Shown piece by piece: positions 1-64,000 of a stretch of 64,000 bases of DNA. The notes under the pieces were generated by a model. It worked only from the letters and a program-made list of their open reading frames with translations, was not told the DNA's origin and did no database searches. Made by a program: the position numbers and the translations under genes. This stretch comes from Burkholderiales bacterium RIFCSPLOWO2_12_FULL_61_40 (GTDB taxonomy: Bacteria > Pseudomonadota > Gammaproteobacteria > Burkholderiales > Burkholderiaceae_C): NCBI GenBank assembly GCA_001770935.1, contig MESI01000017.1, positions 1 through 64,000 of the forward strand, written 5' to 3'. Each line of letters opens with the position of its first letter. The stretch's first letter is position 1.

Positions 1-118
1 CTGTGCTGAGCCGTTGACTACGACCCCGTGCGAAAAGCCCAGGTACTGCAAAGCCGTGGGCAACACTTCGCCAGTAATTGCGTAGTCGGCGCACAGCCAC
101 CAAATCGGCTGTTGAGCT

Positions 119-146
119 CCCCTCTCGCCCGGCGGGGCGAGAGGGG
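119..146. repeat. GC-rich inverted repeat (hairpin) CCCCTCTCGCCC-ggc-GGGGCGAGAGGGG
   Basis: Near-perfect 12-13 bp complementary arms read directly in the sequence; no poly-T tract, so not called a terminator. Confidence 0.6.
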
Positions 147-289
147 TTGGGGGAGAGTGGGGGCCGGAAGTCGGAAGTCCCGGCAGTTCGGAAGTTAGAA
201 ATTGGGGCAAAAGGTGCGCCAAATGCCCGAGGCAGCTCCGCATCAGTTTGAATCGCACCCGGAGAGGGCCGGGGCGTTGACAAATATTT

Positions 290-577
290 TCAGGTATGAC
301 GCATTTCCGCATGCAGATTCACACCCAGTGCCCGCACCACTTTCATGACCGTTTCAAAGCGCGGTTTTGCACCGGGTGAGAGCGCCTTGTAAAGGCTTTC
401 GCGCCCCAAACCGGAGTCCTTTGCCAACTGAGCCATGCCGCGCGCACGCGCCACGGTTTTCACCGCGACAAGAAAAGCATCAGGGTCGGCGTCTTCCAGT
501 GCGGCAGTCAGATAGGCGGCAATCATTTCTTCGTTGTCGAGATAATCCGCCACGTCAAATGGGGTGAAATTGCTCAT
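290..577 (-). CDS. Addiction-module antidote protein with HTH (HigA-like)
   Basis: ORF 'MSNFTPFDVADYLDNEEMIAAYLTAALEDADPDAFLVAVKTVARARGMAQLAKDSGLGRESLYKALS..' typical of the putative addiction-module antidote family; 4 bp from the toxin gene. Confidence 0.88.
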   Translation of the reverse strand: MSNFTPFDVADYLDNEEMIAAYLTAALEDADPDAFLVAVKTVARARGMAQLAKDSGLGRESLYKALSPGAKPRFETVMKVVRALGVNLHAEMRHT

Positions 578-581
578 GGTG

Positions 582-881
582 TTAGTCCTTGGGTAATGTG
601 CTCGCCATGGCTATGGCGCGCTTGATATCACGCTTCTGGGTTGATTTGTCACCGCCCAGCAGCAGCAAATAAATCACTGCACCGCGCCGGGTGAAATACA
701 CCCGGTAACCGGGGCCGTAGTGAATCCGCATCTCGGATACCCCTTCGCCCACCGGTTCGCAATCGCCAAAATTGCCGTTGGCAGCCCGATCAAGACGCAA
801 AGCAATTTGGGCTTTTCCAACCTGATCTTTCAGGCTGATCAGCCAAGCATCGAATTCATCGGATTTCTGAAAGATGTTCAT
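582..881 (-). CDS. RelE/ParE-superfamily addiction-module killer protein (HigB-like toxin)
   Basis: 'MNIFQKSDEFDAWLISLKDQVGKAQIALRLDRAANGNFGDCEPVGEGVSEMRIHYGPGYRVYFTRRG'; start moved to the internal Met that matches the family N-terminus. Confidence 0.87.
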   Translation of the reverse strand: MNIFQKSDEFDAWLISLKDQVGKAQIALRLDRAANGNFGDCEPVGEGVSEMRIHYGPGYRVYFTRRGAVIYLLLLGGDKSTQKRDIKRAIAMASTLPKD

Positions 882-1060
882 GAACCAAGTGTATTCGTTT
901 GGATACTCAAAGCAAGAATTCTCAGGCAAGGACTTCCAGTCCATGCATCTGAATCATCGCAAACGGTATGACGAAAGCAGCACCGTGCTTGTTACGTATC
1001 AGACAAAACGCCAAAAGCAGGGTAAATTCGGACTATTCTGGTCTGAATTTGGAGGGGCTT

Positions 1061-1312
1061 ATGCAAACATGGCAAATGCAAACGGCGAAAGCGCGGTTTT
1101 CTGATGTGGTCAGGAGCGCAAAACAAGAGGGTCCACAAGACATCACGGTGCATGGCAAATCGGTGGCCGTAGTGGTGTCGCGCGAGATGTTTGACCGGCT
1201 CAGCGGCAATACCGAGTCTCTGCTTGAATTCATGCAAAAGTCACCGCTGTACGACCGCGATGACATTGAGTTTGAGCGCGACCCAAGCCTGGCGCGCGAA
1301 ATCGCGTTATGA
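1061..1312 (+). CDS. Type II antitoxin, Phd/YefM family
   Basis: 'MQTWQMQTAKARFSDVVRSAKQEGPQDITVHGKSVAVVVSREMFDRLSG' Phd/YefM signature; GGAGGGG RBS upstream; ATGA overlap with the PIN toxin. Confidence 0.88.
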   Translation: MQTWQMQTAKARFSDVVRSAKQEGPQDITVHGKSVAVVVSREMFDRLSGNTESLLEFMQKSPLYDRDDIEFERDPSLAREIAL

Positions 1313-1731
1313 GTTACCTGATTGACACCAATGTGTTGTCTGAATTGCGCCGCAAGCAGCCCGATGCCAACGTCGTGGCGTGGTTGCATCAGCGTCCGCG
1401 CCAATCACTGTATTTGAGCGTGCTGACTCTGGGCGAAATTCGCAAAGGCATTGCGCGTTTGGATAGTGCGCAGGACGTTGCGCGGCGCACCCTTCTTCTC
1501 GATTGGCTCGAACAAGAACTCCCCACCTATTTTCTGGGGCGCGTGGTGCCCATTGATGCACAGGTCGCCGATTGTTGGGGCCGTTTGCAAAGCGATGCGG
1601 GCAGGCCTTTGCCAGCCATTGATGGTTTGCTCGCCGCTACAGCGCTTCAGCACAATCTGACCCTGGTCACCCGCAATGTCAAGAATTTTGTTGGCTTCAA
1701 CCTTGACATCATCAACCCTTGGGAGGGCTGA
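1309..1731 (+). CDS. PIN-domain ribonuclease toxin (VapC/FitB-like)
   Basis: 'MSYLIDTNVLSELRRKQPDANVVAWL...LVTRNVKNF' PIN-domain acidic motifs. Confidence 0.9.
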   Translation: MSYLIDTNVLSELRRKQPDANVVAWLHQRPRQSLYLSVLTLGEIRKGIARLDSAQDVARRTLLLDWLEQELPTYFLGRVVPIDAQVADCWGRLQSDAGRPLPAIDGLLAATALQHNLTLVTRNVKNFVGFNLDIINPWEG

Positions 1732-1797
1732 AAAAGCGTTGTCAACGCAAGCGGCAATGAACGGAATTGCAGCCGGGCTGCGTAACATTGGGGTGCT

Positions 1798-2322
1798 TTA
1801 GGCGAAAACGTTCAGCCTGGCGGTCAGCTGCTGCAGGCTCCTGAAGCGGCCCAGCATGGCGTTGGAGGATTTGTCGTTGGCATCCGACGTGTGTTGTTTC
1901 AGGGACGCGATGCCTTCCTCAAAATCCTTGATGGTGGCGGCGGCAGAAGCGGCAAAGCCAGCGGATTTGGCGTTGAATCCGCCATGGGGTTTGGACACCA
2001 GCACGCCGTCTTTGCTGAGGGTGATTTTGGTGAAGACCCCTTTGTTGCGGCCAAACTCCAATTGGTTTTCCAAAGACATGTTGTCCAGGTCGGGGTAGTC
2101 AACGTCTGCGCCCAGGTCTGGCATCCCCGTGTTGCCGGAGCCGACGTAAATGACGCCAGGGCTCTGCGCAGGGGGGGCTACCGTGGCGGTCAGGATTGGC
2201 GGTGGGGCAGTCGGCGCGCCCGGAGCCACCGTCGGCTGCGCGGTGTCGGGCTGGTCGGCGTTGGTCTGGGGGAGGGTGGCCGGGAAAGCCAGGTTCAGGT
2301 TGTGGTTGCGGATGATTTGCAT
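1798..2322 (-). CDS. Hypothetical protein with Pro/Ala/Thr-rich N-terminal region
   Basis: ORF starting at the internal Met 'MQIIRNHNLNLAFPATLPQTNADQPD..'; no family recognised. Confidence 0.6.
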   Translation of the reverse strand: MQIIRNHNLNLAFPATLPQTNADQPDTAQPTVAPGAPTAPPPILTATVAPPAQSPGVIYVGSGNTGMPDLGADVDYPDLDNMSLENQLEFGRNKGVFTKITLSKDGVLVSKPHGGFNAKSAGFAASAAATIKDFEEGIASLKQHTSDANDKSSNAMLGRFRSLQQLTARLNVFA

Positions 2323-2394
2323 GGAAATCCCCCAGAAGTGGATGCACCAAGTATGGCTTTGCGCCAAATCGGCCAGGCCAAAAATAAAGGTGGA

Positions 2395-4395
2395 TTAAGG
2401 GGGTATTTCCGGCGAATTGTGGAAGCAAACCACATTGCGGCCAGCCTGCTTGGCCTGGTACATGGCCTGGTCGGCCCACTGGAGCACGTCTTCCTGGCGG
2501 TTGTCGTGGTTGTTAAACAAAGTGACGCCGATGCTGGCGGAGGCATGGTGTTCCAGCGTCCTGTCCGCCTGGCCCTCCCGTTGAACGGACAACACATACG
2601 GCGCAGACAGGGCCAGGCGGATTTTTTCAGCGCTGGCGCTGGCTTGCTCCATGGATTTGGCGTGGGTGGCATCCAGTTCGCCAAGCACCACCACAAACTC
2701 GTCCCCCCCGATGCGCGCCACGGTGTCCACCTCGCGCACGCAGCTTTTCAGCCGACGGGCCACTTCCACCAGCAACAAATCCCCGACCGCGTGGCCATAG
2801 CTGTCATTGAGCGGTTTGAAATTGTCCAGGTCCAGAAACATCAGCGCGCCGTAGCAAGCACAGCGCCTGCTGGTCGCCATGGCATGGCCCAAACGGTCGT
2901 TGAGCAGCCGACGGTTGGGCAGCTGGGTCAGGGTGTCGTAAAACGCCATCTGGCGCACCTGCTCCTCCCTGCGGTGGCGTTCGGTAATGTCGGTCAACGT
3001 GCCTACGTAATGGGAAATGCGGGCATTGTTCCCTCGGATGGCTGAAATGGTGAGCCAGTAGGGATGTACTTCTCCACTTTTGATGCGGTTCCATATTTGC
3101 CCGTGCCAGGCGCCATCGATCTTGATTTTGAGCCACATTTCAGCGTAAAAATCGTCGTCGTGGCGACCGGAGCGCAGAAACTTCATGTCGCGGCCCACCA
3201 CCTCCTGGGCCGGGTAGCCGGTGATTTCGGAGAAGGCCCGGTTGCAGCGCAGGACCACGCCCTGGGCGTCGGTGACCACCATGCCGTCATGCGACTCAAA
3301 GGCCGCAGCCGCAATGCGAAGCTGTGCGTCAGTGCTTTGCAAGGCTTTGATCATGGTGTTGAACTCCGTGGCCACCTCGGCCAGTTCGCGCGGTCCTGTC
3401 AGGGGTGCACGCACGCCCAGGTCACCTCCGCGCACGGCACGCGCGGCTTTTTCCAAATCCGCCACGGGGCGGGCGATGCGCCGGGCGATGGTGGCGGCAA
3501 TCAGCACCAAAAGTACCAGGGCCGCCAGTGCTATGGCGGTGGCGGTGATGGCCCGCTGTTTGGCCGGGGCGTAGACGGTGGCGGCCGGCACCCCCACAAA
3601 GGCAGTCCACCCGGTCTGCGGCATGGGAACCACCGAAAAAAAACGCACCACCCCGTCCACGGCCAGGCTTTCCAACTCGCCATCCCGCAATTCGACAATG
3701 CGCCGCGCCGCATCCGCATTGGGGCGGGTGCCGATCACGCCTTCCGGGTCCGCGTTGCGCCAGACCATGGTCCCGTCTTCCGCAAAAAAACCGTAACGGC
3801 TTTGATCGGGCAGGAATTGGGTGGGAATATTGGGGTCAAACTCCTTCAGGGCGAACCCCAGCAAGACCGCGCCCACCATTTCACGGTTGGCATTCCAGAT
3901 AGGCGTGCTGAGGATGGAAATCCATTTGCCGGAAACGGGGCCGGTCACCGGATTGCCCACCGTGAAACGCTTTTCCTGGATGAGTTTGGCGAACCAGGGT
4001 GCATTCGCAAAGTCGACCGGGTGCTTGCTGTCCGGCTGTGGCAGCGCGGAGCAGACCAACTGGCCCTGCATATTCATGGTCGCCACATTGGAATAGCCCA
4101 GTTGGAGGCGCTGCATGTCCTGCAGGATCTTGTCGCAATGGCGGGGGTCCATCTGCTGGATTCCGGGTCGGGCAGCCAGGTGTTCCATCAGCGCCCGCGC
4201 GTTGGCAATCTTGCCACCGGTGTTGCTCACCATGGTGCTGGCCAGCGTGCGCAGGGAGTCTTTGGAGTGGGCGACACTTTGCTGCATGTCGTTGTAAATG
4301 CCATAGCCCACCACTGCGCCCAGCGGCGCGGACCCTGCCACGACCAGCAGCAGAAGGTGGGTTCGGATAGACCACGCACCCATGTTTACGCCCAA
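2395..4395 (-). CDS. Membrane diguanylate cyclase (Cache-like sensor, HAMP, PAS, GGDEF)
   Basis: TM segment, HAMP 'RPVADLEKAARAVRGGDLGVR', PAS, GGDEF variant 'RIGGDEF'. Confidence 0.9.
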   Translation of the reverse strand: MGVNMGAWSIRTHLLLLVVAGSAPLGAVVGYGIYNDMQQSVAHSKDSLRTLASTMVSNTGGKIANARALMEHLAARPGIQQMDPRHCDKILQDMQRLQLGYSNVATMNMQGQLVCSALPQPDSKHPVDFANAPWFAKLIQEKRFTVGNPVTGPVSGKWISILSTPIWNANREMVGAVLLGFALKEFDPNIPTQFLPDQSRYGFFAEDGTMVWRNADPEGVIGTRPNADAARRIVELRDGELESLAVDGVVRFFSVVPMPQTGWTAFVGVPAATVYAPAKQRAITATAIALAALVLLVLIAATIARRIARPVADLEKAARAVRGGDLGVRAPLTGPRELAEVATEFNTMIKALQSTDAQLRIAAAAFESHDGMVVTDAQGVVLRCNRAFSEITGYPAQEVVGRDMKFLRSGRHDDDFYAEMWLKIKIDGAWHGQIWNRIKSGEVHPYWLTISAIRGNNARISHYVGTLTDITERHRREEQVRQMAFYDTLTQLPNRRLLNDRLGHAMATSRRCACYGALMFLDLDNFKPLNDSYGHAVGDLLLVEVARRLKSCVREVDTVARIGGDEFVVVLGELDATHAKSMEQASASAEKIRLALSAPYVLSVQREGQADRTLEHHASASIGVTLFNNHDNRQEDVLQWADQAMYQAKQAGRNVVCFHNSPEIPP

Positions 4396-4592
4396 AGACC
4401 CATGTTTGACATTGGTTTCTTCTTTTTGGAATGGACTTGCTTTTCAAGCATATACCCAATTTCCGGCGCAATCCACAGGGATAGCCCTGCATTCCACCCC
4501 CACTTGGGCTATTTGAGGGGGCCTTTGTCCTTGCTTTTGTGCTTGAATTTGCCCTGTTGGCTCCCAGCTAAGACCCTTGTCTCGATTGGTTT

Positions 4593-5435
4593 ATGGACGC
4601 CCAAACACTCTCCTTCCTCCTGCTTTGCAGTGCCGCACTGCTGTTCGTTTTGGCCATGCTGGGTCTGCCGTGGTGGGTGGCACGCCAGCGTGCACGGGTG
4701 CGCCAGCAGGCCTTTCCGGCGCAGTGGCGCAAGATTTTGCAGCGCCGGGTTCCCCTGGTGCGGCGCCTGCCCGCGGACCTGCAGCTGCAGCTCAAAAAGC
4801 ACATCCAGGTCTTCATTGCCGAAAAGGCCTTTATTGGCTGCGCGGGCCTGCGCATCACCGACGAGATGCGGGTGGTGATCGCCGCCCAGGCCTGCCTGCT
4901 GCTGCTGAACCGCCCCACCGATTTCTATCCCGGTTTGCGGCAGATTCTGGTGTACCCGGCCGCCTTTGTGGTGGACCGTACCCACACCGATGGCGCGGGG
5001 GTGCTGCAAGAGCAGCGCCAGGCGCTGGCCGGGGAGTCCTGGTCGCAGGGCCAGGTCATCCTGTCCTGGCAAGACAGCCTGGAAGGCGCCGCCGTGGCCG
5101 ACGATGGCCGCAATGTGGTGATCCACGAATTTGCCCACCAGCTGGACCAGGAAAACGGACCGGCCAACGGCGCGCCGCCGCCCGCGCCGGGCGTGCCAGA
5201 CCACAACCCGCAACGCTGGTCGCAGGTGTTCCACGCCGCGTTTGCCCAACTGCAGCGGCAGGCGCGTACCGGGCACGCGGGCCTGCTGGACCCCTATGGC
5301 GCCCAGGACCCGGCCGAGTTTTTTGCGGTGGCGTCGGAGGTGTTTTTTGAGCAACCCGAAGCGCTGCGCCTGGAGCACCCGGATTTGTACCGCGAGTTGG
5401 CCGGTTTTTACCGGGTGGACCCGGCCAGCTGGTAG
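4593..5435 (+). CDS. mtfA: Zinc-dependent peptidase, MtfA family (M90)
   Basis: 'VIHEFAHQLDQENGPANGAP' HExxH metal site and M90-type sequence through the C-terminus. Confidence 0.9.
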   Translation: MDAQTLSFLLLCSAALLFVLAMLGLPWWVARQRARVRQQAFPAQWRKILQRRVPLVRRLPADLQLQLKKHIQVFIAEKAFIGCAGLRITDEMRVVIAAQACLLLLNRPTDFYPGLRQILVYPAAFVVDRTHTDGAGVLQEQRQALAGESWSQGQVILSWQDSLEGAAVADDGRNVVIHEFAHQLDQENGPANGAPPPAPGVPDHNPQRWSQVFHAAFAQLQRQARTGHAGLLDPYGAQDPAEFFAVASEVFFEQPEALRLEHPDLYRELAGFYRVDPASW

Positions 5436-5576
5436 TCAGTGCGTCGCGTAGCCCATCGTTTGTGGTAGCCACAGCACGGTCTGTGGAAACACCGTCATGG
5501 CCAGCAGCAAGATCAGCATACCCGCCACCAATACGCACACCAGTTGCAGTAGTGCAGTGTTCAAAGCCGCAGCTTG
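5436..5576 (-). pseudogene. Putative 3' remnant of a TRAP transporter large permease (DctM-like)
   Basis: Minus-strand translation directly abutting the mtfA stop: 'AQAAALNTALLQLVCVLVAGMLILLLAMTVFPQTVLWLPQTMGYATH*'; resembles the last TM helix and 'FP..LWLP..LGY' end of DctM proteins; no room for the rest of the gene. Confidence 0.5.
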
Positions 5577-5579
5577 CGC

Positions 5580-6170
5580 CTATCGCTCAATCTGCGGTTG
5601 GGCAAGTTGCAGCAATGCATCGTGAAACAACTTTGCACTTGGGCAAGCAGGGTGTAATGCGGCTTGAGTCAGATCAAAACCGTACAGCTTGCACATATTT
5701 CTGGCAAATATTGGTTTGCTATTGCCTGGACCGCGAACCTTCAGTTCAGCCGCCAAGGCTTTGAGCCTATCCCATGGCATTCCAGGCGTTGCTTCAGGAG
5801 CAATCTCAAAGGCATCATCCATCTTCAGCCACCGCCGCAGTGCACCGGTGTCCGCCAGAAACCAAGCTTCGATAGCCTTTACAGCAACAAAAATTAAATT
5901 TGTATGTTCCAAGCCAATTCGGGCTTTGACGGTTTCTACATCGGGTGCAGTCTCCAAGTCCGTCAAGATCACGATGTGGTCTACATTGGCCATTCTCAAC
6001 CGCGCGACCGACGGGAGTATGTTCTGGGGCAACAAGTTGCCACCACCCCTGGCATCAATAACAGGAGAGCACACCTCGACACCGTTGTTCTTGGCGAATG
6101 CCTTAAACCGATCCGACTCAATGAGTATTTTTTCGGTATCCCCCTCCACGATGAAGCCAACCTTCACCAT
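5580..6170 (-). CDS. TOPRIM/DUF4276-like protein, partner of the upstream ATPase
   Basis: 'KVGFIVEGDTEKILIE' (E motif), 'IVILTDLETAPD' (acidic motif), 'KAIEAWFLAD' typical of DUF4276-like proteins; 7-nt ATGGTGA overlap with the ATPase gene. Confidence 0.7.
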   Translation of the reverse strand: MVKVGFIVEGDTEKILIESDRFKAFAKNNGVEVCSPVIDARGGGNLLPQNILPSVARLRMANVDHIVILTDLETAPDVETVKARIGLEHTNLIFVAVKAIEAWFLADTGALRRWLKMDDAFEIAPEATPGMPWDRLKALAAELKVRGPGNSKPIFARNMCKLYGFDLTQAALHPACPSAKLFHDALLQLAQPQIER

Positions 6171-7279
6171 GGCAACCCACCGTCAAACAGGTTCATCAAC
6201 CATGCCGTGTCAAGGTTCAACTGTCCAATACCAGCGCTGTGCGTGGCGGCATTTTTCGCCACAGTCTTGCCGTCCAATTTATTGACCAACCAGAGTTCGT
6301 CGATGCGAGAGGCACGCACCAGTGACTCGCTGTGCGTTGTGACAAAGACGGGGTGCTCTGGCGAGGCTTTGTCACGCATCAAGTCAGCCAGTGCTTCAAT
6401 CCCTTTGGGATGGATGCCCCGCTCAGGCTCCTCAATCAGCGTGATGCCGTAGCCGGAGGATCGGCTCAACACTGCCGTCATGATGCAAAGCGCATAGATG
6501 GTTCCGTCAGAAATCAGATTCGCCGGAAAGTGCGGCTTGATGCCAAGTTCTTTGAACTTGATGACCGTGCCACCGCTCAATCTTTCAGGCGCTGTGTGTA
6601 CCTGCTCCATTCCCGGTACCAACAGCGTCATCCAGTCCGTGACCTGCGCACGAAATTCAGCTTCCTTTTCTAGCGACGCTAGCATGGTGGCGACGTTATG
6701 TCCGTGGGAATCCAATTCGGTAGCGTCCGCACTCGATCCATCGGGTTCTTTTGCCCCCATCGGATCAAACCGAAAAACCTGGACATTGGTCAAATAGTGA
6801 TATAGCGGCACAAGTCCTTGTGTGAACATCAAGGCTGAAACGTCAGACGGAAATCCTTCAACTAACGACTGAGTTCCATCTTCCTTGATGAGCGTTGGAA
6901 CTTCGCCTTTCTTGCGAATAAGAACCGGCTTCCCCGCCACGGTTAACTTTTCCTCCAGCAGCGGGCTGGTGTCCATCTCATGAATTTTCAAGCCGTAGGT
7001 GAGCTTTTGACCATTCATGGTCGCATGAATGTCAAATTCAAAGGTGCGCGTGTTGTTCTTGCGCAGCTTGTAACAGTGAATTTGTGAAAAACCTCGGAAC
7101 TTGCGAATGGCCTTCACCGCGCCCAGTTCAATCACTGTGCTCACAAATGCCAAAGCATCCATCAAATTGCTTTTGCCTGAGCCATTGGGGCCAGCGAATA
7201 CGCTGTAAGGCTTGAGCTGTTCCAGCTTCAAGCGCGCCAGGCTCTTAAAACCCGCTATTTCAATATGATCGATGTTCAT
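6164..7279 (-). CDS. AAA family (AAA_21/AAA_15, OLD/ABC-like) ATPase
   Basis: Walker A 'GPNGSGKSN', Walker B 'ITLIEEPERGIHP', 'VFVTTHSESLV' His switch. Confidence 0.9.
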   Translation of the reverse strand: MNIDHIEIAGFKSLARLKLEQLKPYSVFAGPNGSGKSNLMDALAFVSTVIELGAVKAIRKFRGFSQIHCYKLRKNNTRTFEFDIHATMNGQKLTYGLKIHEMDTSPLLEEKLTVAGKPVLIRKKGEVPTLIKEDGTQSLVEGFPSDVSALMFTQGLVPLYHYLTNVQVFRFDPMGAKEPDGSSADATELDSHGHNVATMLASLEKEAEFRAQVTDWMTLLVPGMEQVHTAPERLSGGTVIKFKELGIKPHFPANLISDGTIYALCIMTAVLSRSSGYGITLIEEPERGIHPKGIEALADLMRDKASPEHPVFVTTHSESLVRASRIDELWLVNKLDGKTVAKNAATHSAGIGQLNLDTAWLMNLFDGGLPW

Positions 7280-7626
7280 TCTTCTTCCTTGCCACCCGCC
7301 ACCGCCGTCGCTCTCACCAGCAAATCGCCAAACCTAGCATAGTTCACTTTAGTCCCTTTCCCTTCAGCCCCTGCCAGAGGGGCCAGGCGCAGCGCAAAAC
7401 CTTGCCGGCCAGCAGCACAAAGAGGAGGTACGCCCACCCACATTTTGGCGTGCCAGTCGTCGGGCACCGCAGGGGTAGAGATGTGCAGCATGGTTTGGGC
7501 CTGCGCCACCATGAACTTTGTCTCCATCCATGAATTGGGCGACTTTGCGCGATGCGCAGCGCGCGCCGCAGGCAGGCGGGGGATAATACCCAGTTCCATT
7601 GAACCCCTGCCAGAAGAACCCCTGAC

Positions 7627-10251
7627 ATGACCCAGCCCGTAATGAGTGTTGCCGACATTCGCAAAATCTTCCTCGACTTCTTCGCCTCCAAGGGCCACAC
7701 GGTGGTGGCGAGCAGCCCGCTGGTGCCCGGCAACGACCCCACGCTGATGTTCACCAACTCCGGCATGGTCCAGTTCAAGGACGTGTTCCTGGGCACCGAC
7801 AAGCGCTCTTACGTGCGCGCCGCCTCGGTCCAGGCCTGCCTGCGCGCCGGTGGCAAGCACAACGACCTGGAAAACGTGGGCTACACCGCGCGCCACCACA
7901 CCTTCTTCGAAATGCTGGGCAACTGGAGTTTTGGCGACTATTTCAAGCGCGACTCGCTCAAATGGGGCTGGGAGCTGCTGACCCAGGTCTACGGCCTGCC
8001 CGCCGACAAGCTGCTGGCCACGGTCTACATCGACGACCAGGAAGCCTACGACATCTGGACCCAAGAGATTGGCCTGCCGCCCGAGCGTGTGATCCGGATT
8101 GGCGACAACAAGGGCAAAAAATACGCGTCCGACAACTTCTGGATGATGGCCGACACCGGCCCCTGCGGCCCGTGCTCGGAAATCTTTTACGACCACGGTG
8201 ACCACATCCCCGGCGGACCTCCCGGCAGCCCCGGTGAAGACGGCGACCGCTTCATCGAAATCTGGAACCACGTGTTCATGCAGTTCGACATGCAGCCCGA
8301 TGGCAGCCTGGTCAAGCTGCCCGCGCCCTGCGTGGACACCGGCATGGGCCTGGAGCGCCTGGCCGCCATCCTGCAGCACGTGCACAGCAACTACGAAATC
8401 GACATTTTCCAGGGCCTGATTGCCGCCGCCGCCCGCGAAACCGGCACCGCCGACCTGTCGCACCCTTCGCTCAAGGTGATTGCCGACCACATCCGCGCCA
8501 CCGCCTTCCTGGTGAGCGACGGTGTGATCCCCAGCAACGAAGGCCGGGGTTATGTGCAGCGCCGCATCATCCGCCGCGCCATCCGCCACGGCTACAAGCT
8601 GGGCAAAAAGACCCCGTTTTTCCACAAGTTGGTGGGCGATCTGGCCGCGCTGATGGGTGAGGCCTACCCCCACCTGGCGGCGCAGCAGGCGCGTATTACC
8701 GAAGTGCTGCGGGTGGAAGAAGAGCGTTTCTTTGAAACGCTGGCTACCGGCATGGAGATTCTGGACGTGGCATTGCAAGGCGGCGTCAAGCTGCTGCCCG
8801 GCGACGTGGCCTTCAAGCTGCACGACACCTACGGCTTTCCGCTCGACTTGTCCGCCGATGTGTGCCGCGAAAACAGTGTGGAAGTGGACGAAGCCGGTTT
8901 CCATGCCGCCATGGAGAAGCAAAAGGCCGCTGGCCGCGCGGCTGGCAAATTCAAGATGGACCGCGCGCTGGACTACAGCGGCGAGGGCAACGACTTCGTG
9001 GGTTACGAACAGCTCACGCAAGCTACAAAAATCGTAGCGCTCTACGCAGACGGTACGCCGGTGAGCAGCCTGAAAGCCGGTCAAAACGGCGTGGTGGTAC
9101 TGGATGCCACCCCGTTTTACGCCGAGAGCGGCGGCCAGGTGGGCGACGAGGGTGCCATCTTCTGCGACCACGGCCTGTTTGAGGTGGCTGACACCCAAAA
9201 GATCAAGGCCGATGTGTTTGGCCAGCATGGCATCCTGGCCACTGGCAGCCTCAGCGTGGGTGATGCGGTCACCGCCCATGTGAACACGGTCATCCGCGCC
9301 GCCACCCAGCGCAACCACTCGGTCACCCATTTGATGCACAAAGCCCTGCGCGAAGTGCTGGGCGAGCATGTGCAGCAAAAGGGCTCCCTGGTCAACGCTG
9401 ACCGTACCCGTTTCGACTTCACCCACAACGCCCCGGTCACCGATGCGCAAATCCGCGAGATCGAAGTGCGTGTGAACGCCGAAATTTTGGCCAACGCCGC
9501 CACCCAAGCCCGCCTGATGGACATCGAAGCGGCCAAGCAAACCGGCGCCATGATGCTGTTTGGCGAGAAGTACGGCGAGACCGTGCGTGTGCTCGACATT
9601 GGCAGCACCACCGAACTCTGCGGCGGCACCCATGTAGCGCGCACCGGCGACATTGGCCTGTTCAAGGTGGTGGGCGAGGGCGGCGTGGCCGCCGGTGTGC
9701 GCCGTATCGAGGCCGTGACCGGCCAAAACGCGCTGGCCTATTTGCAGAACCTGGAAGACACCGTGGGCGTGGCGGCGGCCACCCTCAAGGCCCCGGTGGC
9801 CGAGCTGACCAGCCGCCTCGGGCAGGTGGTCGACCATGTGAAAGCACTGGAAAAAGAAGTGGCTGCGCTCAAGGGCAAGCTGGCCTCCGCCCAGGGCGAC
9901 GAACTGGTAACCCAGGCGCTGGAGATCAACGGCGTCAAGTTGCTGGCTGCCCAACTGGACGGCGCCGACACCAAGACCCTGCGCGAGACCATGGACAAGC
10001 TCAAGGACAAGCTCAAAACCGCGGTCATCGTGTTGGCCGCCGTGGACGGCGACAAGGTGCAGCTGGCCGTGGGCGTCACGCTAGATACCACGGGCAAGGT
10101 CAAGGCCGGTGAACTGGTCAACTTCCTGGCAGCGCAGGTGGGCGGCAAGGGCGGCGGCAAGGCCGACATGGCCATGGCCGGTGGCACCGAGCCCTCCAAA
10201 CTGCCCGCAGCCCTGACCAGCGTGCAGGCCTGGGTGGCAGGCAAGCTTTGA
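7627..10251 (+). CDS. alaS: Alanine--tRNA ligase
   Basis: Full-length AlaS: '[46 protein letters not shown]', '[15 protein letters not shown]'. Confidence 0.99.
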
Positions 10252-10262
10252 TTCTTGTTGCA

Positions 10263-10328
10263 TTTGCTACTGATTTAATAGCTGCTTGCGCATATTCCAT
10301 AAGGGCTGGAGTGCTATTTTGCATATAA
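10263..10328 (+). repeat. Dispersed repeat family 1, copy A
   Basis: tttgctactgatttaatagctgcttgcgcatattccataagggctggagtgctattttgcatataaa; aligns with the other copies; starts 12 bp after the alaS stop. Confidence 0.9.
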
Positions 10329-10380
10329 ACCTGATGGAACACGTCGCCCATCTGCCCATGCCCACCACGGCCTTTCATCC

Positions 10381-11517
10381 ATGATCCGCATTGACCCGCG
10401 CACGGTCATTCTGCTGGCCGGCGTCATGGGCGCGTTCATGGCGGGCATCATGTACGCCCTCAAGCGCAGTTATCCGCCAGCGATCAAAGGCCTGGGCGAA
10501 TGGGCGCTGGCGCTGGCGCTGATCTCGGTGGGCGGGGTGTTGGGTTTTGGGGTCGGGTTTTTGCCCGATGTGGTGAGTATCACCTTGCCCCGGCTGTTGT
10601 TTCCCTCCGGGCTTCTTTTGGCGTATGTGGGTACCCAGCGCTTTTTTGGCCTGACGCCCCGGATGTGGCCCTGGGTGGTTGTGATTGCCGCAGTGGTGCT
10701 GGCGCAAATGTGGTTTACCTTTGTAGCGCCCAGCTTCCATATGCGCCTGGTGCTGTCGGGCTCGCTGGGGGTGTGCTTGTTGATGGCCTATGTCCACCTT
10801 TTGCACCGGCAGGGAGTGTCGACATTTGCCAGGGCGCTGACGGTTGGCGTGTTGCTCACTCTGATGGCAATTGTGCTCATGCGCATCGTGACCACCTTTA
10901 TTTGGCCTGTAGGGGAGGGTGTTTTGGATACCTCGACCCACCACCTGATCTATGTCACCGGTTTTTCGTTCGGCATAGTGCTGCTCTCGGTCAGCCTGGT
11001 GCTGATGGCCACCGAGCGCCTGCATTCGGAAGTGGCGTATCTGGCCAGCCATGACTCGCTGACCAATGCTTTCACAAGGCGGCACATGAACGAAGTCTGT
11101 GCGATGGAGATGGAACGCAGCCAGCGCCACGGCCACAGCATGGCCCTGCTGATCATGGACCTGGACCATTTCAAGTCGGTCAACGACACCTACGGGCACC
11201 AGCGCGGGGATGGTTTGCTGGTTGATTTTGTCACCAAGGTCCAGGCGCTGCTGCGCCGTCCTGACCAGTTGGGGCGCTTTGGCGGGGAAGAGTTCGTGGC
11301 CTTGCTGCCGGAAACTTCGCTGGACGAGGCGATGGGGGTGGCAGAACGCATCCGGGCCGCCTGCGCCGCGTCCGACCAGGAACCTTGCCGCACCGTGAGT
11401 ATTGGCGTCACCACCAACCACACCGCGGGCGACAGCGTGGGCTCCCTGATCGCCCGGGCTGACGCCGCCATGTACCAGGCCAAGGCCAGGGGCCGCAACC
11501 GGGTGGAGACGGCCTGA
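10381..11517 (+). CDS. Membrane-anchored diguanylate cyclase (GGDEF)
   Basis: N-terminal TM segments; 'DLDHFKSVNDTYGHQRGD', 'GRFGGEEFVALLPET'. Confidence 0.92.
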   Translation: MIRIDPRTVILLAGVMGAFMAGIMYALKRSYPPAIKGLGEWALALALISVGGVLGFGVGFLPDVVSITLPRLLFPSGLLLAYVGTQRFFGLTPRMWPWVVVIAAVVLAQMWFTFVAPSFHMRLVLSGSLGVCLLMAYVHLLHRQGVSTFARALTVGVLLTLMAIVLMRIVTTFIWPVGEGVLDTSTHHLIYVTGFSFGIVLLSVSLVLMATERLHSEVAYLASHDSLTNAFTRRHMNEVCAMEMERSQRHGHSMALLIMDLDHFKSVNDTYGHQRGDGLLVDFVTKVQALLRRPDQLGRFGGEEFVALLPETSLDEAMGVAERIRAACAASDQEPCRTVSIGVTTNHTAGDSVGSLIARADAAMYQAKARGRNRVETA

Positions 11518-11550
11518 TCGACCGAGTTGCATATTGCAGTCTTGCCTGCT

Positions 11551-11615
11551 GTTGCTATCTATTTGGTAGCTGCTTGCGCACATTCTATAAGGGCTGGAGC
11601 CTGATTTGATACTGA
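11551..11615 (+). repeat. Dispersed repeat family 1, copy B
   Basis: gttgctatctatttggtagctgcttgcgcacattctataagggctggagcctgatttgatactga; overlaps the apparent TTG start of the next gene. Confidence 0.9.
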
Positions 11616-12160
11616 AAACCTTTCATTGGTGTACTGCAGGGCTGGCCTGGGGGCTGTTGGGCTCCCTGGCCGCACTGGCGGCCGAGCCCGAGCCCGCTAC
11701 GGGGTATGAGGTGCAGGCCTGGGACCCGCGCAAGCCGGTGCCCACCTTGCAGGCGACCGACCTGAACGGCAAAGTCTGGCGCTTGGCCGACTTGCGTGGC
11801 AAGGTGGTGCTGGTCAACTTCTGGGCGAGTTGGTGTGAGCCCTGCCGGGCCGAGATGCCTTCGCTGCAACGCCTGGCGGCGATGCATGCGCACGAGTTGG
11901 TGGTGCTGGCCGTCAACTTCAAGGAGTCCGCCGCCACGGTGCAGCAGTTTGTGCAGCGCACCGGACTGACGCTGCCGGTGTTGCCCGACCCGCAAGGCAG
12001 TGTGGCGCGCGCCTGGGGTGTGGCGATTTTTCCGTCCACCGTGCTGATTGATGCCCGTGGCAAGGTGCGCAGCGTGCTGCGGGGGGAGTTGGATTGGACT
12101 GGGGCGGATGCACAGCGCTTGCTCACGCCGATGTTCAAGCGAGCGTCCTTGCCGCTATGA
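11606..12160 (+). CDS. TlpA/ResA-like thiol-disulfide oxidoreductase (redoxin)
   Basis: 'GKVVLVNFWASWCEPCRAEMPSLQRL' with WCxxC; signal-peptide-like N-terminus from a TTG start. Confidence 0.88.
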   Translation: MILKTFHWCTAGLAWGLLGSLAALAAEPEPATGYEVQAWDPRKPVPTLQATDLNGKVWRLADLRGKVVLVNFWASWCEPCRAEMPSLQRLAAMHAHELVVLAVNFKESAATVQQFVQRTGLTLPVLPDPQGSVARAWGVAIFPSTVLIDARGKVRSVLRGELDWTGADAQRLLTPMFKRASLPL

Positions 12161-12197
12161 GTGCCTTCTCAATGTCCATGGGGCAATCAGCACAGGC

Positions 12198-12755
12198 TCA
12201 ATGCGCATGTGGATTGCCAGGCGCCTGGGGCTCTCCCTGGCTCGTGTATCCGCGCAACGCGGCGTAGCGCTTGTTTTGCGCGGGCGTGAGTATTTGTATT
12301 TGTGCAAGGTGTGCTTCCAGGTGTGTCTCGCGCACCTGGGCTTGCAGCGCACCTATGTCCTCCAGCGACCGGCTCAGCAGCTCCGGCGTGATCGCTTGGT
12401 TTGCAAATAACTGGTCCAGTTTGCGTTCTGCCTCGACCAATGCTTGGCCCAGCGGCCTGGCCTTGCGCTCCATGGCTGCGAAGAGGGCTTGCGTTTGGGC
12501 CAGTTGTTCCGGCGTGAGGGCCAGGGCGGCGCCCAACTCCAGAACGTGCGCGGGGCCGGCATAACCGTTCAGTTCGGCGGCCCGCGCCAGCCCCATGCCC
12601 TTGCCCGACAGCAAGCTGCGGACCTCGTCCGCCGAGAGTGCCTTGATCGCGCGTTCTTCCTGTCCCGCGTAGGCCGAAAGAGGAGGGGCTGCCCCCACCA
12701 GGGTGGAGCTCAGGGACAGGGCCAGAACCAGGCTGGCAAGGGGGGGGTGGTGCAT
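12198..12755 (-). CDS. Spy/CpxP-like periplasmic protein (LTxxQ-type)
   Basis: Signal peptide 'MHHPPLASLVLALSLSSTLVGAAPPLSA', 'ALTPEQLAQTQALF', 'ILTPAQNKRYAALRGY'. Confidence 0.75.
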   Translation of the reverse strand: MHHPPLASLVLALSLSSTLVGAAPPLSAYAGQEERAIKALSADEVRSLLSGKGMGLARAAELNGYAGPAHVLELGAALALTPEQLAQTQALFAAMERKARPLGQALVEAERKLDQLFANQAITPELLSRSLEDIGALQAQVRETHLEAHLAQIQILTPAQNKRYAALRGYTSQGEPQAPGNPHAH

Positions 12756-12845
12756 GGGAGTCTTTCTGCTGAGGTCAACCGATGGGTATCGGTCCGAGGG
12801 AAATTGTCCAGGCAAGCCGTGTTTCATAGGTATGATTCTGATCAT

Positions 12846-13508
12846 ATGACACCCCCTGCGCTCCCGCTCCCCGCCGCCTTGCACGCGCTGCTGCCTGCCG
12901 ACCTTCAGGCGGTGGCAACGCCCATGCAATTGAAACGCGGAGAGCGGCTGTTTGTGCAAGGCCACACGCCCGCCCGGATGTTTTACGTGGTGGGTGGTGA
13001 AGTGGTGCTGCAGCGCCTGGGTATCCAGGGTGAAAACGTGGTGCTGCAGCGGGTGCGCCAGGGCTTTGTGGCCGAGGCCAGCCTGCAGTCGCCCCGCTAC
13101 CACTGTGAGGCGGTCATGACATCGGCGGGTGAGTTGATCGCCCTGCCCATTGATGCGGTGCGCCAGGCCCTCTTGGACGACTCTGCATTTGCCACGCGTT
13201 GGATTGGCATGCTGAACCAGGAGCTCAAACGCCTGCGGGCCCAGTGCGAACGCCTGTCGCTGGTGGGGGTCAGAGACCGGGTGCTTCACCTCATCGAAAC
13301 CGAAGGGGCGGACGGGTGTTTGCGGCTCCAGGCCAGTCTCAAGTCGATCGCCGCAGAAATCGGTGTGACCCACGAGGCCCTGTACCGCACCCTGGCGGCG
13401 ATGGAAAAGCAGGGCCAACTGCAACGCACGGACGGGCAATTGCGGCTTGGCCGCATGGGTGCCGTCGGCGGCGGCGGATCGCCACTCCGGCAGGGAAAAG
13501 TCCGGTAG
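12846..13508 (+). CDS. Crp/Fnr-family transcriptional regulator
   Basis: cNMP-binding-like domain and C-terminal HTH 'ASLKSIAAEIGVTHEALYRTLAAMEKQGQL'. Confidence 0.88.
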   Translation: MTPPALPLPAALHALLPADLQAVATPMQLKRGERLFVQGHTPARMFYVVGGEVVLQRLGIQGENVVLQRVRQGFVAEASLQSPRYHCEAVMTSAGELIALPIDAVRQALLDDSAFATRWIGMLNQELKRLRAQCERLSLVGVRDRVLHLIETEGADGCLRLQASLKSIAAEIGVTHEALYRTLAAMEKQGQLQRTDGQLRLGRMGAVGGGGSPLRQGKVR

Positions 13509-13574
13509 CTTGTTTGTAACCATAGTGCATGGGTGCCGTGGTTAAATGAAGCACCAAAAGCAAGGGAACTGGCA

Positions 13575-14264
13575 ATGAATCACAAACCATGGGCAGAAAT
13601 CGCGCTCGTTTTTTTAGGGTTTTTGTTGTGCGCGCCATCACACGCGCAAAAAATGTACCGCTGCGGGAACGTGTACCAGGACCGACCTTGCGAGGGGGCG
13701 CAGGTCGGCAAGGAAGTTCGCAATTTTGACCCCACCCCTAAGCCTGTCGCCAGCGCCAGTACGGACAGCCAGTGCAGGCAACGCGGCATCGATTCGCAAA
13801 AAATTGTCTGGTCGCGCGAGGCTGGAGCATTGGCCGAAAAACTGATGGCCCATGCCTCGGATGACGAGAAAAGCCTGATCAGGGACGTGTACAGCAAACG
13901 CGGGACTGCACCGGAGGTGCGTGCCGCCATAGAGGCCGACTGTGTGGCGGCCAAAAAACAGGCCGAGCTGGCTGCGGCCATGCTGGCCGCCAGTGAGAAA
14001 TTGCAAGGCAAGAACCCAGCGTCCGCTGCCGCCGCTCCTGCGCGGGCTGCGGCCACCGATGCCAAAACAACGCAAGCGCAGCCCAGTGACGATGCATCGC
14101 TGCGCAAGGTCGCCGAAATGAAAAAAGCGCTTTGCACCAACATCCATGCAAAGTTGGACGACATTCAGAAAAATCAACGCGCCGGTGGCAGCATTGCCAC
14201 CATGGAAAGCCTGAATCAACGCCGACGGGACGTTGAAACCGAACGCAGCCGTGCAGGCTGCTAG
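13575..14264 (+). CDS. DUF4124-like exported protein
   Basis: Signal peptide followed by 'QKMYRCGNVYQDRPCEGAQVGKEVRN'. Confidence 0.7.
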   Translation: MNHKPWAEIALVFLGFLLCAPSHAQKMYRCGNVYQDRPCEGAQVGKEVRNFDPTPKPVASASTDSQCRQRGIDSQKIVWSREAGALAEKLMAHASDDEKSLIRDVYSKRGTAPEVRAAIEADCVAAKKQAELAAAMLAASEKLQGKNPASAAAAPARAAATDAKTTQAQPSDDASLRKVAEMKKALCTNIHAKLDDIQKNQRAGGSIATMESLNQRRRDVETERSRAGC

Positions 14265-14805
14265 TTACGCCACCACATGCGGCGAAAGATGCCATCCCGG
14301 AGGAAAAAGTGGTGGTAAAAGACCGCACCGACATGTAGCGTAAGCAGGGCAGTCAGGGCAGGCAGGTCCAGAAAATGCGTAAACGACGGAACCAGCTTGC
14401 CGCGCTCTTGCTCCAGTTCCGGGGTGAATTGGCCCAACTGCAGGGCCTGGCCTGTCAGGCGCCGAAGCCGCATGAAGTACAAGCGGGTTACCGTATTTCC
14501 CTCAATGAATTCCGCCAGAAACAGAATCACCATGCCTGCCAGCCACGGCACGTTCAGGAAGTTCAGTCCACCGTAATACTGGGTGATCATCCAGCCCCAG
14601 ACGCAAGCAGCAATAATGCCCCCGGCACGACCAAACCGTCATAGCAAACAGCAATGGTGCGGACGGCCCCGGCAAATGTCGGGAGTTCCCGGAGTTGCCG
14701 TGAGCGCATATCCGCCAGCCAGACGGCCACCAGACCGGCACCCATGAGGATGGCACCCAGTATGTGGACAAACTTGAGCAGGTTGTAATTCCATTTCCAT
14801 ATCAA
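14261..14805 (-). pseudogene. Degraded DUF2269-like / cytochrome b561-like membrane protein gene, frameshifted and 5'-truncated
   Basis: Two ORFs in different frames (14587..14805 'NLLKFVHILGAILMGAGLVAVWLADMRSRQ..VVPGALLLLASGAG*' and 14261..14590 'MITQYYGGLNFLNVPWLAGMVILFLAEFIEGNTVTRLYFMRLRRL..') read as one protein across a frame change; only a TTG start inside the 101-bp repeat is available. Confidence 0.7.
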
Positions 14806-14892
14806 TGCGATATGTCGTTGCCCCTCCTTGTCGTGCTAAAGCACTGCCTGCGTCGGGGCGCCTAATCTCCCATTGATTTGGAAACGGAATAA
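14786..14892. mobile_element. 101-bp MITE-like element (family 2), copy H, flanked by TAA
   Basis: TAA-ttccatttccatatcaatgcgatatg...ctcccattgatttggaaacggaa-TAA; terminal inverted repeats; element proper 14789..14889 = 101 bp; homologous to 46309..46409. Confidence 0.82.
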
Positions 14893-14920
14893 GACATGGG
14901 GAATCTCTCGTCTTAGGTGC

Positions 14921-15388
14921 TCACTGAGCTTTTTTGATGGCGGGTGGCGCTACCCTGAGACGCCCGGCCATGCGCAAACCATCGCGAACATTTAAACCCA
15001 TCAGCGTCAGATTGGTGGCGCCAGCCAGGAGTTCGATGCTTTGCACGATGTAGAAGGTCGTATCAAAGCCGCCTGCCGAGGCCCAGCGGTTCAGCGCAAT
15101 CGCGCAGGGAACCAACACCAACAGGCCGTTGGCTGCGATCAAGGGCATACGTTTCTTTTTTGCATCCACCAATCGACCACGCCGCGATTTACCCAGGAAC
15201 ATGCCGCTCGCGCCTGCCGCCACCATGGCCGGAATGAGAATCCACAAGCCCGGAGTCACAATCAGCGACTTCAGTTGGGCCACTGCCTCGTGCGAGCCGA
15301 ATAGCTCGACCATGAGCGTGGATATAAAAAAGGTCGCGATACACAGCGGGGCAAGAATTCCCGCAATCAGATGTGCGCGTTTTGGCAT
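14921..15388 (-). CDS. Hypothetical membrane protein (4 TM-like)
   Basis: 'MPKRAHLIAGILAPLCIATFFISTLMVELFGSHEAVAQLKSLIVTPGLWILIPAMVAAGASGMFLGKSRRG'. Confidence 0.75.
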   Translation of the reverse strand: MPKRAHLIAGILAPLCIATFFISTLMVELFGSHEAVAQLKSLIVTPGLWILIPAMVAAGASGMFLGKSRRGRLVDAKKKRMPLIAANGLLVLVPCAIALNRWASAGGFDTTFYIVQSIELLAGATNLTLMGLNVRDGLRMAGRLRVAPPAIKKAQ

Positions 15389-15578
15389 GACAAGTCCTTT
15401 TGGTGCAGTGGTTTGAAGCAGCACTCGGGTCAGCCGTTGGATCAACTTGACCTGAGCGTGTGCCTGGTAGGTACTTTAGAAAACCACGTTCAAATGGCAT
15501 AGCCCGCGCGACTTGATTCACTGTTTGGTAAACGTTGACAATCGGCATCAAACACCCCACAGAAAATGGAGGCTCCGT

Positions 15579-16496
15579 ATGGATCGTTTTGATGCAATGC
15601 GCGCGTATGTGCAGGTTGTGGAAAGCGGCAGCTACACCAAAGCAGCGCAGCAGCTGAACATGCACAAGGCCACCGTCAGCCAGCAGATTCAGCAACTGGA
15701 AGGAAAAATCAACGCCCGCCTGCTGATCCGTACCACGCGTTCGGTGACTCCAACCGCTGAGGGCCTGACGTATTACCAACACGCGTGCTCCATACTGAAG
15801 CAGGTGGACGATGTGGAAGCCCAGATGCGTCAAGGGTCGCACGCCCCAGCCGGGCATTTGCGGGTCAACGTGCCCGTGGCCATGGGGCGACAGATATTCG
15901 CACCGGAGATTCGCGGCTTTCTCAAGCGTTACCCCCAGATCACCATCGAACTTGCATGTTCTGACCGGTCTGTGGACCTGATCCAGGAAGGGGTGGATTG
16001 CGCGCTGCGCGGAGGGTTGTTGCCTGATTCCAGCTTGTCGGCATACCCAGTTGGCAACTTGCGATTTGCGCTATGTGCCGCGCCGCTCTACATCGAAGAA
16101 TATGGGCTTGCGCAATCTCCGCAGGAATTAACGCGGCACCAGCAAATCGGGTTTTTGCTGGCTTCAACAGGAAAAATGCGCCCTATCCAACTGACCAAGG
16201 CGGGGCAAACTTTGGAAGTGGATGTTCCGGCCCGATTCGTCACCACCGATAGTGCAGCTGCGCTGAGTGCAGGGCTGGACGGTCTGGGTATCGTTCATCT
16301 GGCAGAGTTTGTAGCCAGCCACTACCTGGCCAGTGGTGCGTTGGTGCGTGTGCTGCCGCACTGGCAGTGCCCATCCCTGCCACTTCACCTGGTGACACCA
16401 ACCAACCAACGCCGCGCGGCACGCGTCAAGGCCTTCATGGAGTGGGCGCAATTGCTGCTTCGCCAAAGGCTGGGTACGCAACTTGAACTACGCTAA
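15579..16496 (+). CDS. LysR-family transcriptional regulator
   Basis: 'MDRFDAMRAYVQVVESGSYTKAAQQLNMHKATVSQQIQQLEGKINARLLIRTTRSVTPTAEG'. Confidence 0.95.
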   Translation: MDRFDAMRAYVQVVESGSYTKAAQQLNMHKATVSQQIQQLEGKINARLLIRTTRSVTPTAEGLTYYQHACSILKQVDDVEAQMRQGSHAPAGHLRVNVPVAMGRQIFAPEIRGFLKRYPQITIELACSDRSVDLIQEGVDCALRGGLLPDSSLSAYPVGNLRFALCAAPLYIEEYGLAQSPQELTRHQQIGFLLASTGKMRPIQLTKAGQTLEVDVPARFVTTDSAAALSAGLDGLGIVHLAEFVASHYLASGALVRVLPHWQCPSLPLHLVTPTNQRRAARVKAFMEWAQLLLRQRLGTQLELR

Positions 16497-16581
16497 AACG
16501 AAAGTGTGGCCACGGTCTTGAATTGGGCCGTGCAGCTTCTTTCAGCCCAGACTCACCTCAGGTCAAAGCCCGACACCGCCA

Positions 16582-17886
16582 CTACGCATCAATCAAAATC
16601 GCCCGAAAATCATTCACATTGGTCAGCGTGGGGCCGGTGATGACCGCGTCGCCCAGTCGACCGAAAAAGCCATGGCCGTCGTTGTTGCTCAAATAGTCGT
16701 GGGGCTTCATCGCCAAGGTGTGGGCGCGCTCCAGCGTATCGGGGCCGATGTGGGCACCGGCGATTTCGGCCAAACCATCCACGCCATCGGTGTCACCGGC
16801 CAGCGCGTGGATGCGCGGGTGGCCGCCCAGGGTGATGCCCAGGGACAGCAGGCATTCCACATTGCGCCCGCCATTGCCGGTGCCGCGCACGGTGACCGTG
16901 GTTTCGCCCCCCGACAGGAGCACGCAAGGGGCTTGCACTGGCTGGCCGCGTTCAGCCACCTGCAGGGCAATGCCCGCCAGCACCTTGCCAACGTCGCGGG
17001 CTTCGCCTTCCAGCGCGTCGCTCAGGATGTAGGCGCTGTAACCCGCCTCTTTGGCCACGGCGGCGGCAGCTTCCAGTGCCATTTGGGGTGCGGCGATGGT
17101 GCGCACCGTGGACCGCACCAGCCGGGCGTCGCCGGGTTGGATGGATTCGCCCCGGCCGGACTCCAGCACCTCGCGCACGGGCGCGGGCAGGTCAATGCCG
17201 TAGCGTTGCACAATCGCCAGCGCGTCTGCACAGGTGGTGGGGTCGGCCACCGTGGGGCCGGAGGCGATGTTGATGGGGTCGTCGCCCGGCACGTCGGAGA
17301 TCAGCAGCGTCAGCACTTTTGCTGGGTGGCAGGCCGCGGCCAGACGGCCGCCTTTGATGGCCGAGAGGTGGCGGCGCACGCAGTTCATCTCGCTGATGGT
17401 GGCGCCAGATTTCAGCAGCGCGCGGTTGACTGCTTGTTTGTGCTCCAGTGTCAGGCCCTCCAGCGGCAGGGGCAGCAGGGACGAGCCTCCACCGGAGATG
17501 AGGCACAACACAAAATCCTCCGGGGTCAGGCCTCGCACGATTTGGAGCATGCGCCGGGCGGCGGCCAGGCCTGCGGCGTCGGGCACCGGGTGGGCCGCTT
17601 CCACAATCTCGATACGTTCGCAGGGCACTGCATAGCCATAGCGGGTGACCACCAGCCCCGACAGCGGCCCGCTCCAATGGTCTTCCACCGCCCGCGCCAT
17701 GGCGGCCGACGCTTTGCCTGCGCCAATGACGATGAGCCGCCCCGTGCCTAGCGCCTGCGGGGAGGGCAGGTGTGCGGGGATGCACAGCGCGGGTTGCGCG
17801 CTGGCAATGGCCGCGTCAAACATGCGCCGCAGCAATGCGCGCGCCGGTGGGGTGGTTTCAGGGACGGGTGGGGTGGCTGTGGTCAT
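16582..17886 (-). CDS. Glycerate 2-kinase / MOFRL-family hydroxypyruvate reductase
   Basis: 'LIVIGAGKASAAMARAVEDHW', 'CLISGGGSSLLPLP', 'LSGGETTVTVRGTGNGGRNVECLLSL', 'ALAGDTDGVDG'. Confidence 0.93.
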   Translation of the reverse strand: MTTATPPVPETTPPARALLRRMFDAAIASAQPALCIPAHLPSPQALGTGRLIVIGAGKASAAMARAVEDHWSGPLSGLVVTRYGYAVPCERIEIVEAAHPVPDAAGLAAARRMLQIVRGLTPEDFVLCLISGGGSSLLPLPLEGLTLEHKQAVNRALLKSGATISEMNCVRRHLSAIKGGRLAAACHPAKVLTLLISDVPGDDPINIASGPTVADPTTCADALAIVQRYGIDLPAPVREVLESGRGESIQPGDARLVRSTVRTIAAPQMALEAAAAVAKEAGYSAYILSDALEGEARDVGKVLAGIALQVAERGQPVQAPCVLLSGGETTVTVRGTGNGGRNVECLLSLGITLGGHPRIHALAGDTDGVDGLAEIAGAHIGPDTLERAHTLAMKPHDYLSNNDGHGFFGRLGDAVITGPTLTNVNDFRAILIDA

Positions 17887-17973
17887 GGACAGAGGCTCGG
17901 GGTGGGGCTGGCGGCCAAGTTTGCCATGGTTTCCCGCATCGGCATCAGGGCCACGACGCCGATGCGCAGTGGG

Positions 17974-18762
17974 TTAGCGCACTGTGCTCAGGAAGTGCCG
18001 GACCCAGCCCAGACCCGCTTCGGTGCTGGTGGCGGGCCTGTATTCGCAGCCAATCCAGCCTGTGTAGCCGATGCGGTCCAGATGGGCGAACAAAAAGGGG
18101 TAGTTGATCTCACCGCTGCCCGGTTCGTGGCGGCCCGGGTTGTCGGCCAGTTGCATGTGGCCGATGCGGTGCACGTACCGTGCCATGGTGGCGGCCAGCT
18201 CACCCTCCATGCGCTGGGCGTGGTAGATGTCGTACTGCACAAAGGCGTTGTCGGCATTCACCTCATCCAGGATGGCGATGGCCTGCGCGGTGTAGTTGAG
18301 GTAAAAGCCGGGAATATCGTAGCTGTTGATCGGCTCAATCAGCAAGCGCAGGCCCGCATCCTGGAAGGCGTGGGCGGCATAGACCAGGTTGTCCACGAAG
18401 GTCTTGCGCAGTACGGCGTCACCCACACCGGCAGGCGCCTTGCCTGCCAGGCAGTTGAGTTGGCCCACGCCCAGCACCTTGGCGTAGGCGATGCCCAGGG
18501 CCACCCCGGCGCGAAACTCCTCCACCCGCGCGGGGTCGCAGGCTATGCCTCGGTCCCCGGCGTCCCAGTCGCCCGCAGGCAGGTTGTGCAGTGCCAGCGT
18601 CAGGCCGTTGGCATCGAGCCGCTGGCGCAGGTCTTCGGCGCGGTAGGCATAGGGAAAAAGAAACTCCACTGCCTTGAAGCCTGCCTTGGCGGCAAGCTCA
18701 AATCGCTCCAGAAAAGGAACTTCATTGAACAACAGGGTGAGGTTGGCGGCGAAACGGGGCAT
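17974..18762 (-). CDS. hyi: Hydroxypyruvate isomerase
   Basis: 'MPRFAANLTLLFNEVPFLERFELAAKAGFKAVEFLFPY', 'GWIGCEYRPATSTEAGLGW'. Confidence 0.93.
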   Translation of the reverse strand: MPRFAANLTLLFNEVPFLERFELAAKAGFKAVEFLFPYAYRAEDLRQRLDANGLTLALHNLPAGDWDAGDRGIACDPARVEEFRAGVALGIAYAKVLGVGQLNCLAGKAPAGVGDAVLRKTFVDNLVYAAHAFQDAGLRLLIEPINSYDIPGFYLNYTAQAIAILDEVNADNAFVQYDIYHAQRMEGELAATMARYVHRIGHMQLADNPGRHEPGSGEINYPFLFAHLDRIGYTGWIGCEYRPATSTEAGLGWVRHFLSTVR

Positions 18763-18792
18763 GTGTGTGCTGTTGTACCGCAAGAAAGGAAA

Positions 18793-18868
18793 TGGAGCGG
18801 GAAAAGAGTCTCGAACTCTCGACCTCAACCTTGGCAAGGTTGCGCTCTACCAACTGAGCTATTCCCGC
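18793..18868 (-). tRNA. tRNA-Gly (GCC)
   Basis: Cloverleaf GCGGGAATAGCTCAGTTGGTAGAGCGCAACCTTGCCAAGGTTGAGGTCGAGAGTTCGAGACTCTTTTCCCGCTCCA; anticodon loop TTGCCAA; encoded CCA. Confidence 0.97.
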
Positions 18869-18962
18869 ATTTCCGAGCTCAAAATTATAACCCGTGATTT
18901 TTTGGTTTTCTCCGTCCAGCGCACGAAATGCGCGAAAAATAATTGAGAGATTCTTTTGCCGC

Positions 18963-19334
18963 TCAGGCTGCTTGCTGCTTGCGCACCAGTCCTTGGACCA
19001 ACCCCCGCAAACCACCTGCCTCCGGCAGTGCCCGTGCACCGGGCTCCTGGTGGGTCTGGATGAGGCGGCGCAGGGTGTCGATGTGCGGCGTCACCGTGCC
19101 GAAGAAGCGGGGCTCACCATTCGCCGCAATCAGCAGGGTCGGGAAGTTGTCGACTTCGAGCGGGTCCACCAGATCGGCTTCGTCTTCAATATCCACCCAC
19201 AGCAACTTGGCTTGGGGGAACTCCTGCTGCAACTGTTCGAAAAGCGGCTGGTACTCGCGGCAGGTGCCGCACCAGTCGGCGCACAGGCAGGCGACGATGA
19301 GGGTGGCGGGGGGGGAAGTGGGCTGAATCGGCAT
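18963..19334 (-). CDS. Thioredoxin-family protein
   Basis: 'LIVACLCADWCGTCREYQPLFEQLQQEFP' with WCxxC. Confidence 0.85.
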   Translation of the reverse strand: MPIQPTSPPATLIVACLCADWCGTCREYQPLFEQLQQEFPQAKLLWVDIEDEADLVDPLEVDNFPTLLIAANGEPRFFGTVTPHIDTLRRLIQTHQEPGARALPEAGGLRGLVQGLVRKQQAA

Positions 19335-19394
19335 GGCGTAATGATCGCAGAATAATCACAACTGGTTAGAATCAGCCTCGTGTTCATCCGAACA

Positions 19395-19492
19395 CATTCG
19401 CTAGGGGTGTTGCGCTGTTTTTATAGAAAGCGGTGCGACTGAGAAAGTCCCTTTGAACCTGATTGAGGTAATTCTCGCGCAGGGAAGCAGAT
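19395..19492 (+). promoter_or_regulatory. TPP (THI-box) riboswitch
   Basis: 'ctaggggtgttgcgc...gcgactgagaaagtccctttgaacctgattgaggtaattctcgcgcagggaagc' conserved THI-element core upstream of thiO. Confidence 0.95.
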
Positions 19493-19575
19493 CCAGCTTT
19501 GGCGCCCCCGTATTCTCTGGAGGTGTGTTACCCAAGCCGGATTCAGCCCACCTGCCCACTTTTTTGCTTGGAGCA

Positions 19576-20658
19576 ATGATGAACATCGTCATTCTGGGTG
19601 CCGGCCTCATGGGCCGTTTGTTGGCTTGTCAGTTGGCGCGTGCGGGGCATACGCTGGAAGTATTTGATGCCGGTGGGCCGGAGGCGCTGAACACGGCGGC
19701 CCGGGCTGCGGCGGCCATGCTGGCGCCGCTGGCCGAGTCGGCCATCACCGAGCACAGCGTGGTGCACATGGGCATGTATGGCCTGCAGCGCTGGCCAGAG
19801 TTGATCGCACAACTCGACGAGCCCGTCAATTTTCAGCAGGAGGGGACGCTGGTGCTGTGGCACCGCCAGGATGCGGCCGAGGCGGACCGTTTTGCCCGCC
19901 AGATGGATGCCACCTGCAAGGCACTCCCCACCATCCCCGCGGTGTGCAGGTTGGATGCGCAGGGTATCGCCCAACTGGAGCCGTCCCTGGGTTCGCGTTT
20001 CTCCCAAGGCTTGCATTTGCCGGGCGAGGGGCAGCTGGACAACCACCAGTTGCTGGCGGCCCTGCTGCACCAGTTGCAGCGCCTGAATGTCAAGCTGCAT
20101 TGGGACAGCCCGCGCGCGCCAGGTGACTTTTCTCCCGGACAGATGGGGCAGCCTGACTGGGTGTTTGACTGCCGGGGCTTGGGTGCGCGCGCGCAGTGGC
20201 CCGCGCTGCGCGGAGTGCGTGGCGAGATCATCACCCTGGTGGCGCCCGACGTTCAATTGACCCGCCCCACACGGCTGATTCACCCGCGTTATCCCATCTA
20301 CATCGCGCCCAAAGGGGGCGGTTATTTTGTGGTGGGAGCCACCGAAATCGAGTCCGACGATGTGTCGGAAATGAGTGTGCGTTCGACGCTGGAGCTGCTC
20401 AGCGCTGCCTATTCGGTGGACAGCGGATTTGCCGAAGCGCGGATTGTGGACATGGTGACGCAGTGCCGCCCCACCTTGCCCAACAATTTGCCTTCCGTGC
20501 GGCGACTGGGAGAGCGGGTGGTGCAAATCAACGGCCTGTACCGCCATGGTTACCTGATTGGGCCGGCCATGCTGGATGTGGTGATGGAACTGTTCCACGG
20601 CGATGGCACCGCCCTGGCGGACCGGTTTTCTATAACCATTGAGAATGCCGACGCTTAA
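19576..20658 (+). CDS. thiO: Glycine oxidase ThiO (FAD-dependent)
   Basis: 'MMNIVILGAGLMGRLLACQLARAGHTLEVFDAGG', 'QINGLYRHGYLIGPAMLDVV'; downstream of the TPP riboswitch. Confidence 0.93.
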   Translation: MMNIVILGAGLMGRLLACQLARAGHTLEVFDAGGPEALNTAARAAAAMLAPLAESAITEHSVVHMGMYGLQRWPELIAQLDEPVNFQQEGTLVLWHRQDAAEADRFARQMDATCKALPTIPAVCRLDAQGIAQLEPSLGSRFSQGLHLPGEGQLDNHQLLAALLHQLQRLNVKLHWDSPRAPGDFSPGQMGQPDWVFDCRGLGARAQWPALRGVRGEIITLVAPDVQLTRPTRLIHPRYPIYIAPKGGGYFVVGATEIESDDVSEMSVRSTLELLSAAYSVDSGFAEARIVDMVTQCRPTLPNNLPSVRRLGERVVQINGLYRHGYLIGPAMLDVVMELFHGDGTALADRFSITIENADA

Positions 20659-20661
20659 GCC

Positions 20662-20859
20662 ATGAACGTCTATATCAACCAGGTGCCACATGCGCTTGCC
20701 ACCGGTGCGACGCTGGCCGACGCGGTGGCGCTGGTGCAGGCGCGGCCGCCCTTTGCTGCTGCGGTCAATCTGCAGTTTGTTCCCAACAGCCAATACGCCC
20801 AGACGCCACTCCAGAGCGACGACCGTATTGACATCATCACCCCGGTCACCGGGGGCTAG
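20662..20859 (+). CDS. thiS: Sulfur carrier protein ThiS
   Basis: 65 aa, C-terminal 'DRIDIITPVTGG' GG tail; between thiO and thiG. Confidence 0.93.
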   Translation: MNVYINQVPHALATGATLADAVALVQARPPFAAAVNLQFVPNSQYAQTPLQSDDRIDIITPVTGG

Positions 20860-20871
20860 GACCACCACACC

Positions 20872-21687
20872 ATGTCTGACTCCACCCGCACCGCGCCCGC
20901 CGCCGATCCCTTGGTTCTGTATGGGCACACTTTTGCCAGTCGCCTGATGCTGGGTACTTCGCGTTACCCCTCGCCCAGCGTGCTGGAGGCGGCAGTCCGC
21001 CTGGCTAAGCCCGCCATGCTGACGGCATCGCTGCGCCGCCAAAACGTCAGTGACCCCAACACCAGCAACCGCTTTTGGGAAATGCTGCGCGCGCTCGACG
21101 TGCCGGTGCTGCCCAACACCGCCGGTTGCCACAGCGTGCAGGAGGTCATTACCACCGCCCATATGGCGCGGGAGGTGTTTGCCACGCCGTGGATCAAGCT
21201 GGAGCTGATTGGGGACGATTACACCTTGCAGCCCGACACCCTGAACCTGGTGGAGGCCGCCAGCCGTCTGATCAAGGACGGTTTCCTGGTACTGCCCTAT
21301 TGCACCGAAGACCTGGTTGTGTGCCAGCGCCTGGTGGATGCGGGTTGCCAGGCCATCATGCCCTGGGCGGCGCCCATCGGCACCGGCAAAGGCCCGATCA
21401 ACCCCTATGCCCTGCAGATGCTGCGCGAGCGCCTGTCGGTGCCCATGATTGTGGATGCGGGCCTGGGCCGGCCCTCGCATGCCTGCCAGGTGATGGAGTG
21501 GGGTTTTGACGGTGTACTGCTCAATACCGCCGTGGCGCTGGCACAAGACCCGGTGGCCATGGCGGGGGCCTTTGCCCATGCCACACAGGCCGGGCGCGAC
21601 GCCTACCGCAGCGGGGCCATGAGCGAACAGCATGCGGCCCAGCCCAGTACCCCGGTGCTGGGCACGCCTTTTTGGCACCAGGCCTGA
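20872..21687 (+). CDS. thiG: Thiazole synthase ThiG
   Basis: '[44 protein letters not shown]', '[21 protein letters not shown]'. Confidence 0.97.
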
Positions 21688-21702
21688 GCGGGGACGGTGC
21701 GA

Positions 21703-22605
21703 ATGACGACACATGACACGGTGCTGGCGCAAGCCATCATCGCCGCCCATCCCGACCTGGCATTGCCAGTCATCACAGGCCATGAGCCCATCCCTTTCAG
21801 CAGCGCCAAGCCGGTGTACCGTGCGGCCAAAGTAGCCTGCCTGAGTCTGGGTTTCATCGAAGCCGATGCCGAATGCCTGGCCCACGCATGGCAGGCCATG
21901 GTGGAGCGCACGGGCTCCTGCGACCCTGCCTCCTGGCCCGACCAGGCGGGCGATTTTGGGTTGCAGGCCTGGCCGCGCCAGGACGCCTTTGCGCCGTGCC
22001 CGCACCAGCTGGGCTTGTACGCCGTGCTGCCGGATGCGGCCTGGGTGGGGCGCATGGCCAGGGCAGGGGTGCCCACGGTGCAACTGCGCTTCAAATCGGA
22101 TGATGCACTGGCGGTGGAGCGCGAGGTGCGCGCGGCGGTGGCTGCGGTCCAGGGCACGGACAGCCTGCTTTTCATCAACGACCACTGGCAGGCCGCCATC
22201 GATGCCGGTGCCTATGGTGTGCACCTGGGACAAGAAGACCTGGGCACGGCCAATCTGCAAACCATCCGTGCGGCCGGTCTGCGCCTGGGCCTGAGCAGCC
22301 ACGGCTATGCCGAAATGTGCAGGGCCGACCGCCTGAGCCCCAGCTACATCGCCATGGGTGCGGTGTTTGCGACCACGCTCAAACGCATGGTGACGGCACC
22401 CCAGGGCACAGGCCGTTTGCACGCCTACGCCCGGCTGATGCGCGACTATCCTTTGGTGGCCATTGGGGGCATTGATGCCAGCACCATGCCACAGGTGCTG
22501 TCCAGTGGCGTGGGGTCGGTGGCGGTGGTGCGTGCCCTGGTGGCGGCCGAGCAACCCGAGGCCATGGCTGCCCGTTTGCAGGCCGCCATCAGCCCAAGGC
22601 CTTGA
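21703..22605 (+). CDS. thiE: Thiamine-phosphate synthase ThiE with ~100-aa N-terminal extension
   Basis: C-terminal 2/3: 'LLFINDHWQAAIDAGAYGVHLGQEDL', 'LGLSSHGYAEMCRA', 'PLVAIGGIDASTMPQVLSSGVGSVAVVRAL'. Confidence 0.9.
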   Translation: MTTHDTVLAQAIIAAHPDLALPVITGHEPIPFSSAKPVYRAAKVACLSLGFIEADAECLAHAWQAMVERTGSCDPASWPDQAGDFGLQAWPRQDAFAPCPHQLGLYAVLPDAAWVGRMARAGVPTVQLRFKSDDALAVEREVRAAVAAVQGTDSLLFINDHWQAAIDAGAYGVHLGQEDLGTANLQTIRAAGLRLGLSSHGYAEMCRADRLSPSYIAMGAVFATTLKRMVTAPQGTGRLHAYARLMRDYPLVAIGGIDASTMPQVLSSGVGSVAVVRALVAAEQPEAMAARLQAAISPRP

Positions 22606-23434
22606 GCCGCATGACCACGGGCGCGTAACCGTGGTTGAGTGGCCCGTTGCCTTGTCCGGTGCGCACCACCGAGCCGGCCAGTAGTGCGCCGCGCACATAA
22701 GTGCGCGCTTGTTCCACCGCGTCGAGCAGGGTTGCACCCAAAGCCAGATGGGCCGCAATGGCGCTGGAGAGCGTGCAGCCCGTGCCATGGGTGTTGGGGC
22801 TGACAATGCGCGGGGCTTCCATCCAGTGGGCTTCGCCATCGGCGCCCACCAGCACATCAATAACAGTGTCGCCCGGCAGGTGCCCACCTTTGAGCACCAC
22901 GGCATGGGCCCCTTGGGCCAGCAAAGCCCGCGCCGCCTTCTCCATATCCGCTGCCGACTGGATCGCTTGGCCCAGCAGCAGGGCGGCCTCGTCCAGATTG
23001 GGCGTGATCACCGCCGCGCGCGGAAACAACTCGCGAACCATCAACTCCACCGCCGGGTTGTCCGTCAACTCCGCGCCACTGGTGGATGCCATGACGGGGT
23101 CCAGCACCACATGCTTCATGGCATGGCGGTCGATGGCCTCGGCGACGGTGTGCACCACCTCTGGCGTGTGCAGCATGCCGATCTTCACCGCATCGGCGCC
23201 GATGTCGTCCAGCACGGCGTCAATCTGGTCGCGCAGCATTTGGGGCGGCACCGCGTGGATGGAGCGCACGCCGCAGGTGTTTTGCGCCGTGAGTGCGGTG
23301 ATGGCCGTCATGCCGTAACACCCCAGCGCTGAAAACGTTTTTAAATCGGCCTGAATACCGGCGCCCCCCCCACTGTCGGACCCGGCAATGGTGAGCACCC
23401 GAGGGTAGGCAAATTGAAAGGTATGGAGGGTCAT
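22589..23434 (-). CDS. thiD: Hydroxymethylpyrimidine/phosphomethylpyrimidine kinase ThiD
   Basis: 'VLTIAGSDSGGGAGIQADLKTFSALGCYGMTAITALTAQNT'; 17-bp tail overlap with thiE. Confidence 0.97.
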   Translation of the reverse strand: MTLHTFQFAYPRVLTIAGSDSGGGAGIQADLKTFSALGCYGMTAITALTAQNTCGVRSIHAVPPQMLRDQIDAVLDDIGADAVKIGMLHTPEVVHTVAEAIDRHAMKHVVLDPVMASTSGAELTDNPAVELMVRELFPRAAVITPNLDEAALLLGQAIQSAADMEKAARALLAQGAHAVVLKGGHLPGDTVIDVLVGADGEAHWMEAPRIVSPNTHGTGCTLSSAIAAHLALGATLLDAVEQARTYVRGALLAGSVVRTGQGNGPLNHGYAPVVMRLKALG

Positions 23435-23574
23435 GTAGGTTTCCTTGTCCAGGACGCGACATTCAAAGGGTATGTGTCAGGAAGTTGCAGTGTAGTCAAG
23501 TCAGAATTTTGTGTGCAGGTCTTACACTACAGGGTTATCCCGCATCCTTTTGTTTGACTTTTTGCAAGGCCCCC

Positions 23575-24351
23575 ATGAGTGCATTTCTGGAAGAAACCGT
23601 TTTAAGCGTTCACCACTGGACCGACCGCCTGTTCAGCTTCACCACCACGCGTGACCAGGCATTGCGCTTTTCCAATGGGCATTTCACCATGATCGGTTTG
23701 CGCACCGAGGGTGGCAAACCCCTGCTGCGCGCCTACAGCATCGCCAGTGCCAACTACGAAGAACATCTGGAGTTTCTGAGCATCAAGGTGCAAGACGGCC
23801 CGCTCACCTCGCGCCTGCAGCACATCAAGGTAGGCGACAAAATTATTGTCGGCCGCAAACCTACGGGCACCTTGTTGATTGATTACCTCTTGCCCGGAAA
23901 GACCCTGTATCTGTTGGGTACTGGCACCGGACTGGCGCCTTTCCTGAGCGTGGTGCGGGACCCCGCAACCTACGAACGGTTTGAAAAGGTGGTGCTGGTA
24001 CATGGTGTGCGTGAGGTGGCTGAGCTGGCCTATATGGACATGCTGACCATCGACCTGCCAGCGCACGAATTTTTGGGCGATATGGTGAAGGAGCAAATGC
24101 TGTATTACCCCACCGTGACGCGTGAGACCTTCAAGAACCGCGGGCGGATTCCCGACCTGTTTGAAGCCGGAAAGATTGAGGCCGATCTGGGCCTGCCCAA
24201 GCTCAACCCCGAACATGACCGCGTGATGCTGTGCGGCAGCCCGGCCATGTTGAAAGACCTGAAGCACATGCTGGAAAAGCGCGGCTTCATGGAAGGCAAC
24301 ACCACCAAACAGGGCGACTTTGTCATTGAACGCGCGTTTGCCGAGCAATGA
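23575..24351 (+). CDS. fpr: Ferredoxin/flavodoxin--NADP+ reductase
   Basis: 'MSAFLEETVLSVHHWTDRLFSFTTTR', 'LLRAYSIASANYEEHLEF', 'FMEGNTTKQGDFVIERAFAEQ'. Confidence 0.95.
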   Translation: MSAFLEETVLSVHHWTDRLFSFTTTRDQALRFSNGHFTMIGLRTEGGKPLLRAYSIASANYEEHLEFLSIKVQDGPLTSRLQHIKVGDKIIVGRKPTGTLLIDYLLPGKTLYLLGTGTGLAPFLSVVRDPATYERFEKVVLVHGVREVAELAYMDMLTIDLPAHEFLGDMVKEQMLYYPTVTRETFKNRGRIPDLFEAGKIEADLGLPKLNPEHDRVMLCGSPAMLKDLKHMLEKRGFMEGNTTKQGDFVIERAFAEQ

Positions 24352-25358
24352 GCACCACACGCTACGACCTTTACGCCATTGGCAATGCGCTGGTGGACTC
24401 GGAATACGAAGTCACCGATACCCAGCTGCAGGCCATGGGCGTGGAAAAGCGCCACATGACCCTCATTGACGCCGAACGCAAGGCCTATTTGCTCTCGGCC
24501 GTGGAAGGCAAGCACTCCCGGCGCACCGGTGGCGGCTCGGCTGGCAATACCGTGGTGGCGATGGCCCAACTGGGCGGACGTGCGTTTTACTCCTGCCGGG
24601 TGGGCGACGATGAGTTGGGCGCCTTTTATAGGCAAGACCTGCAGGCCAATGGCGTGGTGTCCAACCTCACACACCGCCCTTCGGCGCCGGGCCAGACTGG
24701 CAGCTGCATGGTGATGGTGACACCGGACGCCGAGCGCAGCATGAGCACGTTTTTGGGGGCCACCGCCGACCTGGATCCCACCGCATTGCATGCGCAGGAC
24801 ATTGCCAACTCCAAGGTGTACTACATGGAGGGTTACCTCGCAGCATCGCCCACGGGGCTGGACGCCGCGCTGAAGGGGCGCGCCATTGCAAAAGCGGCTG
24901 GCGTGGCGCTGGCGACGACCTTGAGCGACATGAGCATGATCAACTTTTGCCGCGCCGGGCTGGAAGCCATGGTCGGCGAGGATTTGGACTACCTGTTTTG
25001 CAATGAAGAAGAAGCCCAGGTCTGGTGCGGCAGCCAAGACCTGGCGCTGGTTTGCCAGCAGCTAGGCCTGCTGGCCCGCACCGTGTGCCTCACACGCAGT
25101 GCCAAAGGCTGCATTGTTTTGCACGATGGACAAGCGACCGAAGTGCCCGCCGCCCAGGTCCACGCGGTGGACACCAACGGTGCCGGCGACATGTTTGCGG
25201 GTGCCTTTTTGTACGCGGTAACGCACGGCTACAGCCATGCACAAGCGGCCTGGCTGGCCAACCAGTCTGCAGGGGAGGTGGTGGCCCAGTACGGCAACCG
25301 CCTTAGCCAGCAGGCCATGGCGGGCCAAAAGGCCCGTTTCGCGCAGCACGTGGCGTGA
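24348..25358 (+). CDS. PfkB-family (adenosine-kinase-like) sugar kinase
   Basis: 'RRTGGGSAGNTVVAMAQLGG', 'VDTNGAGDMFAGAFLYAVTHG'. Confidence 0.92.
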   Translation: MSTTRYDLYAIGNALVDSEYEVTDTQLQAMGVEKRHMTLIDAERKAYLLSAVEGKHSRRTGGGSAGNTVVAMAQLGGRAFYSCRVGDDELGAFYRQDLQANGVVSNLTHRPSAPGQTGSCMVMVTPDAERSMSTFLGATADLDPTALHAQDIANSKVYYMEGYLAASPTGLDAALKGRAIAKAAGVALATTLSDMSMINFCRAGLEAMVGEDLDYLFCNEEEAQVWCGSQDLALVCQQLGLLARTVCLTRSAKGCIVLHDGQATEVPAAQVHAVDTNGAGDMFAGAFLYAVTHGYSHAQAAWLANQSAGEVVAQYGNRLSQQAMAGQKARFAQHVA

Positions 25359-25385
25359 CAAGGGACTGACCCGCCTACGGGTGGG

Positions 25386-25985
25386 TCAGCACATCAGCTG
25401 TTTTCTGGCACGGTGCAAGCGCACAAACAGGCTGGCCTCGCTGATGCACAGGCGCTGGCACACGGCCTCGGAAGACTCTTCCTCCAGCACCCGGAACTGC
25501 ACCACGTCCCGCAGGCCCGGCGGCAAGGTGGAAATGCGTTGCAGGGTCTGCTGCAGGCGCTGGCGGTGTTCGGCAAGTTCGTCGGGCATGGCGCCTTCAC
25601 ACACGGGCTGGTGCGCCACTTCATCGTCCGCCTCGGTGTCAAAACTCTCAAAACGCACGCTGTGGCGAATGAGGTCGATGATTTTGTTTTTCAAAATGGC
25701 GGTCAACCAGCTTCGCAGCGCCGCGCGGCCTGAAAAAGTAGCGCGCCCGGAGATCACCGCTTCAAACACATCGTGCACCACGTCTTCGGCCTGGGTGGGG
25801 TCTTGTAATTTGCGCCGGGCAAAACGCACCAGGTAGTCGCGGTGTTCGACCACATCGTCCCAGCACAGGGGGAGCGCCGGGCCGGCGTCAAAGCAGGCCA
25901 GGCCTGCGGTGGAGGCCGGGGAGCTGCTGGAGTGGTGGGCGAGGATCATGGTGTTTTGTGTTTCAAGTGGCGGCGATGGGTCCAC
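25386..25985 (-). CDS. RNA polymerase sigma factor, sigma-70/ECF-like
   Basis: 'HRDYLVRFARRKLQDPTQAEDVVHDVFEAVISG', 'CQRLCISEASLFVRLHRARKQLM'; alternative start at 25949. Confidence 0.88.
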   Translation of the reverse strand: MDPSPPLETQNTMILAHHSSSSPASTAGLACFDAGPALPLCWDDVVEHRDYLVRFARRKLQDPTQAEDVVHDVFEAVISGRATFSGRAALRSWLTAILKNKIIDLIRHSVRFESFDTEADDEVAHQPVCEGAMPDELAEHRQRLQQTLQRISTLPPGLRDVVQFRVLEEESSEAVCQRLCISEASLFVRLHRARKQLMC

Positions 25986-26075
25986 TGTCGTTCCCTGAGC
26001 TCACGCCCATCTCTCGAAATATCACAGCCAGATAACAATTGCGTAAGAAAACCGCGACAGACCTGACTTAGCATC

Positions 26076-26795
26076 ATGGACATGAAAAAAATCCTGGTGG
26101 CTGAAGACCAAGCCGATATCCGCAACCTGCTGGTGCTGAACCTGCGCAGTGCAGGTTATGAGGTCACCGATGTGGCCGATGGCTTGGCCGCCCTGGCCGC
26201 CGAGACCGCGCGCAACCACGACCTGCTGGTGCTGGATTTGATGATGCCCGGCCTGGACGGCCTGGAGCTGTGCAAGACCCTGCGCGCACGCGGCTGCAGC
26301 ACGCCCATCCTGATGCTGACCGCCAAGTCCACCGAACTGGACCGGGTGTTGGGGCTGGAACTGGGCGCGGACGATTACCTGACCAAGCCCTTTTCCCTGG
26401 CCGAGCTGCTGGCCCGCGTCAAAGCGCTGCTGCGCCGTGCCGACTTGCTGCGCGCAGCCCAGCTCGGAGCGCAGACCCAGGCCAGTGTGTTGCGCAACGG
26501 CGATCTGGAGATTCTGCCGGTCAAACGCCAGGCCCATATGCGTGGCCAGGCGCTGGACTTCACGGCGCTGGAGTTTGATCTGCTGCTGCATTTTGCGCAG
26601 CACCCGGGCCATGTGTTTTCACGCGGGCAACTGCTCAACGCCGTGTGGGGCTACACCCACGATGGTTATGAACACACCGTCACCACCCACATCAACCGCT
26701 TGCGCGCCAAGCTGGAGGCCGACCCGCTGCGCCCAGAGCTGATCCTGACGGTGCGCGGTGCCGGTTACAAAATGCGCGAAGCCCCGCGCGCCTGA
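26076..26795 (+). CDS. OmpR-family response regulator
   Basis: REC 'KKILVAEDQADIRNLLVLNLRSAGYEV..DLLVLDLMMPGLDG' and winged-helix output domain. Confidence 0.95.
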   Translation: MDMKKILVAEDQADIRNLLVLNLRSAGYEVTDVADGLAALAAETARNHDLLVLDLMMPGLDGLELCKTLRARGCSTPILMLTAKSTELDRVLGLELGADDYLTKPFSLAELLARVKALLRRADLLRAAQLGAQTQASVLRNGDLEILPVKRQAHMRGQALDFTALEFDLLLHFAQHPGHVFSRGQLLNAVWGYTHDGYEHTVTTHINRLRAKLEADPLRPELILTVRGAGYKMREAPRA

Positions 26796-26799
26796 ATGC

Positions 26800-28347
26800 A
26801 TGACGGTTCGCCTCAAAATTGCGCTCACCATTTTTCTGACCGGGTTGTTGACGGCGGTAGGGGTGCTGGCCACCGTGGTATTTGCGTTTCAGCGCTTTGA
26901 GCACGAAGCCACCTACTACCGGGCCAGCGCTTTTCTGGAGCGCGTGGTGGCCAAACACAGCGATATGTTCGCCATGCAGGAGCGGTTTCGGGAGGACTTC
27001 AATGGCTTCCTGGGCAACCTGGTCCTGTTCGAACCCGACACGCAGCTCTACCTGCTCGACAGCCAGGGCGCTGTCATCGCGTCTTCCAGCGATATGCCCT
27101 TGCCTAAAGGCTTCAAGGTCGCACTGAAACCTGTGCTGGAAGCCGCTGGGGCTGAACCCATGCCTTATGTGCTGGGCGACGACCCCGAGCGCATGGACGC
27201 CAGCGCCGTGATCGCGGCCCGGGCGCTGCGCCGCACGGTCATCCGCAACGGCCCCGGCGTGGACGGCTACCTGTATGTGGTGAGCCACAAGGCCCGCTTG
27301 CCGCAGGGCGGCCTGGCCGCGCTGCAAAGCACCTTTGCCAAACCCGCGCTGGTTTCGATTTTGGCAGTGCTGGCCCTGGGCACGTTGCTGGCGGCCTGGG
27401 TGACTGCCGCCGTGACCCGGCCGCTGCAACAACTCACCGCCTCGGTGGCCGCTGTCACGCGCCACGGGCTGGAAGACTTCTCGGCGGCACCGGATGCGGT
27501 GGGCGCCGCGCCGTTTGGTCTGGCGCCCACCTCGGCCCAAGACGAATTCGGCCAACTCGGCCAGGGCATACGCAGCATGCTGGCCACCTTGCATGCCCAG
27601 TGGAGCATGCTGCGCCGCCTGGACCACTTCCGCCGCGAAGGCGTCAGCAATTTGTCGCACGATTTGCGCTCCCCCCTGACCGCCACCGCCGCCTGCCTGG
27701 AAACCCTGGAAGGCCGCTGGGCGGGCCATGCCGAGCGCAACGCCGACCGCCAGTTGCTGGAAGTGGCTTTGCGCAACACCCGCAATGCCGCACGGCTGGT
27801 GCAATCCCTGGGCGATCTGGCGCAACTGGACGAACCGGAGTTCAAGCTCAAAACGGAAATGATGGACGTCTCGGAGCTGCTGGACGACGTGGCGCTGCGT
27901 TTCACCGAACGCGCGGCGCGCCAGGGGGTGCATATCGAAGCCTGTCCCAGTGCGGCGGATGCGTCTGTGGCCGACAGTGCAGCAGTGCCGCTGGCCGCCG
28001 TGGATGTGGAGTTGTTTGAACGCGCCCTGGCCAACCTGGTGGACAACGCGCTCAAGGTCTGCCCCGCAGGCGCCAGCATCTGCCTGGACGCCAGTTGCGT
28101 AGGCCACGAAGTGCAGGTCACCGTCAGCGACACCGGCCCCGGCATCGCGCCCGCCGATCTGCCCCACCTGTTCGACCGCTTCTACCAAAGCCGCCACAAC
28201 GTGGCCCCGGCCACCGGCGAAGGCGGCAAAGGCCTGGGCCTGGCCATCGTCAAACGCATCGTCGAACTGCATGCGGGCCGCGTACAGGTGGACAGCGCGC
28301 CGGTGGCGGGGACTCGGGTCACTTTGACGCTGCCGGGTCGGGTGTGA
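26800..28347 (+). CDS. Sensor histidine kinase
   Basis: TM, HAMP-like, 'NLSHDLRSPLTATAACLETLEG', 'VSDTGPGIAPADLPHLFDRFYQ'. Confidence 0.94.
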   Translation: MTVRLKIALTIFLTGLLTAVGVLATVVFAFQRFEHEATYYRASAFLERVVAKHSDMFAMQERFREDFNGFLGNLVLFEPDTQLYLLDSQGAVIASSSDMPLPKGFKVALKPVLEAAGAEPMPYVLGDDPERMDASAVIAARALRRTVIRNGPGVDGYLYVVSHKARLPQGGLAALQSTFAKPALVSILAVLALGTLLAAWVTAAVTRPLQQLTASVAAVTRHGLEDFSAAPDAVGAAPFGLAPTSAQDEFGQLGQGIRSMLATLHAQWSMLRRLDHFRREGVSNLSHDLRSPLTATAACLETLEGRWAGHAERNADRQLLEVALRNTRNAARLVQSLGDLAQLDEPEFKLKTEMMDVSELLDDVALRFTERAARQGVHIEACPSAADASVADSAAVPLAAVDVELFERALANLVDNALKVCPAGASICLDASCVGHEVQVTVSDTGPGIAPADLPHLFDRFYQSRHNVAPATGEGGKGLGLAIVKRIVELHAGRVQVDSAPVAGTRVTLTLPGRV

Positions 28348-28380
28348 GGGGGGAGGGTATTAACGGTGGTTAGGTATCAA

Positions 28381-28434
28381 ATAGGCCTGCAGCCCTGGTG
28401 AAATGTGCGGTAGCCGCTATGAAATATATAGCGA
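28381..28434 (-). repeat. Dispersed repeat family 1, copy D (diverged)
   Basis: ataggcctgcagccctggtgaaatgtgcggtagccgctatgaaatatatagcga. Confidence 0.7.
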
Positions 28435-28580
28435 GTCTTTTTAAAGGGGCCAGGCTCGAATTAAAGGTCGGCATCGCACCAGCCGCCCCTGCTCCCACCC
28501 CTCCCGCGTTCACCATTCCCATAAAAACCAGTGAACTCAACCGTTGCGTTGGGAATGTCATGTCGAACATCATTCAAGTG

Positions 28581-28640
28581 TTGCTATTGTTTATGTAGCT
28601 GCTTGCGCACATTCTGCAAGGGCTACAGGCCCAAACAATC
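28581..28640 (+). repeat. Dispersed repeat family 1, copy C
   Basis: ttgctattgtttatgtagctgcttgcgcacattctgcaagggctacaggcccaaacaatc; abuts the dinG-like stop codon. Confidence 0.85.
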
Positions 28641-28641
28641 C

Positions 28642-30795
28642 CTAAGTCCGGCTGTCCCGCCGCTCCAGCCGGTAGGGCGGCAATCCGGCCAGCATGCGCC
28701 GTCCATAGGTCTGCAGCTGCAGGCGTTTGTCGTAGCAAATCACCTGGGCGCGGTCGTCTTCGGTGCGGATGGCGCGGCCGGTCCATTGCAGCAGCTTGAT
28801 GCCGGTGGCCGGAATCACCAGCTCGTTGAAGGGGTCGCGGCCCACGCTGCGCAGCCATTCGGCGCGCGCCTCGTCCACCGGGTCGGAGGGCGGCGCGAAG
28901 GGCAGTTTGGCGATGCACACCGTTTCGCACAGGGCGCCGGGCAGGTCCAGCCCTTCGCCAAAGGACTGCAGGCCAAAGATGACCGAAGGATTGCCGGACT
29001 CCACCCGCGCCATGTGGGTGGCCAGCAGGCGCGCGCGCGACAGGGTGCCCTGCACCAGCACGGCGTCTTTCAGTGTGTAGGGCAGGGCCTCGGTGGCGGT
29101 GCGCATTTGGGCGCGTGAGGTGAACAGCACCAGCGCACCGCGCTGCACCTGGGCCAGGTCGGCCATCAGCTCGGCCACCATCTCGCGGGTGTAGGCCTCG
29201 GCGTTTTTGGGGTCGGTCTGGGTATGGACCACGGTGAGCGTGCCCTGCGCGGTGTAGTCAAAGGGGCTGGCCACTTCCAGCGCGGTCACGTTCGGGTTGT
29301 TGATTAGTCCGGCTTCCCGCAAAAAGTAGTCAAAGCTGCCGCAGCTGGTGAGCGAGGCCGAGGTCAGCACCGCGCCGCGCGTCTGGCTCCACAAAAACTG
29401 ACGCAGCAGGTCGCCGGGGACGATGGGGCAGGCGTGGGCGGTCAGGGTTAGAAAGCTGCTTTCGCTTTCGGCCTGCAGCCACTTGGCCAGAGGCTGCTCG
29501 CCATGCTCCAGCATCAGCCCGGCGGTGGACACCAGGGCGCCCAGGCGCGGCGCCAGGCCGCCCAGTTGCGCATAGAGCTGGGCGCAAAGCACGGCCTGCG
29601 AGGGGTCCTCCTTGGCCACGGCCTTGACGTCCACACCCAGGGCTTCCAGCACCTTGGACAGGCCCGCGGCCTGCGCGTGGATTTGTGTCACCGGCTCGTG
29701 CAGGGCCTCGGGCAAGACGCCGTGGGCAAAACGCAGGGTGCCGTCCTGCCCACCACCGTCTGCATTTTTTCCGGTCTGGGCCCAGACCAGGTCCATGGCC
29801 ATGCGCGCCAGGGTGGTCAGCACGCCCTTGAGCTGGCTGGTGACGGTTTGCACGTCTTCGCCAATATGCAGGTGCAGTTTGCCGGCCACCTCGTTCAGGG
29901 TTTTGGGCAGTTTGTCCAGCCAGCGCAGGTTGGACAGGTCCATGGCGCTGGAAAATTGGTCGAGCGCCACCGCAGGCAGGTGGTGTGCTTCGTCAAACAC
30001 CACCAGGCAGTTGTCCAGGTCGGGCAGGGTCTTCATGCCCAGCGAGGCCAGCACCAGGTCGTGGTTGGCCACAATGACATTGGCCTCGGCCAGCCGGGTG
30101 CGGGCGTTGTAGTAGCTGCATTCCCGAAAACGCGGGCAGTGGCGCGCGGTGCAGGTGTGGCGCTCGGCGGCCACCCCGGCCCAGTCGCGCGGGTCGGGGG
30201 TGTCACTCAGGGTGTCGCGGTCGCCATCCCATTGGCCTTTGGCCAGCAGGTGGGCCATGGACTCGTAGAGGTGGATGCGGCGCTCTTCAATCGCCTCTTG
30301 CGAGGCGGTGGACGGCAAGGCGGCTGCGGGCAGCTCGTCTTCAAACATGTCGTCGCCGCCGCTACCCGTGCCCACCAGGCGCTCCAGCTTGATCTTGCAC
30401 ACATAGCGCCCGCGCCCCTTGGCCAGGGCGTAGGCAAAGGGGGTGTCCATGCTGGCGGCCAGCGCCGGCAGGTCCTTGGTCATCAGTTGCTCTTGCAGGG
30501 CCACTGTGGCGGTGGAGATCAGCACCCGGGTTTTGCGCTCCAGCGCCATGGCAATGGCGGTGCTGGAGTAGGCGGCGGATTTGCCCACGCCGGTGCCGGC
30601 CTGGATGACGGTGATGGCCTTGTTGGGGTGGGGGTGTTCGCCCAGATCGGCCCGGGACAGGGTGGTGGCAATGCTTTGCGCCATGTCGTGCTGGCCTGGG
30701 CGCGCGCGAAAGCCGGGCGTAGCGCCGACCACGCGTTCAAACGCGTCCAGGGCATGGGCGGCCAGGGCTGCGCTGGCGGGTGTTTCAAAAGTCAA
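28642..30795 (-). CDS. dinG: DinG/XPD-family ATP-dependent DNA helicase
   Basis: 'VIQAGTGVGKSAAYSSTAIAMAL', 'LVVFDEAHHLP', 'FGLQSFGEGLDLPG', Fe-S cysteines. Confidence 0.9.
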   Translation of the reverse strand: MTFETPASAALAAHALDAFERVVGATPGFRARPGQHDMAQSIATTLSRADLGEHPHPNKAITVIQAGTGVGKSAAYSSTAIAMALERKTRVLISTATVALQEQLMTKDLPALAASMDTPFAYALAKGRGRYVCKIKLERLVGTGSGGDDMFEDELPAAALPSTASQEAIEERRIHLYESMAHLLAKGQWDGDRDTLSDTPDPRDWAGVAAERHTCTARHCPRFRECSYYNARTRLAEANVIVANHDLVLASLGMKTLPDLDNCLVVFDEAHHLPAVALDQFSSAMDLSNLRWLDKLPKTLNEVAGKLHLHIGEDVQTVTSQLKGVLTTLARMAMDLVWAQTGKNADGGGQDGTLRFAHGVLPEALHEPVTQIHAQAAGLSKVLEALGVDVKAVAKEDPSQAVLCAQLYAQLGGLAPRLGALVSTAGLMLEHGEQPLAKWLQAESESSFLTLTAHACPIVPGDLLRQFLWSQTRGAVLTSASLTSCGSFDYFLREAGLINNPNVTALEVASPFDYTAQGTLTVVHTQTDPKNAEAYTREMVAELMADLAQVQRGALVLFTSRAQMRTATEALPYTLKDAVLVQGTLSRARLLATHMARVESGNPSVIFGLQSFGEGLDLPGALCETVCIAKLPFAPPSDPVDEARAEWLRSVGRDPFNELVIPATGIKLLQWTGRAIRTEDDRAQVICYDKRLQLQTYGRRMLAGLPPYRLERRDSRT

Positions 30796-30924
30796 GGCAT
30801 TCCAGGGAAGAGGACAGGGGAGCTTGAATATAACGGGTGGCTGCGATAATCGGGCTACCGCGCTACCTCGGGGTACTTACCGTTACGCCGTACGCGCTTT
30901 TTTTACCATACCGGAGTTCTTTGA

Positions 30925-32055
30925 ATGACCACCGTTCACGCCTTGGCGGGCGCTGTTGCGCGCCGCACTTTTTTGAAAAATTCAGCGCTGGCCGGCATGG
31001 CTGCTGCGCTGCCTGCTATCAATTTTGCACAAACGGCGGAGCGCCAGTTCAACCCCCGGCCCGGCCTCTGGCGCACTTTTGAGGTGACCACCCGCGTCGA
31101 TATTGCCCAACCCCAGGGCGTGACCCGTGTCTGGCTGCCGTTGCCCAGCGTCAATAGCGATTGGCAAAAATCCTTGGAGAGTAGTTTCTCCAGCAACGGC
31201 AAAACCGAACTGACAAGCGACGACCGTTATGGTGCACGCATGCTGTACGCGGAGTTTGCGGCCGACGAGGCCCGCCCCTATGTGGAGCTGACCAGCCGCA
31301 TCCAGACCCAGAATCGGGCGCAGAACTGGGCACAAGCCCCCGTGGCCGCGGAAGACGCCGCCACCCTGAAATACTGGATGCAACCCACCAGCCTGCTGCC
31401 CACCGACGGCATTGTGCGCACAACGGCCCAGGAGGCCATTCGCGGCGCCAGCACCGATGCCGAAAAGGCCCAAAAGCTGTTCGACTGGATCGTGGCCAAT
31501 ACCTTTCGCGAGCCCAAGGTGCGCGGCTGTGGCGAAGGCGATATCAAGACCATGCTGGAAACTGGCAACCTGGGTGGCAAATGCGCCGATCTGAACTCTT
31601 TGTTTGTGGGCCTGTGCCGCTCGGTGGGCCTGCCAGCCCGCGATGTGTACGGGATACGCTTGGCGCCCAGCGCCTTTGGCTACAAGGAGCTGGGAGGCAA
31701 CTCCGCCAGCTTGAAGGGCGCGCAGCACTGCCGCGCCGAGGTCTACCTCAAGGGCTACGGCTGGGTCGGTATGGACCCAGCCGACGTGGCCAAAGTGATG
31801 CGTATGGAAACACCGGAGTGGATCAAGACCCCCAAAAATACCATCGTGGCGCCGGTGAACAAGGCCCTGTTTGGCGGCTGGGAAGGCAACTGGATGGCCT
31901 ACAACAGCGCCCACGATGTGGCCTTGCCGCACACTGCGGGTGCGCGTCTGGGTTTTCTCATGTACCCGACGGCGGAAAATGCGGACGGTCGCCTGGACTC
32001 CTATGCGCCGGATGACTTCAAGTACCAGATCAGCGCGAAAGAAATCAAGGTCTGA
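30925..32055 (+). CDS. Transglutaminase-like domain protein (exported)
   Basis: 'MLETGNLGGKCADLNSLFVGLCRSVGLPARDVYGIRLAP' catalytic Cys region; signal-like N-terminus. Confidence 0.9.
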   Translation: MTTVHALAGAVARRTFLKNSALAGMAAALPAINFAQTAERQFNPRPGLWRTFEVTTRVDIAQPQGVTRVWLPLPSVNSDWQKSLESSFSSNGKTELTSDDRYGARMLYAEFAADEARPYVELTSRIQTQNRAQNWAQAPVAAEDAATLKYWMQPTSLLPTDGIVRTTAQEAIRGASTDAEKAQKLFDWIVANTFREPKVRGCGEGDIKTMLETGNLGGKCADLNSLFVGLCRSVGLPARDVYGIRLAPSAFGYKELGGNSASLKGAQHCRAEVYLKGYGWVGMDPADVAKVMRMETPEWIKTPKNTIVAPVNKALFGGWEGNWMAYNSAHDVALPHTAGARLGFLMYPTAENADGRLDSYAPDDFKYQISAKEIKV

Positions 32056-32057
32056 CG

Positions 32058-32276
32058 TTAAAAGTGCGGAGGGAGTTCGTCGCGCAGGTTGCGGGGTGCA
32101 TCCAGCCCCTGCCCAGCGGACTGCTGGCGCAGGTGCTGGACCTCGCGGATCAACATGTCGATGTGCTGCTGCTGGCGGACAATGACCTTGTCCAGCTGGT
32201 CCAGCAGATCTTCCGTGAAGCTGGCCTTGATTTCCAGGTCCGTGAGGCGCTGGTCTGTGGTGTGTGAGGTTTCCAT
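32058..32276 (-). CDS. slyX: SlyX family protein
   Basis: 'QRLTDLEIKASFTEDLLDQLDKVIVRQQQHIDMLIREVQHLRQQ..APRNLRDELPPHF'. Confidence 0.92.
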   Translation of the reverse strand: METSHTTDQRLTDLEIKASFTEDLLDQLDKVIVRQQQHIDMLIREVQHLRQQSAGQGLDAPRNLRDELPPHF

Positions 32277-32348
32277 CCCCCTATTGGACCCGAAATGGGC
32301 AGCCGGACTCGCATGCCTGACGCGAACCCGTGCCGACCTTGTGTATCT

Positions 32349-32921
32349 TTACCTGGATTTTGGAACCCGACCCAGCAGGTAGAACTCGGGGTTGGGCTGC
32401 ATGCCGGACATATTGGCCATGCGGTTGGACAGGCCAAAGAAGGCGGTGATGGCGCCGATGTCCCAGATGTCTTCGTCATTGAAGCCGTGGGCGTGCAAGG
32501 CGGTGAAGTCGGCGTCTTCGACCTGGTCGCTGTGCAGGCAGACTTTCATTGCAAAGTCCAGCATGGCACGCTGGCGCGGCGTAATGTCGGCCTTGCGGTA
32601 GTTGACGGCCACCTGGTCGGCCACCAGCGGTTTCTTTTCGTAAATGCGCAAAATCGCACCGTGCGCCACCACGCAGTACAGGCAGTGGTTGGCGGCGCTG
32701 GTGGTGGTGACAATCATCTCGCGGTCGCCCTTGCTCAGGCTGGAGCCTTCGCGCAGCATCAGGGCATCGTGGTAGGCAAAGAAGGCGCGCCACTCGGCGG
32801 GGCGACGGGCCAACGCCAAAAACACATTGGGGATAAACCCCGATTTTTCTTGCACTTCCAGAATCTTGGCCTGGATGTCTGCGGGTAAATCGTTGATATC
32901 GGGCATGGGGTAGCGTGCCAT
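32349..32921 (-). CDS. Peroxidase-related (AhpD-like/CMD) enzyme
   Basis: 'MIVTTTSAANHCLYCVVAHGAILR' CxxC..H AhpD motif. Confidence 0.9.
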   Translation of the reverse strand: MARYPMPDINDLPADIQAKILEVQEKSGFIPNVFLALARRPAEWRAFFAYHDALMLREGSSLSKGDREMIVTTTSAANHCLYCVVAHGAILRIYEKKPLVADQVAVNYRKADITPRQRAMLDFAMKVCLHSDQVEDADFTALHAHGFNDEDIWDIGAITAFFGLSNRMANMSGMQPNPEFYLLGRVPKSR

Positions 32922-32991
32922 AACGGGTCTCCTGTCGTGGTGGTGCAAACCATTATCCTTCTGGTTCTTATTCCTAGGCACGGAGGCCAAT

Positions 32992-33363
32992 ATGACAACC
33001 CCTTTTGAGCAAGGACTCGCCACACGCAAGCAGGTGATGGGCGAAGACTTTGTGGCGACTGCTCTCGCCAACGCCACACCGTTTACCCAGCCCCTTCAGG
33101 AGCACATCACCCGTGCCGCATGGGGTGATGTGTGGCAGCGTCCGGGGCTGGACCTCAAAACCCGCAGCCTGATCACCGTCGCCATGCTCACGGCCCTGGG
33201 CAAACAAAATGAACTCAAAGGCCATGTGCGCGGCGCCCTGAACAACGGTGCCACGGTGGCCGAGATCCAGGAGGTGTTGTTGCATGCAACCATCTACTGC
33301 GGTGTACCCGCTTCGGTGGAGGCGTTTCGCACGGCCAACGAAGTGGTCAGCGGGACAACTTAG
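32992..33363 (+). CDS. Carboxymuconolactone decarboxylase family protein
   Basis: 'WGDVWQRPGLDLKTRSLITVAMLTALGKQNELKGHVRGALNNGATVAEIQEVLLHATIYCGVPAS'. Confidence 0.92.
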   Translation: MTTPFEQGLATRKQVMGEDFVATALANATPFTQPLQEHITRAAWGDVWQRPGLDLKTRSLITVAMLTALGKQNELKGHVRGALNNGATVAEIQEVLLHATIYCGVPASVEAFRTANEVVSGTT

Positions 33364-33388
33364 GGGGCGAATGGCCTTGCGGCCTTTG

Positions 33389-34498
33389 TTATTGCTTGGC
33401 GCCCAGCGCCATGGCTGCGTCCCGTGAAGCGCTCAGTGCCTGCATGTCGGGTCCACTTTGTGCAGGCCATCCGGCCAGGTGTTGCTGCGTGATGCCGCAC
33501 AGCGCGGTGATCCAGGCGGCATCGTCGTTGAGGCAGGCAATGTAATGGAATTCTTTGCCACCCGCCTTCAAAAAGGCACTGCGGCCTTCCATCGCAATTT
33601 CTTCCAGGGTTTCCAGGCAGTCGCTGGTGAAGCCGGGGCACACCACATCCACCCGGTTGACGCCGGCTTGTGCCATGGCGATCAAGGTAGGCTCGGTGTA
33701 GGGTTCCAGCCATTTGGCACGGCCCAGGCGTGACTGAAACGTCACCTTGAATTGTTCTGGGTTCAGACCCAGAGCGTGGGCCAGCAGGCGCGCCGTCTTG
33801 AAGCACTCGCAGTGGTACGGGTCGCCCAGGGCCAGCGTGCGCTCTGGCACGCCATGAAAGCTCATGACCAATTGATCCGGTCGCCCATGGGCTTGCCAAT
33901 GGCGCTGGATATTGCTGGCCAGTGCCCTGATGTAGCCGGCATCATCGTGGTAACGGTTGACAAACCGGAGTTCGGGAATATTGCGCACCTTGGCAGCCCA
34001 GGCATAGACGGCGTCAAATACGCTGGCGGTGGTGGTGGCGGAATATTGGGGGTATGCGGGAACGACCAGCACACGGGTGACGCCTTCGGCTTTGAGAGCA
34101 TCCAGCTGGGAGCCAATCGATGTCTGTCCATAACGCATGGCGTAACGCACCAGCACCCGCTGTCCGCGTTGGCCCAGCCAACCCTGGAGCAGCTTGGTTT
34201 GTTTCTCGGTCCAGACCTTGAGCGGTGAGCCCTCCGGAGTCCAGATGCTGGCGTATTTCGCAGCCGATTTTGCAGGCCGGAAACGCAAAATAATACCGTG
34301 CAGGATCAGCATCCACAGCAGCCGTGGAATCTCGACGACACGGGCATCGCTCAAAAATTCGGCCAAAAACCGCCGCACGTCGGGCGTCGTGGGTGAGTCG
34401 GGCGTCCCCAGGTTGCAAAACAGTACCGCAGTTTTCGGTGTTTGTCCGTGGACAAAGGGGGGTTCTTTGGCGAAAGCGCCAAGCGTAATTAAAGCCAT
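33389..34498 (-). CDS. hemH: Ferrochelatase
   Basis: '[38 protein letters not shown]', '[24 protein letters not shown]'. Confidence 0.97.
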
Positions 34499-34576
34499 GC
34501 CGTATTCTCCCGCACCTGCGCCGGAGTTTGCCGATTGCCGCGGGCCTGTTGGCTTGTATTTCTGCGAGCCTGACGG

Positions 34577-36295
34577 TCAATGGCGTTTGAAAATCAGCAC
34601 GGTTTCCTCGCGCGCGACGGGGTGGTTCAAGCGTGCGGTCAAATCCCACTGAGATAGGTCAATCACTGAGGGGATAGACATGTCCAATGCTGGCTCCGCC
34701 AGCAACCAGGGGCACGCGGGGGAGGCTTGCAGTGCCTTCAGCGGGAGCTTGCCGTAAAACCGGAGTGCGGCAATGGTCCCTTCTCCGAGTCCTGTGGTTT
34801 CAATACAGGCGGGGGGCGCACCTATAGAGTCGACCGTGCGGTTCACGAGTGAAACATAGCTTTGGGCGTAGTTCAGCAGTGGCATCCACAGGGTCATGAG
34901 GAGTAGCCAGCACAGGCCCGCGCCCCCTGCGGGAAGCACCAGGCTCTTCCAGATGGCTGCGCGGTGCCGACCTACGCGCCATTGCACCAACCAGGCCCAT
35001 GCCAGGGTGGCCGCGACGGCGATGGCAAATGCCAAGGGGGAGAAACGGTCCACGAAGCCGGGGGCCAGGCGTGCCACATTGGCGGCTGGCTGGCTGGGAA
35101 ACCCGGTTTGCATGGCGATCCACACCACCCAAATGGTAAAGCCGCAGCCTGAGAAAAACAGCAGCGTGAACCAGTCAATCAGCGAGGCCATTTGCCGCTT
35201 CAGCGTCGGCAAAGCAAAAGCAGCCAGGCTGGCCAAAGCCGGTAACGCCAGCAACAGGGTCCGATCCGCAGAGCCGGTCGTCAAGGTGGCGACCACACAC
35301 ACCAGGGCAAACCAGGCGGGCAAAGTCAGGTGGCGGCTGATGTGCCGGTTAAAGAGCTGGTGGCGCCAGCGCCAAGTGGTCCACAGGGCCAAAGGCCAGG
35401 CGGGCCAGGTAAACCAGATGAGCAATTGCGCGTAGCCATTCCAGTCTGCCCAGGTGGCGTGTGGCAGTTCAATCTTCCACCGCCACAAATTCAGCGCTAT
35501 GCCCATGGCCGCCACAGCGGCAGTGCACAGCACAATCAGGGTGCTTTCCAGCACTACAGGGGTAAGGGGCCTGGTCTTGGTGGTGTCACTGGCGAGTGAC
35601 CTATCCTGGTCGAAGCCATGGATGACGGCACTGCCTAGCCCAAATAGCACCGCCATTGTCGGTGCGCCTGACAAAGTCAGGCCGCTCAGTCCCAGCACTG
35701 CAGCAAGCGCAGGCCAACCACGGTGGTAGGGCAGTGCGCTCATGGCGTAGTAGAGCAAGGCGGTAAAGCACAGTTGTGCCAAGGCAGGCGTTGTCTCGTG
35801 GGAAAGTTGGGCCAGGCCAAGGCAGGCCATTAACGCGAGCAAGCCGCCATCCGCAATGGCGCGGGCATAGTCAGCGGGAAGTGCCTCTCCCCCAAACGCA
35901 AACGCAACGGGTTGGGCTTGGCGGCTGCGGGCCAGATAATAGGTGCCGTACCAGGTGGAGATCAGGGCCAAGGCCATCATCAGGCCAAACGGAATGCGGG
36001 CTGCAAAATCCAAAGGTATTCCACCCGGAGCCATTTGGATGGCCCAGGCACCCAGCCAATAGGGCAGCAGAGAGGGGTTTTCCAGAGATACGCCCATCAG
36101 GCTCGGCTTGAACCAGCTGGCGGATCCCTGTACCAGTTCACCCATGTAGCCCAGAGCCGCCATGTCGGCGCTTCTCCAGGCATCGCGTCCAACAAACCCG
36201 GACAAAACGTAAGCGGCACAAAACAGCAGCAATACAGAGCGCGGAAAGCGCCGTGCAGCGGCCTGGGTGACGATGGCGGGAGTAGGGTGGTTCAC
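34577..36295 (-). CDS. Glycosyltransferase family 39 / ArnT-like membrane protein
   Basis: Multi-TM protein with 'GFVGRDAWRSADMAALGYMGELVQGSASWFKPSLMG' N-terminus. Confidence 0.75.
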   Translation of the reverse strand: MNHPTPAIVTQAAARRFPRSVLLLFCAAYVLSGFVGRDAWRSADMAALGYMGELVQGSASWFKPSLMGVSLENPSLLPYWLGAWAIQMAPGGIPLDFAARIPFGLMMALALISTWYGTYYLARSRQAQPVAFAFGGEALPADYARAIADGGLLALMACLGLAQLSHETTPALAQLCFTALLYYAMSALPYHRGWPALAAVLGLSGLTLSGAPTMAVLFGLGSAVIHGFDQDRSLASDTTKTRPLTPVVLESTLIVLCTAAVAAMGIALNLWRWKIELPHATWADWNGYAQLLIWFTWPAWPLALWTTWRWRHQLFNRHISRHLTLPAWFALVCVVATLTTGSADRTLLLALPALASLAAFALPTLKRQMASLIDWFTLLFFSGCGFTIWVVWIAMQTGFPSQPAANVARLAPGFVDRFSPLAFAIAVAATLAWAWLVQWRVGRHRAAIWKSLVLPAGGAGLCWLLLMTLWMPLLNYAQSYVSLVNRTVDSIGAPPACIETTGLGEGTIAALRFYGKLPLKALQASPACPWLLAEPALDMSIPSVIDLSQWDLTARLNHPVAREETVLIFKRH

Positions 36296-36321
36296 AATCG
36301 GTAGAAGAAAATCGCGGGTCG

Positions 36322-36358
36322 AAAAAAAAGCAGCACGGAAACCCGAGCTGCTTTTTGG
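36322..36358. terminator. Bidirectional rho-independent terminator
   Basis: aaaaaaaaGCAGCacggaaacccgaGCTGCttttt between the GT39-like gene and rpmE2. Confidence 0.8.
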
Positions 36359-36388
36359 TGACGCTTCAGGCCAAAACCTGAATTTGAA

Positions 36389-36646
36389 TTACTTGGCTGC
36401 AGTCTTGCCGAAACGGTTGCGGAAGCGCTCCACACGGCCGCCCATGTTGTCCACGGATTTTTGTGTACCCGTGTAGAAAGGATGCGACTCGCTGGTGGTA
36501 TCCAGCTTGTACCAAGGCAGCTCACGGCCGTCTTCCATCTTGATCATTTCTTTGGTGTTGGCACAAGAACGGGTCACGAACTTGAATCCGTTGGACATGT
36601 CCTGGAAACAAACTTCGCGGTAGTTGGGGTGAATGCCTTCTTTCAT
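36389..36646 (-). CDS. rpmE2: 50S ribosomal protein L31 type B
   Basis: '[80 protein letters not shown]'. Confidence 0.98.
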
Positions 36647-36814
36647 ATTTTCTCCATCAGTAGCAATAGCCGCGTCAGGCCCTCGTGCAAACCTCTGCAC
36701 AATTCAAAACCCGGCGTACTTGTCGCGAAAAGCCTTCAATTATAACCCAGCCCAAATTCACCCCCCTTTGGGGCAGTGCGCCACACCGAGCGGGCAAACG
36801 TGGGGGCAATAATT

Positions 36815-38077
36815 TCAGCCGCCCCGTCGCATCATTTCAAAAAACTCGTTGTTGGTCTTGGTGGCCCGCATTTGCTTGAGCACCATTTCCATGGCTTCGA
36901 TCTCGTCCATGTTGTACATGAACTGGCGCAGGATGCGGGTTTTTTGCAGGATGTCCGGGGCCAGCAGCAATTCTTCGCGGCGGGTGCCGCTGCGGTTGAG
37001 CTGGATGGACGGGAACACGCGCTTTTCGTAGAGGCGGCGGTCCAGGTGAATTTCGCTGTTGCCGGTGCCTTTGAATTCTTCAAAGATCACTTCGTCCATG
37101 CGGCTGCCGGTGTCGATCAGGGCGGTGGCGATGATGGTCAGCGAGCCGCCTTCCTCCACATTGCGGGCGGCGCCGAGGAAGCGCTTGGGACGTTGCAAGG
37201 CGTTGGCATCCACACCGCCGGTCAATACCTTGCCGGAAGAGGGGACCACGTTGTTGTAGGCGCGGGCCAGGCGGGTGATGGAGTCCAGCAAAATCACCAC
37301 GTCTTTTTTCAGTTCGACCAGGCGCTTGGCGCGTTCAATCACCATCTCGGCCACATGCACATGGCGCGCGGCAGGTTCGTCAAAGGTGGATGCAATCACC
37401 TCGCCCTTGACGGTGCGTTGCATTTCGGTCACTTCTTCGGGGCGCTCATCGACCAGCAGCACCATCATGTGGCTGTCGGGGTAATTGGCGGAAATGGCGT
37501 GGGCGATGTGCTGCATCATCACCGTTTTACCGCTCTTGGGCGGGGCAACCAGCAAAGCGCGCTGGCCTTTGCCGATGGGCGCAATGATGTCAATGATGCG
37601 GCCCGTGATGTTTTCATCGCCCTTGATTTCCTGTTCCAGGCGCATCTGCACCTTGGGAAACAGGGGGGTCAGATTCTCGAACATCACCTTGTGTTTGTTC
37701 TCTTCGGGGCCGCCACCGTTGACCCGGTCCAGTTTGTTCAGGGCAAAGTAACGTTCACCGTCCTTGGGGGTGCGCACTTCACCTTCGATCATGTCGCCGG
37801 TGTGCAGGTTGAAGCGGCGCACCTGGCTGGGGCTGATGTAGATGTCGTCCGTGCTGGCGGTAAAGCTGGTGTCGGGGCTGCGCAGGAAGCCAAACCCATC
37901 GGGCAAAATTTCCAGCACGCCGTCGGCAATGATTTGTTCACCAGCGCGGGCGCGCTTCTTGATGATGGCAAACATGAGCTCTTGCTTACGCATGCGGCCG
38001 GTGTTTTCAATTTCAAGCTCTTCGGCTTGCTTGAGGACTTCCGACACGTGCAGTGCCTTGAGTTCGTTTAAGTGCAT
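36815..38077 (-). CDS. rho: Transcription termination factor Rho
   Basis: '[44 protein letters not shown]', '[20 protein letters not shown]'. Confidence 0.99.
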
Positions 38078-38302
38078 GGAAATGGTCCCGTAGGGGAGTT
38101 GACCGAAATATCGGGTGAATGTTGGGCTATTGCGAAAATTCAGGGGAGAGGGGAGAGGCAAGACCTGTGGCTCGGGCCTCTGCGTTCTAAACCGGGGAAG
38201 TGGAACCGGACCCTGGCAGGGCCGGTGAACTTTTTGAATTATGACAGGAAAACGCGACCGTGCGGCAGTGTCACGGTCACTAGCGAAAAATCAGCCCCCG
38301 GA

Positions 38303-38635
38303 TCAGGCCAGCTGTTGGTCGATAAACGCGACCAACTGGGCTTTGCTCATGGCGCCCACTTTGGTGGCCGACAGTTGGCCGTCTTTGAACAGCATGAGGG
38401 TGGGGATGCCGCGGATACCGAACTTGGCGGGGATGTCGCGGTTTTCGTCCACATTCATCTTGGCAATCTGCAGTTTGCCTGCGTAGCTTGCAGACAGGTC
38501 ATCCAAAATGGGGGCAATCATTTTGCAAGGGCCGCACCACTCAGCCCAGTAGTCCACCAAGACGGGCTGGGCCGATTGCAGCACATCGGCCTCGAAAGAC
38601 GCGTCGGTTACATGTTTAATCAGTTCGCTGGCCAT
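38303..38635 (-). CDS. trxA: Thioredoxin
   Basis: '[62 protein letters not shown]'. Confidence 0.99.
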
Positions 38636-38681
38636 TTTTATTCCTTTGGAAGTTTGCTATTACAGCTAAAGTTGCGGCATT

Positions 38682-41336
38682 GTGACAGAAACCAAGTACC
38701 CCGCCGACCCCGTCGGAGCTATGGACGACATAGCCAAAATTGATGCCCTGTGGGGCTTTTCCACCCCCAACGGATGGTTGAAACACCCCGCTGTGGTGGC
38801 GTGGACCGATGCCCAAACCGGGATGTTGGCCCGCCTGCGCAGTGAAATGGCTTTGCGCGGCGCGCACCCGGCCCGCACGGTGGTGTTGCTGCCCTATGCC
38901 CAGCTGCGGCCCCTGGCGGCACGCCTGTGGACGCTGTGTTTTCCCGACGGCTTTGCACCGCGGTTCGAGACCACCATGAGCTGGAGCACCGAGCGGGGGG
39001 GCGACGCCGCGGGTGGGACCGACATTGCGTTTGACGTGGCGCTGGACACGCTGACCGCGCGGGTTCTTTTGGCCAAGGCCGGGCTGGCCGCCCAGCAGGA
39101 CGCATTGGCCGGTATGCTGGTGCTGGCCACGCACCAATTGGCGCCTTTGGCTGCCGCCTGCAGCCCGGCAGATCGGGCTGAATGGGCACAAAACGCGCGC
39201 ATTGGCGCCGTCGTGGGCATGGACGGCCCGGCATTGGCGTGGGAGGCCGCCGTGGTGCGCATCGCGGTGGAGTGGGCGGCGGTGTCGGCCTATGTCAGCG
39301 ATGTGTTATTCACCCCGGCGGTGCGTGACGGATGGGACTGCCTGCTGGTGGTGCAGGGTTTTTCGGTGGACCCCCTGATGTCGGTCCTGCAGCCGGTTTG
39401 GGGCGACAAATGGGGGTGCTTGTCCCTGGCGCCGTCCGTGGACGGTATTGCCCCTGCTTTGGAGCCTGTTGACATGGCCTTGCATGCCTGCCGGGATGCC
39501 GAGGATGAAGCGCAGCGCAGCGCGGCCTGCGCTTTGCGGCATATCGAGGCCGGGCGCACCCCGGTCGCCCTGGTGTCGTCCGACCGCGCACTGACGCGGC
39601 GCGTGCGCGCCATGCTGGACGGCGCGGGTGTACAGATACGTGATGAAAACGGCTGGAAACTCTCCACCAGCCATGCTGCGGCCCAGGTGATGGCGTTTTT
39701 GAAGGCCTGCGAGTGGAACGCCTCCACCGATGGGGTGCTGAACTGGCTGAAAAGCGCCACGGCTTTTGCCGAGGTGGTGGACGCGCTGGAAGCCGCCGTG
39801 CGCCGCAACCAGGTGCGCGACTGGCGCCAGGTGGCAGGCCTCCCCGCACTGAAGAAAAACGCGGCGCTGCTGGAGGCCCACCAAAAAATTCACCAGCTGC
39901 AAGAGTTGTTCAAGGGCAGCCACACGCTGGCGGGCTGGCTGGCGGCGCTGCGCACCGCGTTGCAAACCAGTGGCGTGTGGGCTGGTTTGCAGGCCGATGG
40001 CGCCGGTGCCGCCGTGCTGGCGGCGCTGCGCCTGGCAGACACGCCCTTGCCGGCCTGGGATGCCTTGCAGGGGGGGGCGCTGTGGGGGCCGGGGCGCATG
40101 GACCTGGCGCAGTTCACCCACTGGGTCAACCTGGCGCTGGAGGGCGCCAGTTTTTCGCCACCCTACCCTGAGCGCGAGGAAGTGGTCATCCTGCCCATGA
40201 GCCAGATGCTGGGCCGCCCTTTTGCCGCTGTGGTGCTGGCCGGCTGTGACGAGGTGCGCATGAACCCGTCCCCCGAACCACCGGGGGGCTGGACCGCGCC
40301 GCAGCGTGCGGCGCTGGGCCTGCCTTCCCGTGAGACCCTGGATGCACTGGCCCGTGCCGCCTGGTACCAGGCCCTGCAAACGCCCGTGTGTGATGTGTTG
40401 TGGCGCACCAGCGACGACGCGGGCGAGACCTTGTTGCCCAGTGCACTGGTGCAGTTGTTGCAACTGGAGGACGGCCACCGCACGGTGGCGGCCGATCCGC
40501 GTGTGAACCGCCGGGTGGCATCCACACCGGTGCTCCCGCCCCAGCCCATCGGCGCGCTGGTACCGGTGCAGCAGCTATCGGCCAGCGCCTACGAGGACCT
40601 GCGCCAATGTCCGTACCGCTTTTTCGCCCTGCGCCAACTGGGCCTCAAAGCCGTGGACGAACTGGACGCCGAGGTGGACAAGCGTGATTTTGGATTGTGG
40701 CTGCACGAGGTGCTCAAACGCTTCCACGAGGCCTTGGCCCCCAGCAGCGGTTTGGACCGCGCGGCGCGGCGGGTGCTGATCGACGCGGCCAGCCTGGCCA
40801 CCACCCACGCGATGGCTCTGCCGCAAGGCGAGTTTTTGCCATTTGCCGCCGCGTGGCCTGCGGTGCGTGAGGGCTACCTGGACTGGTTGCTCAAACACGA
40901 AGCCAGCGGGGCCGTGTTTTTCAGCGCGGAAACCGCGCACACGCAATCGCTAGGAGACCTCACCCTGGTCGGGCGGATTGACCGCATCGATACCCTGCCA
41001 GACGGCACGGTGTTGGTGGTGGACTACAAGACCGAGCCTGCCGCCAAAACCAGCTCGCGGGTGAAAGACCCGCTGGAAGACACCCAAATGGCGTTTTATG
41101 CCGCCTTGTTGCCCCACGACACCTTGCAAGGCGCCTACGTGAACGTGGGGGAGCGCGATGCCACCCGCACCTACCCCCAGCCAGAACTCGTGGAAGCGCG
41201 TGATGCCCTGATCGAAGGCATGCTGATAGACATGCAAAACATCCGGGAGGGCGTTCCGCTACCCGCATTGGGTGAGGGCGTTGCGTGTGACTATTGCAGT
41301 GCGCGGGGCCTGTGCCGCAAAGACTTTTGGGCATGA
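38682..41336 (+). CDS. PD-(D/E)XK nuclease family protein, AddB-like
   Basis: C-terminal 'GRIDRIDTLPDGTVLVVDYKTEPA' nuclease core and Cys cluster 'CDYCSARGLCRKDFWA'; upstream of the AddA-like helicase. Confidence 0.9.
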   Translation: MTETKYPADPVGAMDDIAKIDALWGFSTPNGWLKHPAVVAWTDAQTGMLARLRSEMALRGAHPARTVVLLPYAQLRPLAARLWTLCFPDGFAPRFETTMSWSTERGGDAAGGTDIAFDVALDTLTARVLLAKAGLAAQQDALAGMLVLATHQLAPLAAACSPADRAEWAQNARIGAVVGMDGPALAWEAAVVRIAVEWAAVSAYVSDVLFTPAVRDGWDCLLVVQGFSVDPLMSVLQPVWGDKWGCLSLAPSVDGIAPALEPVDMALHACRDAEDEAQRSAACALRHIEAGRTPVALVSSDRALTRRVRAMLDGAGVQIRDENGWKLSTSHAAAQVMAFLKACEWNASTDGVLNWLKSATAFAEVVDALEAAVRRNQVRDWRQVAGLPALKKNAALLEAHQKIHQLQELFKGSHTLAGWLAALRTALQTSGVWAGLQADGAGAAVLAALRLADTPLPAWDALQGGALWGPGRMDLAQFTHWVNLALEGASFSPPYPEREEVVILPMSQMLGRPFAAVVLAGCDEVRMNPSPEPPGGWTAPQRAALGLPSRETLDALARAAWYQALQTPVCDVLWRTSDDAGETLLPSALVQLLQLEDGHRTVAADPRVNRRVASTPVLPPQPIGALVPVQQLSASAYEDLRQCPYRFFALRQLGLKAVDELDAEVDKRDFGLWLHEVLKRFHEALAPSSGLDRAARRVLIDAASLATTHAMALPQGEFLPFAAAWPAVREGYLDWLLKHEASGAVFFSAETAHTQSLGDLTLVGRIDRIDTLPDGTVLVVDYKTEPAAKTSSRVKDPLEDTQMAFYAALLPHDTLQGAYVNVGERDATRTYPQPELVEARDALIEGMLIDMQNIREGVPLPALGEGVACDYCSARGLCRKDFWA

Positions 41337-41473
41337 AGGTGGCGCCCACCGTCGCCCACGCTGTGTGGCTCCCAGCCCCCTATGGGGCCGCGTTTTCCCT
41401 GCCGGGGCTGACCGCCAAGCGGTTCAGGAGCCTCGGGGCGGCCCGCCGACACTACCTAATGGAGTAAACCTGC

Positions 41474-44400
41474 ATGTCTGACACGGCCGCTTTCGAGCAC
41501 AACGGCATCACCGTTGCGCGCCAGCGCTTTTACGAGATTGCCTGCGACCCCCGCCGCAGCGTGGCGGTGGAAGCCTGCGCCGGGGCAGGCAAGACCTGGA
41601 TGCTGGTCTCACGCATGGTGCGTGCTCTGCTGGAGGGCAGCGCCCCGCAAGAAATTTTGGCCATCACCTTCACCAAAAAAGCGGCGGGCGAAATGCGCCA
41701 GCGCCTGCTGGATTGGTTGCTGCAGTTTGCGCAGGCCACCGACGCCACGTTGCGCCAGGAGTTGCAAACCCGCGGGCTCAAGCAAGAGCCCACGCCGGAG
41801 CAGTTGTCCACCTTGCGCCAATTGCACGCCACCTTGCTCAAGAATGGCCGTCCGGTGCAAATCCGCACCTTCCACAGCTGGTTTGCCGCCTTGCTGCGCA
41901 GCGCGCCGCTGGCCGTGCTGCAGGAGCTGGGCTTGCCTACAGCCTACGAATTGCTGGAGAACGATGCCAAGGCCGTGGCCCAGGTGTGGCGCCGGTTCCA
42001 GACCCGGGTGGCCCAGGACGCGCAGGCGCATGACGACTACCTGGCGGCCGTGTCCACCTTTGGCCGCCACCAGGCGCACAAGGCGCTGGAGGCAGCCTTG
42101 TCCAAGCGGGTGGAATTTGTGCTGGCCGACGCGAACGGCGTGGTGGACCGATCGGTGCAAACTTTTGCGCAGCAGTTTCCTGATTTTGCGGGCATGGACA
42201 TGCCGCAAGACCGGCTGGTGCATCCCGTGGTGCGGCAATTGCTGCTGGACGCCGCACGCGCGCTGGGCGCATCCAGCCTGGTCACCTGCACCAAGGCCGC
42301 AAGCGCCCTGGAGCAAGGCCTGACCCAGAACGATCCTGCCAGCGTGTGTGATGCCCTGCTGACCAAAACCGGCACAGCACGCAAGTTCAGCGACAAGCTG
42401 AGCGGCATCGCCACGGTGCAGCAGGCGCAAGAGCTGCTGCTGCGCATGGCCCAGGCGCAGGCCCAGCACGCGGCCTGGCTGCACCAGCAGCGCATGGCGC
42501 GGCTGGTGCGTGGGCTGGTGGACGACTACGCCGCGCTCAAACGCGAACGCGGCTGGATCGACATGGGCGACCTGGAGCGCGCGGCGCTCACCCTGATGAG
42601 CGATCCGTGCTTAAGTGGCTGGGTGCAGGAGCGCCTGGACGCGCGGGTGCGCCACCTTTTGATCGACGAGTTTCAGGACACCAACCCGCTGCAGTGGCAG
42701 GCGCTGAGCGCCTGGCTCTCGGGGTATACGGGGGCAGGGCAGGCGCCCAGCGTGTTCATCGTGGGCGACCCCAAGCAAAGCATTTACCGCTTTCGCCGGG
42801 CCGAGCCGCAGGTGTTCAAGGCGGCCAAGGCCTTTGTGGTGGCGGGCCTGGGGGGCGACGTGCTGAGCTGCGACCACACGCGGCGCAATGCACCGCCCAT
42901 CATCGCACTGGTGAACCAGGTCATGGGCCAGGCGCAAAGCCAGGGCGAGTTTGACGGCTACCGCGCGCACAGCACCGAGTCCCTGCAGGCGGGCCAGGTC
43001 TTCAAATTGCCCCGCATGGCGCGCGAGGCCAAGGACGGGCCCCCGGTTCAGGAAGGTGCCGCCGAGGGCACCTGGCGCAACTCCCTCACCATGGCGCGCC
43101 AGCAGGTCGAGGAAACCCGCAAAACGCTGGAATGCAAGCAGGCCGCGCAGTGGCTGGCCCAGCAGCTGCAAGCGGCGGGCGCGCAGCTCAAGCCCCGCGA
43201 CATCATGGTGCTGGCCCGCAAACGCGAGCGCCTGGGGCTGATGCAGGCCGAACTGGCGGCCCTGCGCATCCCGGCCCAGCAACCCGAAAAGAACGAACTG
43301 GCCGACATGCCCGAGGTGCAGGACCTGGTGGCCCTGCTGGACGTGCTGGTGTCGCCCCGGCACGACCTCTCGCTGGCCCGGGTGCTGAAGTCCCCGCTGT
43401 TTGGCGTGAACGATGCCGACTTGGTGCAACTGGTACTGCGCCAGCGCGCGATGGCCGCGCAGGTGAATAGCGTTGCGAATACAGACACAGCAGGCACAGA
43501 CGCCGCAGGCACAGACGCCGCAGGCACAGACGCAGCAGGCACAGACGCAGCAGGCACAGACGCGAACGCGGACGCGGACGCCCTGCCGGAGTTGGTCGTC
43601 GCCAAGCCTACAGTGACCTGGCTGCAGGTGCTGCAGCAGGCCACCGGTTTGCCCGACGCCCTGGCCCAGGTAGGCCAGACACTCGCTACCTGGAAGCAGT
43701 GGGTGGACAGCCTGCCGCCGCACGATGCCCTCAACGCCATCTACCAAGATGGCGACGTGCTGGCCCGCTACGCTGCCTCCACGTCCGCCAACCAGCGCGA
43801 CGCCGTGCTGGCCAATTTGCGCTCGCTCCTGTCGGCGGCTTTGCAGGTGGACGGCGGGCGTTATGTCACGGCCTATGCACTGGTGCGGGCCCTGCGCGCC
43901 GGCGGCATGGCGGCGCCGGTGCGGGCCGACACCGATGCGGTGCGCCTGCTCACCATCCACGGCGCCAAGGGCCTGGAAGCGCCGCTGGTGCTGCTGCTGG
44001 ACACCGATGGCGAGGCCCTCAAATCCGAAACCATGGGCGTGCTGGTGAACTGGCCCGGCGAAGATGCCTACCCGCGGCGTTTTGTGTTCCTGGCCAGCGA
44101 GTCCCGGCCCCCGGCCTGCGTGGCCGACGCCTTGGCCGTGGAGCAGGCCGAGCGCAGCCGCGAAGAACTCAACGCCCTGTACGTCGCCCTGACGCGCACC
44201 CAGCGCACGCTGGTGGTGTCCAGCCTGGAGCCGCACAGCCCCAACCTGGGAAGCTGGTGGCAGCGGCTGGAAGCGCAGGCCCAGGACGCGCCTTGGCAAG
44301 GTGTGGTGGGTGCCGCGGCCCAGCCGGTGCCGCTGGCCGCAGACCCGCATGCCGAGCTGCTGGTCGACGATTACCTGCTAAAAATACTGCCAAATCGGCC

Positions 44401-44977
44401 TCCAGCCCTTATGGAATATGCGCAAGAAGCTCCTAAATTGGTAGCAAAAGTAAAACCCAAGCCAGGCGATGCGTCGGCGGAAAGTGCCTTGGCGGGGCCT
44501 GCGGACAGCCTCGACTCGCGCATGGGCCAGGCCATGCACCGCCTGCTGGAGTGGGTGCCGCCTGAGGCGGGCGGGGCCAGGGCGGCGTTGTGGTCCCCAG
44601 AGCAGTTGGTCACCGTGGCGCGCGACTTTGTGCTGGAGGCCGAACAGGTGCATGCCGCCAGCCAGATGGCCCGCGCCATCCTGAACGGCCAGGGCGCCTG
44701 GGCGTGGGACAGCCAGCTGCTGGGCTGGCACGGCAACGAAGTGGCCATGGCGCACCGGGGCCGCATGCTGCGCCTGGACCGCCTGGTGCAGCACCGCACC
44801 AGCCAGGAATGGTGGGTGCTGGACTACAAATCCAGCGCACAACCCGAGCAGCAGGCCGATCTGCGCGCACAACTGCTGGCTTACCGCAGCGCCGTGGCAC
44901 AGGCCTACCCAGGCCAGACAGTGCGCGCCGCCTTTTTAACGGCGCTGGGCGCCCTGGTGGAATTGCACCATCCCTGA
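41474..44977 (+). CDS. UvrD/RecB-like helicase-nuclease, AddA-like
   Basis: 'VEACAGAGKTWMLVSRMVRALLEG', 'HLLIDEFQDTNPLQWQAL', 'TIHGAKGLEAPLVLLLDTDG', C-terminal 'RLDRLV..WWVLDYKSS'. Confidence 0.95.
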   Translation: MSDTAAFEHNGITVARQRFYEIACDPRRSVAVEACAGAGKTWMLVSRMVRALLEGSAPQEILAITFTKKAAGEMRQRLLDWLLQFAQATDATLRQELQTRGLKQEPTPEQLSTLRQLHATLLKNGRPVQIRTFHSWFAALLRSAPLAVLQELGLPTAYELLENDAKAVAQVWRRFQTRVAQDAQAHDDYLAAVSTFGRHQAHKALEAALSKRVEFVLADANGVVDRSVQTFAQQFPDFAGMDMPQDRLVHPVVRQLLLDAARALGASSLVTCTKAASALEQGLTQNDPASVCDALLTKTGTARKFSDKLSGIATVQQAQELLLRMAQAQAQHAAWLHQQRMARLVRGLVDDYAALKRERGWIDMGDLERAALTLMSDPCLSGWVQERLDARVRHLLIDEFQDTNPLQWQALSAWLSGYTGAGQAPSVFIVGDPKQSIYRFRRAEPQVFKAAKAFVVAGLGGDVLSCDHTRRNAPPIIALVNQVMGQAQSQGEFDGYRAHSTESLQAGQVFKLPRMAREAKDGPPVQEGAAEGTWRNSLTMARQQVEETRKTLECKQAAQWLAQQLQAAGAQLKPRDIMVLARKRERLGLMQAELAALRIPAQQPEKNELADMPEVQDLVALLDVLVSPRHDLSLARVLKSPLFGVNDADLVQLVLRQRAMAAQVNSVANTDTAGTDAAGTDAAGTDAAGTDAAGTDANADADALPELVVAKPTVTWLQVLQQATGLPDALAQVGQTLATWKQWVDSLPPHDALNAIYQDGDVLARYAASTSANQRDAVLANLRSLLSAALQVDGGRYVTAYALVRALRAGGMAAPVRADTDAVRLLTIHGAKGLEAPLVLLLDTDGEALKSETMGVLVNWPGEDAYPRRFVFLASESRPPACVADALAVEQAERSREELNALYVALTRTQRTLVVSSLEPHSPNLGSWWQRLEAQAQDAPWQGVVGAAAQPVPLAADPHAELLVDDYLLKILPNRPPALMEYAQEAPKLVAKVKPKPGDASAESALAGPADSLDSRMGQAMHRLLEWVPPEAGGARAALWSPEQLVTVARDFVLEAEQVHAASQMARAILNGQGAWAWDSQLLGWHGNEVAMAHRGRMLRLDRLVQHRTSQEWWVLDYKSSAQPEQQADLRAQLLAYRSAVAQAYPGQTVRAAFLTALGALVELHHP
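43490..43564 (+). repeat. In-frame 15-bp tandem repeat, 5 units (gcaggcacagacgcn), encoding (AGTDA)5 within the AddA-like CDS
   Basis: Five consecutive near-identical 15-mers read directly; translated 'TDTAGTDAAGTDAAGTDAAGTDAAGTDANADADA'. Confidence 0.95.
44381..44451 (-). repeat. Dispersed repeat family 1, copy E, in frame inside the AddA-like CDS
   Basis: aaaatactgccaaatcggcctccagcccttatggaatatgcgcaagaagctcctaaattggtagcaaaagt; encodes KILPNRPPALMEYAQEAPKLVAKV. Confidence 0.93.
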
Positions 44978-44986
44978 CAATAGGGC

Positions 44987-46276
44987 ATGAACTCAGAAAA
45001 CAAAATAATTGATGTCGTTGTGATTGGTGGCGGCCCGGCGGGCCTGATGGCCGCCCAGGTTGCGTCTGACGCTGGCCTCACCGTGCACCTGTATGACGCC
45101 ATGCCCTCCGTGGGGCGCAAATTCCTGCTGGCCGGCAAGGGCGGGCTGAACCTGACCCACTCCGAGGGGGCAGATACCTTTGCCGGGCGTTTTGGCGCCC
45201 GCCGCGAAGCCATCTCGGCGCTGCTGCAAGACTTTGACTCGGGCGCCGTGTGCGCCTGGGCGCAGGGCCTGGGGGTGGAAACCTTTGTGGGCTCGTCGGG
45301 CCGCGTATTTCCCAAGGACATGAAGGCCGCGCCCCTGCTGCGCGCCTGGCTGCACCGGCTGCGCCACCCCGCCACGGGCGCCGGTGTGCAATTCCATATG
45401 CGCCACCGCTGGACCGGTTGGGCCGAGTCCGCCGCACGGTCGGCGCCCGCGCACCAGAGCCTGTGTTTTGACACGCCGCAAGGCCCGGTGCAGGTGCAAG
45501 CCCGTGCCGTGGTGCTGGCCCTGGGCGGTGGCAGCTGGGCGCGTTTGGGTTCCAACGGCGCCTGGGTGCCCTTGCTGGCCCAAAAAGGCGTGGCCGTGGC
45601 GCCCCTGCTGCCTGCCAATTGCGGTTTTGATGTCAAGGGCGGCTGGAGTGCCTTCTTTGCAGAGAAGTTTGCGGGGCAACCGTTCAAATCGGTGGCGATG
45701 GCACTTACCACCGCGCAAGGCCAGACGTTCCAGCGCAAGGGCGAGTTCGTGGCCACCGCCACCGGAGTGGAGGGTAGCCTGGTGTACGCCGCGTCCAGCC
45801 TGCTGCGCGACGACATCATCCGCACCGGCAGCGCCACTTTCCACCTGGACTTGCTGCCCGACCTGTCGGCCGAAAAAGTCCTGGCCGAAGTCAGCCACCC
45901 GCGCGGCACCCGCTCGCTATCGAGCCACCTCAAAAGCCGCTTGCACCTGGACGGCATCAAATCCGCCCTCCTGCACGAGCTGCTGCCCAAAGCGGTGTTT
46001 GAAAACCCGGCGCAACTGGCAGCGGCCATCAAGGCCTTGCCCATCACCCTGCAGGCGGCCCGCCCCCTCGACGAAGCCATCAGCACCGCCGGCGGGGTGC
46101 TGTTTGAAGTGCTCTCGCCCCAACTGATGCTGGAGGCCCTGCCCGGCGTGTTTTGCGCCGGTGAAATGCTGGACTGGGAAGCCCCCACCGGCGGCTACCT
46201 GCTCACCGCCTGCTTTGCCAGCGGCCACAAGGCCGGGCAGGGTGTGGTGAATTTTCTGAGCAAAAATAGGCTGTAG
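44987..46276 (+). CDS. HI0933-like flavoprotein (TIGR03862-like)
   Basis: 'DVVVIGGGPAGLMAAQVASDAGLTVHLYDAMPSVGRKFLLAGKGGLNLTHSE', 'GVFCAGEMLDWEAPTGGYLLTACFASG'. Confidence 0.93.
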   Translation: MNSENKIIDVVVIGGGPAGLMAAQVASDAGLTVHLYDAMPSVGRKFLLAGKGGLNLTHSEGADTFAGRFGARREAISALLQDFDSGAVCAWAQGLGVETFVGSSGRVFPKDMKAAPLLRAWLHRLRHPATGAGVQFHMRHRWTGWAESAARSAPAHQSLCFDTPQGPVQVQARAVVLALGGGSWARLGSNGAWVPLLAQKGVAVAPLLPANCGFDVKGGWSAFFAEKFAGQPFKSVAMALTTAQGQTFQRKGEFVATATGVEGSLVYAASSLLRDDIIRTGSATFHLDLLPDLSAEKVLAEVSHPRGTRSLSSHLKSRLHLDGIKSALLHELLPKAVFENPAQLAAAIKALPITLQAARPLDEAISTAGGVLFEVLSPQLMLEALPGVFCAGEMLDWEAPTGGYLLTACFASGHKAGQGVVNFLSKNRL

Positions 46277-46425
46277 CCCGCGTAGATGCTGCGCAAGAAG
46301 CTATCTAATTCCATTTCCATATCAATCCGACATGTTGTTGCATCGCCTTGCCGTGCTACAGCACTGTCTGCGGCTTCGCGCCTAATGTCGTATCGATCTG
46401 AAAATGGAATAAATGGTAGCAAAAG
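46261..46425 (-). repeat. Dispersed repeat family 1, copy G, interrupted by the family 2 element
   Basis: caaaaataggctgtagcccgcgtagatgctgcgcaagaagctatc[TAA-101 bp-TAA]atggtagcaaaag; supplies the flavoprotein stop codon. Confidence 0.82.
46306..46412. mobile_element. 101-bp MITE-like element (family 2), copy G2, flanked by TAA, nested in repeat copy G
   Basis: Element proper 46309..46409; termini ttccatttccatatcaatccgacat / atgtcgtatcgatctgaaaatggaa are inverted repeats with a few mismatches. Confidence 0.85.
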
Positions 46426-46590
46426 TGCTGGTTTGAGGTCTGTTGCCGGACGGGTGCCGTGGGGTGCTGTTGAAACGTGATTTTTCTCAACCAGCGCCAT
46501 CCCTTTGCTTCGTACATTGGATTCCATGCCGTGTGGTGCGGCATTGCATCGGGTGCGTGGTGGGTATCCAATTTGAAAGGGAGGGTTCAC

Positions 46591-47196
46591 ATGAAGAAAA
46601 TCATCCTGGCGACGGCGCTTGCAGCAGCCTTGGTTTCGCCGCAGGCGTATTCGCAAATGAGAAATTTTGACGGGCCGAGCCTGGGCGTTAACTTGAACAT
46701 AGCCAATGCGTCCAACGAGTTCAGTGTGGGGGGCGCGTCATTTAAGAATGGGGATACTTCGCAAACCGGCAATCTTCAGGCCGCGTATGGCTTTGCGGCC
46801 AGCGACAGCATCGTGCTGGGCGTGGGCCTGACCTATGGGCCTGGTGACATCAAGGCCGGTTCCGTGACCACCGGGGGGGTGGGGTACGAATTAAAGGCCA
46901 AGGACCTGTATTCCCTGTATTTCGAGCCGGGATTTTTGGTCGCCAACTCCACCCTGGCATACGGCAAGCTGTCCTACCAGGGCATGACTGGGGAAACCAG
47001 GTTGTCGACCGGATCCACCCTGAGCGACAGTTTCGTTGGGACCGGGTACGGGGCTGGCATTCGCACCATGCTGGGTTCCAATCTGTATCTGCAAGCTGAA
47101 TTTGAGCAAATTGGCTATAGCGAAAAGTCCAATTCCGGCTTGACGTCCAAACCCACGGCCACGATGGGTTCGGTAGGGCTCGGCTACCGATTCTGA
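46591..47196 (+). CDS. Outer-membrane beta-barrel protein
   Basis: Signal peptide 'MKKIILATALAAALVSPQAYS', C-terminal '..MGSVGLGYRF' ending in Phe. Confidence 0.8.
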   Translation: MKKIILATALAAALVSPQAYSQMRNFDGPSLGVNLNIANASNEFSVGGASFKNGDTSQTGNLQAAYGFAASDSIVLGVGLTYGPGDIKAGSVTTGGVGYELKAKDLYSLYFEPGFLVANSTLAYGKLSYQGMTGETRLSTGSTLSDSFVGTGYGAGIRTMLGSNLYLQAEFEQIGYSEKSNSGLTSKPTATMGSVGLGYRF

Positions 47197-47215
47197 TGAC
47201 CGGTGCGCAGGCCGT

Positions 47216-49135
47216 TCAGAGAGGTTCGGACGTGGTGTGGGGGAGGGTGGCCGACCTGACACAGTTGCGCCCATCGTGCTTGGCTTGGTAAAGAGCCTTG
47301 TCGGCGGCGGCCAGATAGTCCTGCGCGCACAAGGGGGGCTGGGGGATGGCAGAGGCAATGCCGAAGCTCGCCGTGAACTGGATGGTTTGGCCTTCAAACT
47401 CCACCCGCAGGCTTTCGATGGCTGCGCGGAATTCTTCGGTCAGTGCGATGGCGCTGGCCAGATCACTCGCCGTCAGTACCACCACGAATTCCTCCCCGCC
47501 GAAACGCGCGAATACGTCGCCGGCACGGTTGATTCTGGGGCGCAGCCGGTCCGCCAGCGCACGCAAGCAGGCGTCACCCGCCAGGTGGCCATAGGTGTCA
47601 TTGACGTGCTTGAAGTGGTCGATATCGAACATCACCAGCGTCAATGCGCATTTTTGGCGCACGGCCCTGCGGAATTCCAATGCCAGGGCGGTATCAAAAT
47701 AAGCCCGGTTGCTGATTTGGGTCAGTCCGTCGGTGGTGGACAGGAGTTGCAGCCGGTCGTTGGCGTCCTTCAGTTGTTCCAGCGTCGCATGCAGGTCGAG
47801 GGTGCGCGACTGCACCCGTAGTTCCAGTTCGCGATTGGCGTCTTCCGTGGCCCGTATCAGGGCTTGTTGCGTAGCACGCGCATGGCGCTCATGGGCGAGG
47901 GCAGCGGCTTGGGCGTTGAGTCGCAGGGTTCGGTCGTTGTTGATCTGGTCCGCCAGCGTGAACGACAACAGCATCACCAACAGCACAATGCCGATTTCCG
48001 ACGCATTCTCGGTCCACCCATTGAGCGGTATCCAGCCCTGCTTGCTGGCGTTGAGCACGCAAAGACCGATCAAAATGGCCGTCCAGGCCAGGCAATAAAA
48101 GCGCGCGAACTTGGCCCCGGTCCACCACCGCCAGTACCCCAGTACCAGGGCGGTGATCGCCATGGGCAGGGTGACGGCTGCGCCGATACGTACAGTCAGG
48201 CTGTAGGGCAGCACAAATGTCAGTGCCAGTAAAAGGGCGCTCAAGAGCGTCAGCGCGCGCACCCAATAAAACGCGGGCATCGAAAATTGACGGAGTTTGA
48301 GAAAACGGCCTGCAAAAAGGCAGGTAAAGAGCATGGAGCTGGCCATGAAGGAGGAAATGGCGAAACTGTTCCAGCGAACCGCATGGGGCCAGACATAGGC
48401 AAAGGTGTAGCCCGTCAGCGTGAGGTGAAACAGCAGGTAACTGGCGACAAAGCCGATGTAGTAGATGTAGTTGATATTGCGGGTGGAGAAAAATATGAAC
48501 AGGTTGTAGGCAATCATGATCAACAACACGCCTATCACCGTGCCCTGCAGCAGGTTTTCGTCGTTGCTGGCCGCATGGAATTGGACCGGGTCCCAGATCC
48601 TGAAAGGCGCTTCGATTGTTCCCGACGAGGCCAGTCGGATGTAAATCAGGTTGCCCCCCGGCGCCAGGTTCACCGGCATGACGAAATTGCGGTGCATGAC
48701 CACCCGCCGGGCAAAAGGCAGCTCATCGCCCAGGGCATAGTGCGTCCTGAGCACGCCCCCGGCGTAATGGTGCAGCCGCACATCGTCGATAAAGGGGATG
48801 GGAAGTTCGATAAACCGCGTGAGTTCTTGCGGGTTCGGGTTGTTGATTTGAAAGCGAAACCAGTAGGCGTCCTGGGTGAATCCAAAATTCGGAGAAGGCC
48901 GGGAAATCGACTGCCAGTGCTGCCCAGGGGCGGTGACCTGCCCTGCGGTGAGGTCTCGGGACGCATCGACCAGCACCCCCATGCGGGATTCGACATCCAT
49001 CCGGCCAGGGGTGTTCCGGGAAACCTCAAAAACAGGAAAAGTGGCGTCGGGCTGCGCCTGGGCCGCAATGGGCGCCAGGAACCATAGCGCTATCAGCAGT
49101 GGTGCGAGCAAACGACAGAATGACTTCAAATTCAT
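47216..49135 (-). CDS. 7TM-DISM diguanylate cyclase (GGDEF)
   Basis: Extracellular 7TMR-DISM-like N-terminus, 7 TM, 'MFDIDHFKHVNDTYGHLAGD', 'FARFGGEEFVVVL'. Confidence 0.92.
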   Translation of the reverse strand: MNLKSFCRLLAPLLIALWFLAPIAAQAQPDATFPVFEVSRNTPGRMDVESRMGVLVDASRDLTAGQVTAPGQHWQSISRPSPNFGFTQDAYWFRFQINNPNPQELTRFIELPIPFIDDVRLHHYAGGVLRTHYALGDELPFARRVVMHRNFVMPVNLAPGGNLIYIRLASSGTIEAPFRIWDPVQFHAASNDENLLQGTVIGVLLIMIAYNLFIFFSTRNINYIYYIGFVASYLLFHLTLTGYTFAYVWPHAVRWNSFAISSFMASSMLFTCLFAGRFLKLRQFSMPAFYWVRALTLLSALLLALTFVLPYSLTVRIGAAVTLPMAITALVLGYWRWWTGAKFARFYCLAWTAILIGLCVLNASKQGWIPLNGWTENASEIGIVLLVMLLSFTLADQINNDRTLRLNAQAAALAHERHARATQQALIRATEDANRELELRVQSRTLDLHATLEQLKDANDRLQLLSTTDGLTQISNRAYFDTALALEFRRAVRQKCALTLVMFDIDHFKHVNDTYGHLAGDACLRALADRLRPRINRAGDVFARFGGEEFVVVLTASDLASAIALTEEFRAAIESLRVEFEGQTIQFTASFGIASAIPQPPLCAQDYLAAADKALYQAKHDGRNCVRSATLPHTTSEPL

Positions 49136-49370
49136 GGCTGCAGTTTGTATGGACCAGGTACAGGGGCGTGAATTGTAGAGTGACCTTTCACGGGCCAGGC
49201 CGCCACAAAGGTATATTGTGATTCTCTCCGCAATAACACCTCTTCGTACATGCTGGACGATGTGACGCCATTTTTACTCCATCGGTCGATCACGGCGGCA
49301 GGCAATCCGGCGCAATCGATCCAGATGCCGAGCCATGGTACGTGGCTCTGAGCCCGGATTCTTGCGAAAT

Positions 49371-49589
49371 TTACATTCCCGACTGGAGTGCGACCTCGGC
49401 AGGATCAAAAAATAGACAGGCCCGCTCGTACCGCTGAACTTCCTCAACGGGATATTTGACAGCACCGTCGATCTTGACGTACCGGGGGCCAACGCCGACC
49501 GCGCTGGCCAGACCAATGGCGGTTTCAGAGCGGCTCCAACGCGCGGCAAGTTCGCGTTGCGAGAGAAACATAGTGCTGTTGGATTCCAC
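49371..49589 (-). CDS. Small excisionase/AlpA-like HTH protein
   Basis: 'MESNSTMFLSQRELAARWSRSETAIGLASAVGVGPRYVKIDGAVKYPVEEVQRYERACLFF' resembles phage/GI HTH_17-type proteins. Confidence 0.65.
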   Translation of the reverse strand: MESNSTMFLSQRELAARWSRSETAIGLASAVGVGPRYVKIDGAVKYPVEEVQRYERACLFFDPAEVALQSGM

Positions 49590-49683
49590 GGGACTCTCCT
49601 CATACGGTGTAGGTATGGCCTCTTTATCGGCACAGGAGGCAAGAAATGGAGGGTATTGTGGTTCTTGAAATAAGGTTGACGAG

Positions 49684-49778
49684 CCTTGACCCCGGCACTG
49701 GCTCCACAGTTAGGGCTGCTTGGTTCCCCACCTGACCCGGTTGGCCGCTTTACCATGCGGGAAGGCCCGTCAGCTTCT
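49684..49778 (-). ncRNA. ffs: SRP RNA (4.5S, ffs)
   Basis: Minus-strand core 'GGGTCAGGTGGGGAACCAAGCAGCCC' matches the SRP domain IV tetraloop region; located next to dnaX; ends approximate. Confidence 0.85.
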
Positions 49779-49855
49779 ATTGTAAGGGCGCTGGCGCCAA
49801 CTTAAAGACCCTGGGGCCAGAAAATCTCATACGGGCCGCACCTTAGAATCCACGC

Positions 49856-51817
49856 ATGTCCTATCTCGTGCTCGCCCGCAAGTACCGCCCCCGCAACTTC
49901 ACCGAAATGGTGGGGCAGGACCATGTCGTGCAGGCCTTGAGCAATGCACTGACCACGCAGCGCTTGCACCATGCCTACCTTTTTACGGGTACGCGGGGCG
50001 TGGGCAAGACCACGGTTTCGCGCATTCTGGCCAAATCTCTCAATTGCCAGGGGGTCGATGGCTTGGGCGGCATCACCGCCACGCCGTGTGGTGTCTGTCA
50101 GGCCTGCACCGACATTGATTCCGGTCGTTTTGTCGATTACACCGAGCTGGACGCGGCCTCCAACCGGGGTGTGGACGAGGTGCAAGCGCTGCTGGAGCAA
50201 GCGGTCTACAAGCCGGTGCAGGGGCGCTTCAAGGTCTTCATGATCGACGAGGTGCACATGCTCACCAACACGGCGTTTAACGCCATGTTGAAGACGCTGG
50301 AAGAGCCACCCGAGTATTTGAAATTTGTGCTGGCCACCACCGACCCGCAGAAAGTGCCGGTCACGGTGCTCTCGCGCTGCCTGCAATTCAACCTGCGCCC
50401 GATGGCGCCCGAGACCATCCGTGAACATTTGACCAAAGTGCTGGAAGTGGAGCAGGTCAGCTCCGAGGTGCAGGCCCTGCGCCTGCTGGCCCGCGCCGCG
50501 CGCGGCTCCATGCGTGACGCCCTCAGCCTGACCGACCAGGCCATTGCCTTTGGCTCGGGCCAATTGCAAGAGGCTTTGGTGCGCCAGATGTTGGGCAGTG
50601 TGGACCGATCCTATGTGTTTCGTTTGATTGAGGCGCTGGCACTGGGCGATGGCAAAACCGTGGTCGAAACCGCCGAGGCGCTGCGTCTGAACGGACTGAG
50701 TGCTGCTTCGACCCTGGAGGAGATGTCCACCGTGCTGCAGCGCATGGCAGTGGTGCAGGCCTTGGCGCAGGCTGGAGGCACCAGCACCGCCAGTGTGACC
50801 AATGACGACAGTGACCCGGAGGCGGCGGACACCGCCCGTCTGGCGGCCCTGATGCCTGCGGACGAAACCCAATTGCTTTACAGCATCTGCCTGCATGGGC
50901 GGGGAGACTTGGGACTGGCCCCGGACGAATACGCCGCCTTGACCATGGTGCTGCTGCGTTTGCTGGCGTTCAAGCCCAAAGGGGTGGTGGCCAGCACCGT
51001 GCCGGACAAGGCGTACGCGCCACCGGCTGAAAAAAAAACTCTGATTAGTTCGACCCTGACGTTGGCGGCTGCGGCTGCGGCTCCAGCGCCAGTTTCTTCT
51101 GCCGCGAAGCCTGCAGTGCTCCAGCCGTGGGAAGATGCGCCTGTAGCGTCGATAACTCCCCCCGTGGTTGCCGCTGGAACGATGGTGTCGACTGTGGCAC
51201 CACGGCCCGCGCTGGCCCCACGCATGGCGTCAGATGTTCCGCCAGGCCAGGTGCTGCCGGTACGCAGCGGCACCGGCCCAGCCGAATCCGCACCCAATTG
51301 TGAACAAAATACGGCTCCAGCCCGCATGGAATATGCGCAAGCAGCTACTGAAATTGTAGCAATTCCGGTGCACACGCAGATGGAGAGCCGCGCTGATGCG
51401 GTGGCTGGTGCTGCCGCGCCGGTGCTGCTTCCTACCGAAGAAGGCGATTTCTGGCATGCCACGGTGCAGCAGCTCATCCAAAACGAAGCGATTACCGCCA
51501 TGGTGCGCGAACTGGCCTTGCAGTCGCAGCTGGTGGCGCGTGACACCGACCAATGGATTTTGCGTTTGGAGCGCGAATCGCTGAATCAGCCAGCTACCCG
51601 GGACCGTTTGACCAATGCTTTGCAGGCGGCTGGTTTTGCTGTCAAACTGGCGGTGGAAATTGGCCGCGTGGTCGACAGTCCGGGGCGGCGCAACGCGGCT
51701 GCCGCTGCACAACGGCAGCTGGGCGCCGAGAAGATTATTTTTGATGACCCCTTCGTGCAGTCGATGATGCGGGACTTTGGCGCGAAAATCGTCCCAGGCT
51801 CGATCAAACCCCTGTAG
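49856..51817 (+). CDS. dnaX: DNA polymerase III subunits gamma/tau
   Basis: '[53 protein letters not shown]'. Confidence 0.98.
51302..51366 (-). repeat. Dispersed repeat family 1, copy F, in frame inside dnaX
   Basis: gaacaaaatacggctccagcccgcatggaatatgcgcaagcagctactgaaattgtagcaattcc; encodes [22 protein letters not shown]. Confidence 0.93.
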
Positions 51818-51870
51818 TGGGGGAGCAGCGTGCGGCACATTTCATTTTTACACTTTTAAAGGAATTTTCC

Positions 51871-52203
51871 ATGTTCAACAAAGGACAACTCGCAGGCCTG
51901 ATGAAGCAAGCCCAGGCGATGCAGGACAACATGAAGAAGGCCCAGGACGAGCTGGGCAATATTGAGGTCAGCGGCGAGTCCGGTGCGGGCTTGGTCAAGG
52001 TCACCATGACCTGCAAGCACGATGTCAAGCGTGTGACCATCGACCCCAGCCTGCTGGCCGAAGACAAGGACATGCTGGAAGACCTGGTGGCTGCGGCTTT
52101 CAACGCCGCTGTGCGCAAGGCCGAGGACACCTCCAGCGAGAAAATGGGCAAGATCACGGCGGGCATGCCCGGCCTGCCCGGTGGAATGAAGTTTCCTTTC
52201 TAA
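51871..52203 (+). CDS. YbaB/EbfC nucleoid-associated protein
   Basis: '[62 protein letters not shown]'. Confidence 0.97.
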
Positions 52204-52221
52204 GGCTTATGCCGCGCCACC

Positions 52222-52812
52222 ATGTCCGATGCCCATTCCCTTGACACCTTGATCCAGGCGCTGCGGCGCTTGCCTGGCGTAGGTGTCAAGTCGGCCCAGC
52301 GCATGGCTTTTCATTTGCTGCAAAACGACCGCACTGGCGCACAGACGTTGGCGCGCGCTTTGCACGATGCGGTGGACCATGTGCACCACTGCGAGCGCTG
52401 CCACACGTTCACCGAGGCACAGGTCTGTGCCACTTGTCTTGACCCCAAACGGGACCCCACCACACTGTGCGTCGTAGAGACACCCGCGGACCAGTCGGCT
52501 CTGGAGCGCACCAAGGCGTACAAAGGTTTGTACTTTGTGCTGATGGGCAAGCTCAGTCCGCTGGACGGTGTCGGACCGCACGAGCTGGGACTTAAAAAAT
52601 TGTTTGAGCGGGCTTGCGACGGTGTGGTGCAAGAGGTCATTTTGGCCACCAATTTCACTGCAGAAGGCGAGGCTACGGCCCACATCATCAGTGAAGGCCT
52701 CAATGCCCGCGGCGTGAAGCCAACCCGTCTGGCACGGGGGGTGCCGGTGGGCAGTGAACTGGAATACGTTGACTTGGGAACCATCGCCCATGCGTTGGTG
52801 GACCGCCGTTGA
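52222..52812 (+). CDS. recR: Recombination protein RecR
   Basis: '[24 protein letters not shown]', Cys4 zinc finger, TOPRIM region. Confidence 0.98.
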
Positions 52813-52814
52813 AT

Positions 52815-54425
52815 TCAACGGTTGGCTAAGCGGACTGGTTTTTTCTTGGCATTTTTTGAGGCGACTGCGCGGCCTTTGCTCTTTGGTTTGGCAGACGCTG
52901 ATCTCGTTTTTGAACGGGCTTTTGGTTGCAGAAATACGATCACCTGCTGACCGCGCTTGAAGCTTGCGGATGCGCCCACCTTGTTCCATTGCGCCACCTT
53001 GTCTGGAGAAACACCGAATTTGCGCGCAATACTGGCGACATTTGCTCCCTGGCCGGCACGCACCACGGTGCGCTTGAGCACCACTTCCGGGGTCAATAAT
53101 ATTTGACCGTTGTCAGCAACTTTGGAGGTGATATCCTGCTCCATTCGGGCTGAACGGGGCACCAAAAGAGTCGAACCCGCCCGGATGACCATCTTGGGGG
53201 GAATGTGGTTGACACTGCGCAGTTCCGCCTCACTCATGCCAACGCGTTTGGCCGCTTCTGCGGGGCGCATGGTGGAGGGGGCGATCCACACGGTCCAACT
53301 GGCCAAGCGGCCGCCACTGTAGCCTTCCAGATTGTTTTGGTAGATTTCGGCGTTGTCCCAGGGCAGCAGTATTTGTGGTGTGCCTGCAGCCATGATGACA
53401 GGGCGGTTGATGGACGGGTTCAGCGCCTTGAAGTCTTCCAGGGGAACTTCGGCCAGTTTGGCCGCCAGTGCCAGGTCGATATCGCGGCGGATGGTGACGG
53501 ACTGGAAGTAGGGGTGGTTTTCAATCAGTGGGAGCTTGGAGTTGAAAGCGGTGGGGCTGGAGACAATGTTTTTTACGGCCTGTAGCTTGGGCACATAAAA
53601 CCGTGTTTCCATGGGCATGTTCAGGTCCACATACCCGGTGGGTTGGCCTGCGCGCTGGTTTTTGGCGACGGCGCGGCCCACGCTGCCTTCGCCCCAGTTG
53701 TAGGCGGCCAAAGCCAGATGCCAGTCGCCAAACATGCCGTACAGTTTTTGCAGGTAGTCCAGTGCGGCACGGGTAGACGCCAGCACGTCGCGCCGGTCAT
53801 CCCGAAAGGCGTTTTGTTTGAGCTCGAAGTATTTACCGGTTGCGGGCATGAATTGCCACATCCCCGCCGCCTTGGCGCTGGAAACGGCCTGGGGGTTGAA
53901 TGCACTCTCAATGAACGGCAGCAAGGCCAGTTCGGTGGGCATGTTGCGCAGCTCCAGCTCTTCCACGACATGGAACAGGTACTTTTTGGAACGCTCCGTC
54001 ATCCGAAAGATGTAGTCGGGTCGGGAGGCGTACCACTGTTCGCGGTCATGTACCAGATCGCTGTCCAGATCGGGCATGCCATAGCCCCGGCGTATGCGCT
54101 CCCACAAATCAGCGGGCGGCGCCAACGCCACCACCGTGCGCGAAGCAGTTTGCTGTGCGCTGATGGGTGTCAGTGGCAGGGTGTTGTCGGTATTTGTGTT
54201 TGCACTGGGGCTTGCCGCAGGCACATTGCGGCGCATTTCACGGCTTGTCAGCAAAGCAAGACCGTCACCGGGGGCGGACGCCGCCACGGCTGTGCCTGTG
54301 TGTTCTGCCGGAGGCGTTTCGCCACTGGGGACGCCGATCATGGTGGTGCTGGCGCACCCGGTGAGCCATGCGGTCAACGCCAGGCAGCTTATTTTTAAAA
54401 AATTCATCGGTAGTGGTTTTTCCAT
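52815..54425 (-). CDS. Membrane-bound lytic transglycosylase (MltD-like) with LysM domain
   Basis: 'LPFIESAFNPQAVSSAKAAGMWQFMPATGKYFEL', 'LALAAYNWGEGSVGRAV', LysM-like repeats; lipoprotein signal 'LTGCAS'. Confidence 0.93.
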   Translation of the reverse strand: MEKPLPMNFLKISCLALTAWLTGCASTTMIGVPSGETPPAEHTGTAVAASAPGDGLALLTSREMRRNVPAASPSANTNTDNTLPLTPISAQQTASRTVVALAPPADLWERIRRGYGMPDLDSDLVHDREQWYASRPDYIFRMTERSKKYLFHVVEELELRNMPTELALLPFIESAFNPQAVSSAKAAGMWQFMPATGKYFELKQNAFRDDRRDVLASTRAALDYLQKLYGMFGDWHLALAAYNWGEGSVGRAVAKNQRAGQPTGYVDLNMPMETRFYVPKLQAVKNIVSSPTAFNSKLPLIENHPYFQSVTIRRDIDLALAAKLAEVPLEDFKALNPSINRPVIMAAGTPQILLPWDNAEIYQNNLEGYSGGRLASWTVWIAPSTMRPAEAAKRVGMSEAELRSVNHIPPKMVIRAGSTLLVPRSARMEQDITSKVADNGQILLTPEVVLKRTVVRAGQGANVASIARKFGVSPDKVAQWNKVGASASFKRGQQVIVFLQPKARSKTRSASAKPKSKGRAVASKNAKKKPVRLANR

Positions 54426-55183
54426 TGGCGCAGCGTGGCGAATACCCCCGCTTGGGATGTACCGTTGGCATCAAAAGTGTGTACGGATGCCATGACGGAG
54501 GGATGGTGGCTGCGTAAAAACGGGTTTATCTGGTTCTCAAGTGCGATGGTGCTTGGCAGGGTGGCTTGTCCCTTGGCGCGCAGATCGAGACAGTGTGCAT
54601 AGTAGGCTGCCAATTGTGGATTATCGGGATCGACTTCCAGCGCAAATTTCAGGTTGCCCAAGGTGTATTCGTGGGCGCAGCATACACGGGTGGGGCCAGG
54701 CAAAGCGGACAATCGCTCCAGAGACGCCAGCATTTGTGCCGGCGTTCCTTCAAAAAGGCGGCCACAGCCCCCGCTGAACAAGGTATCTCCGCAAAATAAC
54801 ACGGGGCCGTCGGCCAGCGCGGCCACAGAGTTGCAAAAATAGGCAATATGACCTGCCGTGTGCCCAGGCACGTCCATGACCCGAAGCTCTAACCCCAGGA
54901 CGGATACCACATCGCCGTCAACGAGTCGCCTCAGGGGCTCGGGCATGGGTTCGTGGGCAGGACCAAACACTGGAGCGCCCGTGGCCTGGCGCAAATACTC
55001 CACCCCCCCGGTGTGGTCGGCATGGTGGTGCGTGACTAAAATAGCTTTCAGTTGCACCCCCTCGTGCTGCAAGGCCTTCAAGACGGGCTGTGCATCGCCT
55101 GGGTCCACCACGATAGCCTCATACCCGTCGTGCAGCATCCAGATGTAGTTGTCGTCAAAGGCGGGCAGCGGTATTAACTTCAT
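54404..55183 (-). CDS. gloB: Hydroxyacylglutathione hydrolase (glyoxalase II)
   Basis: '[20 protein letters not shown]', 'VTHHHADHTGGVEYL'. Confidence 0.97.
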   Translation of the reverse strand: MKLIPLPAFDDNYIWMLHDGYEAIVVDPGDAQPVLKALQHEGVQLKAILVTHHHADHTGGVEYLRQATGAPVFGPAHEPMPEPLRRLVDGDVVSVLGLELRVMDVPGHTAGHIAYFCNSVAALADGPVLFCGDTLFSGGCGRLFEGTPAQMLASLERLSALPGPTRVCCAHEYTLGNLKFALEVDPDNPQLAAYYAHCLDLRAKGQATLPSTIALENQINPFLRSHHPSVMASVHTFDANGTSQAGVFATLRQWKNHYR

Positions 55184-55955
55184 GAGCGATCAAATTATAG
55201 GTTTGCACGACTGGCTTGAGACACCTGCGGGACGTTACCTGCTGGATTGGGAGCGCTCCTACGTGGATGAAGCCGTGGCCGACATCTTTGGTTACCATGC
55301 ATTGCAGCTTGGCGTACCAGAACTGGAAGGTTTGCGGGCCAATCGGATGCCGCACCAGTGGCTGGCCCTGGAGGACGTTCAAAATCATGGTGGGCGCGTC
55401 ATGGGCGCGGGAGCTGCGCTCCTGTGCGACTTCTCTGCCTTGCCTTTTTCCGCCAACAGCATGGATTTGGTGGTGTTGCCCCATACTTTGGAATTGAGTG
55501 CCAACCCCCACGCGACACTACGGGAAGTGGAGCGTGTATTGGTGCCTGAGGGGCGGGTGGTGATTTGCGGACTGAACCCCATCAGTTTGTGGGGGCTTCG
55601 CCAGCAGCGCGGGCATTTGTACCGAAGGTTTGGACGCGGAAACCTGTTTTTGCCCAACTGTGGTGAGTTCATTGCTTACTGGCGATTGCAAGACTGGCTG
55701 CGCTTGCTGGGTTTTGAAGTGGAGTTGGGCCAATTTGGCTGTTATCGCCCGGCCGTGACGTCCGACAAGTGGTTGCAGCGTTTTGAGTGGATGGACCGTG
55801 TCGGTCCGCGCTGGTGGCCCATACTGGGCGCTGCCTATTTTTTAGTGGCGGTCAAGCGGGTGCGCGGCATTCGACTTTTGGGGCCGGCCTGGAAGACTGT
55901 GCCGGTTCGCGCCGGCAAGGTGGTGTCCGTTGCGAGCCGAACCCGTGATTTTTAA
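55182..55955 (+). CDS. SAM-dependent methyltransferase
   Basis: '[44 protein letters not shown]', '[36 protein letters not shown]'. Confidence 0.9.
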
Positions 55956-56419
55956 TGGATGGAGAGAAACAATTGAATCAGGTTGTGATTTATACCGATG
56001 GCGCCTGCAAGGGCAACCCTGGCCCCGGAGGCTGGGGCGTTCTTTTGCGTTCACCCGATGGCTCTGAAAAGGAGCTGTTCGGAGGGGAAAAGGGGACGAC
56101 CAACAACCGCATGGAGATGATGGCCGTCATTCAGGCCTTGACCGCTCTCAAACGGCCCTGCACGGTGACGCTGCATCTGGACAGTCAGTACGTGCTTAAG
56201 GGTATTACCGAGTGGCTTCCCGGCTGGAAAGCCAAGGGCTGGAAAACGGCTGCCAAACAACCCGTTAAGAACGTAGATCTCTGGCAGCAACTCGACCAGT
56301 TGGTGGCCCAGGGTGGGCACAAAATTGACTGGCGATGGGTCAAGGGGCACAACGGCGACCCTGGCAATGAGCGTGCCGATGCACTGGCAAACCGTGGTGT
56401 GGAGCAGATCGCCCGATAG
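55955..56419 (+). CDS. rnhA: Ribonuclease HI
   Basis: '[53 protein letters not shown]'. Confidence 0.98.
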
Positions 56420-56448
56420 ACATCGGCCCTTATTGCGCTGGATGCCAA

Positions 56449-57726
56449 TTAGATTGCACCGTCGAACATCAGCACATTGACCTCATCACCTTTGCCAATA
56501 TCGCCTTGGTCATGCGCCAGCACCAGCAGGCCATTGGCCTGCACCATGGAGCTCAGCACGCCCGACCCTTGTTGACCGGTCAGTTGTGCGAACAGTGACC
56601 CGTCTGGCGCGGTGGTGACGATGGCGCGTTGGTATTCGGTGCGGCCCGGCTTTTTGCGGATGGCCGCCACGCTGCGGGCTCGGAGCAAGGGTGTGGGGCG
56701 GGGTGTGCATCCCATCATCTGCAAAAGGGCCGGACGAACAAAGGCCAAAAAGGTCACCATCACCGCCACCGGGTTACCAGGCAATCCAAACAACACTGTC
56801 TTGCCGATGTGCCCCACGGCCATCGGGCGTCCCGGGCGCATGGCGATTTTCCAAAATACCACGCCCGCATCACCATCGGCCAGCTTGCGCATGGTGGCTT
56901 TGGTGTGGTCGGCTTCGCCCACGCTGACTCCTCCACTGGTGATAATGGCGTCAGCCTGACTGGCCGCGGTACGAAAGGCGGTTTCGAGAGCGACGGGGTC
57001 GTCTTGAACCACCCCCATGTCGATGACATCAATGCCCAGGCGGGTTAACAGTCCGTAAATGGTGTAGCGGTTGCTGTCGTACACCGCACCTTCGCGGGGT
57101 GGCTCACCCAGGCTCAGGATTTCGTCCCCGGTGGAAAAATAGGCGACCCGAAGGCGGCGCAGTACCCGAACCTGGGGCACGCCCAGGCTGGCCAACAGCC
57201 CAAGTGCGGCGGGCGTGATGCGGGCGCCCGCCTGCAGGGCCGGTTGGCCAAGGCCGATATCCTCCCCTTTGCGTCTACGGTTGTCGCCAACCCGTACCGT
57301 GTCGGCTGCAATGGTGATGGTTTCACCGTTGCACGCCACCATTTCCTGGGGCACCACCGTGTCCAGCCCCGCAGGCATCACCGCGCCGGTCATGATTTTG
57401 ACGCACTGCAAGTCACCCACTGTTCCCACCCACGCCTTGCCTGCCAGCGCCGTGCCCACTACCTTGAGTTCCAGAGGCGTGTGGGCGGTGAGCTGTGCGC
57501 CGACAAAAGCATAGCCATCCATGGCCGAGTTGTCATGGGCCGGTACATCGACGGGAGAAATCACATCCTCGGCCACCACGCAGCCCAGCGCATCCATGAG
57601 GTGCACCGAACGGGTTTCGGCAATTGGCTGGACCAGATGCGTCAAAAATCGGGTTGCAGCATCAGCGCGTAACGCATGGGGGTCGTAGCCCTGCAATTGC
57701 GCTGCGATCTCATCAAGGGTATTCAT
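56449..57726 (-). CDS. moeA: Molybdopterin molybdenumtransferase
   Basis: 'DVPAHDNSAMDGYAF', 'IITSGGVSVGEADHTK', 'VLFGLPGNPVAVMVTF'. Confidence 0.96.
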   Translation of the reverse strand: MNTLDEIAAQLQGYDPHALRADAATRFLTHLVQPIAETRSVHLMDALGCVVAEDVISPVDVPAHDNSAMDGYAFVGAQLTAHTPLELKVVGTALAGKAWVGTVGDLQCVKIMTGAVMPAGLDTVVPQEMVACNGETITIAADTVRVGDNRRRKGEDIGLGQPALQAGARITPAALGLLASLGVPQVRVLRRLRVAYFSTGDEILSLGEPPREGAVYDSNRYTIYGLLTRLGIDVIDMGVVQDDPVALETAFRTAASQADAIITSGGVSVGEADHTKATMRKLADGDAGVVFWKIAMRPGRPMAVGHIGKTVLFGLPGNPVAVMVTFLAFVRPALLQMMGCTPRPTPLLRARSVAAIRKKPGRTEYQRAIVTTAPDGSLFAQLTGQQGSGVLSSMVQANGLLVLAHDQGDIGKGDEVNVLMFDGAI

Positions 57727-58391
57727 ATCTGTTCAAGCTGGTGTAACTGGGCCAGCGTGTTGGCATTGGAGAAATCACGCGGATGGTCCTGTGCTGCGTC
57801 AAATGGCACTTCGACTAGAGAGTGCAGTGCAGTCCATGCCGCGATTTTTCTGCCGCCCGACGCCAGGTAATCCACCAAACTCGCTTGCAATGCGGTTCGC
57901 ATCAGGCAAAACACCGGTTGGGCCCGCAGGGTGGTTACGCCATCACGGTCTGCCTCGGGTATGGCCGCCAAAGCGATATCAGCGCCCGAGGCAGAAAGTC
58001 CCAAGGCCAGGCGTTCCAATAAATGCAGTGGAAATAGCGGCGAGTCACAGGGAACCGTCAGCAGGTACTCAAAGGGCGTGTTCTGTTGCTGGCTGTGCCG
58101 CAAGGCGGTCTGAAAACCCGCCAAAGGCCCGGCAAAGTCCTCCATGGTGTCCGGCCATACCGGTTGGCCCCATGCCGCATAGGCTGGCAAGTTGCGGTTG
58201 GCATTGATGGCAATCAGGCCCGGAGCCCCCCCCGTTTGGGCTTGGAGGCGTTGCACTGCGTGCCAAGCCAATGTATGGCCTTTGAAATCTTGCAAGCCCT
58301 TATCGACTCCGCCCATGCGGGTGCCGCGGCCACCCGCTAAAACGGTTGCACAAATGGTTTTGGGATGGATTGAATGCTGCACCGTTATCAC
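57723..58391 (-). CDS. mobA: Molybdenum cofactor guanylyltransferase
   Basis: '[30 protein letters not shown]', '[21 protein letters not shown]'. Confidence 0.96.
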
Positions 58392-59548
58392 CCACCGATG
58401 TAACTCATTTCAACCCGGCGCCCGCCAGTACTGGCGTCAGCAGGCAAGGCACTGCGCAATTCGGAATAGCGGTCGGTTCGGCCGCTCCAGATATGACCGA
58501 TGGCGGATGCAAGGTCTTCTTGCGGCGCACCGCTGCGGATCAGGGTGCGCAGGTCATAACCTCTGTCTGCAAATAGGCATAAATAAAGCTGCCCCTCGGT
58601 GGACAGCCGGGCACGATTGCAGTCCTTGCAAAAGGCTTGCGTCACACTGCTGATAACGCCGATTTCACCGGCCTGGGTGTCATGTTCTCCGGCCGCATTG
58701 GCATAGCCCCAGCGTTGTGCGGTTTCGCCTGGGCTTGCTGCCTCCAGCGCCACCAGCGGTAATTCGGTTTGGATCAGGCGAATGACCTCGGCGGACTGCA
58801 GCACGTCGTGCATGCGCCAGCCGTTGGTGGCTCCCACATCCATGTACTCGATGAACCGCAGCACAATGCCACTGCCTATGAAATGGCGCGCCATGGGAAT
58901 AATCTCGTGGTCGTTGGTTCCACGTTTGACGACCATGTTCACTTTGATGGGGCCCAATCCTGCATCCTGGGCTGCCTGTATACCTTTCAGCACATCGGCC
59001 ACTGGAAAGTCGACATCGTTCATGCTCCGGAAAACGGCGTCATCCAGGCCGTCCAGACTGACGGTCACCCGGTGCAGTCCCGCTGCTTTGAGCGCCTTGG
59101 CCTTGCGTGCCAGCAGCGATCCATTGGTGGTGAGCGTTAAATCCAGAGGCGTTCCGTCTACGGTGCGCAACGCTGCAAGCTGCTCAATCAGTCGTTCAAT
59201 GTTTTTACGCAGCAGGGGCTCCCCCCCGGTCAGCCGGATCTTTTGCACACCGTGCGCTACAAACTGCTGGGCGATTCGCGTGATTTCTTCAAAAGAAAGC
59301 AAGGAGGCGTGGGGGAGGTAGGGGTAATCCTTGTCAAAAGTCTCCTTGGGCATACAGTAGTTGCAACGGAAGTTGCAGCGATCCGTCACGCTGATGCGTA
59401 AATCGCGAAGGTTGCGGCCCAAGGTGTCCGCCAATTGCCCCGTTGCCAGGAGACGGCTGCCTCCCGCAAATGCAACTGCGGGCGCAGGCATGGCGCCAGG
59501 CCGCAGGTCTTTCAGAGGCACGATGCGAGGAGTGGAGCGTTCGGACAT
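58388..59548 (-). CDS. moaA: GTP 3',8-cyclase MoaA (radical SAM)
   Basis: '[21 protein letters not shown]' CxxxCxxC, '[23 protein letters not shown]', ends in GG. Confidence 0.98.
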
Positions 59549-59645
59549 AAGCGCTATTGTCTACCGCCTGTGGCGATTTGGTGACGGCATGCCGTGCAAA
59601 AATACGGGTGCGATGCCAAGAATAATAATTTCGGTGGAAAAAAAT

Positions 59646-59786
59646 ATGTACAAAAAATTTTCCTTTCTCTTTTTGCTCTTTGGCGCGCGCGTGACGGTGA
59701 ATGAACCTGTTGTGCGATCACTTGGATTGAAGCTGGACGGAGCCGCATTGGCGGACCGATTGCACCGGCTGGAGACATTGCCATGA
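59646..59786 (+). CDS. Short 46-aa ORF translationally coupled to the downstream sensor kinase (possible gene remnant)
   Basis: 'MYKKFSFLFLLFGARVTVNEPVVRSLGLKLDGAALADRLHRLETLP*', stop overlaps the ATG of the kinase (ATGA). Confidence 0.4.
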   Translation: MYKKFSFLFLLFGARVTVNEPVVRSLGLKLDGAALADRLHRLETLP

Positions 59787-61750
59787 ACTTTACAGCGATT
59801 CGTTCGCGCATGCTCGCCGCTGCCTTGCTTCCGGTATTTCTGGTGGTGGTGGCTTCCGTCAGTGTATTTTGGGCCGGTCGTGTAGACGATTTGGACACCG
59901 CGCACCGTCAACGCGCCAAACTATTGGTGCGTCAAGTGGCCATTGCCAGCGAATACGGTTTGCTCTCCAACAATACCGTGAGCCTGCTAAGTGTGGTCAA
60001 CAGGGTGCAGCACGAGCCTGATGTACGCGCCGTAGCTGTATTTGATGCCAATGGGACTCAGCTTGCCGGCTCCGGTTTGCAGATATCCGCGAACTTTCAG
60101 GGTGACGGTGGCTCCGAGTACGTGGCACACCAGAGCAGACTGGGTGTGGACGCACTGGTGGAAAAAATCTCCGCCAGCAGTGTTGCTGCGGATGATCTGT
60201 TTGAAACCGCAAAAGATGCCAATGCAGAGCCGCCCGTAGCGCTGGGCTATGCCGTGGTGGAGTTGTCGCGGGACAGCCTGAAAGCGCGCGAGCGAAGCAC
60301 CTTGTTTATCGCGGCAGGGGTGGGTCTTTTTGGCTTGTTGGTGGGTGGTTTCTTGGCTGTCCGTCTGGGGGAGCGCGTGATGCAGCCTATATTGAGTGTG
60401 TCGCGCAGGCTTGAACGGATTGGACAGGGTGATTTTTCCGTGCGAAGCGATATACGTTACCAAGACCCCTTGCATGAATTGCAGGAAGGACTCAATGAGA
60501 TGGCCATTCGTTTGGCCTGGGGGCGTGAAGAGTTGGAACAGCGGGTGACCGATGTGACGCAGGAATTGCGGGTGAAGATGGGCGAGGCGGAGAGTGCTAC
60601 GTTGGCAAAATCCAGGTTTCTGGCTGCCGCCAGCCACGATTTGCGTCAGCCCACCCATGCCCTGGGGCTGTTTATTGCACGCCTTGGGCAATTGCCGATG
60701 GATGAACAGATGCGCCAGTTGGTGCTTAGTTTGGATGCATCCGTCCAGGCTATGCAGGACTTGCTGGATGGCCTGCTGGATATTTCCCGCTTGGATGCGG
60801 GGGTCGTTCAAGTCCAGAAGCGCCCTGTGAATTTGGGTGAACTGTTGGGCACCTTGCGTGCTGCTCTGGCGTCTGTGGCCACTGAAAAAGGGCTGCGCTT
60901 GCGGGTGCGTCCTACCCACCTGTGGGCCTTGAGCGACCCTGTGGTGTTGCAGCGCATGGTCATGAATCTGGCCAACAATGCACTGCGGTACACCGAGCGT
61001 GGATCGGTGCATATCGCCTGCAGGCCGGTGGACGGCGGTAAAAATATCCGTATCGACGTGTCAGACAGTGGCATTGGCATATCGCAAGAGCACCAGACCG
61101 AGATTTTTCGGGAGTTCTACCAGGTGGGCAATCCCAGGCGGGACAGGACTTACGGCCTTGGTTTAGGCCTCAATATTGTGGAACGCAGCGCGCGATTGCT
61201 GGGGCACACGGTGGCGCTTCGCTCCAGTTTGGGGTGTGGCACCCGCTTTTCCATTACGCTGCCTCTGGTGGCCGCACCAGAGGCCGCACCATCGGTGGTT
61301 CCGGTGGAGGTCCATGTGACGGTGGCCTTGAAAGGCTTGCGCGTATGGGTGATTGAAGACGATGAGTTTTCGCGAGAAGCGATTCAGGAATTGCTGGAAT
61401 CCTGGGGGTGCAGCGTGTGCGTGGCATCCACTGCGGAACAGGCTTATGCAAGGATGCAGCATGCGTCCGCCCCCGATGTCATCGTCAGTGATTACCGTCT
61501 GGGCGGGGGGGACAGCGGTTTGAGTGCTATTGCCTGCCTGCGTGCATTGGCAGGGCGTAGCATCCCTGCATGTTTGATGAGTGGGGATACCGATGCCGCG
61601 CTGATGCAGGCGGTGAAAGATTCTGGATTGACACTGCTGCACAAACCGGTTCGCCCTGCCAAATTGCGAAGTTTGGTACGCCATTTGGTGGCGTCTGCAG
61701 CGACCGCTGGTGTGGTTCCCGACGTCCAGTTGCCCTCGCACGAGCCCTAA
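59783..61750 (+). CDS. Hybrid sensor histidine kinase/response regulator
   Basis: TM, HAMP, 'LAAASHDLRQPTHALGLF', HATPase 'VSDSGIGISQEHQTEIFREFYQ', C-terminal REC domain. Confidence 0.95.
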   Translation: MNFTAIRSRMLAAALLPVFLVVVASVSVFWAGRVDDLDTAHRQRAKLLVRQVAIASEYGLLSNNTVSLLSVVNRVQHEPDVRAVAVFDANGTQLAGSGLQISANFQGDGGSEYVAHQSRLGVDALVEKISASSVAADDLFETAKDANAEPPVALGYAVVELSRDSLKARERSTLFIAAGVGLFGLLVGGFLAVRLGERVMQPILSVSRRLERIGQGDFSVRSDIRYQDPLHELQEGLNEMAIRLAWGREELEQRVTDVTQELRVKMGEAESATLAKSRFLAAASHDLRQPTHALGLFIARLGQLPMDEQMRQLVLSLDASVQAMQDLLDGLLDISRLDAGVVQVQKRPVNLGELLGTLRAALASVATEKGLRLRVRPTHLWALSDPVVLQRMVMNLANNALRYTERGSVHIACRPVDGGKNIRIDVSDSGIGISQEHQTEIFREFYQVGNPRRDRTYGLGLGLNIVERSARLLGHTVALRSSLGCGTRFSITLPLVAAPEAAPSVVPVEVHVTVALKGLRVWVIEDDEFSREAIQELLESWGCSVCVASTAEQAYARMQHASAPDVIVSDYRLGGGDSGLSAIACLRALAGRSIPACLMSGDTDAALMQAVKDSGLTLLHKPVRPAKLRSLVRHLVASAATAGVVPDVQLPSHEP

Positions 61751-62385
61751 GGCATGGTGGAGGAGCGGTATCCGCACCGCGCCGCCGCCACTACGGCCTG
61801 TGTGCGGTTCTGAACTTCAAATTGCCGCAAGATGGCTGCGACATGGGTTTTCACGGTTTCGTCGGAAATTCCAAGAGACTGGCTGATTTCACGGTTGGAG
61901 CGACCATCCAGCAGTTCGCGCAGTACCAGTTCCTGGCGCTGTGTCAAGGGAGGTTTGTTGGCAGTCGCATCGTAAAACTCTTCACCGAATCCGCCTTCCG
62001 GGTCCTTCGGTAAATACACATCACCGTTCAGTACCTGTCGAATGGCATTGAGAAGTTCGTCGCTCACCCCTGATTTGGTCACAAAACCCGCGGCACCTGC
62101 GCTCAAAACCTGGTGCATGATCTGAAGGTTGGCAGATCCGGACAGCATCAAAATGGGGAGTTCGGGGTGTTGGCGTCCGAAAACTGCCAATGCCGCCAAT
62201 CCAGTCATGTCGGGGAGGTGGTAGTCCAGCAGCACCAAGTCCAGGTCATGGTGCGATTCTGAGAGAACAAAGCCTTGGGCGCATGTGCCTGCTTGCAGGA
62301 CTTCCACATTTTCGTCCAATCCTTTGAGCACCTGGCGCAAGCCTTCCCGCACGAGCGCGTGGTCATCAATGACAAGAATCTTCAT
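61747..62385 (-). CDS. LuxR/NarL-family response regulator
   Basis: REC 'MKILVIDDHALVREGLRQVL', HTH 'LTQRQELVLRELLDGRSNREISQSLGISDETVKTHVAAILRQF'. Confidence 0.95.
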   Translation of the reverse strand: MKILVIDDHALVREGLRQVLKGLDENVEVLQAGTCAQGFVLSESHHDLDLVLLDYHLPDMTGLAALAVFGRQHPELPILMLSGSANLQIMHQVLSAGAAGFVTKSGVSDELLNAIRQVLNGDVYLPKDPEGGFGEEFYDATANKPPLTQRQELVLRELLDGRSNREISQSLGISDETVKTHVAAILRQFEVQNRTQAVVAAARCGYRSSTMP

Positions 62386-62430
62386 GGTGTGGTCTTTTGC
62401 ATCGGCCGGTGAAATGTCAATGGGGGCAGG

Positions 62431-63024
62431 TCAGTGCACGATCACACTGGGCGGCACGTTGACTGTGGACGGACCTACGTCTTGCAATGGGCCCAGTGGG
62501 TTGGTGTTCACTTCAGTTTCGTTCAACAGGGGTTGCCCACCCCAGGTTCGGTAGACCACCACGTTGTCCACCAGCAAAATGACGGCGTTGAAACGCCACC
62601 CGGTGGTGTCGGTGCGCCGGGAAAAATTGAAAAAATCGGCAAAAAAATTGCCGGTCCGGCGTTTGGCAATGCGCGCAGCCACCACGTCCATGCCCCGGCA
62701 GGCATCACGCGCTTCCAGGCATGCCACAACACCCGCGTCCAAATCACTTTTCGTCAGGACGCTGCCCGGCACAAAGCGCCGCACCACGTCGGCGTGTGTC
62801 AAAAGTGTGGTGTTGGGATGTTTGGCGGGATCAATTCCCATGGCTGTCAGCGTTGCAAGATCGCTTTGCATGGGGCGCAGACCTTCAATGGCGGCGCGGG
62901 CCTCGTCAAAGGTATTGAATGCCGAGGATTCATTTTTGGACTGTGGCAGCAATGAAGCACAGCCCGTCAGCAGCACCAGAGCCCACACCAAGGCGGTCCG
63001 AACGATAAACTTGTAACGCTTCAT
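62431..63024 (-). CDS. Hypothetical lipoprotein
   Basis: Lipobox signal 'MKRYKFIVRTALVWALVLLTGCASLLPQ'. Confidence 0.75.
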   Translation of the reverse strand: MKRYKFIVRTALVWALVLLTGCASLLPQSKNESSAFNTFDEARAAIEGLRPMQSDLATLTAMGIDPAKHPNTTLLTHADVVRRFVPGSVLTKSDLDAGVVACLEARDACRGMDVVAARIAKRRTGNFFADFFNFSRRTDTTGWRFNAVILLVDNVVVYRTWGGQPLLNETEVNTNPLGPLQDVGPSTVNVPPSVIVH

Positions 63025-63042
63025 GATGGTCGAGTATGACGC

Positions 63043-63076
63043 AAAAAAAAGCCCGCGGAAGCGGGCTTTTTTTAAG
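63043..63076. terminator. Bidirectional rho-independent terminator
   Basis: aaaaaaaAAGCCCGCggaaGCGGGCTTttttttaa between hppA and the lipoprotein gene. Confidence 0.92.
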
Positions 63077-63087
63077 GTTGACCGAGG

Positions 63088-64000
63088 TCAAGCGCCGTGG
63101 ATTTTCATCATCAGGGGCACGATCAGCAGGGCCACGATGTTGATGATTTTGATCAGCGGGTTGACGGCAGGACCTGCGGTGTCTTTGTAGGGATCGCCCA
63201 CCGTGTCACCAGTGACGGCGGCCTTGTGGGTTTCGGAGCCTTTGCCGCCATGGTTGCCATCTTCAATGTACTTCTTGGCATTGTCCCAGGCGCCACCGCC
63301 GGTGCACATGGAAATAGCCACGAACAGACCGGTCACGATGGTGCCCATGAGCAAACCACCCAGGGCGGCAGGGCCCAGGGCCAAGCCCACCACAATGGGG
63401 GCCACAACGGGCAGCAAGCTGGGGATCATCATTTCCTTGATCGCAGCGGTGGTCAGCATATCGACTGCGGTGTCGTATTCAGGCTTGCCCGTGCCATCCA
63501 TGATGCCTTTGATGTCACGGAACTGGCGGCGTACCTCCACCACCACCGACCCGGCGGCGCGGCCGACGGCTTCCATGGCCATGGCGCCGAACAAGTAGGG
63601 AATCAGCCCGCCGATGAACAATCCAATGATGACTTTGGGATCACTCAGGTCAAACTTCACATGGCTGCCCAGGCCTTCGAGCTTGTGGGTGTAATCCGCA
63701 AACAAGACCAATGCCGCCAGGCCGGCCGAACCAATGGCGTAACCCTTGGTCACCGCTTTGGTGGTGTTGCCCACCGCATCCAGGGGGTCAGTGATGTCGC
63801 GCACGCTTTTGGGCATTTCGGACATTTCAGCAATACCGCCGGCGTTGTCGGTGATGGGGCCATAGGCGTCCAGTGCCACCACGATACCGGCCATGCTGAG
63901 CATGGAGGTGGCTGCGATGGCAATGCCGTACAAACCCGCCAGAGAAAACGCTGTCCAGATGGCTGCACACACAAAAATGACCGGCCATGCGGTCGAACGC
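63088..64000 (-). CDS. hppA: K+-insensitive-type pyrophosphate-energized proton pump, partial (3' part; continues beyond the window)
   Basis: '[70 protein letters not shown]', '[51 protein letters not shown]'. Confidence 0.97.

Follow-up and report, generated by a model that had tools for sequence, protein, structure and literature searches.

Rhodoferax genomes contain several hundred dispersed copies of a non-palindromic DNA repeat of about 68 bp, which is patchily distributed across the Comamonadaceae. One of its copies lies in frame within dnaX, and it is rather probable that the in-gene copies of this family are old, that each is maintained by constraint on its DNA sequence, and that the encoded peptides are passengers.

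Repeat copies in the window and in the family

The window was the whole stretch of 64,000 nucleotides that was analysed. A preliminary description had placed a repeat of about 65 bp in frame in dnaX (51302-51366), a copy of the same orientation and reading frame in an addA-like gene (44381-44451), and intergenic copies at 10263, 11551, and 28581. All five were real, with refined bounds of about 68 bp (51297-51364, within the open reading frame 49856-51817, and 44382-44449) and nhmmer starts of 10262, 11550, and 28579; two further copies, at 28369 and 46253, brought the number in the window to seven. The copies and their surroundings were as follows.

10262..10329 (-): intergenic repeat copy, nhmmer E 2.1e-15
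11550..11617 (-): intergenic repeat copy, nhmmer E 3.6e-16
28369..28436 (+): intergenic repeat copy, E 1.2e-11; its 3' edge and the terminal inverted repeat of a RAYT transposon are about 10 bp apart
28443..28630 (-): relic of a RAYT (Y1 transposase) element, 3' end with terminal inverted repeat; 83% identical to L032:2118-2303 across 188 bp
28579..28646 (-): repeat copy inside the RAYT-element relic, nhmmer E 5.9e-13
41474..44977 (+): addA-like helicase-nuclease, host gene; best match TIGR02784 addA (E 2.5e-108, below cut-off), with UvrD helicase and PD-(D/E)XK domains
44382..44449 (+): repeat copy within the addA-like gene, nhmmer E 6.1e-16, peptide approximately ILPNRPPALMEYAQEAPKLVAK; common to G015 and five further relatives
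46253..46320 (+): repeat copy over the end of gene 44987-46276, providing its TAG stop, E 8.1e-11; common to G015
49856..51817 (+): dnaX (DNA polymerase III gamma/tau), host gene; NF005942 above cut-off, domains I-III at residues 20-371 and tau domain V at 528-649
51297..51364 (+): repeat copy within dnaX, nhmmer E 9.6e-17; dozens of relatives have it at this site, on this strand, and in this frame

The dnaX copy lies, as previously described, in the Pro/Ala-rich linker, between the end of domain III (residue 371) and the start of tau domain V (residue 528). The addA-like copy reads as PNRPPALMEYAQEAPKLVAK in the orientation and frame of the dnaX copy. The addA-like protein also contains a short in-frame tandem repeat of GTDAA units (...GTDAAGTDAAGTDAAGTDAAGTDA...), which may be a length-variable tract. 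The flavoprotein-like gene 44987-46276 encodes a protein ending in FLSKNRL, its TAG stop being supplied by the copy at 46253-46320. The region 28369-28646 matches, at 83%, the 3' end of an intact RAYT element elsewhere in the genome (L032), and the terminal inverted repeat GGGGCCAGGCTCGAATTAAA at about 28446 adjoins the copy at 28369..28436 and encloses that at 28579..28646. An Rfam scan of the window detected a tRNA, a TPP riboswitch (RF00059, 19393-19502, +), and a small SRP RNA gene (RF00169, 49675-49771, -) just upstream of and divergent from dnaX, and matched no repeat copy.

The 21-mer core of the repeat had four matches in the window at up to three mismatches, compared with 0.00 expected in shuffles. 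The source genome (G000) comprises 4.99 Mb in 132 contigs, and its closest named relatives belong to Rhodoferax (Comamonadaceae). Throughout this genome, a 12-mer core allowing one mismatch was matched 480 times, against 43 times for a reversed control pattern. A profile built from 32 copies was then searched with nhmmer (threshold E<=0.01) against a 1.93 Mb sample of the genome and recovered 236 copies, the best hit in the reversed-sequence control having an E value of 0.38. There are thus about 450-600 copies per genome, the figure of ~600 being an extrapolation from the 1.93 Mb sample, and they lie on both strands. The profile has sharp edges and spans ~68 bp, (T)TT..AGC.AAAT..GGCT(C/T)(C/T)AGCCC.CGTGGAATATGCGCAAGCAGCTAYYAAAT..RTAGCAA, and contains nearly invariant blocks (TGCG, AGCT, and TAGC, with AGCCC and AAAT also among them), while the copies as a family are roughly 80% alike.

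Among the 251 genomes surveyed, 57 had at least 20 core matches, with up to ~500 in the Comamonadaceae, where species dialects of the core (TGCGCAAGCAGCT, TGCCTAAGCAGCT, and AGCGCTGGCAGCT) were found. Copy number differed sharply between species of a single genus (211 vs 2 and 182 vs 2). RNAalifold analysis of 179 copies gave -0.8 and -0.2 kcal/mol for the two strands with zero compensatory pairs, and the copies in the window folded no better than shuffled sequences. A hairpin or RNA element was therefore ruled out by folding, covariation, and Rfam. The papers searched, also for the core 12-mers, contained no description of the family; one may exist in the paper on the genome of Polaromonas JS666, to which PMC10969869 refers for MITEs.

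Genomic context, reading frames, and host proteins

A purpose-built dicodon gene caller predicted 1732 genes in the 1.93 Mb sample (91% coding). The copies were intergenic in 110 cases, lay over gene ends in 47, and were inside genes in 76, so that they were strongly depleted within genes relative to random placement; they favoured gene 3' ends and convergent gaps. They also avoided clustering, as only 1.9% of neighbours were less than 400 bp apart, compared with 5.3% expected, which ruled out a REPIN/BIME arrangement. The sample contained only four close pairs, of which three were inverted, and pairing of the terminator type is thus not common.

Seventy in-gene copies had coding flanks on both sides. 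The sense frame seen in dnaX was used by 37 of these, one antisense frame by 20, and other frames by 13; the dnaX copy itself is not among the 70, its linker being of low complexity and hence having a poor coding score, and it too lies in the favoured sense frame. With the open frames of intergenic copies as the null, copies with E<1e-8 used the sense frame 25 times where 10.6 were expected (p about 4e-6), and two other open frames were under-used in genes (0 vs 7.5 and 2 vs 7.8 expected). Weak in-gene matches (E>1e-7), such as that near MutL residue 109, may be due to chance and were kept out of the main frame test. Frames and orientations within coding sequences, counted in the 1.93 Mb sample, were thus strongly non-random, as anticipated in the preliminary description. 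Its explanation that a single frame of one strand is open did not hold, however, since the favoured frame is open in 39% of intergenic copies and one antisense frame in 67%. Stop codons filter the insertions, and compatibility of the peptide probably does so too.

The host proteins are core enzymes, including PurL, Pgi, DnaX, AddA, UvrA, MutL, MetG, GluQRS, TrmJ, TrmB, PrmB, DapE, LpdA, AceF, NadE, CoaBC, ThiL, GcvT, and GcvP. Most are metabolic; replication and repair account for 4 of the 40 hosts scanned (DnaX, AddA, UvrA, and MutL). Comparison with solved relatives showed that the repeat can add length, as DapE carries an insertion of ~21 residues relative to 4ppz, adjoining the conserved FAGHTDVVP motif, and GcvT has about 16 extra residues. 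In NadE and Pgi, the repeat instead takes the place of native loop sequence with no added length. One UvrA-type protein (L077:12799-19584, C92) has 2262 residues, which makes it about double the size of the UvrA model, with an in-frame repeat near residue 317.

Orthologous copies and constraint on the DNA

To follow the copies across species, dnaX was compared in 80 named relatives and about 30 others. Examined site by site, the repeat was detected inside dnaX 61 times, always on one strand, with some loci counted twice and some species present in both sets. The main site lies just before a native (V/I)VxxPVRxQxxSR motif; of the 72 Comamonadaceae genes aligned, 39 carry the repeat there, always on one strand and in one frame, and genes without it have native sequence there, for example HRVVGVPVRQQTESR. 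About ten relatives (L144, L150, L152, L153, L157, L168, L174, L177, L179, and L186) carry the repeat in frame a second time, ~50 residues upstream of the main site, where species without a second copy may have a much shorter stretch, such as PWDDAPPGHVL. The addA copy is common to six relatives (G015 and five more) and absent from others. Orthologues carrying the copy at the same position ruled out a recent private insertion in dnaX. The idea of a clean insertion stood for DapE, whereas an insertion that is recent or private did not, the dnaX and addA copies being common to several species; we infer that the dnaX copy originally entered by insertion. The peptide MEYAQAA was not conserved in DnaX of relatives without the repeat: where the DNA repeat was missing, so was the peptide.

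In the 39 dnaX copies, the repeat's own codon was used 334 times against 115 expected. Alanine was encoded by GCT in 39 of 39 and valine at the GTA position by GTA in 28 of 28, both codons being rare in dnaX. Identity at four-fold degenerate third positions was 0.73 in the repeat (chance level 0.41) and 0.56 in the N-terminal part of dnaX (chance level 0.45), and conservation of each position among orthologues followed the profile of the family within the genome (at third positions, rho 0.76); the orthologues behind all these dnaX statistics share ancestry and are not independent.

The closest available relative of the source genome, G015 (~89% DNA identity), shared 13 of 14 syntenic in-gene copies and 6 of 6 other syntenic copies with it. 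Across these copies, about 20 in number and with few intergenic ones scored for synteny, family-invariant positions diverged by 2.7% in genes and 5.2% elsewhere, compared with 14.8% and 27.7% at variable positions of the same copies and 12.6% and 14.9% in their flanks. The contrast between invariant and variable positions was significant in genes (Fisher p 4e-7) and elsewhere (p 2e-5). Because copies are recognised by similarity, apparent conservation is inflated; yet nearly all syntenic copies were found, and the dnaX scores were bimodal. Since non-coding copies showed the same constraint pattern, the pattern cannot be attributed to protein selection. Frozen synonymous sites, together with the slow evolution of family-invariant letters, suggest that individual copies, coding or not, are maintained as DNA and that the peptide is a tolerated by-product.

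On this basis, the copies would have entered genes long ago, mostly at linkers or loops tolerating a Pro/Ala-rich insertion of roughly 20 residues. Stop codons and peptide compatibility would then have determined the surviving frames, mainly the sense frame (...APVEYAQAATKxIA...) and secondarily one antisense frame. Each copy would since have been kept by constraint on the DNA itself (TGCG, AGCT, TAGC, AGCCC, and AAAT), either because the motif is recognised in double-stranded form by a host factor or because biased uptake or transfer favours it, and the dnaX and addA peptides would be passengers of this maintained motif. An uptake-sequence-like or protein-binding role appears most plausible. 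Some observations sit uneasily with maintenance at the DNA level: an indispensable site would hardly be expected to differ so sharply in copy number within a genus, some copies in genes (Pgi and NadE) take the place of sequence and do not add to it, and a small probability attaches to concerted evolution among copies.

Alternative explanations and known repeat systems

The preliminary description had proposed that the repeat can be exapted as a peptide insertion; in a reading of this kind, a MEYAQAA-type peptide would be useful in DnaX or AddA and under protein-level selection. The use of one frame in every aligned dnaX copy, second site included, and the excess of that frame over the open-frame expectation would fit this view. 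However, the residues vary freely (YAQ becoming IAQ, PAR, SAG, etc.) while synonymous letters are fixed, non-coding copies evolve slowly at the same positions, and many species do without the repeat peptide, so that we regard exaptation as highly improbable. Gene conversion among hundreds of copies could instead keep old in-gene copies family-like, as the high copy number and the closeness of every copy to the family consensus might suggest. However, copies of ~68 bp at roughly 80% identity are short for homologous conversion, a dnaX-specific marker (G at position 28) is kept in 38 of 39 dnaX copies compared with 37% of the family, and shared in-gene copies showed no wholesale replacement (2-12 differences over 62-69 bp); concerted evolution is accordingly a very unlikely cause. 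A further alternative, which we consider unlikely without dismissing it, is a selfish element resembling Rickettsia palindromic elements (RPEs) or intragenic REPs, spread by RAYT (Y1/HuH) transposases, with in-frame inserts merely tolerated and similarity reflecting descent and not function. RAYT genes occur in 39 of 41 genomes of the genus, and both RAYT genes of the source genome (2/2) have a repeat copy just downstream, inside terminal inverted repeats (TIRs; GGGGCCAGGYTCRA or GGGGTCAGATTCCAATTA); 3 of 5 TIR ends in that genome adjoin a copy. By a hand tally, RAYT genes were lacking in 2 of 57 genomes with at least 20 copies and in 28 of 194 others (p 0.03), and intragenic REPs in replication and repair genes have been published (PMC3733652). 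In contrast, a pattern search of 61 genus genomes found no excess of TIR-repeat adjacency over control, so adjacency as a general rule, although suggestive in the source genome, was unsupported genus-wide. RAYT genes are also almost universal in the family, with or without repeat copies; their presence or absence is weakly informative, and the transposase link is weak. The missing palindrome, the avoidance of clustering, and position-specific constraint in copies that are old likewise argue against a selfish element.

The specific form of DNA-level maintenance in which molecular drive or selection, acting through biased uptake and recombination, keeps orthologous copies intact, as for DNA uptake sequences (DUS/USS), is one of the less likely possibilities. 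The repeat resembles such sequences in its hundreds of copies on both strands, in one orientation being favoured in the reading frame (PMC2346458), in stable orthologous sites with conservation at the DNA level, as reported for DUS (PMC2397512), in species dialects such as TGCCTAAGCAGCT and AGCGCTGGCAGCT, and in the spacing of its copies. It differs in that the core of DUS/USS is 9-12 bp, whereas the information in the repeat is spread over ~68 bp. Furthermore, at least one copy (DapE) arose by block insertion of the unit and not by point mutation, abundance is patchy within genera, and the few close pairs do not provide common terminator-type pairing; an uptake role is putative.

RPEs are dispersed repeats that have entered numerous housekeeping genes, unrelated to one another, without breaking the frame (PMC10969869), and the likeness proposed in the preliminary description held to the extent that the repeat, too, is part of the reading frame of many housekeeping proteins that are unrelated (70 copies inside genes have coding sequence on both sides). 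Close kinship did not hold: the repeat is ~68 bp compared with ~150 bp for RPEs, shows neither palindrome nor covariation, has about one third of its copies in genes, is constrained at the DNA level at orthologous sites, and belongs to another bacterial class. GTAG/CGTC REPs (Di Nocera 2013, PMC3733652) are high-copy intergenic elements near gene 3' ends, with some intragenic copies, including in replication and repair genes. The repeat resembles them in that RAYT genes are present in the same genomes and a copy can supply a TAG stop. In contrast, those REPs are imperfect palindromes of 20-40 bp tagged GTAG/CGTC, while the repeat is ~68 bp, has no covarying stem, carries GTAG in only part of its copies, and does not form clusters or inverted dimers (BIME/REPIN; 1.9% vs 5.3% close neighbours). 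Rhodoferax, Polaromonas, Acidovorax, and Burkholderia are absent from the main text of PMC3733652. Because no hairpin covariation was found, the repeat belongs neither to the RPEs nor to the classical REPs. Two source-genome elements with a repeat copy beside the RAYT gene recall the 'TIRtron' RAYT elements (PMC3733652), and their TIRs, which start with GGGGCCAG or GGGGTCAG, come close to the GGGGWSAS motif published there; however, the repeat itself is not the TIR, and the adjacency is not general in the genus. Like bacterial MITEs (for example ERIC and RUP), the repeat is short, non-coding, multi-copy, and sometimes in frame in genes, although its profile shows no clear terminal inverted repeat and, empty sites having diverged, no target-site duplication was identified.

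Intragenic REPs, including those in repair genes, have already been published (PMC3733652), and the new part here is the maintenance of in-gene copies at the DNA level. The broadest version of this interpretation, a previously undescribed Comamonadaceae motif (possibly an uptake or chromosome-organising signal) that persists at orthologous sites in essential genes and shapes proteins for DNA reasons, is offered tentatively, as a possibility that falls short of being probable. Peptide exaptation does not follow from the presence of a repeat peptide in a protein; synonymous sites can separate the two. If DNA-level maintenance is correct, a DNA motif would in part set the linkers of DnaX, AddA, UvrA, MutL, MetG, PurL, DapE, and other proteins, so that constraint at the level of the genome would be writing protein sequence, and the repeat would be an accessible candidate for a new system of sequence-specific DNA binding or DNA uptake in a large family of environmental bacteria.
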